A stretch of DNA of 64,000 nucleotides from an uncultured Flavobacteriaceae bacterium (GCA_905181835.1 CAJIZF010000004.1:620001-684000), one strand, 5' to 3'; counted from the first letter of the stretch, positions 1-64,000 are shown. Numbers and translations are program-made. Notes: a model not told the origin generated them from the sequence alone.

Positions 1-41
1 TAGGGTTTTTATTAACGTTATAAAAAATAAAACCCCAGCTT

Positions 42-587
42 ATGAAAAAGAATTTATACTTACTATTCTTATTCACCTTTATTGCATTTCTTTTTAGTGC
101 TTGTGTAAAAGATACCGACTTTAACCAAACAGATGATATAGCATTAACAACAGTTTTAGAACTTGATTTTATTTTTTTTAATATTAATTCACAAAACTTT
201 ACAGACCTAGGTATCAACAATACAATCGTATCGGATACTACTGATTTAGATTTTTTAGACAGTGAAATAGTTTCTGAAAATATTATTCGAGCAGATTTCT
301 ATTTTAGAAACACCAATAGTTTTCCGGTCTCTTTTTTAGCTCAATACCAATTTTTAAATGACAATAACGAAATTAAATACGAAGTAATTGTGCCTGTTCA
401 GGCTGGCAATAACATTGATCCCGTTATCACTGAATTTACTGAGATTATCGAAAATAACGCTCTTGTCAACTTTACCATGGCTACTAAAGTGGTGGTAAAC
501 ACCATTGCAACTTCATCCCTAAATAATATTAATGGAAATCTAGATTTGCAATCAAAAGCTACGTACTATCTAAGAATAGAAGAATGA
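42..587 (+). CDS. hypothetical lipoprotein
   Basis: N-terminal signal with lipobox-like FSAC; no recognised domain. Confidence 0.6.
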   Translation: MKKNLYLLFLFTFIAFLFSACVKDTDFNQTDDIALTTVLELDFIFFNINSQNFTDLGINNTIVSDTTDLDFLDSEIVSENIIRADFYFRNTNSFPVSFLAQYQFLNDNNEIKYEVIVPVQAGNNIDPVITEFTEIIENNALVNFTMATKVVVNTIATSSLNNINGNLDLQSKATYYLRIEE

Positions 588-1999
588 AATACCTTCTCTA
601 TTGTATTTTTTTCTCCTGGGGATTCTCACTTTTTTCACAAAATAAGGAGGTTCTTTATGGATTAGATGAAACACCTCAGGCTTTATTGCTAAATCCAGGG
701 GCTAGAATTTCTAATTCGTTTCATATAGGAATACCATTAATATCTCATTTGCATTTTAACGGAGGATCTTCAGGTGTTTCTGCTTATGATATATTTCAAA
801 AATCCAGTGTCGATATCAATACTCGAATTATAAATACGATATCCGAATTGGACGACCGCGACTTTTTTACAACGACACAACAGTTAGAGATTTTAAATTT
901 TGGTTGGAAAAATAAAAAAGAATTTTATTTTTCAGGGGGATTATATCAAGAATTTGATTTTGTGTTTTACTTTCCAAAAGATCTTGCTGTATTGGCTTGG
1001 GAAGGCAATGCAAATTATATTGGCAAAAAATTTGATCTAGGTGAAATAAATACCAGGGGAGACCTTTTAATGGTTTATCATTTAGGCGCTACAAAAAGAT
1101 GGAATAAAAAATTAACCATAGGTGCTAGAGCAAAAATTTATTCAAGTCTACTTAGTTTTAGTAGTACCGATAATTCAGGAACTTTTGAAACAAGAATTAG
1201 TGAATCTGGAAATAACATCTATGAGCACTTAATTAGTAATATTAATTTAAGTCTAAATACTTCAGGAATAGCTTCATTAAACGATTTAGAAGGTGGCTCA
1301 GCAACTAATAAAATTTTAAGCAGGGCTTTTTTTAGTGGAAATATAGGTGTAGGAGTCGATTTAGGAGCTACCTATGAAATTAATGAAAAATGGACTGCAA
1401 GCGCAAGTTTTATTGATTTAGGAGCTATTTTTCATACTAAAGATGTCGAGAGTTATGCTATTAATGGAGAGTATACATTGGACGGGATTGAGTTATTGTT
1501 TCCACCTATCGGTAGTGGAAATTCTGCGCCTCCTTATTACGATGATTTAATTGACGAAATTGAAGAATCATTTTCCTTGGATAGTATTTATAATTCGTAC
1601 TCTCAGATGAGACCTTTAAAGGCGTATGCCTCATTGAAATATAATTTTGGAAGACCTGTTGGTGGGGATGAAGGGTGTGATTGTTTGAATACGGGAGAAA
1701 ATCAAAAATACAACCAATCGGTTGGCGTACAATTTTTCAATATGTTTAGACCCAAAGGGCCCCAATTTGCAGCTACATTATTTTATTACCGAAAAATATC
1801 AGATTATTTAACATTTAAAACGACCTATACAGCAGATTCCTATTCTTATAATAATATTGGTTTAGGATTGGTGGCAAATATTAAAATACTAAATTTTTAT
1901 ATTGTTGCCAATAACCTTCAATGGTACAGTAACTTTGCCAAAGCAAAAAGTGTATCTTTACAAATGGGTTTAAACATAATCATTGATGAAAATAAATAG
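584..1999 (+). CDS. DUF5723-like outer-membrane beta-barrel protein
   Basis: Signal peptide, LNPGARISNSFHIGIPLI N-terminus and beta-barrel-like repeats typical of Bacteroidota DUF5723/PorQ-like proteins; overlaps upstream ORF by 4 nt. Confidence 0.6.
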   Translation: MKYLLYCIFFSWGFSLFSQNKEVLYGLDETPQALLLNPGARISNSFHIGIPLISHLHFNGGSSGVSAYDIFQKSSVDINTRIINTISELDDRDFFTTTQQLEILNFGWKNKKEFYFSGGLYQEFDFVFYFPKDLAVLAWEGNANYIGKKFDLGEINTRGDLLMVYHLGATKRWNKKLTIGARAKIYSSLLSFSSTDNSGTFETRISESGNNIYEHLISNINLSLNTSGIASLNDLEGGSATNKILSRAFFSGNIGVGVDLGATYEINEKWTASASFIDLGAIFHTKDVESYAINGEYTLDGIELLFPPIGSGNSAPPYYDDLIDEIEESFSLDSIYNSYSQMRPLKAYASLKYNFGRPVGGDEGCDCLNTGENQKYNQSVGVQFFNMFRPKGPQFAATLFYYRKISDYLTFKTTYTADSYSYNNIGLGLVANIKILNFYIVANNLQWYSNFAKAKSVSLQMGLNIIIDENK

Positions 2000-2753
2000 C
2001 ATTCTTTTAGTAGTATTTTTTTGTTTGGCGTTTACTTTTAATAGTTTTTCTCAAAAATCATTAAATAATTATACCTATGTGGTAATTTCTGAGCAGTTTG
2101 AATTTCAAAATGAAAAAGATAAATATCAATTAAACTCCCTCACAAAATTTTTATTTAATAAATATGGGTTTCATGCTTTTTTTAATGCTGAAGTACCTGT
2201 AAATGTCAAGCGATGTGACGGTTTATGGGTTGATGCAGAAGGTGCTCCGGGTTTTATTTTTACAAAAATTCAACTTGTACTCAGCGATTGTAACGGAAAT
2301 GAAGTCTACAGAACTAAGTTTGGTAAAAGTAAAATTAAAGATTATAAGAAGGCTTATTACGAATCTATGAGAGAAGCTTTTGATGAATTTATTTCTATGG
2401 ATGTTTACCAAAAGGAAGCAGAAAACAAAACCTTGCAATTAGAAGTTCCTCAAAAAAACAATCTAGCTACTTATCCGCAAGCAATGGCTAATCTTCCAAA
2501 ATCGAATTACACAAGTTATATTCAGTCAAACAAAAGGTTTTTATTGAGAAAAACGATTTCCGGGTATACTTTATATCAAGAAGGAGCAGGAGCAAACAAT
2601 GATTTGTTATTAAAAGGAAAGATATTTCTCAAAGACGCTACAATTATTTTTGAAGATTCTCAACAGAAAAAATTAAAAGTAGAATTTGATGAGTTTTATA
2701 ATATGGCCATAGGGGAGGGAAAGGATAAAGTAAACTTTCAATATCAAGATTAA
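1983..2753 (+). CDS. secreted hypothetical protein
   Basis: Signal peptide; overlaps the previous ORF by 17 nt, suggesting an operon. Confidence 0.5.
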   Translation: MMKINSILLVVFFCLAFTFNSFSQKSLNNYTYVVISEQFEFQNEKDKYQLNSLTKFLFNKYGFHAFFNAEVPVNVKRCDGLWVDAEGAPGFIFTKIQLVLSDCNGNEVYRTKFGKSKIKDYKKAYYESMREAFDEFISMDVYQKEAENKTLQLEVPQKNNLATYPQAMANLPKSNYTSYIQSNKRFLLRKTISGYTLYQEGAGANNDLLLKGKIFLKDATIIFEDSQQKKLKVEFDEFYNMAIGEGKDKVNFQYQD

Positions 2754-4027
2754 TAATCATATTTGTCTTTCCAAAGACCTTTGAGATAGTTTCTAAATTC
2801 ATTCTCTTTTTTGTTTTTTCCCGGATTATAAATTTGCTGACCTTTTAGTTGTTCAGGTAAAAATTCTTGTTTTACAAAATTACCCTCATAATCATGAGCA
2901 TACTGGTATTGTTTTCCATACCCTAATTCTTGCATAAGTTTTGTAGGAGCATTTCTTATAGCCAATGGAACTGGAAGATCCCCAGTTTGTTTAACAATTT
3001 TTTGCGCTTCTTTGATTGCTAGATAGGAAGCATTACTTTTTGGAGAAGAGGCTAAATAAACTACACATTGACTTAGTATGATACGAGCTTCAGGATAACC
3101 AATGGTCGTGACAGCTTGAAAAGTTGAATTAGCAAGAACCAATGCGGTTGGATTTGCATTTCCAATATCTTCAGAGGCTAAAATGATTAATCTTCTAGCA
3201 ATAAATTTTAAATCTTCACCACCTTCAACCATCCTTGCGAGCCAATAAAGAGCGGCATTTGGGTCACTTCCTCTAATCGATTTAATAAATGCAGATATGA
3301 TGTCATAGTGCTGTTCACCAGTTTTGTCATATAAGACAGTATTGTTTTGAACTTTATTCAAAACCATATCATTAGTTAGTGTAACTGTATCCGAGCTTTC
3401 TGAAAGAACGACCAACTCAAGTATATTTAAAAGTTTCCTTGCATCACCTCCAGATAAACGCATGAGGGCCTCTGTTTCCTTTAGTTTAATTCTTTTTTTA
3501 GACAAGAACTCATCTTCGATTAAAGCACGGCTTAAAAGTTGCTCTAAATCTTTTTTTGTGAAAGGATTTAAGATGTAGACTTGACATCGAGATAAGAGTG
3601 CTGGAATTACTTCAAAACTTGGATTTTCAGTAGTAGCTCCAAATAAAGTGATCCAGCCTTTTTCTACTGCTTTTAGTAGGGAATCTTGTTGAGATTTACT
3701 AAATCTATGTATTTCATCAATAAATAGTATGGGATTTTTAGTAGAGAAAAGTGTATCACTAGTTTTTGCTTTTTCTATAACCTCTCTAATAGCAGCAACT
3801 CCACTGTCAATAGCACTTAACATATAGAAAGGCCTATCAGATTCTTCAGCTAAAATAGTTGCTAAGGTAGTTTTTCCGGTACCTGGGGGTCCCCAAAATA
3901 TCATAGAAGAAAGCATATTAGTATTTAGCTGCGCCTTAAGGGTCCCATTTTTACCCACCAGGTGTTTTTGGCTTAGATAATCTTCTAATTTTTTTGGTCT
4001 AATTCTTTCTGCTAAAGGAATACTCAT
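2750..4027 (-). CDS. rarA: replication-associated recombination protein A (AAA+ ATPase, RarA/MgsA)
   Basis: [22 protein letters not shown], Walker [10 protein letters not shown], Walker [16 protein letters not shown]. Confidence 0.92.
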
Positions 4028-4116
4028 CGTTGTAAAAATACAATTTTAATCAGATGCGATAACTGACAATTTAACCGAATTTTTAATTTAGGTTTGTTTT
4101 TTGAAGTTAAGTAAGT

Positions 4117-4866
4117 ATGAGTCGTAAAAATGAATTGTATTATTCGAATGATGTCTTGTTGTATCCTCTATTAATATTACTATCTATAGTTGTAGTTTTT
4201 TGGATAGAATCTAGATTTAATTTTAACTTTAACCATTTAGGAATTTATCCTAGAAAATTTGAAGGCTTACGAGGGATTCTTTTTAGTCCATTTATTCATG
4301 GTGATACCAAGCATTTATTTAATAATTCGATACCTCTGATAGTATTGAGTTCTGCTTTGTTCTATTTTTATAGATCGATTAGATGGAAAGTATTAATCTA
4401 CGGCTTATTGCTTACGGGTCTCTTAACCTGGTTTATTGGTAGGCCCTCTAACCACATAGGTGCAAGTGGAGTCATCTATATGTTGACAGCTTTTTTAATG
4501 TTTAGAGGAATCTTATCAAAGCAATATCAACTAACAGCCTTGTCTTTTGGAGTTATTTTTTTATATGGAAGTTTTATTTGGTATATTTTTCCGACAGATC
4601 CAAAAATTTCATGGGAGGGGCACTTATCAGGCTTTCTAGTGGGTGTTGTTTTTGCATTTATTTTCAATAAACAGTCGCTTCCAAATAAAAAATATGCTTG
4701 GCAAAAAGAAGATTACGATCCAAGTAATGATCCTTTTATGAAAAATTTTGATGAAGATGGTAATTTTATTGAAACCAAAACTGACGTTGAAGATGTTATA
4801 CAAACTACAACCAATGTCAATTATATTTTAAAAAAAAAGAAATCAAAAAGAGAGAATGATCTATAA
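4117..4866 (+). CDS. rhomboid family intramembrane serine protease
   Basis: Multi-TM; GASGVIYML catalytic Ser motif; HGDTKHLFNN; GHLSGFLVG His motif. Confidence 0.88.
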   Translation: MSRKNELYYSNDVLLYPLLILLSIVVVFWIESRFNFNFNHLGIYPRKFEGLRGILFSPFIHGDTKHLFNNSIPLIVLSSALFYFYRSIRWKVLIYGLLLTGLLTWFIGRPSNHIGASGVIYMLTAFLMFRGILSKQYQLTALSFGVIFLYGSFIWYIFPTDPKISWEGHLSGFLVGVVFAFIFNKQSLPNKKYAWQKEDYDPSNDPFMKNFDEDGNFIETKTDVEDVIQTTTNVNYILKKKKSKRENDL

Positions 4867-5601
4867 ATTTCTTTGTCTAAGTACTTCGTAAAGTAAAGCA
4901 CCGCATGCAACAGAAACATTAAGGGAGTTTATTTCTCCCAATAAAGGTAACGCAGCTTTGTAATCTACAATATTTAAAACAGATTTTGAAACTCCTTTCC
5001 CTTCTGAACCCATAATAATGGCTAAAGGTTTATTTAAACTTAAATCATAGATAGTTTCGTTGGTTTTTTCTGTAGCTGCAATAGTAATGATATCACTAGC
5101 TTTAAGATAAAAAATAGCATCTTTAATGTGATCAACTTTGCAAATAGGAATTTTAAAAATTGCTCCAGCTGAGGTTTTTATTGTGTCGCCAGTTACGGGT
5201 GCGCCACCCTTTTTTTGGATAATTATGGCATCAACTCCTGTACATTCTGCAGTTCTAATGATTGCGCCAAAATTTCGAACATCGCTTAGTTGGTCTAAAA
5301 TTAAAAATAGTGGGTTTTCTTTTTCTTGAATTATTTTTTCTATTAGGCCTTCCAAAGAATGAAATGGAATAGGAGAGGAAATAGCAACAACACCCTGGTG
5401 GTTTCCCTTAGTCAATCGATTTAGTTTTTCTATGGGGACATAATTAATTGTAACATCACTCGTTTCACAAATAGTTTCAATCTCTTGTATCTTCGTATTG
5501 CTAGATTCTTTTTGTATAAATAACTTGTCAATTACCAGCTCTGAGTTCAAAGCTTCCAGAATAGGGTGTATTCCAAAAATAGTATTCTCTCTATTTTTCA
5601 T
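4861..5601 (-). CDS. rlmB: 23S rRNA (guanosine-2'-O-)-methyltransferase RlmB-like (SpoU/TrmH)
   Basis: FGIHPILEAL N-terminus; DVRNFGAIIRTAEC; IMGSEGKGVS; LNVSVACGALLYEV SPOUT motifs. Confidence 0.88.
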   Translation of the reverse strand: MKNRENTIFGIHPILEALNSELVIDKLFIQKESSNTKIQEIETICETSDVTINYVPIEKLNRLTKGNHQGVVAISSPIPFHSLEGLIEKIIQEKENPLFLILDQLSDVRNFGAIIRTAECTGVDAIIIQKKGGAPVTGDTIKTSAGAIFKIPICKVDHIKDAIFYLKASDIITIAATEKTNETIYDLSLNKPLAIIMGSEGKGVSKSVLNIVDYKAALPLLGEINSLNVSVACGALLYEVLRQRNL

Positions 5602-5618
5602 AATTAATTTATGGGTAT

Positions 5619-5652
5619 AAAAAAAGACTGTCTGAAAAGACAGTCTTTTTTA
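5619..5652 (-). terminator. intrinsic terminator (AAAAGACTGTCTgaaaAGACAGTCTTTT)
   Basis: Perfect inverted repeat flanked by A/T runs just downstream of the minus-strand T9SS gene. Confidence 0.75.
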
Positions 5653-5674
5653 AAAATTTTAAATCTAAAAGTTA

Positions 5675-6591
5675 TTATTTAATAACTTTTACAGATCCTT
5701 CAACACCGTTGATGTTAACTTTTACAATGTAAGTTCCATTTGCTAAGTTAGACATGTTAACTGTAGAATTCATTGAATTCACGTTAGCATTGTATACTTG
5801 CTGTCCTAACATGTTGTAAATTGCAACAGAGTTAATGTTTTCTTGAGCTCTTAATGTTAAAGTTCCATTGCTCATTGCAGATCTAAATCCTTTAGAGTCA
5901 AAACTATCAGTTCCTAAGAAACCTTCAACGTAATTTACTGTATCTATGTAATACTCGTTGTTAGCATCAATTGAGAAAAAGTCAATTCCACCTAAAGAAG
6001 ATTGCAGTTGTTCCATCAGCACTTGTGAATGGAGTTCCTATCTGGAAGAACGTCAGTTCCAGCAACAGCAAATTGCCATGTAGCTAATCCAATTCCTAAT
6101 GAAATATCAACATTCATTACTACTGAAAACCACTCTCCCTCTGGGTATGTAAATTCTACTGCTCCTAATGCTGAATCATCAATTGATCCACCTCCTGGAT
6201 TAGCTCCGTCTTGGTTAAAGAAGATGTTTCCAACAACCCATTCTCCTGAACCAATTGGTACAGTACCCTGTAAGTTAAAATATCCTGTTTTTCCAGCTGG
6301 AACGTACATCATGAACTCTAAAGCCCACTGACCAAATATTTTGTTTCCTAAATCTAATACAGCATCTGTTGATCCATCACTTGGGATTAAACCAGAAAGA
6401 GATCCGTCGTTAGCTTGTGCAGAAGATGACATAATTGCACATCCTGCTCCACCACCACAACCCCAATCAGTCCACCAATTTTCGAAAATTGGCTGTCCGT
6501 CAGCGTATGATTCCATGTCGTCACTAAATTGAGCGTTCATTGTTACCATAACAAATGATAATAACGCTACTAAAAAATAATTTTTTTTCAT
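5675..6591 (-). pseudogene. T9SS type A sorting-domain secreted protein, split by two single-base frameshifts
   Basis: ORFs 6016-6591 (signal peptide, GGGAGC jelly-roll-like region) and 5675-6022 (C-terminal sorting domain SVAIYNMLGQQVYNANV...GTYIVKVNINGVEGSVKVIK) become one protein if two extra A residues near 6040 and 6010 are removed. Confidence 0.7.
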
Positions 6592-6687
6592 GATAATGTT
6601 TTTTAAAAAAGTTAATGAAACACAAATATATAAAAATAATATTTTACTATTCGTTGTAATTTGTGTTTTTTTTAAAACTTTAACTAA

Positions 6688-6726
6688 AAAAAAAGCTAAG
6701 TTCCTGTAAGAAACTTAGCTTTTTAA
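6688..6726 (-). terminator. intrinsic terminator (AAAGCTAAGTTcctgtaagAAACTTAGCTTT)
   Basis: Long inverted repeat with flanking A/T runs at the 3' end of the 6745-7338 minus gene. Confidence 0.75.
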
Positions 6727-6744
6727 AAATTTGCTTGAACTATA

Positions 6745-7338
6745 TTAAATATTTAGAAATATAGTTTTTCTAGCGAAAGCAGACTCAAAGTATGGACCAC
6801 TCATAGTAGCTCCTGCATTATTAACAGACCAAACTCTACCATCATTCATCTCTAACTCAAAACGAGTCACGATAAAAGAAGGAACAGTAAATTGTGCACC
6901 GGGAAAAGCTGTTATTAACTCCTCCATTGGAATACTCAATTCATACATTGGTAAGTTGTTTGTGGAACTTAACTGATCAAATTCTGGATTGCTAATCGTC
7001 TGGTATAAAACTTCTGAGAATTCATTACCGTCTGCATCTGTAGTTGGAAATTCAGTGTCTTGATCGTTATAAGACGAAAAATAAACACGCACTTCTTTAA
7101 AATCTGGTGTTGGTGTTCCTTGTCCTTCTTGTACTTCCATTGAGTAGCACATACAGTTAGAAAAAGTTCCGCCTGAAACATTTACCAAATCGTTAGGATA
7201 TGATAACATTCTTAAGGCTGCTCCAGTAGTATCAACTTCGTTGTATAATGTGTCAATTGATAAATCGCTTTCTTCACAAGAAGTAAAACTTCCTAGAACT
7301 ACAATCGCCACTAATATTGATTTAAATATATTTTTCAT
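6745..7338 (-). CDS. hypothetical lipoprotein of the SusC/SusD locus
   Basis: Lipobox GSFTSCEES; located downstream of susC/susD on the same strand. Confidence 0.6.
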   Translation of the reverse strand: MKNIFKSILVAIVVLGSFTSCEESDLSIDTLYNEVDTTGAALRMLSYPNDLVNVSGGTFSNCMCYSMEVQEGQGTPTPDFKEVRVYFSSYNDQDTEFPTTDADGNEFSEVLYQTISNPEFDQLSSTNNLPMYELSIPMEELITAFPGAQFTVPSFIVTRFELEMNDGRVWSVNNAGATMSGPYFESAFARKTIFLNI

Positions 7339-7355
7339 AATTATTTGTTTTTATA

Positions 7356-9045
7356 TTAATTAGCTGATGGAAATCCAGGTGACGAAGGATTATTATCCCA
7401 AAACACTTGACCATCTACATTTGGTTTTTGAGCAACATTTGGATTAGGTGTTGCTTCATCAGCAGGGTAGAAAAATGATCTCACAAAATTTCCAGGTGTA
7501 GGCTCAACCGTGAACTGTAAAGTTGTTGGATAACCTGTTCTTCTATAGTAATTGTAAGAATTTGATCCGTTTCCATAATGAGCTACAAAACTCTGTAAAC
7601 CTAATACGTTCCATTTGGTTGCCATATCTCCGTTATTAAACTCAGAAACTTTTGCTGAAATATAATCACTTACGGTTCCAGATGTAGGAACGGTTCCACC
7701 GTTATCTGTCGTTGATAAATCTGCTTCTCCGTCAAGAGATCCAAAACTCATAGTTTTATCGATAGATATTTGCATAGCATCTTGTAGGTATCCACTTGCA
7801 GCACCACCTGAAACTAAAGCAACTTCAGCCAGCATGAAATGTGACCAAGAGGCTAACCAGATTGGTGTAATACCGGCACCACCACCACCTTGTTCAAGAC
7901 CAACCGATGCAAATCGACTATCGTCATAGTTACCACCAACTGGGTAAACTCCACGACCAGTTCTCAAGAAAGTATCTGGTGGAATACCTCCGCCAAATCC
8001 ATGATCTCTTCCCCAATATCCGTTTTCAACACTACAGAATACCATACTTCCTGGGTAATGTACAGGTTTAGCTTGAGTAGAACAGAATAAAGCTTCTGGA
8101 TTAGGAGCACATGCTGCTCCATCTTCACCAATACTATTTGGTGTACACTCATTTTGTCTGTAATAGTAGTATCGTATTCTAGGATCACCGTCTTGTAACA
8201 TTTGATCCATCATCCAGTTAGACTGGTAACCAGTTACACCACCAGCGGTATAATCTGATTGATATCCAGGATGTCTTGAAGTCAATTTGATTGTTTACAA
8301 CAACATCGTATCTAAATTGGAAATCATCAGCAGTCGATGCTATAAAATTACCTGAATTTGCAATTGCATTAAGCTTGTTTATTGCATCACCGTCAACTAA
8401 TCTTGTGTTCAGGTAGGCATTCATTTTTAACGTATTTGCAAGTTTTACCCACTTATCAAAGTTATTATTATAGTAATAATCAACTCCTATGCTAATACTC
8501 TCATCGTCTTGTAATAAAGTTTTAGCATCGTCTAGCATACTAATTGCAGCTGCATAAACAGAAGCATCATCGTCAAGGTTTGGCTGTGGGAAATCTGCTA
8601 AGTTAGTCGCCTCAGAAAATGGAACATCTCCGAAGTAATCAACTAAAGCCATAAGTGTATAAGCTTTTAAAACTTTCATAACACCAATATGTTTGTTTCT
8701 TGCTCCTAGACTCGTAGCTAATTCTTCAGCGTTCTTCATATCAGAAAACATATTTGAATAAGCTAATCTCCATTCAAAATTGGTGCTAGCTGGTGCGAAT
8801 GCATTCACGTAATTAACAGACCCCATTTGGCCGATTCTTACTAATGAAGCTCCATTACCACCCATAGCATTTGCAAAACTTTTAAAGTCTACTTGAATAG
8901 CAGTCATGTATCTTTCTAAATCACCATTAACTACGGTAACTTGATTTGGATCATTTACTAAATCTAAATCTGTCGTTTCACAAGAAGTGAAGGTCAATCC
9001 AAGAAGTAGAATTAATAATACTGAAATTTTATTTATTTTTTTCAT
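7356..9045 (-). pseudogene. SusD/RagB-family lipoprotein (SusD-like_2), split by a frameshift near 8275-8290
   Basis: ORF 8218-9045 (lipobox TFTSCETTDLDLVNDPNQ, LVDYFGDVPFSEA) and ORF 7356-8285 (TSRHPGYQSDYTAGGVTGYQSN...YPTTLQFTVEPTPGNFVRSFFYPADE) overlap in different frames and read as one family member. Confidence 0.8.
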
Positions 9046-9066
9046 TTTTATTCTTGATTTATATTA

Positions 9067-12000
9067 TTAAAATGATAGATTAACACTCATACCATATCTT
9101 TTACTACTTGGTCCTGTTAGGAACTCAAATCCTTGACCATTACCAGCACCAAGACCAGTTGTGTTAGGATCAAAGTTAACACCATCAGGGGTATTGTAAG
9201 CATTGTACCACATATTAAAAGCACTAGCTTTTATAGTTACTTTCCCAAAAGGTGTTTTGTTTAAAAGTTTAGATGGTAAAGAATATGCTATATTAACCTC
9301 TCTTAATCTCACTACAGATCCATCGTATACAGATAATTCATCTGCTGGTGAAGCAAATCCATTATCAAAATAGAAATTTGAGTTGTTGATTTGAATATCA
9401 TTAGGTAAACCAGTATTGATATTTACACCTGGTAAGATGTAAGTACTTAATCTGTTTTCTGTATCTGTTGTTAAACCTCTACCCATAAGAGTAGCAGTTG
9501 TTGTTGAATAAATATCTCCACCTGAGGTGTGATTTATTGCAAATCCAAGAGATAGTCCTTTGTATTCAAATGTATTGGTATAGTTCATTACAAAATCAGG
9601 ATTTGGATCTCCAATAAAAGGTAATACACCATCTTCATCTACCTGATCTGCAAGATAATTACCTACACCATCTACTAATAGGTTTCCGTCTTCATCTCTA
9701 GCAATACGTGAACCAAACATAGCACCTAGTGGATATCCAACTCTTGCACCGTTACCTAGATTGGTAAAACCTGCATAGATTAAAATATCATTATCACCTA
9801 TATCCGTAACTTCACTCTCGTTCGCAAAGAAGTTAACATTTACATTCCAGTTAAATCCTTCTGATCTTTTTAGTACATCAAGACCTAATTCAGCTTCAAT
9901 ACCCCAAGATTTAATTTCTCCTACATTGGTACTAGTAAACCCTGCTCCTGTACTTAAAGGTATTGGATTGTTGCCAATAATTAAATCCTCTGTGATTCTT
10001 GTAAAATAGGTAAGATCAAGATTTACTCTACTAAATAACTTCATCTCTACACCGTATTCAACCTCAGCAAACAACTCAGGTTTGATATTTGGATTTCCTA
10101 CAAAAGAATTTGTTGTGTTTTCCGTCTCGTCTAACCAACCTTGAGTATTAAGACTTAAGCCAGTAGCTGTTGGATACCCTGAAGAAAAGTTTGCAGAAGT
10201 ACCGTAACCAACTCTTAGCTTCATATAGTTAATTCCTTTATCAGACTTCATACCTTTAAATGCAGATGTTGGTATAAAAGACATACTTGCTGATGGGTAG
10301 AATAACGTGTTATTTTTTGAGGTGTTAGACACCCAGTCTTGTCTTCCTGATAGGTTTAAGAAAACCCAGTTATTTACATCAAAAGATAACTGTCCATATA
10401 AACCTACAATATTTCTTTCTTCATGATACTCTATGTAACCGTAGTCAGTAAAACCTTCATGATTGAAAAAGTCAAATACTTGCTGCCCAAAACTATCAAT
10501 ACCAATTCTATCAAACTTTCTATTTCTTGAGGTTGCACCGGCCATAAAGTTAAAGCCTAAATTATCATTTAAAAATGAATAATTATTACCACTTAAAACT
10601 AAGTTGTGATCCGAAATTGTATTCGTATTATTCCATGTACTATAAAAACCTGAATCTGTAACAAGATCTCCGGTTCGTCCACCTCTATTTTGTTTGTTTA
10701 CGTTATTCTCTGAATACGTATCAATACTTCCTTGATATCTTAAATTAATATTATCGTTGAAGTTATAGTCTAACGATGCAAAACCATTCAAACGATTTAC
10801 GTTTTGAGAAAATTTAGCATTTTGAATTGTCCAAAGTGGATGTTGAATCGCATTATCATCTCTATAATAGATACTACTTCCGTCAGGAGCTTCATAAGGT
10901 AACTCATAGAAGTCGATACTTCTAGGGGTGTAATATAAATCTCCAAAAATAGAAGAACCACTACCAAAGGTACTACTTCCGAAACTAGCAGCAACTGGAG
11001 GTGTTTTAAAATTTGTTTTGGTATAAGTCATCGAACCTCTAACATTTAATTTGTTAGTAAGTTTAGCTCCACCAGAAACAGTTAAGTTAGTTCTAGTTAC
11101 TTTGTTTCCTGGAGTAAATCCTTCGTCCTCAACTTGACCAAAGGCCATTCCGTAATTGAATTTGTTATCCTCACTTCTACCTTTAAAGTTTGCAGAAATA
11201 CTAGATACACCACCAGTCTTGAAAAATTGCTCAACACTGTTTCTTGGTTTCCAATCGTATCTTGCTCCTTCGTATAAAGCCTGATAATCAGGGTAGTTAG
11301 CTCCAAGGAATGCAGATGTTGAGTAAGGGTGAGCTAGTGTTCCATTCTCATCGAAGGCAGCATCACTTCCCCAGCCTCCAAGACCTTCTTCATAAAAACC
11401 AGGACCCCAGTTACTGTAGAACCAACCAAATGCTTGGTCAAAACCTCCACCGTACTTATCCTGGTAATCAGGAAGAGAAGCTACTTCGTTAAAAAAGTAG
11501 GAGGTTGATATATTAACTTCTTGTTTAGCACTTATGTTTTTTGTACTACCAGTCTTAGTTGTAATTAAAATTACCCCATTTCTACCGTCTGTACCGTATA
11601 AGGTTGTTGCAGCTAGACCTTTAAGAATATCTATATTCTCAATATTATTTGGATCGATATCAAAAGATCTACTCGATCCAGAGTTACCATCAACAAAGTC
11701 TCCAGAAGCATTGGTGTCATTACTGTAAGGAACACCATCAATAACATACAATGCATTGTTGTTTCCAGAGAATGAATTCATACCTCTAATAATTACTTTG
11801 TTAGCAGAACCAGAAATACCATTTTGAGTTGTAATCTCAATACCAGCAGTCTTACCCTGAAGTACACGGGTTAAATCTGTTTCAGGATTATCCTTAATAG
11901 CTTCTTCTTTTATGGAAGATACCGCATACCCTAATGCTTTCTTTTCTTTTTTAATTCCTAAAGCAGTTACAACCACTTCCTCTAAAGATTCAGCGTCTTC

Positions 12001-12291
12001 AGTTAGTTGCAGACTAATATTGCTGGTTGCTGCTGTAACAGCTCTTTCAACAGAATTAAATCCTACATAACTAAAAACTAAAGCTTGTCCCACATTTGCA
12101 TTAACAGTATAGTTACCATCAAAGTCAGATTGTGTTCCATTGCTTGTGCCCTTTACAATAATATTAACTCCTGGTAAAGGTAGTCCGCTATTATCGGATA
12201 CTGTACCGGAGATTGTTTTTTCCTGTGCGAACGTAAGTTGCACTACAAACGCTAGTAAAAGCGTTAAAATTCCACTAAACTTTGTTCTCAT
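9067..12291 (-). CDS. SusC/RagA family TonB-linked outer membrane protein
   Basis: Signal peptide; carboxypeptidase-like domain ISGTVSDNSGLPLPGVNIIVKGTSNGTQSDFDGNY; plug domain ITTQNGISGSANKVIIRGMNS, ALYVIDGVPY; C-terminal Phe. Confidence 0.95.
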   Translation of the reverse strand: MRTKFSGILTLLLAFVVQLTFAQEKTISGTVSDNSGLPLPGVNIIVKGTSNGTQSDFDGNYTVNANVGQALVFSYVGFNSVERAVTAATSNISLQLTEDAESLEEVVVTALGIKKEKKALGYAVSSIKEEAIKDNPETDLTRVLQGKTAGIEITTQNGISGSANKVIIRGMNSFSGNNNALYVIDGVPYSNDTNASGDFVDGNSGSSRSFDIDPNNIENIDILKGLAATTLYGTDGRNGVILITTKTGSTKNISAKQEVNISTSYFFNEVASLPDYQDKYGGGFDQAFGWFYSNWGPGFYEEGLGGWGSDAAFDENGTLAHPYSTSAFLGANYPDYQALYEGARYDWKPRNSVEQFFKTGGVSSISANFKGRSEDNKFNYGMAFGQVEDEGFTPGNKVTRTNLTVSGGAKLTNKLNVRGSMTYTKTNFKTPPVAASFGSSTFGSGSSIFGDLYYTPRSIDFYELPYEAPDGSSIYYRDDNAIQHPLWTIQNAKFSQNVNRLNGFASLDYNFNDNINLRYQGSIDTYSENNVNKQNRGGRTGDLVTDSGFYSTWNNTNTISDHNLVLSGNNYSFLNDNLGFNFMAGATSRNRKFDRIGIDSFGQQVFDFFNHEGFTDYGYIEYHEERNIVGLYGQLSFDVNNWVFLNLSGRQDWVSNTSKNNTLFYPSASMSFIPTSAFKGMKSDKGINYMKLRVGYGTSANFSSGYPTATGLSLNTQGWLDETENTTNSFVGNPNIKPELFAEVEYGVEMKLFSRVNLDLTYFTRITEDLIIGNNPIPLSTGAGFTSTNVGEIKSWGIEAELGLDVLKRSEGFNWNVNVNFFANESEVTDIGDNDILIYAGFTNLGNGARVGYPLGAMFGSRIARDEDGNLLVDGVGNYLADQVDEDGVLPFIGDPNPDFVMNYTNTFEYKGLSLGFAINHTSGGDIYSTTTATLMGRGLTTDTENRLSTYILPGVNINTGLPNDIQINNSNFYFDNGFASPADELSVYDGSVVRLREVNIAYSLPSKLLNKTPFGKVTIKASAFNMWYNAYNTPDGVNFDPNTTGLGAGNGQGFEFLTGPSSKRYGMSVNLSF

Positions 12292-12412
12292 TTTTATAAT
12301 TTATTTGAATTGATCAATCACAAAAATCATAATAAAAAGTTAATTACACAACTTTTTAAACTTATATTTTAGTTTTTCTTAACGGTAAACTACTACTATT
12401 CTTGAAAATTTG

Positions 12413-14110
12413 TTAAAATTTTGAAGTAATACTAACATGAATTTTTGTGTTAGAAAAATTAAAATCTTGATTTTCAGCGTTTCCATTAGCGATACCAAAT
12501 TTTATGATCCCTGATGTTGTTTGCAAGCCAATACCAAATCCAAAACTATATAACTTTTCTTTCAAAGCTATATTTTGATTTTCAAAATAAGCGATATCAA
12601 TAATACTATGTACATAAATAGAGTTATTAAATTGATATCTGTATTCAGTGTTGAGAACTGAGTAAAGAGACGCGTCTATACTATTTTCATTAAACCCCCT
12701 AATGCTATTAATGCCACCAAATTGATATAATTCATTGGTCAAGTAGGTATTGCTAGACAATAGTTGTGAGTTATTTTTTAATAAAATCGAATTTTTTAAG
12801 TTTAAATTGAAGATATAATAAAAGAGCGTTTCTGCTCTTAACTGAGTCTCTCTAGTTGAACTAATCTTCTTTGTTCCTATCTCAAAATTTACTTGAAACA
12901 TTGATTTGATTGGAAATAAAATATTATTTTGACTTTTGGTAAAAGAATACCCAGTTAACAAAAATTTTGATTTATAATCTTCGATCAAAAGGTTAGCAGA
13001 GCTCTCTTTTCTTAGATTGTTAGACTGATAACTTTTATATCCAATATGTGCTTTGGATTTGGTGTTAATTTGATAATTGATCTTTGCAAATTGGTTAGAG
13101 GTTAAGAAGGTACTATCTCGTTTAAATATTTTTAATTCTGTTTCAATGCCTAAAGAGGTTTTAAAAAGATAAGGAACGGATAGCCTTACTCTAAAATTTT
13201 GTTGCTCATTTCCATCAGATTTGTAGTTAAGTGAAAATTGCTCTCCATAATTTAAATTATTATTAAGCTCTAAGTTTATATAACCATTTAAAGTTAGACC
13301 TTGATTTTCTTCCCCCGATGAGAATCCCAATATTCCGTCAAAATTATTGTTTTTTAGTTTTTTAAGATAAAAATAAACAGTAGTTGAATCTTCCTTAAAA
13401 AGTATTTCAGGAGGTTTTGTAGTGGAAACAAAACCTAGAGAATTTAACTCATTGTTTTGTCTAATCAACACTGAATTATCTAAAGTCATTCCTTTTTTTA
13501 TTCCTGCGTGGTATTTAATGAACGATTCTGGGAATTGATTATAACCTTTTATAAGAATTTGATCAATAGTTCTTTTTGAGCCATTGCTTACATTGATGTT
13601 TGCTGTTAGAGTTTTTGAATCGAAGGGTTTGATATTTTTTAAGTTTACCCTAGCAAAAGTATTTCCATTTTTTGTTTTTTCTATATTTAAGTTATTAAGT
13701 GTGTATTCTAGGTTTTTAAAAGGGAGTATAAAGTATGATTCAGAAATTTCATTAGAATAACGTAACAATTCTTTTTTTATAAAATCTTCATTAGAATAAA
13801 ATATCTTTATGTGGGTATATTTTGGTCCGACATGGTAATTTGCTGTATATACGCTGTCATTGTGTTTTTCAACTGATTCTAATTCACTCTCGAGACAACC
13901 TATCTTCTGTAAAATTTGAAGTATGTGACGTGTTTCGTTTTGAAGGGATTTAAAGTCTTTGAATTTTTTAACATGATTTATTGAATCAATTAAGTGTTGA
14001 GAAGTCGAGTCATTTGACTTGGTTGTCAAACGAAGAGTTTGCGCTGTAAATACCGAAAAAAATGCAGTATATATATTAAGGTATATAAAAATACAAAATA
14101 TTTGTTTCAC
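12413..14110 (-). CDS. BamA/TamA-like (Omp85) outer membrane protein
   Basis: POTRA-like region, 16-strand-like barrel, QFGGINSIRGFNENSI (RGF motif), YSFGFGIGLQTTSGIIKFGIA, C-terminal SKF. Confidence 0.75.
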   Translation of the reverse strand: MKQIFCIFIYLNIYTAFFSVFTAQTLRLTTKSNDSTSQHLIDSINHVKKFKDFKSLQNETRHILQILQKIGCLESELESVEKHNDSVYTANYHVGPKYTHIKIFYSNEDFIKKELLRYSNEISESYFILPFKNLEYTLNNLNIEKTKNGNTFARVNLKNIKPFDSKTLTANINVSNGSKRTIDQILIKGYNQFPESFIKYHAGIKKGMTLDNSVLIRQNNELNSLGFVSTTKPPEILFKEDSTTVYFYLKKLKNNNFDGILGFSSGEENQGLTLNGYINLELNNNLNYGEQFSLNYKSDGNEQQNFRVRLSVPYLFKTSLGIETELKIFKRDSTFLTSNQFAKINYQINTKSKAHIGYKSYQSNNLRKESSANLLIEDYKSKFLLTGYSFTKSQNNILFPIKSMFQVNFEIGTKKISSTRETQLRAETLFYYIFNLNLKNSILLKNNSQLLSSNTYLTNELYQFGGINSIRGFNENSIDASLYSVLNTEYRYQFNNSIYVHSIIDIAYFENQNIALKEKLYSFGFGIGLQTTSGIIKFGIANGNAENQDFNFSNTKIHVSITSKF

Positions 14111-14298
14111 AGACTAAGTAATTTGTGTTGTAAATCTAACGTCTCTTTGTGTTAAATCATATACTTTTTGTAACTTATTTTTGTTATTTGAAAAAAAATT
14201 TGTGGAATGAATTTTAAAGCAATTTTAATATTATCGTATTCTAATATCCAATACATTCATCTCAAATTTTAAAACAACAAAAAAATATTTTATCAGTG

Positions 14299-14329
14299 TT
14301 GTTTATACGTAAAATAATTTCTACATTTG
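14299..14329 (+). promoter_or_regulatory. Bacteroidota-type promoter for rpsL operon (TTG - 20 nt - TACATTTG)
   Basis: -33 TTG at 14299, -7 TACATTTG at 14322-14329, 43 nt upstream of rpsL. Confidence 0.6.
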
Positions 14330-14371
14330 CAAACCCTTAAAAAAGGGTATTTTATTATATAAAAAGTTTAT

Positions 14372-14746
14372 ATGCCAACAATTTCACAATTAGTACGAAA
14401 AGGAAGAGCCAAAATAACCAAGAAGAGTAAATCGGCTGCTTTAGATTCGTGTCCTCAAAGAAGAGGGGTTTGTACACGTGTATATACGACTACGCCAAAA
14501 AAACCAAATTCAGCAATGCGTAAAGTTGCAAGGGTAAGGTTAACAAATGGTAAGGAAGTTAATGCGTACATCCCAGGAGAAGGACATAATCTACAAGAGC
14601 ACTCGATAGTATTGGTTAGAGGTGGAAGGGTAAAAGATTTGCCAGGAGTTAGATATCATATCGTTCGTGGTGCCTTAGACACAGCAGGTGTTGAAGGTAG
14701 AACACAACGAAGATCTAAATACGGTGCGAAACGCCCTAAAAAGTAA
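14372..14746 (+). CDS. rpsL: 30S ribosomal protein S12
   Basis: [12 protein letters not shown]..., [24 protein letters not shown]. Confidence 0.98.
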
Positions 14747-14772
14747 AATTTAAAAAATTTTAAAGAGAAGAC

Positions 14773-15249
14773 ATGAGAAAAAGAGCAGCCAAAAAAAGAC
14801 CGCTTTTACCAGATCCAAAGTTTAACGATCAGTTAGTAACTCGTTTTGTTAACAACTTAATGTGGGATGGAAAAAAATCGGTGGCTTTCAAAGTATTCTA
14901 CGATGCAATTGCAATTGTAGAAGAAAAAAATCAAGATGAAGAAAAAACTGCATTAGAATTGTGGAAAGACGCATTGTCTAATGTAATGCCTCATGTAGAG
15001 GTACGAAGTCGTAGAATTGGAGGGGCAACTTTTCAAATTCCAAGACAAATCCGTCCAGATAGAAAAGTTTCTACAGCAATGAAATGGCTAATCCTATTCG
15101 CTAGAAAAAGAAACGAGAAATCAATGGCTCAAAAATTAGCTGCAGAAATTTTAGCTGCTGCGAAAGAAGAAGGAGCTGCTGTTAAAAAACGTGTGGATAC
15201 CCACAAAATGGCAGACGCGAATAAAGCATTTTCACACTTCAGATTCTAG
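14773..15249 (+). CDS. rpsG: 30S ribosomal protein S7
   Basis: [17 protein letters not shown]..., [22 protein letters not shown]. Confidence 0.98.
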
Positions 15250-15252
15250 GAA

Positions 15253-17385
15253 ATGGCACAAAGAGATTTAAAATATACAAGAAATATAGGGATTGCTGCG
15301 CATATTGATGCTGGTAAAACCACTACTACAGAACGTGTATTGTATTACACGGGAGTAAGTCACAAAATTGGAGAAGTACATGATGGTGCTGCTACCATGG
15401 ACTGGATGGCACAAGAGCAGGAAAGAGGAATTACAATTACTTCAGCTGCCACCACCTGTACATGGCAATTCCCAAGTGCGGATGGTAAACCATCTGCTGA
15501 TTCAAAAGGATACCATTTTAATATTATTGATACTCCAGGTCACGTAGATTTTACGGTTGAAGTAAATCGTTCTTTGCGTGTTCTTGATGGTTTGGTTTTC
15601 TTATTTAGTGCAGTTGATGGTGTTGAGCCACAATCTGAAACTAACTGGAGATTAGCAGATAATTATAAAGTACCTCGTATTGGATTTGTCAATAAAATGG
15701 ACCGTCAAGGATCTGATTTTATGATGGTTTGTAACCAAGTAAAAGAAATGTTGGGCTCTAATGCAGTCCCAATTGTTTTAAATATTGGTGATGAAGAGGA
15801 TTTTAAAGGAATTGTAGATCTTGTTAAGAATCGCGCTATCGTATGGCATGACGAAAATATGGGAGCTACTTTTGATGTAATCGAAATCCCTGAAAATCTT
15901 AAAGAAGAAGCTGCGAAATACAGAGCATTACTTATCGAAGAAGTTGCTTCTTATGATGAGGATTTGTTAGAAAAATTCATGGAAGATGAAGATTCAATTA
16001 CAGAAGACGAAGTGCATGCTGCGCTTAGAGCTGCTGTAATGGATATGGCAATCATTCCTATGATTTGCGGTTCGGCATTTAAAAACAAAGGTGTTCAGTT
16101 TTTATTGGATGCGGTTTGTAGATATTTGCCTTCTCCACTAGATAAAGATGCTATTTTGGGTGTGAACCCTGATACGGACAAAGAAGAATCAAGAAAGCCA
16201 GATGTAAAGGAGCCATTTTCTGCTTTAGCATTTAAAATTGCAACGGATCCTTTCGTTGGAAGGCTAGCTTTTTTTCGTGCATATTCTGGAAGGTTAGATG
16301 CTGGATCTTATGTGTTGAATAACCGTTCTGGTAAAAAAGAACGTATTTCACGTATATATCAAATGCATGCTAATAAACAAAATGCTATTGACTTTATTGA
16401 AGCAGGAGACATTGGTGCGGCAGTAGGTTTTAAAAGTATTAAAACAGGAGATACTTTATCTGATGAAAAGCATCCTATTGTTTTAGAGAGTATGGACTTC
16501 CCAGATCCAGTAATTGGTATCGCTGTGGAGCCTAAAACTCAAGCAGATGTAGATAAATTAGGGATGGCATTAGCAAAACTTGCTGAAGAAGATCCAACCT
16601 TTACTGTTAGAACAGATGAGGCTTCAGGACAGACCATTATTTCTGGTATGGGTGAGCTTCATTTAGATATCATTGTAGATCGATTAAAGCGTGAGTTTAA
16701 AGTTGAAGTTAACCAAGGGAAACCTCAGGTTGAATACAAAGAAACTATTACTCGTGAAGCTAATCATAGAGAAACATACAAAAAGCAATCAGGTGGTCGT
16801 GGAAAATTTGGTGACATTGTTTTTACACTAGAACCTGCTGAAGAAGGAAAAACTGGATTAGAATTTATAAATAAAATTAAAGGAGGAAACGTTCCTAAAG
16901 AATTTATTCCTTCTGTTGAAAAAGGATTTAAAATGGCTATGGTAAATGGTCCTTTGGCTGGATTTGAGGTCGATAGTATGAAGGTAACTTTAACGGATGG
17001 GTCCTACCACGATGTGGATTCTGACCAATTATCGTTTGAGTTAGCTGCAAAACTTGGATTTAAATCAGCTGCTAAAAAAGCAGGAGCTGTAATTTTAGAG
17101 CCAATAATGAAGTTAGAGGTTCTTACTCCTGAAGAAAATATGGGAGATATTGTTGGAGATCTTAACCGCCGCCGTGGTCAATTAAGTGACATGGGTGACC
17201 GTTCTGGATCTAAGGTGATTAAAGCGACAGTACCATTATCTGAAATGTTTGGATATGTTACTACTTTAAGAACTTTATCATCTGGTAGAGCAACTTCAAC
17301 TATGGAATTTTCACATTATGCTGAAACTCCTTCTAATATTTCAGAAGAAGTAATTGCAGCAGCAAAAGGAACTGTTAACGCTTAA
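15253..17385 (+). CDS. fusA: elongation factor G
   Basis: [36 protein letters not shown], full length 710 aa. Confidence 0.98.
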
Positions 17386-17395
17386 TAATAAGGCA

Positions 17396-17701
17396 ATGAG
17401 TCAAAAAATTAGAATAAAGCTAAAATCATACGATCACAACTTAGTGGACAAATCTGCTGAAAAAATCGTTAAGACCGTAAAAAGCACAGGAGCAGTAGTA
17501 ACGGGACCAATCCCATTACCAACTCATAAAAAAATATTTACAGTTTTGCGTTCACCGCACGTAAATAAAAAGAGTAGAGAACAATTTCAATTAAGTTCTT
17601 ATAAAAGACTTTTAGATATTTATAGTTCTTCATCAAAAACAATTGATGCTTTAATGAAGCTGGAATTGCCAAGTGGTGTAGAAGTAGAGATTAAAGTCTA
17701 A
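17396..17701 (+). CDS. rpsJ: 30S ribosomal protein S10
   Basis: [25 protein letters not shown]; start placed at ATG 17396 rather than the 17354 ORF start. Confidence 0.97.
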
Positions 17702-17805
17702 GTTTATGATGTAAGGTTATTTAAAATAGCTTTACTAAATAAGCAAAGTGCTTAAAACATGTCTGGAGCTTGAATGCAAAGGAAAAACGGAAACAAGATA
17801 ACATT

Positions 17806-17836
17806 CAGGATTGAATTTATTTTGATCCTGTTTTTT
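17806..17836 (+). promoter_or_regulatory. terminator/attenuator-like hairpin in the rpsJ-rplC spacer
   Basis: CAGGATTGAA-TTTAT-TTTTGATCCTG folds as a ~10 bp stem with two G-T pairs, followed by TTTTTT; 57 nt upstream of rplC. Confidence 0.55.
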
Positions 17837-17893
17837 GTGACTGAAGTTTTAGAATTAATAGAATAATTAATAATTAAATAATAAATAATAAAT

Positions 17894-18505
17894 ATGTCTG
17901 GGTTAATAGGAAGAAAGATAGGTATGACCAGCATCTTTGACGCGAACGGAAAGAATATGCCGTGTACCGTTATTGAAGCGGGTCCCTGTGTTGTCACCCA
18001 AGTCAGAACTAAAGAAGCTGACGGGTACGAAGCTCTTCAACTTGGTTTCGATGACAAAAAGACTGCTACAAAAGCTGCTCAAGGGCATGCTAAAAAAGCA
18101 GGAAGCGCTGTGAAGCGTAAAGTTGTTGAATTTCAAGGATTTGAAGAAGATTACAAATTAGGCGACACGATAACAGTGGAGCATTTTATTGAAGGAGAAT
18201 TTGTTGATATTTCAGGAACTTCAAAAGGAAAAGGATTTCAAGGTGTTGTAAAGCGTCATGGTTTTGCTGGTGTTGGTCAAGCGACTCACGGTCAGCATAA
18301 CAGACTAAGAGCTCCTGGATCTATTGGTGCAGCGTCATATCCTGCAAGAGTATTTAAGGGTATGCGAATGGCTGGGCAAATGGGTAATGAAAAAGTAAAA
18401 GTACAAAACCTAAGAGTGTTGAAAGTAGTTGCTGAAAAGAACTTGCTTGTAGTTAAAGGATGTATTCCTGGAGCTAAAAATGCTTATGTAACTATTCAGA
18501 AATAA
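17894..18505 (+). CDS. rplC: 50S ribosomal protein L3
   Basis: [13 protein letters not shown]..., [13 protein letters not shown]. Confidence 0.98.
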
Positions 18506-19134
18506 TGAAGGTAGCAGTATTAGATAAAAACGGAAAAGACACAGGTAGAAAGGTAGACCTTTCTAAGGATGTGTATGGAATTGAACCTAACAATCACGCT
18601 GTTTATCTTGATGTTAAGCAATATCTTGCTAATCAAAGGCAAGGTACGCACAAATCAAAAGAACGCGCTGAAATTGTTGGTAGTACAAGAAAAATAAAGA
18701 AACAAAAAGGAACTGGTACAGCTCGTGCGGGTAGTATCAAGTCTGGTGTTTTTAGAGGTGGTGGAAGAATGTTTGGTCCAAGACCAAGAAATTATTCTTT
18801 TAAATTAAATAAGAACTTAAAAAGATTAGCGCGTCGTTCTGCATTGAGTATCAAGGCAAATGAAAAAGCAATAGTTGTAATTGAAGATCTTAATTTTGAT
18901 ACTCCAAAAACTAAAGAATTCACATCAGTATTAAAGTCTTTAGGCTTAGATGCTAAAAAATCTTTATTTGTGTTGGGAGAGTCAAATAATAATCTATATT
19001 TGTCGTCTCGTAATTTGAAAAGCACTGAAGTGGTAACTAACTCTCACTTAAGTACTTACAAAATTATGAATGCAAACAGCTTAGTGTTGTTTGAAGGTTC
19101 ATTGGAAGGAATTGAGTCAAACTTAAGTAATTAG
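18505..19134 (+). CDS. rplD: 50S ribosomal protein L4
   Basis: GTGTARAGSIKSGVFRGGGRMFGPRPRNYS. Confidence 0.97.
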   Translation: MKVAVLDKNGKDTGRKVDLSKDVYGIEPNNHAVYLDVKQYLANQRQGTHKSKERAEIVGSTRKIKKQKGTGTARAGSIKSGVFRGGGRMFGPRPRNYSFKLNKNLKRLARRSALSIKANEKAIVVIEDLNFDTPKTKEFTSVLKSLGLDAKKSLFVLGESNNNLYLSSRNLKSTEVVTNSHLSTYKIMNANSLVLFEGSLEGIESNLSN

Positions 19135-19139
19135 AAATA

Positions 19140-19430
19140 ATGAATATCTTAATTAAACCTATAATAACAGAAAAAGCTACAACCGATGTTGAGAAATTTA
19201 ACAGATACGGTTTTGTAGTAAATCCAAAGGCGAATAAGGTAGAAATTAAAAAAGCAGTGGAAGTTGCTTATGAAGTTTCAGTTACTAAAGTTCGAACTAT
19301 AAATGTCCGCCCAGATAGAAAGACTCGTCATACAAAAACGGGTATTCAAACTGGTAAAACTAATGCAGTTAAAAAAGCAATAGTACAGTTGGCGGAAGGT
19401 GATACAATAGATTTTTACAGTAACATCTAA
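19140..19430 (+). CDS. rplW: 50S ribosomal protein L23
   Basis: IKPIITEKAT...NRYGFVVNPKANKVEIKKAVE. Confidence 0.97.
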   Translation: MNILIKPIITEKATTDVEKFNRYGFVVNPKANKVEIKKAVEVAYEVSVTKVRTINVRPDRKTRHTKTGIQTGKTNAVKKAIVQLAEGDTIDFYSNI

Positions 19431-19456
19431 GGATAACTTAGATAAATTAGACAAAA

Positions 19457-20281
19457 ATGTCAGTAAGAAAATTAAAACCAATCACCCCAGGACAGCGATT
19501 TAGAGTTGTAAATGGATTTGACGCCATTACAACTGATAAGCCGGAGAAAAGTTTATTAGCTCCGATTAAGAGAACTGGGGGAAGAAACAGTCAAGGAAAA
19601 ATGACTATGCGCTACAAAGGTGGTGGTCATAAGAGACGTTATCGAAAAATCGATTTCAAACGTAACAAAGTAGGTATACCTGCTACAGTTGCAACAATTG
19701 AGTATGATCCAAATCGTACTGCATTTATCGCTTTATTAAACTATCAAGATGGTGAGAAGCGTTATGTAGTTGCTCAAAATGGATTAAAAGTAGGGCAGAA
19801 TATAGTTTCAGGAGATAAAGTAGCTCCAGAAATTGGAAACTGTATGCTATTAGAAAATATTCCATTAGGAACTATTATTTCTTGTATCGAATTACATCCT
19901 GGTCAAGGAGCTGTTTTAGCGCGTAGTGCTGGAGCATTTGCTCAATTAATGGCACGTGATGGTAAGTTTGCTACCGTTAAATTACCTTCTGGTGAAACTC
20001 GTTTAATACTAATTACTTGTGCTGCAACTATCGGTGCTGTTTCTAACAGTGACCATCAGTTATTAGTATCTGGTAAAGCGGGTAGATCAAGATGGCTAGG
20101 TAGAAGACCTCGTACAAGACCAGTAGTGATGAATCCTGTAGATCACCCAATGGGTGGTGGTGAAGGTAAATCTTCCGGTGGACATCCACGTTCTAGAAAC
20201 GGTATTCCTGCAAAAGGATTTAGAACCCGTTCTAAAACTAAAGCAAGTAATAAATATATAATCGAACGTAGAAAGAAATAA
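19457..20281 (+). CDS. rplB: 50S ribosomal protein L2
   Basis: [22 protein letters not shown]..., [19 protein letters not shown]. Confidence 0.98.
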
Positions 20282-20284
20282 GAT

Positions 20285-20563
20285 ATGGCACGATCGTTAA
20301 AAAAGGGACCTTACGTTCACTATAAATTAGACAAAAAAGTTCAGCAAAATGTTGAGTCGAGTAAGAAGACCGTAATTAAGACTTGGTCTAGAGCATCTAT
20401 GATTACTCCTGACTTTGTTGGACAAACCATAGCGGTGCATAACGGAAAACAATTCATTCCTGTATATGTTACTGAAAATATGGTAGGACATAAATTAGGA
20501 GAATTTTCACCAACGAGATCATTCCGTGGTCATCAAGGTGCAAAAAACAAAGGTAAAAAATAA
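20285..20563 (+). CDS. rpsS: 30S ribosomal protein S19
   Basis: [11 protein letters not shown]..., [18 protein letters not shown]. Confidence 0.98.
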
Positions 20564-20566
20564 GCC

Positions 20567-20977
20567 ATGGGAGTTCGTAAAAGAGAAAGAGCGGAGCAAT
20601 TGAAGGAAGCAAAGAAGACAATGTACTTTGCTAAACTTAATAATTGCCCTACGTCACCTAGAAAAATGCGTTTAGTTGCAGATCTAGTTCGTGGTGAAAA
20701 GATAGATAAAGCGCTTAACATTTTAAAGTTTAGCCCGAAGGAAGCATCTCGTCGTATTGAGACATTATTATTATCTGCCATTGCAAACTGGCAAGCTAAA
20801 AATGAAGACGCTTCAGTCGAAGATGCTGATCTTTTTGTGAAAGAAATCCGTGTTGATGGAGGTGCTATGTTAAAAAGACTTAGACCTGCGCCTCAAGGAA
20901 GAGCACACAGAATAAGAAAACGCTCCAATCACGTAACACTCGTGCTTGCAGCTAACGATAACACACAAAGCAATTAA
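20567..20977 (+). CDS. rplV: 50S ribosomal protein L22
   Basis: [18 protein letters not shown]..., [22 protein letters not shown]. Confidence 0.97.
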
Positions 20978-20980
20978 TAA

Positions 20981-21700
20981 ATGGGACAGAAAACAAATCC
21001 AATCGGAAATCGCTTAGGTATCATCAGAGGTTGGGAATCCAACTGGTACGGAGGCAACGACTACGGCGACAAATTAGCTGAGGACGACAAGATTAGAAAA
21101 TATGTTCATGCTCGTTTGCAAAAAGCTAGTGTGTCTAGGGTAATTATTGAGCGTACCCTCAAGCTTGTAACCGTTACTATCACAACCGCTAGACCTGGTA
21201 TCATTATTGGGAAAGGTGGTCAAGAGGTAGACAAGCTAAAAGAAGAGCTTAAGAAAATTACTGGTAAAGATGTACAGATTAACATCCATGAGATTAAGAG
21301 ACCTGAAATGGATGCTCATTTAGTAGGAGCTAGTATCGCAAGACAAATTGAAAATAGAATTTCATACCGTCGCGCAATCAAAATGGCAATTACTGCTGCA
21401 ATGCGCATGAACGCAGAAGGTATCAAAGTTCAAATTTCAGGCCGTTTAAATGGTGCTGAAATGGCACGATCTGAATCTTATAAAGATGGACGTATTCCTT
21501 TATCAACATTTAGAGCCGACATAGATTATGCTTTAGTTGAGGCACATACTACTTATGGTAGATTAGGTGTTAAAGTATGGATCATGAAAGGTGAAGTGTA
21601 CGGAAAAAGAGAGCTTTCTCCCCTTGTTGGATTATCCAAAAAAGGTGGAAAAGGCGGTAACAAACGAGGTGGTGCTAACAAATCACGTCGTAGAAAGTAA
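20981..21700 (+). CDS. rpsC: 30S ribosomal protein S3
   Basis: [27 protein letters not shown] domain [15 protein letters not shown]. Confidence 0.98.
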
Positions 21701-21717
21701 TTTTTAAATAGAATATA

Positions 21718-22137
21718 ATGTTACAACCAAAAAGAACGAAGTTTCGTAAGCAACAAAAAGGTAGAATGAAAGGCAATGCCGGACGTGGAAACCAATTAGC
21801 TTTTGGAACTTTTGGTATAAAATCTTTAGATTCAAATTTTTTGACATCGCGTCAAATCGAAGCTGCACGTATTGCTGCTACTCGTTTTATGAAGAGAGAG
21901 GGTTCTATCTGGATCATGATTTTTCCAGATAAGCCAATAACAAAAAAGCCTCTTGAAGTACGTATGGGTAAAGGTAAAGGTGGTGTTGAGTATTGGGCGG
22001 CTGTTGTTAAACCAGGAAGAATTTTGTTTGAAGTTTCTGGTGTGCCAATTGAAACTGCAAAAGAGGCATTGCGCCTTGCAGCTCAAAAGTTACCGGTAAA
22101 AACAAGATTCATTGTATCTAGAACATTTCAAGCTTAA
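21718..22137 (+). CDS. rplP: 50S ribosomal protein L16
   Basis: [19 protein letters not shown]..., [19 protein letters not shown]. Confidence 0.98.
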
Positions 22138-22143
22138 TTTATT

Positions 22144-22335
22144 ATGAAACAATCTGAAATAAAAGAAGCATCAACAGCGGAATTGCAGGAAAAACTTTCT
22201 GATTCAAGAAAGGCGTTTTCTGATCTTAAAATGGCACATGCCATTACACCGTTGGAAAATCCAATTCAATTAAGAGAGCAAAGAAGAGCTATCGCCAGAA
22301 TTGCGACTGAACTAACTAAAAGAGAAGTACAATAG
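22144..22335 (+). CDS. rpmC: 50S ribosomal protein L29
   Basis: 63 aa, SEIKEAS...NPIQLREQRRAIARIATEL; position in the spc operon. Confidence 0.95.
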   Translation: MKQSEIKEASTAELQEKLSDSRKAFSDLKMAHAITPLENPIQLREQRRAIARIATELTKREVQ

Positions 22336-22347
22336 TACAGCTGAAAG

Positions 22348-22605
22348 ATGGAAAAAAGAAATTTAAGAAAAGAACGTATAGGTGTTGTTACAAGTAACAA
22401 AATGGACAAGTCCATTGTAGTTGCTGAGGTAAAAAAAGTGAAACACCCGATGTATGGAAAGTTCGTGTTAAAAACAAAAAAATATGTTGCGCACGATGAA
22501 ACCAACGACTGCAACGAAGGTGATAAAGTAAGGATTATGGAAACTCGTCCTTTAAGTAAAACCAAGTGTTGGAGATTAGTAGAAATAATTGATAGAGCTA
22601 AGTAG
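22348..22605 (+). CDS. rpsQ: 30S ribosomal protein S17
   Basis: [22 protein letters not shown]...[19 protein letters not shown]. Confidence 0.97.
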
Positions 22606-22607
22606 GT

Positions 22608-22976
22608 ATGTTACAACAAGAGTCAAGACTAAAAGTTGCAGATAATACTGGAGCTAAAGAAGTACTAACCATTCGTGTGTTAGGTGGAACTAAAAAAAGA
22701 TATGCTTCAATAGGGGATAAAATTGTAGTTGCTATAAAAGACGCTGCTCCTAACGGAACTATCAAGAAAGGAGCTGTTGCAACAGCGGTGGTCGTTCGTA
22801 CTAAAAAAGAAGTAAGAAGACCAGACGGATCATATATTCGTTTTGATGATAATGCTTGTGTGTTACTAAACCCACAAGGAGAAATGATTGGAACTCGTGT
22901 TTTTGGACCCGTTGCAAGAGAACTTCGTGATAAGCAATTCATGAAAATTGTATCATTAGCACCTGAAGTGCTTTAA
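22608..22976 (+). CDS. rplN: 50S ribosomal protein L14
   Basis: [27 protein letters not shown]. Confidence 0.98.
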
Positions 22977-22989
22977 ATTGAAAACAAAG

Positions 22990-23304
22990 ATGGTAAAGCT
23001 TAAAATAAAGTCAGGAGATAACGTAGTTGTTACAGCTGGTGATCATAAAGGATCGGAAGGCAAAGTAATGAAAGTTATTCTTGAAAAAAACAAAGCAATA
23101 GTAGAAGGAGTGAATATGGTTTCTAAACATGAGAAGCCAAGTGCTAACAGTCCTCAAGGTGGAATTGTAAAAAAAGAAGCTGCTATACATATCTCTAATC
23201 TCTCTTTAATAGACCCTAAATCAGGTTCTGCTACAAGAGTTGGTTATAGAATGGAAGATGGAAAGAAAGTGCGTTTTGCTAAAAAATCGAATCAAGTATT
23301 ATAG
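22990..23304 (+). CDS. rplX: 50S ribosomal protein L24
   Basis: [26 protein letters not shown]; start placed at ATG 22990. Confidence 0.96.
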
Positions 23305-23306
23305 TT

Positions 23307-23858
23307 ATGGGATATTTACCAAGACTTAAAGAGGAATATAAGAGCCGAGTAATTGATGCTCTTAAAGAAGAATTTAGTTACACAAATGTAATGCAAGTTC
23401 CAAAGCTAGAGCGCATAGTTGTCTCTCGTGGAGTTGGATCTGCTGTTGCAGATAAAAAACTGTTAGAGTATGCCGTAGACGAGCTTACTAATATTACAGG
23501 TCAAAAAGCTGTAGCTACACTATCTAAAAAAGATGTTGCAAACTTTAAATTACGTAAAGGGGTTCCAATTGGAGCTAAAGTAACTTTACGAGGAGAACGT
23601 ATGTATGAATTTTTAGATAGACTAATCACAAGTGCGTTACCACGTGTAAGAGATTTCAACGGAATTAAAGCAACAGGATTTGATGGTAGAGGTAATTACT
23701 CTTTGGGTGTTACAGAACAAATCATATTTCCTGAAATCAATATCGATAGAATTAAAAAAATTGATGGTATGAACATCACTTTTGTTACTTCTGCAGATAC
23801 AGATAAAGAAGCAAAATCATTATTAACTGAATTAGGTTTACCTTTTAAAAAGAACTAA
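23307..23858 (+). CDS. rplE: 50S ribosomal protein L5
   Basis: [40 protein letters not shown]. Confidence 0.98.
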
Positions 23859-23859
23859 T

Positions 23860-24129
23860 ATGGCTAAAGAATCAATGAAAGCCCGTGAGGTTAAAAGAAA
23901 AAAAATGGTAGCAAAGTATGCCGCTAAACGTAAAGCTTTGAAAGAGGCTGGAGATTACCAGGCATTACAGAAATTACCAAAAGACGCTTCGCCAGTTCGT
24001 ATGCACAACCGTTGTAAACTAACTGGTAGGCCCAAAGGGTATATGAGAACATTTGGTGTTTCACGTGTAACATTTCGTGAAATGGCAAATCAAGGTTTAA
24101 TCCCAGGTGTTAGAAAGGCATCTTGGTAA
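23860..24129 (+). CDS. rpsN: 30S ribosomal protein S14 (89 aa, zinc-independent type)
   Basis: [21 protein letters not shown]..., [39 protein letters not shown]. Confidence 0.97.
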
Positions 24130-24142
24130 GATAATATTAATT

Positions 24143-24180
24143 GGGTGCAGGTTTGCTTAAAAATAGTGAAAACCACATCC
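24143..24180 (+). promoter_or_regulatory. hairpin in the rpsN-rpsH spacer
   Basis: GGGTG-CA-GGTTT...AAACC-A-CATCC two-segment stem with small asymmetric internal loop, 13 nt upstream of rpsH. Confidence 0.45.
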
Positions 24181-24193
24181 GTAAAATTAAAAT

Positions 24194-24595
24194 ATGAATA
24201 TAGATCCAATAGCAGATTATCTAACTAGAGTTAGAAATGCAGTAAAAGCTGGACATAGAGTAGTAGAAATTCCGGCTTCGAATGTAAAGAAAGAAATTAC
24301 AAAAATCTTGTTTGATCAGGGCTTTGTTTTAAGTTATAAATTTGAAGATGATAAAGGTCCACAAGGCACTATCAAAATTGCTTTAAAATATGATAAGCTC
24401 ACCAAAGATCCTGTAATTAAAGAAATACAACGAATAAGTAAACCAGGTTTACGTAAGTATTCTAGCTCTTCAGAGCTACCAAGAATATTGAATGGTTTGG
24501 GTATTGCGATTGTGTCAACCTCTCACGGAGTAATGACAGGAAAGCAGGCTCAGGTCCAAAATGTGGGTGGTGAAGTTTTATGTTACGTTTATTAA
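24194..24595 (+). CDS. rpsH: 30S ribosomal protein S8
   Basis: DPIADYLTRVRNAVKAGH..., GIAIVSTSHGVMTGKQA. Confidence 0.98.
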   Translation: MNIDPIADYLTRVRNAVKAGHRVVEIPASNVKKEITKILFDQGFVLSYKFEDDKGPQGTIKIALKYDKLTKDPVIKEIQRISKPGLRKYSSSSELPRILNGLGIAIVSTSHGVMTGKQAQVQNVGGEVLCYVY

Positions 24596-24612
24596 ATAAA
24601 GACGAGAAAGAA

Positions 24613-25155
24613 ATGTCAAGAATAGGAAAAAGCCCGGTAACAATCCCAGAAGGAGTTACAATCGATATAAACGATGCTGTAATAACCGTTAAAGGAAAAT
24701 TAGGTGAATTAACACAAGATTTTTCGGGAGTTACAGTAAAAGAAGAGGAAGGTAATGTTTTAGTAGAACGTTTATCTGATTCCAAAGACGATAGATCTAA
24801 ACATGGTTTATACAGATCATTAATCAATAACATGGTTGAGGGTGTAAGCAAAGGATGGTCTAAAGAATTAGAATTAGTAGGTGTGGGATACCGTGCCTCT
24901 AACCAAGGACAGAAATTAGATTTAGCAATTGGATTTTCTCACAACATTGTGTTGAATGTAGCACCAGAAGTTAAAGTTGAAACAATTTCTGAAAAAGGAA
25001 AAAATCCAATAGTTAAATTAACCTCTCACGATAAGCAATTAGTTGGACAAGTAGCAGCAAAAATTCGTGGTTTTCGTAAACCAGAACCTTACAAAGGAAA
25101 AGGAATTAGATTCGTAGGAGAAATAATAAGAAGAAAAGCAGGTAAATCTGCATAA
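24613..25155 (+). CDS. rplF: 50S ribosomal protein L6
   Basis: [17 protein letters not shown]..., [24 protein letters not shown]; start placed at ATG 24613. Confidence 0.97.
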
Positions 25156-25166
25156 CAAATAAAGTT

Positions 25167-25523
25167 ATGGCATTATCAAAAACAGATAGAAGAGAACGAT
25201 TACGTTTTAGAATCAGAAAAACTGTTTCTGGAACAACAGAACGTCCTCGTTTGGCAGTTTTCAGAAGTAACAAAGAAATTTATGCTCAATTAATTGACGA
25301 TGTAAATGGGGTTACAATTACTGCTGCATCTTCAAGAGACAAAAATATAGACGCGTCTAAATCAAATAAAGTAGACGCTGCTAAACTAGTAGGTAAAACA
25401 ATTGCAGAAAAAGCAATGAAAGCCGGTTTTGAAAGTATTACTTTCGATAGAGGCGGATATCTTTACCATGGAAGAGTTAAATCATTAGCTGAAGGAGCTC
25501 GCGAAGGCGGACTAAAATTCTAA
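25167..25523 (+). CDS. rplR: 50S ribosomal protein L18
   Basis: [38 protein letters not shown]. Confidence 0.97.
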
Positions 25524-25528
25524 GAAAT

Positions 25529-26053
25529 ATGTATCAAGATTATAAAAACGTAGAGTTAGTTAAACCAGGAGGTCTAGAATTAAAAGATCGTTTAGTAGGG
25601 GTTCAACGTGTAACTAAAGTAACAAAAGGGGGTAGAACCTTTGGATTTTCAGCTATTGTAGTAGTAGGTGATGAAAATGGGGTAGTAGGTCAAGGACTTG
25701 GTAAATCGAAAGATGTAGCGAGTGCAATTGCTAAAGCAATCGAAGACGCAAAGAAAAACCTAGTACGTATACCATTAAACAAAACAACTTTACCTCACGA
25801 GCAGAAAGGTAAATATGGTGGTGCCAGAGTTAACTTATTACCAGCATCTGCCGGTACAGGAGTTATTGCAGGTGGTGCCGTGCGTGCGGTTTTGGAGGCT
25901 GTTGGAGTACACGATGTATTATCAAAATCTCAAGGCTCATCCAACCCACATAACGTAGTAAAAGCAACATTTGATGCCTTACTACAAATGAGAAGTGCTC
26001 AAACTATTGCAAAACAAAGAGGGATTTCTTTAGAAAAATTATTCAAAGGATAA
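25529..26053 (+). CDS. rpsE: 30S ribosomal protein S5
   Basis: [46 protein letters not shown]. Confidence 0.98.
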
Positions 26054-26064
26054 ATACTAAGCAG

Positions 26065-26244
26065 ATGGCAAAAATAAAAGTAACAAAGGTTCGAAGTGCA
26101 ATTAATCGAACTCAAAACCAAAAAAGAGTACTTGAATCTTTAGGTCTTCATAAAATGGGTCAAACTGTTGAGCATGAAGATACTCCTAATATTTTAGGTA
26201 TGATTAGAAAAGTTAATCACTTAGTTTCAGTTGAAACTAAATAA
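26065..26244 (+). CDS. rpmD: 50S ribosomal protein L30 (59 aa; too short for the supplied ORF track)
   Basis: Own translation: [59 protein letters not shown]; located between rpsE and rplO. Confidence 0.96.
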
Positions 26245-26255
26245 GTATATAAATT

Positions 26256-26708
26256 ATGAATTTAAGTAACTTACAACCGGCAGCAGGTTCGGTAAAAAAT
26301 CAAGGCAAGCGAGTAGGTCGCGGACAAGGTTCAGGAAAAGGTGGAACCGCAACACGTGGTCACAAAGGAGCAAAATCTAGATCTGGATATTCCAAAAAAT
26401 TAGGTTTTGAGGGTGGACAAATGCCCTTGCAACGTCGTGTACCTAAATTTGGTTTTACCAATATTAATAGAAAAGAATACCAAGCAATTAATCTTGATAA
26501 ACTTCAACAATTAGTTGATGATAAGAAAATCAAAGAGTCAATTGATTTTGACACATTTGTAGATTTAGGTTTGGTTGGAAATAAAGAACTACTTAAAATA
26601 TTAGGTAGAGGAGATTTAAAATCAAAATTAACTGTAACAGCTCATAAATTTTCTGCTTCTGCAAAAGAAGCTATCGAAAAGGCTGGAGGCGAAGTAATAA
26701 TATTGTAA
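26256..26708 (+). CDS. rplO: 50S ribosomal protein L15
   Basis: MNLSNLQPAAGSVKNQGKRVGRGQGSGKGGTATRGHKG. Confidence 0.98.
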   Translation: MNLSNLQPAAGSVKNQGKRVGRGQGSGKGGTATRGHKGAKSRSGYSKKLGFEGGQMPLQRRVPKFGFTNINRKEYQAINLDKLQQLVDDKKIKESIDFDTFVDLGLVGNKELLKILGRGDLKSKLTVTAHKFSASAKEAIEKAGGEVIIL

Positions 26709-26721
26709 TTTTTTAAAAAGG

Positions 26722-28074
26722 ATGAAATTTATTGAAACCTTAAAAAACGTTTGGAAAATTGAGGAGTTACGAAATCGTATTCTACTCACTTTAGGCCTTT
26801 TGTTAGTATATCGTTTTGGTGCACAGGTTGTGTTGCCAGGAATCGATGCCTCAAAATTAGCTGAGTTTGCTGGAAAGTTTGATGACGGTGGTTTAGGCGG
26901 TTTACTTAATGCATTTACTGGTGGAGCATTTGCAAATGCCTCCGTATTTGCACTAGGAATTATGCCTTACATATCGGCATCTATTGTAGTTCAGTTAATG
27001 CAAATAGCAATTCCTTACTTACAAAAATTACAAAAAGAAGGAGAAAGCGGAAGAAAAAAAATCAATCAAATTACTAGATGGTTAACTATTGGTATTTGTT
27101 TAGTTCAAGCACCTACTTACTTAATAGGATTGCCTGCTCTAGGAGTACCAGTTGAAGCATTTATACTAGGACAAACAACCATGTTTTATGTTTCATCAAC
27201 GATAATCTTAGTGACAGGTTGTGTTTTCGCCATGTGGTTAGGTGAGAAGATTACAGACAAGGGTATTGGTAATGGTATATCCATTTTAATTATGGTTGGT
27301 ATTATAGCTAGATTACCACAATCTTTTGCTCAAGAATTTGCTTCAAGAGTTATGGAATCCAATGGTGGTATGATTATGGTTTTAATTGAACTAGCTATCT
27401 GGTTTGTGATTATTTTAGCTTCTATAATGTTAGTAATGGCGGTACGTAAAATACCTGTTCAGTACGCAAGGAGAACTGCAAGTGGTAGTTATGAAAAGAA
27501 TATTTTTGGAGCGAGACAATTTATTCCTCTTAAATTGAATGCATCGGGTGTAATGCCTATCATTTTTGCGCAGGCTATTATGTTTGTACCAGCGTTAATT
27601 GGTGGTACATCTTTTTTAAAGGATTCTGGCGTTGGCCAATGGATGCAAGTTAATTTTAGTGATATTTTTGGACTTTGGTACAATGTTTTATTTGCGGTAT
27701 TGATCATCATATTCACTTATTTTTATACGGCAATCACAGTACCTACTAATAAAATGGCTGATGATTTAAAACGAAGTGGTGGATTTATTCCAGGTATTAA
27801 ACCGGGAACAGACACTGCGGAACTTTTAGATAGAATAATGTCACAAATAACATTACCTGGTTCTATATTTTTAGCTGGTGTAGCAATATTTCCTGCATTT
27901 GCAGTCAAATTGTTTGGAATTCAACAGGGGTGGGCTTTATTTTATGGTGGTACTTCTTTACTTATTATGGTAGGAGTTGCCATTGACACCATGCAACAAA
28001 TAAATTCATACTTGTTAAATCGTCATTATGACGGCTTAATGAAAACAGGAAAGAACAGAAAAGCAGTAGCGTAA
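26722..28074 (+). CDS. secY: preprotein translocase subunit SecY
   Basis: 10-[40 protein letters not shown]. Confidence 0.98.
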
Positions 28075-28289
28075 TGGCAAAACAACCCTCAATAGAACAA
28101 GACGGAACAATCACAGAAGCATTGTCTAATGCGATGTTTCGTGTAGAGTTAGAAAATGCTCATATTGTTACAGCACACATATCTGGTAAAATGCGTATGC
28201 ATTATATCAAATTATTACCAGGAGATAAAGTTAAACTAGAAATGAGTCCTTACGATTTAACGAAGGCTCGTATCACTTATAGATATTAA
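28074..28289 (+). CDS. infA: translation initiation factor IF-1
   Basis: 71 aa OB fold, [35 protein letters not shown]. Confidence 0.98.
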
Positions 28290-28295
28290 GTTATT

Positions 28296-28412
28296 ATGAA
28301 AGTAAGAGCATCTATTAAAAAGAGAAGTGCCGAATGCAAAATAGTTCGCAGAAAAGGCAGATTATATGTTATTAACAAAAAGAACCCTAGGTTCAAACAA
28401 AGACAAGGATAA
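28296..28412 (+). CDS. rpmJ: 50S ribosomal protein L36 (38 aa; absent from the supplied ORF track)
   Basis: Own translation: [38 protein letters not shown]. Confidence 0.97.
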
Positions 28413-28415
28413 GTT

Positions 28416-28790
28416 ATGGCAAGAATCGCAGGTGTAGATATCCCTAAACAAAAGAGGGGTGTAATCGCGTTAACGTATATTTTTGGTATCGGCAAAAGCC
28501 GTGCGAAAGAAATACTTGAAAAAGCAGGTGTTGACGAAAACAAAAAAGTTACAGAATGGAACGATGAAGAAATCGGATCAATTCGTGATGTTGTTGGGTC
28601 AATTACCATTGAAGGTGAATTACGTAGTGAAATTCAATTAAACATTAAGCGATTAATGGATATTGGATGTTACAGAGGTATTCGTCATAGGACTGGACTT
28701 CCTTTGAGAGGTCAGCGTACTAAGAATAACTCCAGAACAAGAAAAGGTAAACGTAAAACTGTTGCTAACAAGAAAAAAGCAACTAAATAA
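28416..28790 (+). CDS. rpsM: 30S ribosomal protein S13
   Basis: [26 protein letters not shown]..., [22 protein letters not shown]. Confidence 0.98.
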
Positions 28791-28801
28791 ACACTAGAGA
28801 T

Positions 28802-29191
28802 ATGGCAAAGGCAAAAACTAGTACAAAAAAACGTAAAGTTAATGTTGAAGCAGTGGGTCAAGCCCATGTTACAGCTTCATTTAACAACATTATCATTTCG
28901 TTGACAAATAAAAAAGGAGATGTGATTTCTTGGTCATCAGCTGGTAAAATGGGTTTTAGAGGTTCTAAAAAGAACACTCCTTACGCAGCTCAATTAGCAG
29001 CAGAAGATTGTGCAGCAACTGCGCACGCAGAAGGTTTACGTAAAGTAAAAGTCTATGTGAAAGGTCCAGGAAATGGTAGAGAATCTGCAATAAGATCAAT
29101 ACATAATGCGGGAATTGAAGTAACTGAAATTATTGATGTTACACCAATGCCACACAATGGATGTAGACCTCCAAAAAGAAGAAGAGTTTAA
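28802..29191 (+). CDS. rpsK: 30S ribosomal protein S11
   Basis: [46 protein letters not shown]. Confidence 0.98.
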
Positions 29192-29233
29192 TTTTGTAAT
29201 TACAGGATTAAAAATTTAATAATTAGTATAAAC

Positions 29234-29290
29234 TGAAGGGTATAAATTTTCAAAGGATAAGTATAAGACCTTAATTTGAAAATTCCTTCA
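29234..29290 (+). promoter_or_regulatory. structured rpsD leader (putative S4 autoregulatory RNA)
   Basis: TGAAGG / CCTTCA outer stem (29234-29239 with 29285-29290) plus perfect 10-bp inner stem AATTTTCAAA / TTTGAAAATT (29245-29254 with 29275-29284); 13 nt upstream of rpsD ATG. Confidence 0.6.
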
Positions 29291-29303
29291 AAATAATTTA
29301 AAA

Positions 29304-29909
29304 ATGGCAAGATATACTGGTCCAAAAACAAAAATCGCTCGTAAGTTTGGTGAAGCAATTTTCGGAGATGACAAGAACTTCGAAAAAAGAAATTACCCTC
29401 CTGGGCAACACGGTAATAACCGTCGTAGAGGAAAAAAATCTGAATACGCTATTCAATTAGCTGAAAAGCAAAAAGCTAAATATACCTACGGTATTTTAGA
29501 GCGTCAATTTAGAAATATGTTTAAAAGAGCAACTGCTTCCAAAGGAATTACTGGTGAAGTATTGCTACAATTATGTGAATCTCGTCTAGATAATGTGGTT
29601 TTCCGTATGGGAATTGCTCCTAGTCGTAGTGCAGCAAGACAATTAGTTTCTCACCGTCATATTTTAGTAAATGGGGAAAAAGTTAATATTCCATCATACC
29701 AACTAAAACCAGGTGATACAGTAGGAGTTAGAGAAAAATCTAAATCATTAGAAGCTATTGAAAACTCGTTAGCAAACGCAAGTCATGTTTACGAGTGGAT
29801 TACATGGGACAACGCAGTTAAAAGAGGAACGTATGTTTCCAAACCAGAGCGTATTCAAATCCCTGAGAACATAAACGAACAGTTTATTGTCGAATTATAT
29901 TCTAAATAA
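29304..29909 (+). CDS. rpsD: 30S ribosomal protein S4
   Basis: [21 protein letters not shown]..., [31 protein letters not shown]. Confidence 0.98.
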
Positions 29910-29929
29910 TAAAAACACAAAGTTATATT

Positions 29930-30922
29930 ATGGCAGTATTTAGTTTTCAAAAGCCCGATAAAGTTATTATGATTGACTCGACTGATTTCGAAGGAAAATT
30001 CGAATTCCGTCCTTTAGAGCCCGGTTATGGTTTAACAGTTGGTAACGCATTAAGAAGAGTTTTACTTTCATCATTAGAAGGTTTTGCAATTACTTCAATT
30101 AGAATTGAAGGAGTAGACCATGAGTTTTCTACCATTGCAGGAGTCGTTGAAGATGTTACAGAAATTATCTTAAATCTAAAACAGGTTTGTTTTAAAAGAC
30201 AAATTGACGAAGTGGATAATGAAACAGTTACAATTTCTGTTTCAGGAGCTGAACAATTAACAGCAGGAGATTTTCAAAAATTTATTTCAGGATTTCAAGT
30301 ATTGAACCCTGATATGGTTATTTGTAATATGGATTCTAAGGTTAATTTCAATATGGAAATCACTATCGAAAAAGGTAGAGGTTATGTTCCAGCTGAAGAG
30401 AATAAAAAAGGAGGAGTTCCTTTTGGGACCATCTTTATAGATTCAATCTACACTCCAATAAAAAATGTTAAGTACAGCATTGAAAATTTCCGTGTAGAGC
30501 AAAAAACAGATTATGAAAAGTTAGTTTTTGAAATCGTAACAGATGGATCTATAAATCCAAAAGATGCATTGACTGAAGCAGCTAAAACATTAATACATCA
30601 TTTCATGTTATTTAGTGATGAAAGAATTACATTAGAGGCTGATGAAATTGCTCAAACTGAAACATATGATGAGGAATCACTTCATATGCGACAGTTGTTA
30701 AAAACGAAGTTAATTGATATGGACCTTTCTGTAAGAGCTTTAAATTGTTTAAAAGCCGCTGAAGTTGATACCCTAGGAGATTTGGTTTCTTTTAACAAAA
30801 ACGATTTAATGAAATTTAGAAATTTCGGAAAAAAATCACTTACAGAATTAGAAGAACTAGTTGATGTAAAGGGCTTAAACTTCGGGATGGACCTTTCAAA
30901 ATATAAATTAGATAAAGATTAA
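29930..30922 (+). CDS. rpoA: DNA-directed RNA polymerase subunit alpha
   Basis: [28 protein letters not shown]; alpha-[23 protein letters not shown]. Confidence 0.98.
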
Positions 30923-30924
30923 TA

Positions 30925-30966
30925 CATCATATTTTGCTCCTCAAAACGGGTTGTAGCAAGATGATG
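30925..30966 (+). promoter_or_regulatory. hairpin in the rpoA-rplQ spacer
   Basis: CATCAT/ATGATG outer and TTGCT/AGCAA inner stems (30925-30930 with 30961-30966; 30934-30938 with 30955-30959), 17 nt upstream of rplQ. Confidence 0.5.
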
Positions 30967-30983
30967 ATTAAAAATAAAATGTC

Positions 30984-31460
30984 ATGAGACACGGAAAAAA
31001 AGTAAACCATTTAGGAAGAAAGACAGCACATAGAAAAGCAATGCTTGCTAATATGGCCTGTTCCTTAATTGAGCATAAAAGAATTAATACTACGGTTGCA
31101 AAAGCCAAAGCTCTAAAACAATTTGTAGAGCCTTTAGTAACGAAATCTAAAGAAGATACTACTCATAACCGTCGTATTGTATTTAGCAGGCTCCGACAAA
31201 AAGATGCTGTTACTGAATTATTCAAAGAAGTTTCTGTTAAAGTAGGTGATCGTCCAGGAGGATATACCCGAATTATAAAATTAGGAAATCGTAAAGGAGA
31301 TAATGCTGATATGGCAATGATCGAATTGGTAGATTATAACGAGATTTACAATGCAGGAAAAGCAGTTAAAAAGAAATCAACACGCCGAAGTCGTCGTGGA
31401 GGTTCTAATGCAACTGCTCAAGTTGCAAATCCAGTAGAAGCTAAAAAAGAAGAAGAATAA
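30984..31460 (+). CDS. rplQ: 50S ribosomal protein L17
   Basis: [34 protein letters not shown]. Confidence 0.98.
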
Positions 31461-31484
31461 ATGAAAATTTATTTTTAAAATACC

Positions 31485-31518
31485 AAAGGATAAACTTTAG
31501 AGTTTATCCTTTTTTTTT
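31485..31518 (+). terminator. intrinsic terminator of the ribosomal cluster
   Basis: AAAGGATAAACTttagAGTTTATCCTTTTTTTT. Confidence 0.85.
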
Positions 31519-31604
31519 GAAAAAAAATATTTGTTTAAAAGTTCTAAAAACGAAATTATAATAAGAATATCATTTAAAGTATTTTTGTTATATAATTTAG
31601 AAAT

Positions 31605-32714
31605 ATGAAATATCAAAATAGAAAAAAAGCTTTAATTCTGCTTGCGGATGGTACGATTTTCTACGGAAAAGTTGTAGGGGGTAAAAGAGGCACCTCTTTT
31701 GGCGAAGTTTGCTTCAATACTGGTATGACTGGCTATCAAGAAATATTTACAGATCCCTCTTATTTTGGTCAACTTATGGTTACTACAAATGCTCACATTG
31801 GAAATTATGGAGTTGAGGAAAATGAAATTGAATCAGATTCTATTAAAATAGCAGGTTTAATATGTCGTAATTTCAGTTACAATTATTCAAGAGATAGAGC
31901 CAATGAATCTCTAGAAACATTTTTAGAGGATAATAATCTTTTTGCCATCAGTGATGTAGATACAAGAGCATTAGTTTCATACATTAGAGATAATGGCGCT
32001 ATGAATGCTGCGATTACTACTGAAGTTGATCAAATAGAAGCAATAAAACGTCAATTATCTGAATTCCCTGATATGAAAGGGATGGAGTTAGCATCAAAAG
32101 TCTCAACAAAAGCCGCTTATTACTATGGTAATGAAAATGCAAATTATAAAGTTTCGGTTTTAGATATTGGTATTAAAAAAAACATATTAAAAAGTCTTTC
32201 GGAAAGAGATTGCTATATAAAAGTTTTTCCCTATGACACTCCTTTTGAGGAGATGGAGTCTTTTTCTCCAGACGGTTTCTTTTTCTCAAACGGTCCTGGT
32301 GATCCAGAACCATTAGATCAGGCAATTCAGACTGCTAAAAAAGCTATTGATTTCGGTAAGCCAGTTTTTGGAATTTGTCTCGGACATCAAGTTTTAGCTT
32401 TGGCAAATGGTATTTCTACCTACAAAATGCACAATGGACATAGAGGCATTAACCATCCTGTAAAAAATTTAACGACAGGGAAAGGAGAAATTACTTCCCA
32501 AAATCATGGATTTGCTATTAATAAAGAAGAAACAGAGAAAAACGCTGAAGTAGAAATTACCCATGTGCATTTAAATGATCATACGGTAGCTGGAATTAAA
32601 ATGAAAAACAAACCAGTATTTTCTGTTCAATATCATCCTGAAGCAAGTCCTGGACCGCATGATTCAAGATATCTTTTTGACGATTTCATCACCAATATAA
32701 AAAACCATAAATAA
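31605..32714 (+). CDS. carA: carbamoyl-phosphate synthase small subunit
   Basis: FGEVCFNTGMTGYQEIFTDPSYFGQ; glutamine amidotransferase PVFGICLGHQVLALA. Confidence 0.96.
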   Translation: MKYQNRKKALILLADGTIFYGKVVGGKRGTSFGEVCFNTGMTGYQEIFTDPSYFGQLMVTTNAHIGNYGVEENEIESDSIKIAGLICRNFSYNYSRDRANESLETFLEDNNLFAISDVDTRALVSYIRDNGAMNAAITTEVDQIEAIKRQLSEFPDMKGMELASKVSTKAAYYYGNENANYKVSVLDIGIKKNILKSLSERDCYIKVFPYDTPFEEMESFSPDGFFFSNGPGDPEPLDQAIQTAKKAIDFGKPVFGICLGHQVLALANGISTYKMHNGHRGINHPVKNLTTGKGEITSQNHGFAINKEETEKNAEVEITHVHLNDHTVAGIKMKNKPVFSVQYHPEASPGPHDSRYLFDDFITNIKNHK

Positions 32715-34007
<1,293 letters not shown>

Positions 34008-34029
34008 AACAAATAAGATTCATTTTTTT

Positions 34030-34062
34030 AAAAGCCCAATTTTAATTAATTAGGGCTTTTTT
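34030..34062 (+). terminator. intrinsic terminator after eno
   Basis: AAAGCCCaattttaattaattaGGGCTTTTTT. Confidence 0.75.
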
Positions 34063-34125
34063 ATATTATAGAGGTTAAGAAGAAAAGATAAAACAGTATG
34101 TTAATTAATAGATAAATGGACTTCA

Positions 34126-34155
34126 AAAACGAACGTTTTTTTGTACCTTCGTTTT
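34126..34155. promoter_or_regulatory. perfect 8-bp inverted repeat around the gltA promoter -7 region
   Basis: AAAACGAA (34126-34133) and TTCGTTTT (34148-34155) flank/overlap TACCTTCG. Confidence 0.4.
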
Positions 34156-34184
34156 CGCTTAAAAATATAAAACACACACATTAA

Positions 34185-35471
34185 ATGTCAAGAATAGCAA
34201 CCATCGAAATAGACGGGAAAAAGTTTGAATTACCAATTATTAAAGGAACAGAAAATGAATTAGCAATCGATATAAAAAAATTACGATTATTAACGGGTGG
34301 TATAACTACTATTGATTCTGGTTTCAAAAATACAGGTTCTTGTGAAAGTGCAATTACATTTATGGATGGTGAAAAAGGAATATTACGATACAGAGGATAT
34401 TCTATTGAAGATTTAGCTGAAAAAGCAAATTTTTTAGAAGTTGCTTATTTACTAATTTTTGGTGATTTACCGAATGCTGAGGAATTAGAAAAATTTCATA
34501 ATGATATAAAAGCACAAGCTCATGTTGATGAAGATGTAAAGAAAATAATTGATGGTTTTCCAAAAGCAGCACATCCAATGGGGGTGCTTTCATCCTTAAC
34601 AAGTGCTTTAGTCGCTTTTAATCCAACTTCAGTTAATGTAGATTCAGAGGAAGAAATGTATGATGCTATTGTTAGAATTCTAGGAAAATTTCCAGTTTTA
34701 ACAGCCTGGGCTTATCGTAAACAAGCTGGTCTTCCTCTAGAATATGGAGACAATTCATTAGGTTATGTTGAAAATTTTGTAAAAATGATGTTTAAGAAAC
34801 CAGCTGCTGAATATGAACCAAATCAAGTAGTTATTGATGCGTTAAATAAGTTATTAATTTTACATGCTGATCATGAACAAAATTGTTCTACATCTACAGT
34901 AAGAATTGTTGGATCATCTAACGCTGGATTATTTGTTTCGCTTTCTGCTGGAATTAATGCTTTATGGGGACCATTACACGGTGGAGCAAATCAAGCTGTA
35001 ATTGAAATGTTAGAAGCTATTAAAGAAGATGGTGGTGATACAAAAAAATACATATCCAAAGCTAAAGATAAAACGGACTCATTTCGTTTGATGGGTTTCG
35101 GTCATCGTGTTTATAAAAATTTTGATCCAAGAGCAAAAATCATTAAAGTAGCTGCTGATGAGGTTCTAAATGCTCTTGGAGTGGACGATCCTATTTTAGA
35201 TATTGCAAAAGGACTTGAAAAGGAAGCTCTTGAAGATTCATATTTCATTGAGAGAAAGTTATATCCTAATGTTGATTTTTACTCAGGAATCATATACCGA
35301 GCTTTAGGTATCTCAACAGAAATGTTTACACCTATGTTTGCTTTAGGTAGACTTCCTGGATGGATTGCTCAATGGCATGAAATGCGTGTACGTAAAGAAC
35401 CAATTGGAAGACCAAGACAAGTTTATATTGGAGAAACTTATCGCGAGTTTATTTCTGCCAATAAAAGATAA
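34185..35471 (+). CDS. gltA: citrate synthase
   Basis: GILRYRGYSIEDLAEKANFLEVAYLL, HADHEQNCSTSTVR, GPLHGGANQAVIEML, MGFGHRVYKNFDPRA. Confidence 0.97.
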   Translation: MSRIATIEIDGKKFELPIIKGTENELAIDIKKLRLLTGGITTIDSGFKNTGSCESAITFMDGEKGILRYRGYSIEDLAEKANFLEVAYLLIFGDLPNAEELEKFHNDIKAQAHVDEDVKKIIDGFPKAAHPMGVLSSLTSALVAFNPTSVNVDSEEEMYDAIVRILGKFPVLTAWAYRKQAGLPLEYGDNSLGYVENFVKMMFKKPAAEYEPNQVVIDALNKLLILHADHEQNCSTSTVRIVGSSNAGLFVSLSAGINALWGPLHGGANQAVIEMLEAIKEDGGDTKKYISKAKDKTDSFRLMGFGHRVYKNFDPRAKIIKVAADEVLNALGVDDPILDIAKGLEKEALEDSYFIERKLYPNVDFYSGIIYRALGISTEMFTPMFALGRLPGWIAQWHEMRVRKEPIGRPRQVYIGETYREFISANKR

Positions 35472-35490
35472 TTAATAGTATTTTTAATAA

Positions 35491-35518
35491 AGCATCTTCG
35501 AAAGAAGGTGCTTTTTTT
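35491..35518 (+). terminator. intrinsic terminator after gltA
   Basis: AGCATCTTCgaaaGAAGGTGCTTTTTTT. Confidence 0.8.
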
Positions 35519-35525
35519 ATATTTG
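35518..35525 (+). promoter_or_regulatory. -7 element TATATTTG 4 nt upstream of an ATG (leaderless-type start)
   Basis: TATATTTG directly abuts the terminator T-tract; ATG at 35530. Confidence 0.5.
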
Positions 35526-35529
35526 TAAT

Positions 35530-36444
35530 ATGATAAACTTGCATGTAACCGACGAATTTTCAACGTTGAAAGCTGTTGTTTTAGGAATTGCAGATTCCAA
35601 TGGGCCAACACCAAAGCTTGAAGACACATACGATCCTAAATCAGCAGAACATATAAAAGCGGGTACTTATCCCAAAGAACGGGATATGGTTCAAGAAATG
35701 GAATTGGTATTTCAGATATTAAGTAAATACAATGTAAAAGTATACCGTCCTGAAAAAATTTCTAATTACAATCAAATATTTTCAAGAGATATTGCATTTG
35801 TTATTGAGGATAAAATGATTATTTCAAATATATTACCAGATCGTAATAAAGAAATTAATGCAATTGAACATGTTTGGTCTAAGGTTGATAAAAATAATCT
35901 CATTAACTTACCGGAAGAAGCCCATATTGAAGGAGGAGATGTCATGCCTTGGGGTGACTATATTTTTGTTGGAACCTACCGCGGAAAAGATTATGCAGAT
36001 TACATTACAGCTCGTACAAACATGACTGCAGTTAAGTGTTTACAGGATTTATTTCCATCTAAAAAAGTGGTTTCGTTTAATCTACGAAAATCAAATACGA
36101 TTGCTAGAGACAATGCACTTCATTTAGATTGTTGTTTTCAGCCTATAGGGAAAGGAAAGTGTATTATTCATAAAGAAGGATTTTTAGAAAAAAATGAATA
36201 TGAATGGTTGATTGATCTTTTTGGAAAAGAAAACTGTTTTCATATTAGTAAAGATGAAATGTACAGTATGAACAGCAATATTTTATCGATCTCTCCGAAG
36301 GTAATTATTTCTGAAAAAAACTTTAAAAGACTTAACAATTGGCTTCGTTCTCAGGGGTTTATTGTTGAAGAAGTTTCTTATTCAGAAATTTCGAAACAAG
36401 AAGGATTGCTCCGTTGCTCGACGATGCCATTAATAAGAGACTAG
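35530..36444 (+). CDS. dimethylarginine dimethylaminohydrolase/amidinotransferase-like (pentein superfamily)
   Basis: EAHIEGGDVMPWGDYIFVGTYRG, DNALHLDCCFQPIGKGKCIIH, C-terminal GLLRCSTMPLIRD catalytic Cys region. Confidence 0.75.
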   Translation: MINLHVTDEFSTLKAVVLGIADSNGPTPKLEDTYDPKSAEHIKAGTYPKERDMVQEMELVFQILSKYNVKVYRPEKISNYNQIFSRDIAFVIEDKMIISNILPDRNKEINAIEHVWSKVDKNNLINLPEEAHIEGGDVMPWGDYIFVGTYRGKDYADYITARTNMTAVKCLQDLFPSKKVVSFNLRKSNTIARDNALHLDCCFQPIGKGKCIIHKEGFLEKNEYEWLIDLFGKENCFHISKDEMYSMNSNILSISPKVIISEKNFKRLNNWLRSQGFIVEEVSYSEISKQEGLLRCSTMPLIRD

Positions 36445-36581
36445 TTTTTTAATTATCGTTTTATAGGTGTCGATTAAATGATTAGAACACTACCTAGATT
36501 CAAGAACTTTTATATTTTTGCAATGGCGCTATCAATTTGATTTTTGATAGTTTTATTTCTAAGAAAAAGAAACAATTAAAA

Positions 36582-37514
36582 ATGCAACAAATAACAGATA
36601 CTATTTTAATGATTCGTCCTGTAGCTTTTAGGTTGAATGAACAAACGGCTGTAAACAATTATTTTCAAGAAACAATGCGTATTGAAAATGTTGAAATTAA
36701 TAAAAAAGCTCAAGTTGAGTTCGATACTTTTACTGAGAAATTACGTAGTGTTGGAGTTCAAGTAATAGTTGAAGACGATCAATTAGAACTGGACACGCCA
36801 GATTCTATTTTTCCAAATAATTGGGTGAGTTTTCATGCAAATGGGAGTGTTGCTTTGTATCCAATGTTTGCCGAAAATAGACGAAGAGAACGAAGAGAAG
36901 AAACGCTAATTAGGTTGGAAAAAGAAGGTTTTGTAATCAAACAAATAATTGATTATACAACAGCAGAAGAAGAAAAAATCTTTTTAGAAGGGACTGGTAG
37001 CCTATTATTAGATCGAGTAAATAAAAAAGCTTATTGTGCATTATCCGACCGTGCTCATGAAGATCTAATTATTGAGTTTTGTGAAGATTTTGAGTATACT
37101 CCTGTTATTTTCAGTGCACTTCAGACAAAAGATCATGAAAGACTACCCATATACCACACCAACGTTATGATGGCATTAGGGGAACACATTGCGATAGTTT
37201 GTCTTGATTCGATTGATGATAAAAAAGAGAAGAAATTAGTTATTAAAAATCTAAAAGAAGATAAAAAAGAAATCATCGAAATTTCTGAAGAACAAATGCA
37301 TCAATTTGCAGGAAATATGCTTCAAGTTAAAGGGGCTAATGAATCTAAATATATGGTTATGAGTAAAGCAGCTTTTGATAGTTTAAGACCAGATCAGATC
37401 AAAAAAATTGAAGCGGATGCTCATATTTTAAGTAGTGATTTGCAGACAATTGAAACTTGTGGAGGTGGAAGCGCTCGATGTATGATGGCCGAAGTATTTC
37501 TTCCAAAAGAATAA
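36582..37514 (+). CDS. ctlX: citrulline utilization hydrolase (CtlX-like), amidinotransferase fold
   Basis: TDTILMIRPVAFRLNEQTAVNNYFQ, DSIFPNNWVSFH, FLEGTGSLLLDR, TCGGGSARCMMAEVF; start placed at ATG 36582. Confidence 0.8.
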   Translation: MQQITDTILMIRPVAFRLNEQTAVNNYFQETMRIENVEINKKAQVEFDTFTEKLRSVGVQVIVEDDQLELDTPDSIFPNNWVSFHANGSVALYPMFAENRRRERREETLIRLEKEGFVIKQIIDYTTAEEEKIFLEGTGSLLLDRVNKKAYCALSDRAHEDLIIEFCEDFEYTPVIFSALQTKDHERLPIYHTNVMMALGEHIAIVCLDSIDDKKEKKLVIKNLKEDKKEIIEISEEQMHQFAGNMLQVKGANESKYMVMSKAAFDSLRPDQIKKIEADAHILSSDLQTIETCGGGSARCMMAEVFLPKE

Positions 37515-37581
37515 AACACCTTTTTTAAAGAGATTTTCTTATTAACCAAAACTGTATATTTACAGCCTTATTAAAAAAACA

Positions 37582-39351
37582 ATGAATCTTCAAAACACCT
37601 TGTCAGAAAAAGTTAAGCAGGCAATAAGTCAGTTGTACAATACTTCTCTGGAAAGCGTAGAATTTCAATCAACTCGTAAAGAGTTTGAAGGAGATATTAC
37701 TGTTGTTGTTTTTCCGATGCTACGAGTTGTGAAAGGAAATCCAGTTCAAATTGGTGAAGCAATTGGTGAGTATTTGGTAGCTAATGTGGATGTGGTGATT
37801 CGTTTTAATGTCGTAAAAGGGTTTTTAAACTTGGTTTTCAGCGACACTTACTTTGTAGATTTTTTTAATTCGGTTTCTGATTTTTCTAACTTTGGAAAGC
37901 AAACTGGTACAAATGAAACATACATGGTAGAGTATTCTTCGCCAAATACCAATAAGCCCCTTCATTTGGGCCATGTTAGGAATATTTTATTAGGTTATTC
38001 GGTCGCTGAAATTTTAAAAGCTTCCGGTAAAAAAGCCTACAAGACACAAATTATCAATGATCGTGGAATTCATATTTGTAAAAGTATGCTGGCATGGGAA
38101 AAATTTGGTAATGGTGAAACACCCGAACTTAGTGGATTGAAAGGTGATAAGTTGGTGGGTAATTATTATGTAAAATTTGATCAAGAATATAAAAAAGAAG
38201 TTTTACAATTAATGGCCGAAGGTCTTACTGAAAGTGAAGCAAAAATCAAAGCTACATCTCTTGTTAAAGCCCAAGAAATGTTACGTAAATGGGAAGCTGG
38301 AAATAAAGATGTTGTATCATTATGGAAAATGATGAATGATTGGGTTTATGACGGCTTTAATAAAACATATCAGTCAATAGGTGTCGATTTCGATACTTTA
38401 TATTACGAAAGTAATACCTACTTATTAGGAAAAGAAGTGATAAAAGAAGGTCTTCAAAAAGAAGTCTTTTTTCAGAAAAAAGATGGCTCTATTTGGTGTG
38501 ATTTAACCGAAGATGGACTGGATGAAAAAATTGTACAGCGTCGTGATGGTACCGCTGTTTATATGACGCAAGATATTGGCACGGCTATTCAACGAGTAAA
38601 AGATTATCAAGACATTACCGGTATGATTTATACCGTTGGTAATGAGCAAGATTATCATTTTAAAGTGTTGTTTTTAATCTTAAAGAAATTAGGTTATCAG
38701 TGGGCAGATCATCTATACCACTTAAGTTATGGTATGGTGGATTTACCTTCTGGAAAAATGAAATCGAGAGAGGGAACCGTAGTAGATGCAGACGATCTAA
38801 TCTCTGATATGGCAAAAACGGCTAAAAAGATTAGCGAAGAATTAGGCAAAATAGATGATTTTACAGAAAAGGAGAAAGAACATCTATATCATACAATTGG
38901 CTTAGGAGCCTTAAAGTATTATATCCTTAAAGTAGATCCTAAGAAGCGCATTCTTTTTAACCCTGAAGAAAGTGTAGATTTTCAGGGGAATACAGGTCCT
39001 TTCATTCAATATACCTATGCGCGTATTCAATCAATTTTACGTAAAGGAGAGCTTTCTGTTAAATCTAGTAATTTAGAAGTCCTACATCCAAAAGAAAAAG
39101 AGTTAATTAAACAATTACAACTTTTTCCAGAGACAATACAACAAGCAGCAGCTCAGTACAGTCCTGCTCTAATTGCTAATTACACTTACGAATTAGTGAA
39201 ATCTTTTAATTCTTTTTATCAAAACGTGTCAATTTTAGGAGCAGATTTTGAAGAAGAAAAAAGTTTTAGAATTAAACTTTCTCGTGCAGTTTCAGACGTA
39301 ATCAAGACAGCATTTGGATTGCTTGGAATTGATGTTCCAGAAAGGATGTAA
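37582..39351 (+). CDS. argS: arginine--tRNA ligase
   Basis: VEYSSPNTNKPLHLGHVRNILLG (HIGH motif), VDLPSGKMKSREGTVVDADDL (KMSKS-like), C-terminal anticodon-binding domain. Confidence 0.97.
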   Translation: MNLQNTLSEKVKQAISQLYNTSLESVEFQSTRKEFEGDITVVVFPMLRVVKGNPVQIGEAIGEYLVANVDVVIRFNVVKGFLNLVFSDTYFVDFFNSVSDFSNFGKQTGTNETYMVEYSSPNTNKPLHLGHVRNILLGYSVAEILKASGKKAYKTQIINDRGIHICKSMLAWEKFGNGETPELSGLKGDKLVGNYYVKFDQEYKKEVLQLMAEGLTESEAKIKATSLVKAQEMLRKWEAGNKDVVSLWKMMNDWVYDGFNKTYQSIGVDFDTLYYESNTYLLGKEVIKEGLQKEVFFQKKDGSIWCDLTEDGLDEKIVQRRDGTAVYMTQDIGTAIQRVKDYQDITGMIYTVGNEQDYHFKVLFLILKKLGYQWADHLYHLSYGMVDLPSGKMKSREGTVVDADDLISDMAKTAKKISEELGKIDDFTEKEKEHLYHTIGLGALKYYILKVDPKKRILFNPEESVDFQGNTGPFIQYTYARIQSILRKGELSVKSSNLEVLHPKEKELIKQLQLFPETIQQAAAQYSPALIANYTYELVKSFNSFYQNVSILGADFEEEKSFRIKLSRAVSDVIKTAFGLLGIDVPERM

Positions 39352-39353
39352 AA

Positions 39354-41006
39354 TTATTTAATACTACTCTTAAAAATAACGACTTCTTTATCGTTATACC
39401 AAGATAAATAGCTGCTTTGATTTTTTTGCTCAATCAAATTTCTTTTTAACTTTAGGGTAGGAGTTAAAAAATTATTTTCAATAGTCCATTGATTTTTAAA
39501 AACAACTATTTTTTTTATTTTTTCATGTCTTTCTAGTCGATTATTTAAATCATTTAGTGTTTGGATTAAACTATTGGATAGAACTTCAGAGGAGCTTAAA
39601 TTTCCTATTTCTGAGGTGGTTACGAGTGCGATTGGATGTGGGAGCCCAGAACCTACAACACAAGCCTGTTCAATTTTTGTGTTTTTAATTAGTTCTAGTT
39701 CTATTCCAGAAGGGGATATGTATTTTCCTTTATCGGTTTTAAATTGATCCTTGATTCTGCCGGTAATTATTAAATTACCTTCCTCGTCGTATTTGCCTTT
39801 ATCACCTGTTTTTAGGTAACCATCTTGATCAAAAGCTTTTAAAGTTAACGCTGGATTTTTATAATAACCTTTCATTAAGCAGTTGTTTTTAATACAAATT
39901 TCTCCTTCCTCAGAAATCTTTGTTTTTACACCTGGAAGAGGTTTTCCTACGGTTCCTATTTTATTATTTGGAGGAATATTAAAATGAGAAATACAACAAT
40001 CTTCTGTCATTCCATAAATTTGAAAAATTTCAATATCTATTTTTTTATACCAATTGATGATATCAATTGAAACTGGGGCGGCCCCAGATATCATAATTTT
40101 TGCATGCTTTAATCCTAACTTTTGTTTTAACTTTCCTTTAAAAAAAATATTTAAAACAGGAATTTCTAAAATCCAGTTTAATTTTTTTTGAGGAATTTTA
40201 GATAAAACGATTTCCTGAAATTTCGTCCAAATCCTTGGAACAGCAAAAAATGCATGCGGTTGTGTACGTTGTAAATCTTTAGCAAAAGTTATCAAATTTT
40301 CAGGATAACTAAATTGTGCACCTATAGTAAGTCCATAGGTCCAAATAAGACGTTCAGCAACATGTACAAGTGGTAAGTATGAAAATAAACGAGGTTTTTT
40401 GGGTAGATCTATTATTTTTTGAACGGTATGTATGCTGTTAACAATATTTCCCACTGTATGAATAACCCCTTTTGGTTCGCCAGATGTCCCAGATGTATAG
40501 ATGACTGTATGTATATCGCTCATTTTAGGGAGCTTAACAGTAGTTTCTGATGTTTGTTCCGTAATAATTTTTTCCCAACTGTATTCTTCTTGAATTCCAT
40601 AGAGTTCGATTCCAATTTTTGGAATTTTTGGAATTCCTTTTTTAATAGCCTTGTAATTATCCAGTTTACCAAGAATAATAGCTTTAGATTCACTGTGGTT
40701 TAATACTTGTTCAATTGCATGTGCTGTTAATGAAGTATAAATAGGAATAGAGACTAATTCCGCCATCATTATTGCTAAATCGGCCATCATCCAATGTGCA
40801 CAATTTTTTGAAAGAATTGCGATATGATTTCCTTTTTGAAGCCCAATACTTTTTAATTTAGAAGCTATTTTTCTTATTTCATATCCAGTATCTCTGTATG
40901 AGTACGTTATAAGTTTTCCATTTATGGGTTGAATTAAAAAAGTTTGATTTGGAGTTTCTTTTTCCCAGTGTAAAAATGCTTCAAGTGGAGAGGAAAATTT
41001 TGACAT
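39354..41006 (-). CDS. long-chain acyl-CoA synthetase / AMP-dependent ligase
   Basis: IYTSGTSGEPKGVIHT, IYGMTEDCCISHFN, GYLKTGDKGKYDEEGNLIITGRIKDQFKTDKGKYISP. Confidence 0.9.
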   Translation of the reverse strand: MSKFSSPLEAFLHWEKETPNQTFLIQPINGKLITYSYRDTGYEIRKIASKLKSIGLQKGNHIAILSKNCAHWMMADLAIMMAELVSIPIYTSLTAHAIEQVLNHSESKAIILGKLDNYKAIKKGIPKIPKIGIELYGIQEEYSWEKIITEQTSETTVKLPKMSDIHTVIYTSGTSGEPKGVIHTVGNIVNSIHTVQKIIDLPKKPRLFSYLPLVHVAERLIWTYGLTIGAQFSYPENLITFAKDLQRTQPHAFFAVPRIWTKFQEIVLSKIPQKKLNWILEIPVLNIFFKGKLKQKLGLKHAKIMISGAAPVSIDIINWYKKIDIEIFQIYGMTEDCCISHFNIPPNNKIGTVGKPLPGVKTKISEEGEICIKNNCLMKGYYKNPALTLKAFDQDGYLKTGDKGKYDEEGNLIITGRIKDQFKTDKGKYISPSGIELELIKNTKIEQACVVGSGLPHPIALVTTSEIGNLSSSEVLSNSLIQTLNDLNNRLERHEKIKKIVVFKNQWTIENNFLTPTLKLKRNLIEQKNQSSYLSWYNDKEVVIFKSSIK

Positions 41007-41112
41007 TATTAAAATTTATAAGTAAATGATATTTTGGGTTAAATAATAAAATCATAAACATTAGCGCTAAAATAACAATTAATTAAACGTTTATAACTAA
41101 GGAGATCTAGAA

Positions 41113-41457
41113 TTACCTTTTAACTTTCGAAGATTTCATTTCCCCGTCAATACCGCTTAAATCCTCTCTAAAACTCCAAAGTTCAGATCGCTTACCATTA
41201 CTATTATTTATCCAATCTTTTTTAAACTTTACGAAAGAACCCTCTCCGTGAACTTCTTCATATTTTATTTGGAAGTCATTTGTTTTACTGAGCCACTCAG
41301 GTTTTTGATAAAAAAAACTATCATTAAATCAATTCCTCCCTTTTCATCTGGAAATTCTTTAAAATAAACACCGTAAGATTCTTCCGGGTATTTTTCTCTA
41401 ATTACTTTTTTTACCTTGTATGATAGCAATACAATAAAGTAAAAAATAGCTTTCGTA
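41113..41457 (-). pseudogene. decayed coding fragment, no start, frameshift in an 8-nt homopolymer
   Basis: Own minus-strand reading: ...ITKAIFYFIVLLSYKVKKVIREKYPEESYGVYFKEFPDEKGGIDLMIVF then, one frame over, FYQKPEWLSKTNDFQIKYEEVHGEGSFVKFKKDWINNSNGKRSELWSFREDLSGIDGEMKSSKVKR*; not in the supplied ORF list. Confidence 0.6.
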
Positions 41458-41554
41458 ATTTCACAGATTTAGGGAGGATCTCCAATAATATACAAAAAAA
41501 GTATAACTTTTTTAATTATAAATAGTCAAACCTACTTATTGTAATATAAATTAA

Positions 41555-41586
41555 TTTGTTACTCCTTATTCAATTGTTATCTTTGC
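41555..41586 (+). promoter_or_regulatory. Bacteroidota-type promoter for ffh (TTTG - 20 nt - TATCTTTG)
   Basis: TTTG 41555-41558, TATCTTTG 41579-41586. Confidence 0.6.
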
Positions 41587-41633
41587 AATTCTTTCAATAA
41601 CATAGAAAATACAGATAAAACTCAATAAAGATT

Positions 41634-42965
41634 ATGTTTAACAATTTAAGCGAAAAATTAGAAAAGGCACTTCACGTTTTAAAAGGTCAGGGTAGCATTA
41701 CAGAAGTTAATGTAGCAGAAACTTTAAAAGAAGTTAGGCGTGCCCTATTGGATGCGGATGTTAACTTTAAGATCGCAAAACAATTTACCAAAAGTGTTAA
41801 AGAAAAAGCACTAGGTCAAAATGTATTGACTTCAATTCAGCCTGGTCAATTGATGGTGAAAATTGTAAAAGATGAATTAACGGAGCTAATGGGTGGTGAT
41901 TCGGCTGGTATCAATTTAAGTGGAAATCCATCTGTAATTTTAATGTCTGGTTTACAAGGGAGTGGTAAAACTACATTTTCTGGAAAATTAGCAAATTTTT
42001 TAAAATCTAAAAAAACAAAGAAACCTTTATTAGTAGCTTGTGACATTTATCGCCCTGCAGCAATTGATCAACTTCACGTTGTTGGAGATCAAATTGGAGT
42101 TGAGGTATTTAGTGATCGAGGTAATGATGATCCTGTAGATATTGCTAAAAACGCTATTGAACATGCCAAGAAAAATGGATTTAATGTTGTTATAGTCGAT
42201 ACTGCTGGACGTTTAGCTGTAGACGAGGCGATGATGACTGAAATTGAAAATATCCATACTGCAATTCAACCGCATGAAACACTTTTTGTGGTAGATTCAA
42301 TGACAGGTCAAGATGCTGTTAATACTGCAAAAACATTTAATGACCGTCTAAATTTTGATGGTGTTATACTTACAAAATTAGATGGTGATACTCGAGGTGG
42401 TGCTGCAATTTCTATTAAAAGTGTAGTAAATAAACCGATAAAGTTTATTGGAACCGGAGAAAAAATGGAGGCGATTGACGTTTTCCATCCCTCAAGAATG
42501 TCTGATCGTATTTTAGGGATGGGTGATGTTGTATCCTTAGTTGAAAGAGCACAGGAGCAATTTGATGAGGTTGAGGCCAGAAAAATTCAGAAGAAAATTG
42601 CAAAGAATCAATTTGGATTTGATGATTTTTTAAAACAAATTCAGCAAGTAAAGAAAATGGGTAATATGAAAGATCTTATTGGTATGATTCCTGGAGCGGG
42701 AAAAGCCATGAAAGATGTAGATGTAGATGATGACGCCTTTAAAGGGATAGAAGCTATTATTCATTCTATGACGCCTGAAGAAAGGAGTCAACCTTCCATT
42801 ATAAATGCCAGTCGAAAAAAACGAATTGGGAAGGGAAGTGGCACCACAGTTCAAGAGGTAAATCAGTTAATGAAACAATTCAACCAAATGAGTAAGATGA
42901 TGAAAATGATGCAAGGTGGCGGTGGGCGAAAAATGATGCAGGCTATGAAAGGAATGAAACCATAA
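41634..42965 (+). CDS. ffh: signal recognition particle protein Ffh
   Basis: MSGLQGSGKTTFSGKLANFLK, VVIVDTAGRLAVDE, C-terminal Met-rich M domain. Confidence 0.98.
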   Translation: MFNNLSEKLEKALHVLKGQGSITEVNVAETLKEVRRALLDADVNFKIAKQFTKSVKEKALGQNVLTSIQPGQLMVKIVKDELTELMGGDSAGINLSGNPSVILMSGLQGSGKTTFSGKLANFLKSKKTKKPLLVACDIYRPAAIDQLHVVGDQIGVEVFSDRGNDDPVDIAKNAIEHAKKNGFNVVIVDTAGRLAVDEAMMTEIENIHTAIQPHETLFVVDSMTGQDAVNTAKTFNDRLNFDGVILTKLDGDTRGGAAISIKSVVNKPIKFIGTGEKMEAIDVFHPSRMSDRILGMGDVVSLVERAQEQFDEVEARKIQKKIAKNQFGFDDFLKQIQQVKKMGNMKDLIGMIPGAGKAMKDVDVDDDAFKGIEAIIHSMTPEERSQPSIINASRKKRIGKGSGTTVQEVNQLMKQFNQMSKMMKMMQGGGGRKMMQAMKGMKP

Positions 42966-42988
42966 TTTATTAACAAAAATTGAATAAA

Positions 42989-43873
42989 ATGATTCTACTA
43001 GACGGTAAAAAGACATCGAATGATATCAAGGATGAGATTGCGATATCTGTCAATGAAATTAAAAAACGAGGCGAAAAAGTACCTCATTTAGCAGCTGTTT
43101 TAGTAGGAAATGATGGGGCTAGTCTAACTTATGTTGGCTCAAAAGTAAGAGCTTGTGAACGAGTTGGTTTTAATTCAACTTTAATTAAGTTACCTGAAAC
43201 ATCCTCTGAAGAACGCTTATTAAAAACAATAAGCGATTTAAATAAAAACAATGAGATAGATGGTTTTATTGTTCAGTTGCCGCTGCCAAAACACATCAGT
43301 GAAGAAAAAGTTTTATTAGCCATCAATCCCAATAAGGATGTGGATGGTTTTCATCCTGAAAATTTTGGTAAAATGGCTCTAGAAATGGATAGTTTTATTC
43401 CAGCAACTCCTTTTGGAATATTGCAATTATTAGAGCGATATCAAGTTGAAACAAAAGGCAAACACACAGTAGTTATTGGAAGAAGCCATATTGTGGGAAG
43501 ACCTATGAGTATCTTGATGAGTCAAAAAGGTCCTGCAGCTAACAGCACTGTAACATTAACACATAGTTACACCAAAAACCTTTATGAAATAACTAAACAA
43601 GCAGACATTATAGTTGTAGCTTTAGGGATACCAGAATATTTGAAAGCAGATATGGTTAAAGATAATGTTGTTATAATAGATGTAGGCATCAGTAGAGTCC
43701 CAGATGAGTCTAAACCCAAGGGTTATGTTATTAAAGGGGATGTTGCATTTGATGAAGTTAGTAAAAAATCATCTTTCATTACGCCAGTTCCAGGGGGGGT
43801 AGGTCCGATGACTATCGCAATGTTATTAAAAAATACGCTAATCGCAAGGGAGCGAGGGGTTAACCATTCTTAG
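42989..43873 (+). CDS. folD: bifunctional methylenetetrahydrofolate dehydrogenase/cyclohydrolase
   Basis: DGFIVQLPLPKHI, PNKDVDGFHPENFG, VVIGRSHIVGRPMSILM, ITPVPGGVGPMTIAMLL. Confidence 0.97.
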   Translation: MILLDGKKTSNDIKDEIAISVNEIKKRGEKVPHLAAVLVGNDGASLTYVGSKVRACERVGFNSTLIKLPETSSEERLLKTISDLNKNNEIDGFIVQLPLPKHISEEKVLLAINPNKDVDGFHPENFGKMALEMDSFIPATPFGILQLLERYQVETKGKHTVVIGRSHIVGRPMSILMSQKGPAANSTVTLTHSYTKNLYEITKQADIIVVALGIPEYLKADMVKDNVVIIDVGISRVPDESKPKGYVIKGDVAFDEVSKKSSFITPVPGGVGPMTIAMLLKNTLIARERGVNHS

Positions 43874-43896
43874 AACTATTTTTTAAAGTAACAACG

Positions 43897-44472
43897 TTAT
43901 TTTTTCTCGAATTCATCGATTTTCCAAGAAAGCATAAAATACTTAATTTTTGCTTCATCTGGAATGTTGGTAATATCAATCACAAGATTTGGATTGTATC
44001 TAAAATTTTCCGGTAATTCATTTTTATCAATATTAATAAAGAGATCATTATCTTCTAAAAATATCACAACGGTAGAAATAGTAGTTTCAATATTTGAAAT
44101 TTTATAATTTGCCTTAATATCTTTAAATGTACTACTTAAATTTAGTCCTTTGTCTGTTTTATAACGGGGATCGAAAAATTGAAAATTCGAAATCAAAGCA
44201 TCAGGATCATTATTAGTTACTGGCGATATTGATACTAATTTAGTTCCGTTTTTTTCATAAATCTCTACTTCTCCTTGAGTTGGTAACTCCTCATTCTGAG
44301 CATAAAGTTTAACTATAGAATCCTTAGCGAAAGTAGAATCAATTTCCTTTATTGTCATTCCTCTTGTTAAAGTACCAACAGAATCGTTAGATATTAAGAA
44401 TGGATTTATTTCTTCTTTACACTGAATGAATAGGAGAGTCACAGAAACTAGAGCTATTATTTTTTTTAACAT
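43897..44472 (-). CDS. hypothetical lipoprotein
   Basis: Signal with lipobox-like FIQC; no recognised domain. Confidence 0.55.
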   Translation of the reverse strand: MLKKIIALVSVTLLFIQCKEEINPFLISNDSVGTLTRGMTIKEIDSTFAKDSIVKLYAQNEELPTQGEVEIYEKNGTKLVSISPVTNNDPDALISNFQFFDPRYKTDKGLNLSSTFKDIKANYKISNIETTISTVVIFLEDNDLFINIDKNELPENFRYNPNLVIDITNIPDEAKIKYFMLSWKIDEFEKK

Positions 44473-44667
44473 CAGTTGTTTTTTTTTAGATCGTTTTTTT
44501 ACAATCCAAAATTACTAAAATTGGTTCTGAATTCAATCAAAATTTTAAAAAAGAAGATTTACGGATTTTGAGTTTTGTTTTCTTAAAGGAATTATTTAAA
44601 CAACCATAGCAAGTCAATTTTTCATTTTCTTCTGAGAATAAACTGTAAAATAGTTAGTTTTAATTTT

Positions 44668-44675
44668 TACCTTTG
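44668..44675 (+). promoter_or_regulatory. -7 element TACCTTTG 5 nt upstream of the queE ATG (leaderless-type start)
   Basis: TACCTTTG then CACTG then ATG at 44681. Confidence 0.5.
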
Positions 44676-44680
44676 CACTG

Positions 44681-45310
44681 ATGAAAAAAGAAATTAAAAG
44701 CCTGATTGATAAAGGAGAAATGCTTCCCTTAATGGAAGAGTTTTACACCGTTCAAGGAGAGGGTTTTCACAAGGGTACAGCGGCTTATTTTATAAGGATT
44801 GGCGGTTGTGATGTAGGGTGTCATTGGTGTGATGTAAAAGAGAGCTGGAACGCCGATTTACATCCCCCAACATTTACTGAAAAAATTGTAAAAAATGCTT
44901 CTAAATATTCTAACACAGTGGTAGTCACTGGAGGAGAACCTCTAATTTGGAATATGGAACCACTAACACATATGTTGAAAAAGAACAATCTAAATATACA
45001 TATAGAAACTTCTGGCGCATATGATTTAACAGGAACCTGGGATTGGATTTGTTTGTCTCCAAAAAAAACAAAGTTACCCAAACTAAACATATACAATCAA
45101 GCTAATGAGTTAAAAATCATTATCTACAACAGATCTGACTTTGATTTCGCTCAGGAACAAGCAGCGAAAGTAAACGATAGTTGTATGTTGTACTTACAGC
45201 CCGAATGGAGTAATAGAGAAAAGATGATTCCAATGATTGTAGATTATGTGATGAAAAATCCTAAATGGAAAGTCTCTCTACAAACACATAAATATCTAAA
45301 TATTCCCTAA
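44681..45310 (+). CDS. queE: 7-carboxy-7-deazaguanine synthase (radical SAM)
   Basis: FYTVQGEGFHKGTAAYFIRIGGCDVGCHWCDVKESW, VVTGGEPL. Confidence 0.93.
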   Translation: MKKEIKSLIDKGEMLPLMEEFYTVQGEGFHKGTAAYFIRIGGCDVGCHWCDVKESWNADLHPPTFTEKIVKNASKYSNTVVVTGGEPLIWNMEPLTHMLKKNNLNIHIETSGAYDLTGTWDWICLSPKKTKLPKLNIYNQANELKIIIYNRSDFDFAQEQAAKVNDSCMLYLQPEWSNREKMIPMIVDYVMKNPKWKVSLQTHKYLNIP

Positions 45311-45331
45311 TCAATTCTTTAAAAGAAGATT

Positions 45332-45883
45332 TTATTGGACTTTCTTGAATGGTACAGCCACTCTTATCGAATCCCATCCCATGTGCATTATAATATTCTT
45401 GTCATCCTCTTCAAAAGCAATCGAAAATGCTTCCAGAGAGTCGCTTGTGGTTATTACAGGGACTGAAATTCGGGCTATATCATTTTCTTTTTTATAAAAA
45501 TAAGAACCCCACGCATTTAATTCAGAATGAAGAATAATTGTCCATTCTTTTTCGCCTGGTATTGTAAGTAAAGCATAACTTCCAGCTTTTAAATTGATTC
45601 CGTTAAAATAAAATTCTTTATATAATGTTAATTCTGGTGCTTCATTAGCTCCCGTTCTCCAAATTTCTCCGTTTGGAGCTAATTTACTTAACGTTCTTCC
45701 CTTTAGTTGAGGTCTGCTGTATATAATCTTCAATTCTTTATTAGATTCTCTATAATTTGATGGATAAGCAGCAATATCCAAAGGGCTTTTATCTAATTTC
45801 TTAAAATCCTGTGCACTTAACGATGTCCCAATTGTTACTAAGATTGAAAATACGAGAGTTTTTATTAATTTGATTTTTTCCAT
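45332..45883 (-). CDS. DUF2911 domain-containing secreted protein
   Basis: KIIYSRPQLKGRTLSKLAPNGEIWRTGANEAPELTLYKEFYFNG typical of DUF2911. Confidence 0.8.
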   Translation of the reverse strand: MEKIKLIKTLVFSILVTIGTSLSAQDFKKLDKSPLDIAAYPSNYRESNKELKIIYSRPQLKGRTLSKLAPNGEIWRTGANEAPELTLYKEFYFNGINLKAGSYALLTIPGEKEWTIILHSELNAWGSYFYKKENDIARISVPVITTSDSLEAFSIAFEEDDKNIIMHMGWDSIRVAVPFKKVQ

Positions 45884-46191
45884 GATTTTTTTCTTTGATC
45901 AAAAATAATTACCTGTATTTTAAATATAGAAAATATTTTGTTAAAATCTAGAAAATTACTTTTATCACCTAAAAATTTCTTTTTTTACTAAATAAAAACA
46001 AATTTTAATGCTCTTTTAAACAGTTGTGAGCGATTTTAATAATTTCTGCCTTTAGGGAGGCAATTCAAAATCTATATTTTTTATTTTAAGGTCTTTTTTA
46101 GCTGTTTTAAGCAGGTTTTACGATTTTAACAAATAGTTAATAAATACCTGAAAAATGCTTTGTGTAGTTTCTATTTAAATAGGGGAAAGAT

Positions 46192-46199
46192 TATATTTG
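46192..46199 (+). promoter_or_regulatory. -7 element TATATTTG upstream of gyrB
   Basis: TATATTTG about 65 nt upstream of the gyrB ATG. Confidence 0.45.
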
Positions 46200-46261
46200 T
46201 TTATAATCAGTTCAGAGACCAATTTAACTGAATATTAAAAACTAATATTACTTAACCTTAA

Positions 46262-49208
<2,947 letters not shown>

Positions 49209-49261
49209 AACAAATGATCTCTTTTTTAAATTTTTTTATTAAAAAATTTATACAAATAGTT

Positions 49262-49269
49262 TAACTTTG
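49262..49269 (+). promoter_or_regulatory. -7 element TAACTTTG upstream of mdh
   Basis: TAACTTTG 39 nt upstream of the mdh ATG. Confidence 0.45.
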
Positions 49270-49308
49270 TATCTCTTTAAAAATAAGAACAAAACAAAAT
49301 AAAAAATT

Positions 49309-50235
49309 ATGAAAATTACAATTGTTGGGGCTGGTGCAGTTGGAGCTAGTTGTGCTGAATACATTGCTATTAAAAATTTTGCTAGTGAAGTAGTAATATT
49401 GGATATTAAAGAGGGTTTTGCAGAAGGTAAAGCAATGGACCTAATGCAAACAGCTTCGTTAAATGGATTCGACACTAAAATAGTGGGGGTAACAAACGAT
49501 TATTCAAAAACAGCAGGAAGTGACGTTGTTGTAATAACCAGTGGTGTCCCTCGTAAACCAGGAATGACAAGGGAACAATTAATAGATATCAATGCAGGAA
49601 TTGTAAAATCTGTTTCCTCTAATTTAATTAAATACTCATCTGAGGCAATAATGATTGTCGTGAGTAACCCAATGGATACGATGACTTATTTAGTTCATAA
49701 AACAGCGGGATTACCAAAAAATAGAATTATTGGAATGGGTGGTGCTTTGGATAGTGCTCGATTTAAATATCGATTAGCGGAAGCCTTAGGAGCTCCAATC
49801 AGCGATGTAGACGGAATGGTAATTGGTGGTCACAGTGATGTAGGTATGGTTCCTCTAACTAGAATGGCAACTAGAAATAGTATTCCTGTAAGTAAATTTA
49901 TTTCGGAAGAAAGATTAGATGAAGTTATGGAAGCTACAAAAGTTGGTGGCGGTACCTTAACAAAACTTCTTGGAACCTCTGCTTGGTATGCACCAGGTGC
50001 TGCGGTTTCAGGTTTAGTACAAGCTATTGTCTGTGATCAGAAAAAAATATTCCCCTGTTCAACCCTATTGGAGGGCGAATATGGATTAAACGATATTTGT
50101 ATTGGTGTTCCTGTTGTTTTAGGTAGAAACGGAATTGAAAAAATTGTTCAGTTAGACCTTACAGATGCCGAAAACGAACATATGAATAGAAGTGCTGAAG
50201 GGGTCCGAAAAACGAATGGCTTGTTAGAATTATAG
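49309..50235 (+). CDS. mdh: malate dehydrogenase
   Basis: MKITIVGAGAVGASCAEYIA, VVITSGVPRKPGMTREQL, VSNPMDTMTYL, GGHSDVGMVPL. Confidence 0.96.
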   Translation: MKITIVGAGAVGASCAEYIAIKNFASEVVILDIKEGFAEGKAMDLMQTASLNGFDTKIVGVTNDYSKTAGSDVVVITSGVPRKPGMTREQLIDINAGIVKSVSSNLIKYSSEAIMIVVSNPMDTMTYLVHKTAGLPKNRIIGMGGALDSARFKYRLAEALGAPISDVDGMVIGGHSDVGMVPLTRMATRNSIPVSKFISEERLDEVMEATKVGGGTLTKLLGTSAWYAPGAAVSGLVQAIVCDQKKIFPCSTLLEGEYGLNDICIGVPVVLGRNGIEKIVQLDLTDAENEHMNRSAEGVRKTNGLLEL

Positions 50236-50264
50236 AAATCCTTCTTAATATGAGATTATCTAAT

Positions 50265-50288
50265 AAAGACTGTATATATACAGTCTTT
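50265..50288 (+). terminator. intrinsic terminator after mdh
   Basis: AAAGACTGTATATATACAGTCTTT followed by ATTTTTTAT. Confidence 0.8.
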
Positions 50289-50294
50289 ATTTTT

Positions 50295-50302
50295 TATATT
50301 TG
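50295..50302 (+). promoter_or_regulatory. -7 element TATATTTG 4 nt upstream of an ATG (leaderless-type start)
   Basis: TATATTTG embedded in the T-tract of the mdh terminator; ATG at 50307. Confidence 0.5.
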
Positions 50303-50306
50303 AATC

Positions 50307-50930
50307 ATGAGTATAAAATTCTTTTTTGGTTTTTTAATAAGTATGGTTAGCTTGCTAGGATTAAGTCTTCAGCAACCGTCCAATTCACATCAAGAAATTA
50401 TCATAAAATTTAGCGATGCGAAAAGAATAACTCTAGAAACTCAAAACAATACCATTGCAATAGTTAAAAAACAATTGCAAAAAATAGGGATTAATTATTT
50501 AAAGGTTTCAAAAGACCATCAAGGTCATTTAAAAATCTCTTATTTTAGTTCTGTAGATACTGCATTTATAAAAAAAGTACTCAACGAAGGAAATCATTTT
50601 GCAGTAAGTTATTTAGCTAATCAAAACAATAAACAAACGGAGGATCATACTGGAACTAAAAGTTTAAATTTATATTTAGATGTTTTTAAAATACCTAAAA
50701 CTTTTGAAAATCCTTTTGAAAACAGCGGACTAGTTGTCCAGTTATTATCGAAAACCGATCGCTATTTTGTGCCAGATATTTTTGGCAGCTATTCATTGTT
50801 TCACAATATATATGGTTGCTTAACACAACAAAATAAATTTAAATACCATTCAAAACAAGAAACAAAAGTTGATGTTAAGTATTTGAAAACAATCCAAATA
50901 CGCGCAGGACCTTTCTCTTATCTTTCCTAG
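50307..50930 (+). CDS. hypothetical protein
   Basis: 207 aa, N-terminal hydrophobic segment; no recognised domain; sits between mdh and secDF. Confidence 0.55.
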   Translation: MSIKFFFGFLISMVSLLGLSLQQPSNSHQEIIIKFSDAKRITLETQNNTIAIVKKQLQKIGINYLKVSKDHQGHLKISYFSSVDTAFIKKVLNEGNHFAVSYLANQNNKQTEDHTGTKSLNLYLDVFKIPKTFENPFENSGLVVQLLSKTDRYFVPDIFGSYSLFHNIYGCLTQQNKFKYHSKQETKVDVKYLKTIQIRAGPFSYLS

Positions 50931-51057
50931 ATGACTATATTATCGTAAAAGATTAAAGTCGAAATCATTAGTTTAATAAATAAAAAAATAATTGTCAGAT
51001 TATATGGTAAACTATATATTTGCTCGTTTTTAAAAATTTGACACAAAAAATATAACA

Positions 51058-54000
51058 ATGCAAAATAAAGGATTAATAAAAGTATTTGCGATTCTGTTTG
51101 GTTTGGTAAGTTTATATCAACTTTCATTCACCTACATTTCAAATAACGTAGAAGAAGATGCAAAGACATTTGCAACAACAAAATATGCTGCTAGCGAACC
51201 CGATAAAAGAAATTCAGCACAGGCTAGTTATTTAGATTCCATAGGGAATATACCAGTAGTTTCAGTAGGGCCTATTGAAATAGATTATAACACTGCCAAA
51301 GGAAAAGAATTAAATAAAGGGCTCGATTTAAAAGGAGGAATTAATGTTATATTACAAGTTTCTGTAAAAGATATCCTAAAGGGTTTAGCAAATAACACCA
51401 AAGACGCTGCCTTTAATCAAGCATTAAAGGACGCTTTTATTCTTCAAAAAGAATCCCAAGACACTTATTTGGAGTCCTTTTTTCAGGCTTTTGATGCGCT
51501 TCCAGGTGAAAATTTATTAGCATCACCAGATATATTTTTTAATAAAAATTTAGAAGATGATATCAATGCCGCTATGACTAACGGTGATGTATACCCAGTT
51601 ATCGAAAGAAAAATTGATGAATCTATAACAGCTGCCTTTGAAGTTTTAAGAAAACGTATCGATAAATTTGGTGTTACACAACCAAATATCCAGCGAATTG
51701 GTAAATCTGCTCGTATTTTAGTAGAATTACCTGGAGCGAAGGATGTAGAACGTGTAAAAAAGTTATTGCAAAGCACCGCTCAGCTCGAATTTTGGGGGGT
51801 ATACAAAATTGACGAATTGCAGGGTTTTATAGTTGCTGCAGACGCTAAATTAGCTGAGTTAAATAAAGTAAATGAACCAGAAGCTGAAGAAACTACTACA
51901 GACGCTAGCGAAGAAGATAACATTGTTGACGATTTAATAGGAGGGGAAGATGTTAATGACTCCATCGCAGATGCTTCAAAAGAAAGACCTTTACTAAGTA
52001 AAATGTTATATCCTGGACAAACAGGAAGACCTGAACTAGGAACTTTCATGTTAAAGGATACCGCAGTAATTAACGACTATTTAAAAACACCACAAATTAA
52101 ATCGCTGTTATCCGACAATCAGCGCTATGCAAAGTTTGTATGGGGCATTGCTTCGGAAAATAAAGAATTAGGGGAAGAAGTAGTAACCCTATATGCCATA
52201 AAATCAAACAGAGATCAATTACCTCCACTAGCAGGGGGCGTAGTTGTGGATGCGGTTCAAACTTATGACCAACTAGGAAGAGTAGTGGTTAGTATGCAAA
52301 TGAATGCCAGAGGTGCTAGAGTATGGGAGAAAATGACTGGTGAAGCCTACAACAACCAGTCTCAGATAGCCATTGTCTTAGATGATATTGTTTATTCTGC
52401 ACCAGGAGTTACCAGTGGTCCAATTGCAGGTGGTAGAAGTCAAATTTCTGGAGATTTTAATATCACAGAAGGACAAGATTTAGCAAATGTATTAAGAGCT
52501 GGTAAATTACCTGCCTCTGCAGAGATTATTCAAGGAGAAGTAGTAGGTCCTACTTTGGGACAAGAAGCAATTGATAGTGGAATCTTCTCATTTGTATTGG
52601 CACTTATTTTTGTATTGGTATGGATGGTTTTCTATTATGGTAAAGCAGGAACTTTTGCTGATGTAGCCTTGGTGGTTAATATTATATTTATTTTTGGAAT
52701 ATTAGCAGGATTAGGAGCGGTATTAACGCTTCCTGGTATAGCGGGTATTATACTTACCATAGGAATGTCGGTCGATGCTAACGTGCTTATTTTTGAACGT
52801 ATTAAGGAAGAACTAGCCAAAGGAAAAGCTCAAAAAGATGCTATTAACGACGGATTTAGCAATGCACTGTCTTCTATTTTAGATGCCAATATTACGACTG
52901 GATTAACTGGTTTTATACTGTTAATGTTTGGTACGGGACCCATTCAAGGGTTTGCAACAACGCTTTTAATAGGTATTGCAACCTCCTTATTTACTGCAAT
53001 ATTTATCACTAGACTATTTATCGATGGATATACTAGAAACGGAAAGCCGTTGCCATGTACAACTTCTTTAACTAAAAATATCCTTACCAACAATACGATT
53101 GAGTTCTTAAGAAAAAGGAAAGTGTCTTATGTAATCTCAGGTATCCTAATTCTATCAAGTTTAGGATCTTTAGTAACCGTTGGATTAAATCAGGGAGTCG
53201 ATTTTGTAGGAGGTAGAACTTATACGGTTCGCTTTGATAGAGATGTCAATGCAACTCAAGTTGAAGCAGACTTGATTGAAGTTTTTGGCTCTGCCGAAGC
53301 AAAAACTTACGGAGGAAGTAACCAGTTAAAAATTACAACTAAATATAAGGTAGATGAGGCCGGTACATCAGTTGACGAAGAAATTGAAAAAATGATGTTT
53401 GATGGTTTAAAATCAAATCTTCCAGAAGGCTTTACCTACAGTCAGTATATCGGAGATACCGAAAATAAAGTAGCGGGAAGAATGGAATCTTACAAAGTAA
53501 GCCCTACGATTGCCGATGACATTAAAAAAGCATCTTTTTGGGTTGTTTTAGGTTCATTAGTAGTGGTTTTCTTATACATATTGCTTCGTTTTAGAAGATG
53601 GCAATTTAGTTTAGGTGCCGTAGCAGCTGTATTCCATGATGTGCTCATTGTATTGGGTGTTTTTTCACTAACCTATAGATTTATGCCATTTAATATGGAA
53701 ATTGGTCAGTCTTTCATAGCAGCGATATTAACGGTTATTGGATATTCATTAAATGATACCGTTGTGGTATTTGACCGTATTCGTGAATTTTTTAACGACC
53801 ATCCATCTTGGAAAATGAACAAGGTAATCGATCAAGCATTAAATAGTACTTTAAGTCGTACCTTAAATACATCTTTAACTACCTTAATCGTATTGTTTTC
53901 GATATTTATATTTGGTGCTGAATCCATTCGAGGATTAATTTTCGCATTAATAGTTGGTGTATTAGTAGGTACCTACTCATCTCTCTTTATTGCAACACCT

Positions 54001-54072
54001 GTATTCTTCGATTCAGTTAAGAAAAAAGGAATTGACTTATCCAACAAAAAAGAAGAAGCCTTAGATGTTTAG
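51058..54072 (+). CDS. secDF: protein translocase subunit SecDF (fused)
   Basis: GLDLKGGINVILQV, DDIVYSAPGVTSGPIAGGRSQISG, GMSVDANVLIFERIKEE, IGYSLNDTVVVFDRIRE. Confidence 0.96.
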   Translation: MQNKGLIKVFAILFGLVSLYQLSFTYISNNVEEDAKTFATTKYAASEPDKRNSAQASYLDSIGNIPVVSVGPIEIDYNTAKGKELNKGLDLKGGINVILQVSVKDILKGLANNTKDAAFNQALKDAFILQKESQDTYLESFFQAFDALPGENLLASPDIFFNKNLEDDINAAMTNGDVYPVIERKIDESITAAFEVLRKRIDKFGVTQPNIQRIGKSARILVELPGAKDVERVKKLLQSTAQLEFWGVYKIDELQGFIVAADAKLAELNKVNEPEAEETTTDASEEDNIVDDLIGGEDVNDSIADASKERPLLSKMLYPGQTGRPELGTFMLKDTAVINDYLKTPQIKSLLSDNQRYAKFVWGIASENKELGEEVVTLYAIKSNRDQLPPLAGGVVVDAVQTYDQLGRVVVSMQMNARGARVWEKMTGEAYNNQSQIAIVLDDIVYSAPGVTSGPIAGGRSQISGDFNITEGQDLANVLRAGKLPASAEIIQGEVVGPTLGQEAIDSGIFSFVLALIFVLVWMVFYYGKAGTFADVALVVNIIFIFGILAGLGAVLTLPGIAGIILTIGMSVDANVLIFERIKEELAKGKAQKDAINDGFSNALSSILDANITTGLTGFILLMFGTGPIQGFATTLLIGIATSLFTAIFITRLFIDGYTRNGKPLPCTTSLTKNILTNNTIEFLRKRKVSYVISGILILSSLGSLVTVGLNQGVDFVGGRTYTVRFDRDVNATQVEADLIEVFGSAEAKTYGGSNQLKITTKYKVDEAGTSVDEEIEKMMFDGLKSNLPEGFTYSQYIGDTENKVAGRMESYKVSPTIADDIKKASFWVVLGSLVVVFLYILLRFRRWQFSLGAVAAVFHDVLIVLGVFSLTYRFMPFNMEIGQSFIAAILTVIGYSLNDTVVVFDRIREFFNDHPSWKMNKVIDQALNSTLSRTLNTSLTTLIVLFSIFIFGAESIRGLIFALIVGVLVGTYSSLFIATPVFFDSVKKKGIDLSNKKEEALDV

Positions 54073-54348
54073 CTTTTTTGCACAAATCATATAAACCAGC
54101 TTTAGCTAAGGCGGTTTTTTTGTACATAACATATTCATTGTGTAATCAATTACATTGATCTAAGTAATTCTAAATTATAAATACCTATTAATATTTTAGT
54201 GTTTACAAAGTTTAATTCCTTTTGTACACTTATTTTATTTTATTAAATTAAATTTAAAAAGCTTTTTTTTTGTTTAGCATTTAGTTTCATAATATATTTA
54301 TTGTCCTTTAAATACTATAAAGACTTAATTTTAACTAAAACTAATTTC

Positions 54349-55370
54349 ATGAAAAAAATTACATTAATCATGTTTGCGTTCCTTGCTTCAGTATCTCTAT
54401 GTGCAGGTAAATGCTCAGACATACACTGGAGATACACGGTGCTATTCCAGACAATATTGTCCTGTTTAACTCCGTTACATCGATGCTGCAGCTGCAACAT
54501 TTTGGCTCTAGTAGGTTCAGCAGTAGGTGAATACACCTTCGACAATGTGACTTTAAACATTTCACACGTACTTGGGACGGAGATTTAGAAATTAATCTGG
54601 TTTCACCAAGCGGTGTATCTTTAGACTTAATCATCAGTCAACGGAGGTCTTGGTGACAATTACACTGATACCGTTTTCCAAGATGGAGCACCTAGTATTA
54701 CTACTGGTTCTGCTCCATTTAATGGTACTTTCTCTGCGGAAGGTGGATCAATGGCAGCTACGTTTGCTGGAGAAGCATGCTTAACGGAATGGATTGGTCA
54801 TTAAATGGATTTTATTGGAGATACTGGGAGTGTAAACTCTTGGTCAATAACTTTCTCAGAAATTTTACCACCACCACCATATCTTTTCAGTCAAGATTGT
54901 TCAGAAGAGATGCCTTTAGAATTTCACCCACCATTATTGCTTCTGCTGGAGTAGTGGTTGCAGATTCAGGATATCCTAGTGATACTGGTGTTGTTGGTAT
55001 CTGGACTTGGAGAATACGTTCTTGAGAGCATTGTTGTAAATGCTCAAGGAGATAATGGCTGAGGATGTAGCATTTTATTACAACCAGCATCGGTACAACA
55101 TATTATGGGAACTTGGTGGTGTTGCCGGAGGAACCGATGGTATGGACACTGCTGTAGATTTAACATTTACAGATTCTTCTTCGAATAACTATATTGATTG
55201 GACTGGTGGCGCACCTGCTGCTGATTACTTCCAGAAGATGGAGCATTTAATGCAGCACTTGCTGGATTAGATATCAACGGCGAGTGGTTTTTGAGTTTTA
55301 GAAGGTGCTGGTAGTCAGATGTTACTACAGTAAACAGTTTTTGTATTAACTGGGCAATGAGCTCAGGAGA
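54349..55370 (+). pseudogene. 5' part of modular secreted protein (signal peptide + two P-domain-like modules), disrupted by many small indels
   Basis: Signal peptide MKKITLIMFAFLASVSLCAG, then P-domain reading recoverable only by switching frames (GEYTFDNVTLNISH..., NYTDTVFQDGAPSITTGSAPFNGTF..., EEMPLEF...); alignment by eye to 59280-59750 shows at least seven 1-2 nt indels. Confidence 0.75.
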
Positions 55371-58356
55371 CGCACCAGAGATTTTCTGTTTAGCAGATTT
55401 TGCTGCAGATAACGATGAAGGAGCTTGTGGCGCAGTAGTTAATTTTGCACCACCAATTGCATTGGATACAGAAGATGGTACTTTAGCTGCAGCTAATATA
55501 GTACAAACTGCAGGTCCTGCTACAGGAAGTGAATTTCCAGTAGGCGATACGGATGTAACATTTACAGCTACTGATTCTCATGGAAATGAGACTTCATGTA
55601 CTTTTGTAGTTACTATCAACGATGCTGAGGCACCCGTTGCTGTATGTCAAGCAGTAACAGTTACTTTAGATGCTATGGGAATGGGATCAATAGTTGCTTC
55701 TGATTTAGATGGCGGTTCTACTGATAACTGTGGAGTTGATTCATTCGCAGCATCACAGACAACATTTGGTTGTTCAGATGTAGGAGATGTAACCGTAGTT
55801 TTAGAGGTATACGATGTAGCTGGAAACATGACTTCATGTGAAGCTACAGTAACCGTAGTTGACGAAACAGCACCAGTAATAGAATGTATTGGATCACCAT
55901 CTGGTCCATCTGTCTTTATAAATGAAGCACCTATTGAAGTTGCTGTTGTTGAAAGTGTTTTAACACTTTCTGATGACGTTGAATTACAAGATTTAAATGT
56001 AAACTTAGATATTACTCACGCTTGGATCGGTGATATGATTATCACATTAACATCACCAGCTGGAACAACAGTAACTTTACTTGATACAATGGGTGGAGGA
56101 GCTTTTGGATGTAATGGTGACGGTGTATTGGTTACTTTAGACGATGATGCTGCTGAGGGTATCAATGATCAATGTGATGTATTAGTTACAGGAGTATATA
56201 GCCCACTTGAAGCATTAGCTGCTTTCAATGGTGAAATGTCAATGGGAGACTGGACATTATCAGTTACAGACACTTTCACTGCAGGTGACGATGGTGTTTT
56301 AAATTCTTGGGGAGTTGATTTCCAATACGAGCCAGTTGTTACACCACCATTATTACTAGATTTAAATGCTGACGGAACAGTAACAGTCCCAGCTTCTGAT
56401 TTACTTTTAGATGTTATTGAGGCATGTGATTATTCCGTAGTATCAGGTTCAACAGGACCTTGTTCACAAAGTAATCCTGGAAATAACTTAGAAGGAGCTA
56501 CATTTAACAATGGAGCACCATTCTGGGTAGCTAATCAAGTTACATCTACTGGAGATTTTACACTTACACAAATCACAATGAACTTGTGGCATAATGTTGG
56601 AGCTTCTGTTGCTGATATGACATTTACATACTACGCAGATGCTGCAGGACAACCTGGAGCAGCTATAGGAACAGAAACAGTATCACCAACATCTCAAACT
56701 GTAGTAGGTGGGCCATTTGATGGTGCATTTGATGCTAGTGAGGTAGTTTATGATATTACACCAGTTGAATTTGCAGCAGGTACATATTGGATTGGAACAG
56801 TTGGAGCTGCTTCAGATGCCGGTGTATTAGGTTGGGAAAACACAACAGCATCAAGTAACGGAAACGGTTGGGCAACATCAGGTGATGGTGGAGCTACGTG
56901 GAGTGTAGATGCTGGTGGAGACGGTGTATATACTTTCTCTGGAGTTTGTGGTGTCGCTGACCCATTAAACTTCACTTTCGATTGTTCTAACTTAGGAGAG
57001 AACGTTATCGATGTTGTTGTAACTGATGCATCTGGAAACTCTACTAGTTGTCAAGCAACGGTAATTGTATCTGATGTAACTGCACCAGTATTAGTATGTG
57101 GACCTAGCGAAGATGTTACTACGGTAACTGTTGATTTTGAAGGATCTTCTGTACCAGAAGGTTGGTCAGTATCAAACACAGCTGGAGATTTTGATTGGAC
57201 ATTTGGAGCCTCAGGTGCTATAAATGCCGGAGGAACTATTCCATTTGCAAGTAACGCAGCAATTTTCGATGACGATGCAGCAGGAAATGGAAATGTAAAC
57301 AATGCATCACTATTAACCCCAGTATGGGATATGAGTGGTACCTCATCAGTAACGATGTCTTACGACTATAGCTTTAACGAGTTAGGAGCTGGAGAGACTT
57401 TAGCGGTAGATGTATATGATGGCGCTGCATGGCAAAATGTAGTTCTGTATGATGTGTCTGTATTAACTCCAGAGAATTCAGGAGTAATTGACGGATCTGC
57501 ATTAGCAAACGCTGACTTCCAAGTACGTTTTACATATGACGATGCTGGATCATGGGGATGGAATGCTGGAGTAGATAACTTCCAGATTGATTTCGCTCTT
57601 CCACCAGCAAATCCAGATGTAGTAACTGTTACATTAGGAGAAGACGGTATGGCAGAATTAGATGCTATGGATTTCTTATCTGAAGCATATGATGCTTGTG
57701 GTATCGATGTATTGATTGCAGATTTAGAGATGGTAAGTTGTGATGATATCGGAACTCCAATCGAGGTAACGGTATTCGCTACGGATGCTAGTGGAAACAT
57801 TGCAAGTTGTTCAGTCGAGGTTGTAGTTGTAGATACTATGGCACCAGTACTTACTTGTCCAGAAGATGTTTCGGTAATGGTAGATCCTGATGGGACTCAT
57901 ACTGTAGCTGATTACATAGGATCAGGTGAGGCGACTGCTACAGATAACTGTACAGATCCAGTAAGTGACTTTACACAGGATCCTGCAGCAGGAACTGTTT
58001 TAGGAGTAGGCGAATGGGTAGTTACATTTACAGCTACTGATGAGTACGGAAACGTATCTACTTGTGAGATGAACTTAGATTTAACACTCTTAGGGAATGA
58101 AGACAACGAGTTAAGTAGTGCAATTGCATTATATCCTAACCCAGCTGGAGAGCAAGTGACTATATCAAACAGCTCTAACATTACATTAGAGACTGCTATG
58201 ATTTACGATCTTAACGGAAAGTTAGTATCACAGATCAACTTGCAGGATATGCAAAGTGAACAAGTGATCGATGTATCTTCATATGCAACTGGAGTGTACA
58301 TGGTACAGATCACAGGAGATCAATCAAGCGTTGTAAAACGAATGATCAAAGAGTAG
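55357..58356 (+). CDS. HYR/P-domain modular T9SS type A secreted protein (copy 1, intact 3' part)
   Basis: HYR-like VTFTATDSHGNETSCTFVVTINDAEAPVA; P-domain-like DITHAWIGDMIITLTSPAGT; sorting domain ALYPNPAGEQVTISNSSNITLETAMIYDLNGKLV...GVYMVQITGDQSSVVKRMIKE. Confidence 0.85.
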   Translation: MSSGDAPEIFCLADFAADNDEGACGAVVNFAPPIALDTEDGTLAAANIVQTAGPATGSEFPVGDTDVTFTATDSHGNETSCTFVVTINDAEAPVAVCQAVTVTLDAMGMGSIVASDLDGGSTDNCGVDSFAASQTTFGCSDVGDVTVVLEVYDVAGNMTSCEATVTVVDETAPVIECIGSPSGPSVFINEAPIEVAVVESVLTLSDDVELQDLNVNLDITHAWIGDMIITLTSPAGTTVTLLDTMGGGAFGCNGDGVLVTLDDDAAEGINDQCDVLVTGVYSPLEALAAFNGEMSMGDWTLSVTDTFTAGDDGVLNSWGVDFQYEPVVTPPLLLDLNADGTVTVPASDLLLDVIEACDYSVVSGSTGPCSQSNPGNNLEGATFNNGAPFWVANQVTSTGDFTLTQITMNLWHNVGASVADMTFTYYADAAGQPGAAIGTETVSPTSQTVVGGPFDGAFDASEVVYDITPVEFAAGTYWIGTVGAASDAGVLGWENTTASSNGNGWATSGDGGATWSVDAGGDGVYTFSGVCGVADPLNFTFDCSNLGENVIDVVVTDASGNSTSCQATVIVSDVTAPVLVCGPSEDVTTVTVDFEGSSVPEGWSVSNTAGDFDWTFGASGAINAGGTIPFASNAAIFDDDAAGNGNVNNASLLTPVWDMSGTSSVTMSYDYSFNELGAGETLAVDVYDGAAWQNVVLYDVSVLTPENSGVIDGSALANADFQVRFTYDDAGSWGWNAGVDNFQIDFALPPANPDVVTVTLGEDGMAELDAMDFLSEAYDACGIDVLIADLEMVSCDDIGTPIEVTVFATDASGNIASCSVEVVVVDTMAPVLTCPEDVSVMVDPDGTHTVADYIGSGEATATDNCTDPVSDFTQDPAAGTVLGVGEWVVTFTATDEYGNVSTCEMNLDLTLLGNEDNELSSAIALYPNPAGEQVTISNSSNITLETAMIYDLNGKLVSQINLQDMQSEQVIDVSSYATGVYMVQITGDQSSVVKRMIKE
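56980..58356 (+). repeat. 1377-bp near-identical direct repeat, copy 1
   Basis: Co-linear with 61465-62841 with no net length change and only scattered substitutions. Confidence 0.9.
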
Positions 58357-58390
58357 TAGGTGTTTAAATAACCAACTTAAATAAATACAA

Positions 58391-58421
58391 AATCCCTTCC
58401 TTAATTGGAGGGGATTTTTTT
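58391..58421 (+). terminator. intrinsic terminator, array copy 1
   Basis: AATCCCTTCCTTAATTGGAGGGGATTTTTTT. Confidence 0.8.
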
Positions 58422-58507
58422 ATGCAATAAAGATTTTTATATTTCTATAACCTCTATAATACATGTGTCATATATGTATCATTTTTTTTAATTAATATAT
58501 AATATCT

Positions 58508-58515
58508 TATATTTG
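58508..58515 (+). promoter_or_regulatory. -7 element TATATTTG upstream of the 58549 gene
   Basis: TATATTTG 33 nt upstream of ATG. Confidence 0.5.
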
Positions 58516-58548
58516 TCGGTATTTAATAATTTACTAAATTAAACAAAC

Positions 58549-61500
58549 ATGAAAAAAATTACTTTATTAACCTTTTTGTTTGCAGTATTGACTATTCCTT
58601 TAGTATATGGACAATCTCTTTCAAATGGTGTAACAAATGCTAACGATCAATCTCGTTCGGCTTTAACGACATTAAGTAGCCCTGTTTCAGACGTAGCACG
58701 TTCTACAGAAGCTACCAATTTATTTAACAATCAGGCCGTTGTTACTTTACAACAAAGTACAACATTGAATTTTACAAGTGGTCTTTCTTGTCAAGATGGA
58801 CCTACGGCTTATGATACAGATCTTTTTAGAGCTTATGATTTAGCAGGTACTTATGGTATCACTAATGATTTTGAAGTTATAGGTGTAGAATTTGCTACCT
58901 ACTATTTTAATGGTGCTGGACCAAATCCAATCACTGTTAATGTGTATTCAACTCCAACAGGAACTTTTCCAGGAGGGGATTTAACACTTCAAGGTACTGC
59001 AGTCCAAACGGTCTCAGCTGCAAATAATTTTGATTTACTAACGGTACCTCTTTCAGCAACTATACCAGCTGGAGAGACACTTGTATACGAAGTGAGTTTA
59101 GTTCGTGATGGCGTAAACCGTCCAGCTTTTCTTGGGAATACAGAGGGTCAATCAGCCCCTACTTATTGGAGATCTGCACCTTGTGGTTCACCAGATATTG
59201 TAGATTTTGGAGGAACATACGCTGCAGTAATGAATGTTATTGGTCAAGAATTAGAACCAGTTTCAGGCTTTTCCTTTTGTTCAGAAGAAATGCCTTTAGA
59301 ATTTAATCCACCAATAGTGGCTTCTGCTGGTGTTATGATTACTGATACTTCTGATGAGAACTCAGGCGATTTAGGTATCATTGGTACAGATTTAGGAGAA
59401 TACGTTCTTGAGAGCGTTGTTATAAATGTAGAAGGCGAAATGGCTGAGGATGTAGCATTCTATTTACAACCAGCTGGAACAGGCATACAATGGGAACTTG
59501 GTGCTTTTGCCGGAGGAACCGATGGTATGGATACTGCTGTAGATTTAGTATTTACAGATGTATCTTTAAATAACTATGATGATTGGACGGGTGGTGCACC
59601 CGCTGCTGATTACCTTCCATCAGATGGAGCATTTAATACAGCACTTGCTGGATTAGACATTAACGGCGAATGGTTTTTAGTTGTAGAAGGAGCTGGTTCA
59701 GATGTTACTACGGTAAACAGTTTTTGTATCAATATGGCCTTGATTTCAGGAGAAGCACCAGAAATTTTCTGTCCAGCAGATTTTGTTGCAGATAATGATG
59801 AAGGAGCATGTGGCGCAGTAGTTAATTTTGCACCACCAATTGCGATCGATTTAGAAGACGGTAGTTTAGATGCTGAATTCATAGTTCAAACAGGAGGAAT
59901 TGAAACTGGAGGATTCTTTCCAGTAGGAGATAATAATGTAACCTTTACAGCTACTGATTCTCATGGAAATGAGACTTCCTGTACGTTTGTAATTACAGTT
60001 AACGATGTAGAGGCTCCTGTTGCTGTATGTCAAGCTGTGACCGTAACCCTAGATATTACTGGTGCAGCATCAATAGTTGCTTCTGATTTAGATGGCGGAT
60101 CTACTGACAACTGTGGAGTTGATTCATTCGTAGCATCACAGACAGCATTTAGTTGTGCTGATGTAGGTGACGTAACAGTCACTCTAGAAGTATATGATGT
60201 AGCTGGAAACATGACTTCATGTGAAGCTACAGTAACCGTAGTTGATGATACGGCACCAGTAATTGAATGTATTGGCGAACCTGTAGCAATTGTAATAACT
60301 CATAATCCAGAGGACCTTATTGAGGCTGGATATGGCGTTGCATGTCCAACAGGAGATAACCTTTTTGCAAGACAATTTGTAATGAGTGACTTTGGAATTA
60401 CAGAAGAATTTACAATTTCTTCAGGTAAATTTGGAGTTCAGTCTGCTGAAGTTGATATGGATATTACTTATAACATATGGGATGTAAGCGCTGGTTTTCC
60501 AGCAGGACATCCGGGATCTTCTACTTTATTAGGATCTGAAGTTGTTACAGTATCAGCTGGTGAGTTTTTTGTACAAAATGTTACTTTCGACACACCAGTA
60601 GTTGTACCAACTACAACAACAACCATATTAGTTGAAGTATCAAAAGATGCTCCTGAGGCATTTTTCCTAGGAGGAACTGCAACGAAAGTTGATTTTTCTT
60701 ATCTTGCTTCAGTTACGTGTGGAGTACCAGAATATACTACAGCAACAGACATAGGTTTCCCTGATGCTAATTATTATATGACCGTAAGAGGAACCAATGC
60801 TTCTTCCGAAATTGAGCCATTTGAGGTTGACTTAAATGCAGACGGTACCGTTACTATCTTAATGGAAGATTTAATTCAAGGTATTGATGAAGCTTGTAGT
60901 TACACAGTAACTTCAGGAGGAGACGGCGCTGGCGCATGTGATTTTGACAATCCAAATGATTTTACTTTTGAGAATGGATATAACTGTTCATCAGCAACAG
61001 ATTTCCGAACAGCAAACGATCTTGATGTTGTAGGAGGAGATTTTACATTAAATCAAATTACAGCAAGTATTTTTGCTAATGGCGGAATTGCTTCAGTAGA
61101 TGTTATATATCATGACAATGATGGAGGATTACCAGGAGCTGAAATAGGATCTGAATTAGGATTAACTCCTTCTTCACAAGCTGTAATTGGAAATAACTTT
61201 GGTATTGATGTTAACGAAATCGTATTGGATTTAACACCAGTAGTATTTACAGAAGGTAAATACTGGGTTGAGTTATCAGTAACCGATACTGGAGGTACAG
61301 GAACTGTATTCTGGGTAATAACGACTTCATCTTCAATGGGAGATCCAGTAGCAAACTTCAATGGCGGATGGGCTTACCCTGATTCGACCATGGATGGTGT
61401 TGCAACTTTCTCAGGAGAATGTTCAGGTGGCGGCTCAGGCGGCGGCGGAACAGAAATCGTATTAGATTGTTCTAACTTAGGAGAGAACGTTATCGATGTT

Positions 61501-62841
61501 GTAGTAACTGATGCATCTGGAAACTCTACTAGTTGTCAAGCAACGGTAGTTGTATCTGATGTAACTGCACCAGTATTAGTATGTGGACCTAGCGAAGATG
61601 TTACTACGGTAACTGTTGATTTTGAAGGATCTTCTGTACCAGAAGGTTGGTCAGTATCAAACACAGCTGGAGATTACGATTGGACATTTGGAGCCTCAGG
61701 TGCTATAAATGCCGGAGGAACTGTTCCATTTGCAAGTAACGCAGCAATTTTCGATGACGATGATGCTGGAAATGGAAATGTAAACAATGCATCACTATTA
61801 ACCCCAGTATGGGATATGAGTGGTACCTCATCAGTAACGATGTCTTACGACTATAGCTTTAACGAGTTAGGAGCTGGAGAGACCTTAGCGGTAGATGTAT
61901 ATGATGGAGCTGCATGGCAAAATGTAGTTCTGTATGATGTGTCTGTATTAACTCCAGAGAATTCAGGAGTAATTGACGGATCTGCATTAGCAAACGCTGA
62001 CTTCCAAGTACGTTTTACATATGACGATGCTGGATCATGGGGATGGAATGCTGGAGTAGATAACTTCCAGATTGATTTCGCTCTTCCACCAGCAAATCCA
62101 GATGTAGTAACTGTTACATTAGGAGAAGACGGTATGGCAGAATTAGATGCTATGGATTTCTTATCTGAAGCATATGATGCTTGTGGTATCGATGTATTGA
62201 TTGCAGATTTAGAGATGGTAAGTTGTGATGATATCGGAACTCCAATCGAGGTAACGGTATTCGCTACGGATGCTAGTGGAAACATTGCAAGTTGTTCAGT
62301 CGAGGTTGTAGTTGTAGATACTATGGCACCAGTACTTACTTGTCCAGAAGATGTTTCGGTAATGGTAGATCCTGATGGGACTCATACTGTAGCTGATTAC
62401 ATAGGATCAGGTGAGGCTACTGCTACAGATAACTGTACAGATCCAGTAAGTGACTTTACACAGGATCCTGCAGCAGGAACTGTTTTAGGAGTAGGCGAAT
62501 GGGTAGTTACATTTACAGCTACTGATGAGTACGGAAACGTATCTACTTGTGAGATGAACTTAGATTTAACACTCTTAGGGAATGAAGACAACGAGTTAAG
62601 CAATGCAATTGCATTATATCCTAACCCAGCTGGAGAGCAGGTGACTATATCAAACAGTTCTAATATTGCATTAGAGACTGCTATGATCTACGATCTTAAC
62701 GGGAAGTTAGTATCACAGATCAACTTGCAGGATATGCAAAGTGAGCGAGTGATCGATGTATCTTCTTATGCAACTGGAGTGTACATGGTACAGATTACAG
62801 GAGAGCAATCAAGCGTTGTAAAACGAATGATCAAAGAGTAG
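58549..62841 (+). CDS. 1430-aa modular T9SS type A secreted protein (P-domain + HYR modules, copy 2)
   Basis: Signal peptide MKKITLLTFLFAVLTIPLVYG; EMAEDVAFYLQPAGTGIQWELGAFAGGTDGMDTAVDLVFTD P-domain; VTFTATDSHGNETSCTFVITVND HYR; C-terminal sorting domain. Confidence 0.88.
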   Translation: MKKITLLTFLFAVLTIPLVYGQSLSNGVTNANDQSRSALTTLSSPVSDVARSTEATNLFNNQAVVTLQQSTTLNFTSGLSCQDGPTAYDTDLFRAYDLAGTYGITNDFEVIGVEFATYYFNGAGPNPITVNVYSTPTGTFPGGDLTLQGTAVQTVSAANNFDLLTVPLSATIPAGETLVYEVSLVRDGVNRPAFLGNTEGQSAPTYWRSAPCGSPDIVDFGGTYAAVMNVIGQELEPVSGFSFCSEEMPLEFNPPIVASAGVMITDTSDENSGDLGIIGTDLGEYVLESVVINVEGEMAEDVAFYLQPAGTGIQWELGAFAGGTDGMDTAVDLVFTDVSLNNYDDWTGGAPAADYLPSDGAFNTALAGLDINGEWFLVVEGAGSDVTTVNSFCINMALISGEAPEIFCPADFVADNDEGACGAVVNFAPPIAIDLEDGSLDAEFIVQTGGIETGGFFPVGDNNVTFTATDSHGNETSCTFVITVNDVEAPVAVCQAVTVTLDITGAASIVASDLDGGSTDNCGVDSFVASQTAFSCADVGDVTVTLEVYDVAGNMTSCEATVTVVDDTAPVIECIGEPVAIVITHNPEDLIEAGYGVACPTGDNLFARQFVMSDFGITEEFTISSGKFGVQSAEVDMDITYNIWDVSAGFPAGHPGSSTLLGSEVVTVSAGEFFVQNVTFDTPVVVPTTTTTILVEVSKDAPEAFFLGGTATKVDFSYLASVTCGVPEYTTATDIGFPDANYYMTVRGTNASSEIEPFEVDLNADGTVTILMEDLIQGIDEACSYTVTSGGDGAGACDFDNPNDFTFENGYNCSSATDFRTANDLDVVGGDFTLNQITASIFANGGIASVDVIYHDNDGGLPGAEIGSELGLTPSSQAVIGNNFGIDVNEIVLDLTPVVFTEGKYWVELSVTDTGGTGTVFWVITTSSSMGDPVANFNGGWAYPDSTMDGVATFSGECSGGGSGGGGTEIVLDCSNLGENVIDVVVTDASGNSTSCQATVVVSDVTAPVLVCGPSEDVTTVTVDFEGSSVPEGWSVSNTAGDYDWTFGASGAINAGGTVPFASNAAIFDDDDAGNGNVNNASLLTPVWDMSGTSSVTMSYDYSFNELGAGETLAVDVYDGAAWQNVVLYDVSVLTPENSGVIDGSALANADFQVRFTYDDAGSWGWNAGVDNFQIDFALPPANPDVVTVTLGEDGMAELDAMDFLSEAYDACGIDVLIADLEMVSCDDIGTPIEVTVFATDASGNIASCSVEVVVVDTMAPVLTCPEDVSVMVDPDGTHTVADYIGSGEATATDNCTDPVSDFTQDPAAGTVLGVGEWVVTFTATDEYGNVSTCEMNLDLTLLGNEDNELSNAIALYPNPAGEQVTISNSSNIALETAMIYDLNGKLVSQINLQDMQSERVIDVSSYATGVYMVQITGEQSSVVKRMIKE
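61465..62841 (+). repeat. 1377-bp near-identical direct repeat, copy 2
   Basis: Co-linear with 56980-58356. Confidence 0.9.
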
Positions 62842-62871
62842 GTTTTAAACAACCCACTTAAATAAATACAA

Positions 62872-62902
62872 AATCCCTTCCTTAATTGGAAGGGATTTTT
62901 TT
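62872..62902 (+). terminator. intrinsic terminator, array copy 2
   Basis: AATCCCTTCCTTAATTGGAAGGGATTTTTTT. Confidence 0.8.
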
Positions 62903-63209
62903 ATGCAATAACGTTTTTTATATTTTGCATTGGTTATTAGGTGCAGGTGATGTCGAAGATTTTGCTTCTTTAGTATTGTATCCAAACCCTGCCGATAGCA
63001 AAGTAAACTTAAGTAACCCAAGACAGATAGACCTGAATAATGTGACAATTTACGATCTTACGGGTCGAATCGTTCATAAGATCGATTTAAGTGCTATGGG
63101 ATCGGAAATTACGATTGATATTTCTACCCTTGCCAATGCTACCTATATGTTAGTGATTAGACGAGATCAAGGAATTTCGACCAAACAATTAATTGTCAAT
63201 AACTACTAA
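62886..63209 (+). pseudogene. orphan T9SS type A C-terminal sorting domain (remnant of a third array member)
   Basis: LVLYPNPADSKVNLSNPRQIDLNNVTIYDLTGRIVHKIDLS...ISTLANATYMLVIRRDQGISTKQLIVNNY with no signal peptide or upstream domains. Confidence 0.7.
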
Positions 63210-63233
63210 TTGGATTAATTTCTAAATAAATAA

Positions 63234-63265
63234 AAATCCCTTCCTTAATTGGAGGGGATTTTTTT
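63234..63265 (+). terminator. intrinsic terminator, array copy 3
   Basis: AATCCCTTCCTTAATTGGAGGGGATTTTTTTA. Confidence 0.8.
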
Positions 63266-63330
63266 ATCAGTAAAGACTTTAGTTGATTCCACAGAAGTTG
63301 ACTTGATTCTAAGAGATATACTTGTAAAAA

Positions 63331-63356
63331 AAAGAGCCTGTTTAACAGGCTCTTTG
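63331..63356. terminator. bidirectional-type terminator between convergent genes
   Basis: AAAGAGCCTGTTTAACAGGCTCTTT perfect inverted repeat. Confidence 0.75.
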
Positions 63357-63377
63357 TATAAATAAGAAAATGTACGT

Positions 63378-63977
63378 TTACCTTTTAAGGCTAAAGTGTC
63401 CACTAAATTCTTTTTTGATATTATTTTCTGTGTATTCGACTCTAAACCAGTAATCGTTTGAGGGGAGTGGGTTTCCGTTATAGGTTCCGTCCCATCCTGG
63501 AGACATAGGGCTTATTTGCTTTAGGAGTTTTCCAAAGCGATCAAATATATAGATTTTAGCAGTAGGATCTCCAATAGATATTCCCAGTATATTCCAGGTA
63601 TCGTGGTATCCATCTTGGTTTGGTGTAATAAACCTTGGAAAATCGATTACAGCGACCTCTGTTGTTACACTACCACATCCATAAATATCTTTAATGGTAA
63701 TGGTGTGAGTTCCTGGAACTACATTTAAGAAGTAGCCACTATCTTGAAAAGGGTTATCATCTAATTGGAATATATATTCTCCTATTCCCTCTGCGGTAGC
63801 AGTGATATTATGTTGTGATGCAAAAGCTTCTGTTACCTGCACATCGTAGTTTAGTGGTGGTGATGAGATTACCACTTGTGTATCGGTAGCTGCCATACAT
63901 CCTGTTAGTATCTCGGTTACCGTTACACTGTAGTTTCCTTCTTGTAGGGCAGTAATGGAAGCTCCAATTTCTCCCAA
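63378..63977 (-). CDS. C-terminal part of a T9SS type B (gliding-motility-associated C-terminal domain) secreted protein, runs off the window edge
   Basis: FPRFITPNQDGYHDTWNILGI...KIYIFDRFGKLLKQISPMSPGWDGTYNGNPLPSNDYWFRVEY...FSGHFSLKR. Confidence 0.88.
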   Translation of the reverse strand: MGEIGASITALQEGNYSVTVTEILTGCMAATDTQVVISSPPLNYDVQVTEAFASQHNITATAEGIGEYIFQLDDNPFQDSGYFLNVVPGTHTITIKDIYGCGSVTTEVAVIDFPRFITPNQDGYHDTWNILGISIGDPTAKIYIFDRFGKLLKQISPMSPGWDGTYNGNPLPSNDYWFRVEYTENNIKKEFSGHFSLKR

Positions 63978-64000
63978 TAATACATCTCCATTTAATTGCC

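Follow-up and report, generated by a model that had tools for sequence, protein, structure and literature searches.

Near-identical secretion tails and differing modules in a recombining family of surface-protein genes from a marine Flavobacteriaceae genome

The genome of a marine Flavobacteriaceae bacterium (G000; a 2.30-Mb assembly of 8 contigs) contains a family of at least four genes (A, B, C and D) that encode large modular surface proteins. The window, i.e. the whole stretch of 64,000 nucleotides that was analyzed (C4:620001-684000), holds genes A and B together with a sorting-domain remnant, and genes C and D carry the same tail 51 kb downstream on contig C4, outside the window. An earlier note on this DNA had counted two large genes and a third member surviving as a sorting domain alone; this describes the window correctly (the remnant matches Por_Secre_tail) but misses the two further members. 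The window's first 54 kb are collinear with contig C14 (119345 bp) of G018, a sister species and the closest searchable relative. In every member the modules follow one order, N-terminal module, 5' block, central module, E module and tail, with the N-terminal and central positions forming two variable slots per gene (Table 1). The 5' block is composed of P-domain-like, HYR and Ig-like regions, and the tail of Ig-like, MAM-like, HYR and sorting domains; "MAM-like" and the "P-domain-like" of the 5' block are our own reading of the sequence, the latter supported by Pfam only in the relative UBA3591. The Pfam domains of the family are HYR, P_proprotein, Por_Secre_tail, LTD and CUB/GEVED-like, and so include all three that the earlier note had proposed for a profile search of the cassettes.

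Table 1. Features of the array within the window (positions counted from its first nucleotide)
Feature	Position	Strand	Description
Gene A	54349-58356	+	signal-peptide-like start to Por_Secre_tail
Gene A, N-terminal part	54349-55314	+	signal-peptide-like start, P-domain-like module, start of 5' block; 14 frame breaks
Gene A, shared 5' block	54897-55892	+	P-domain-like region, HYR, Ig-like; 90-92% identical to D and C
Gene A, central slot	55893-56390	+	P-domain PF01483, E 1.5e-14 (residues 225-335 of window:55315-58353)
Gene A, E module	56391-56976	+	family common to B, C and D; diverged, dS about 1.3
Gene A, shared 3' block	56977-58356	+	Ig-like, MAM-like module, Ig/HYR, Por_Secre_tail; 97.7-98% identical to tails of B, C and D
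Intergenic unit with terminator hairpin	58363-58444	+	repeat family D4, recurs after each gene
Gene B	58549-62841	+	intact single frame, 1430 aa
Gene B, N-terminal variable module	58615-59276	+	no Pfam family
Gene B, shared 5' block	59277-60275	+	83.2% identical to gene A block
Gene B, central slot	60276-60819	+	no Pfam family
Gene B, E module	60820-61461	+	about 99% identical to C and D
Gene B, shared 3' block	61462-62841	+	with Por_Secre_tail
Remnant, sorting domain alone	62886-63206	+	Por_Secre_tail, E 5e-15
Terminator/intergenic stretch	63223-63370	+	89.5% identical to the stretch that separates gene D from rho, 51 kb downstream

Genes A and B lie in the same orientation and, as had been noted before, share a 5' block, a near-identical 3' block (~98%) and a terminator, the D4 unit that follows each gene (three copies, at 58363, 62844 and 63207). 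The repeats are far beyond chance. Gene B is intact and starts with MKKITLLTFLFAVLTIPLVYGQ, which is signal-like by eye only. Gene A, which had been taken for a second large gene, has its sole long open frame beginning at 55315/55357 rather than at 54349; read with tolerance for frame changes, the gene requires 14 shifts ahead of 55315 and none in the next 3 kb, bar an end effect that is also present in intact gene B. On this reading of the broken stretch, the N-terminal module of gene A matches P_proprotein (E 8.7e-5). Matches to Por_Secre_tail (PF18962) are above the cut-off in genes A (E 3.4e-16), B (E 5.5e-16) and D (E 1.8e-16). The centers of A and B had been described as markedly different, with an extra P-domain-like module in one and an unrelated beta-rich module in the other. 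A P-domain is indeed found in A and none in B, but "unrelated" holds for the first ~500 bp only, as both centers end in an E module of the same family, with about 40% amino acid identity (E 1.5e-30). Likeness between the modules in the two slots of one gene is significant in A (both P-domains, E 2.8e-8), weak in B (27% over 142 aa, E 6e-4) and not significant in C (0.07). Single-sequence AlphaFold models of two stretches of gene B reached a pLDDT of 32-33, and a PDB sequence search returned weak matches only.

Genes C and D span C4:~725.6-734.6 kb, between yaaA and rho, with their tails at C4:728528-729906 and 733246-734622, and all four tails share a 1377-bp block at ~98% or better. The center of gene C resembles a lamin-tail domain (LTD; E 3.2e-7, 31.1 bits, under the 34.3 cut-off), and that of gene D aligns to it. 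The N-terminal module of gene D matches the head of G18_2, a gene of the sister species that has DUF6923/kelch-type matches.

Further repeated surface genes occur in the same genome. A giant minus-strand CHU_C-type gene is present twice (63379-70301 and 80108-87023 in window numbering) at 97.4% identity. One of the copies is open over 3442 aa and the other is broken, accompanied by an ~870-bp tandem repeat at 73497-77282; the region runs from window 63379-64000 on to C4 ~710.4 kb (L009, L010). A second, dispersed set of genes with T9SS tails comprises L006 (C1:~74.8 kb), L008 (C4:~271 kb) and L007 (C4:~546 kb), of which L006 and L008, both with broken frames, are 96.5% identical over 1.5 kb and L007 is about 82-84% identical. 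The ~270-bp sorting tail of the array also occurs on a different gene of 559 aa (L005, C1:271941-272207; 81% DNA identity), and similar tails are found on ORFs of similar length in G018, G010 and G016.

The broken frames of the array bear on how far its sequence can be trusted. Genes C and D show 18 and 21 frame shifts in their 5' parts, counts that include the end effect seen in A and B, and the broken regions, namely ~970 bp at the start of A and much of the 5' portions of C and D, carry dense indels of 1-2 nt. Compared with its cleaner sister gene G18_2, gene D shows ~5 substitutions per 100 bp, which is near background, and 3-6 short indels per 100 bp, of which secDF has almost none. Since the substitutions are ordinary while the indels are many, and other repeated surface genes (at 70-80 kb, L006 and L008) are similarly broken, the frame breaks in A, C and D look like consensus error at repeats and not gene decay. 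A decaying pseudogene is not favored for gene A, given that the comparably broken part of D combines ~5% species-level substitution with its 3-6 short indels per 100 bp, and population heterogeneity was rejected as the source of the indel noise because this noise is not special to the locus. The consensus is nevertheless unreliable in the 5' end of A and in C and D, so that consensus building may account for part of the similarity of the tails.

The content of the slot after secDF varies among relatives. It holds A and B in this genome. In G018 it is occupied by a lipoprotein-like gene along with two members that have different heads and whose central modules are MAM-like and share 96% identity, and in G001 by the same lipoprotein-like gene and one member, followed by rho; no gene lies between secDF and rho in G006. 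The earlier note had named an identical locus in all related genomes as counter-evidence, and this is not what is found, as the cassettes differ at the secDF slot. A gene of ~1130 aa (L037:1897-5286, L036:8882-12256) stands between secDF and the array in G018, with a lipoprotein-like start, and in G001, with FG-GAP/UnbV_ASPIC, and is absent there in G000, and G014 has a gene of similar size, inverted, at its position. In UBA3591, which belongs to another genus, two genes are 78% identical in the 5' part and 83.5% in the 3' part around an unalignable center of ~500 bp. In the present genome the distance from secDF to rho is 61 kb; a 42-kb block is flanked by A-B and C-D, all in the same orientation, and a second copy of the 150 bp preceding rho lies at 63223-63370. 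The yaaA gene adjoins an HYR gene in G005, G011, G012 and UBA3591, and the members beside it in G005 and G011 have an LTD-type center as in gene C. The order seen here is what a crossover joining a secDF-rho member to a yaaA member would produce, and what a mis-join at the repeats would produce as well. Within the part of C4 at 63-94 kb relative to secDF, the block at positions 90.5-94.4 kb has its counterpart in inverted order directly after secDF in five genomes (G004, G005, G008, G011 and G012), which gives the secDF-rho interval the appearance of a hot spot for rearrangements within the genus.

Synonymous divergence separates the histories of the segments. For the pair A-B, dS amounts to 0.46 (5' block), 1.27 (E module) and 0.05 (tail), with the step at 56977; the pair B-D gives 0.00 (E module) and 0.01 (tail). 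The background between this genome and the sister species has a median dS of 0.21 (range 0.04-0.73, 43 flanking genes); as the tails fall below it, they were homogenized after the species split, while the centers of A and B are much older. In an alignment of six tails, 33 two-state sites split those of A, B, C and D from those of G18_1 and G18_2, 0 sites pair an individual A-D tail with an individual tail of the sister species, and the tail of A has 15 private sites. The N-terminal region of gene D is ~95% identical in substitutions to that of G18_2, and yet their centers differ, LTD-like in D and MAM-like in G18_2. On these comparisons, cassette turnover over evolutionary time with gene conversion of the tails is a well supported reading, and the dS step, the genome-specific tails and the differing cassettes in relatives uphold, on that time scale, the earlier proposal of swapping and duplication by recombination. 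We make no claim of horizontal tail exchange between the two species, for which tail dS (0.11-0.14) lies inside the 43-gene range.

Under the reading that we consider probable, the genes are a small set of paralogues for adhesin-like multidomain surface proteins that leave the cell through the T9SS, each headed by a putative signal peptide; the set has been shaped by tandem duplication and by homogenization of the tails through homologous recombination. Copies would arise by tandem duplication, recombination through the shared ends (gene conversion or crossover) would keep the tails near-identical within a genome, and different binding-type modules would come to occupy the two open slots of each gene. 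We infer that exchange proceeds by ordinary homologous recombination rather than by a dedicated system. No inverted repeats that flank or join the cassettes were found nearby, and the four tyrosine recombinase matches in the genome all lie on contigs other than that of the array, so that a dedicated switch is not indicated; the pairing of cassette inverted repeats with a nearby recombinase that marks an invertible phase-variable locus is lacking for the tyrosine recombinases searched.

Several other accounts of the array can be weighed against this reading. Recent tandem duplication with purifying selection on the tail and no gene conversion would fit a region that holds the secretion signal and is conserved in protein, but selection on protein does not lower dS, which falls to 0.01-0.05 in the tail against at least 0.46 in the adjoining segments of the same gene pair, and the tails are genome-specific; we regard this as the least credible account. 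It is also very improbable that B alone is expressed and that A, C and D serve as 5'-broken silent donors of the pilE/pilS type. Only B is intact, and the breaks do cluster in the 5' parts of the other three while the tails are mostly clean; however, the frequent short indels of D against G18_2, at a substitution identity near 95%, have the look of read error, unrelated repeated genes are broken likewise, and a signal-peptide-like sequence still opens both A and D.

An assembly artefact, in which collapsed or mis-joined repeats account for the extra copies, the alike tails or the order A-B, 42 kb, C-D, is unlikely, though less so than these two. It draws on the dense 1-2 nt indels and the other broken surface genes, on the placement of secDF and rho, which are adjacent in G006 and flank one member in G001 and here lie far apart, and on a study of the 2020 North Sea bloom, with presumably related PacBio MAGs (HiFi reads, Flye assembly), that reported more frameshifts in the PacBio data (PMC10877868). 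Against it, the copies carry distinct modules, the tail of A has its private sites, an independent sister assembly has the same architecture, and G005 and G011 also have yaaA beside an LTD-type member. Somewhat more doubtful is a contingency locus, in which cassettes are exchanged, deleted and duplicated in the living population to yield antigenic or ligand variation. Different cassettes are enclosed by direct repeats 1.4-2.1 kb long that are 98-99% identical, and at one slot the sister species carry cassettes unlike each other's; however, the array has neither cassette-linking inverted repeats nor a nearby recombinase (tyrosine type searched), and the observed differences lie between species and are explicable by ordinary evolution. 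We likewise doubt that, in this free-living bacterium, binding modules are continually moved between intact B and its partner copies by way of the shared 5' blocks and tails; if they were, the cells of one bloom would display different surface proteins.

Export of the family through the T9SS is predicted from its C-terminal Por_Secre_tail (PF18962 in A, B, D and the remnant) and from the presence of the machinery component searched for, SprA (SprA_N match on C1, E 8e-134). The variable modules may be displayed at the surface and bind ligands, although the P-domain, LTD and CUB-like types only suggest binding. The domain set and the precedent of the gingipain/HagA family suggest adhesion or substrate capture via interchangeable modules.

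The family of modular surface proteins is genuine and of an already known type, and its genes recombine. Judged by synonymous divergence, it offers a clean natural case of a secretion tail homogenized within a genome while the displayed modules turn over between close species, a pattern to be expected if recombination builds the surface-binding repertoires of Bacteroidota that live with particles or algae. The array is, in addition, a warning that the consensus of long-read MAGs can be unreliable exactly in such arrays.

A search of the literature on T9SS/HYR/P-domain/LTD arrays found nothing direct. The closest known analogue is the gingipain/HagA family of Porphyromonas gingivalis (RgpA, Kgp and HagA; PMC5266723), which has in common with the present genes a T9SS C-terminal domain, near-identical modules between paralogues and a combinatorial use of adhesin modules. 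In that family the modules differ between strains, the regions defeat assembly, and domain rearrangement and gene conversion have been proposed (PMC5266723). The genes described here differ in having, in the Pfam results for all members, no gingipain catalytic domain, cleaved-adhesin domain (CAD) or DUF2436, in using P-domain, LTD, HYR and non-Pfam modules, and in being mostly tandem; the variation shown for them is confined to that between species. In Bacteroidetes, fibrillar adhesin-like proteins likewise combine stalk-type Ig-like domains, other modules and a C-terminal sorting domain, and their adhesive domains often lie mid-protein (PMC8286594); HYR is absent from the text of that survey, and the modules here are known from sequence alone. 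The modular T9SS/HYR proteins of other Flavobacteriaceae (UBA3591, G005, G011 and G012) belong to the same family, share its blocks and Por_Secre_tail and often stand beside yaaA; the dispersed copies of UBA3591 have tails that are 83.5% alike, in contrast to 98-99% in G000.
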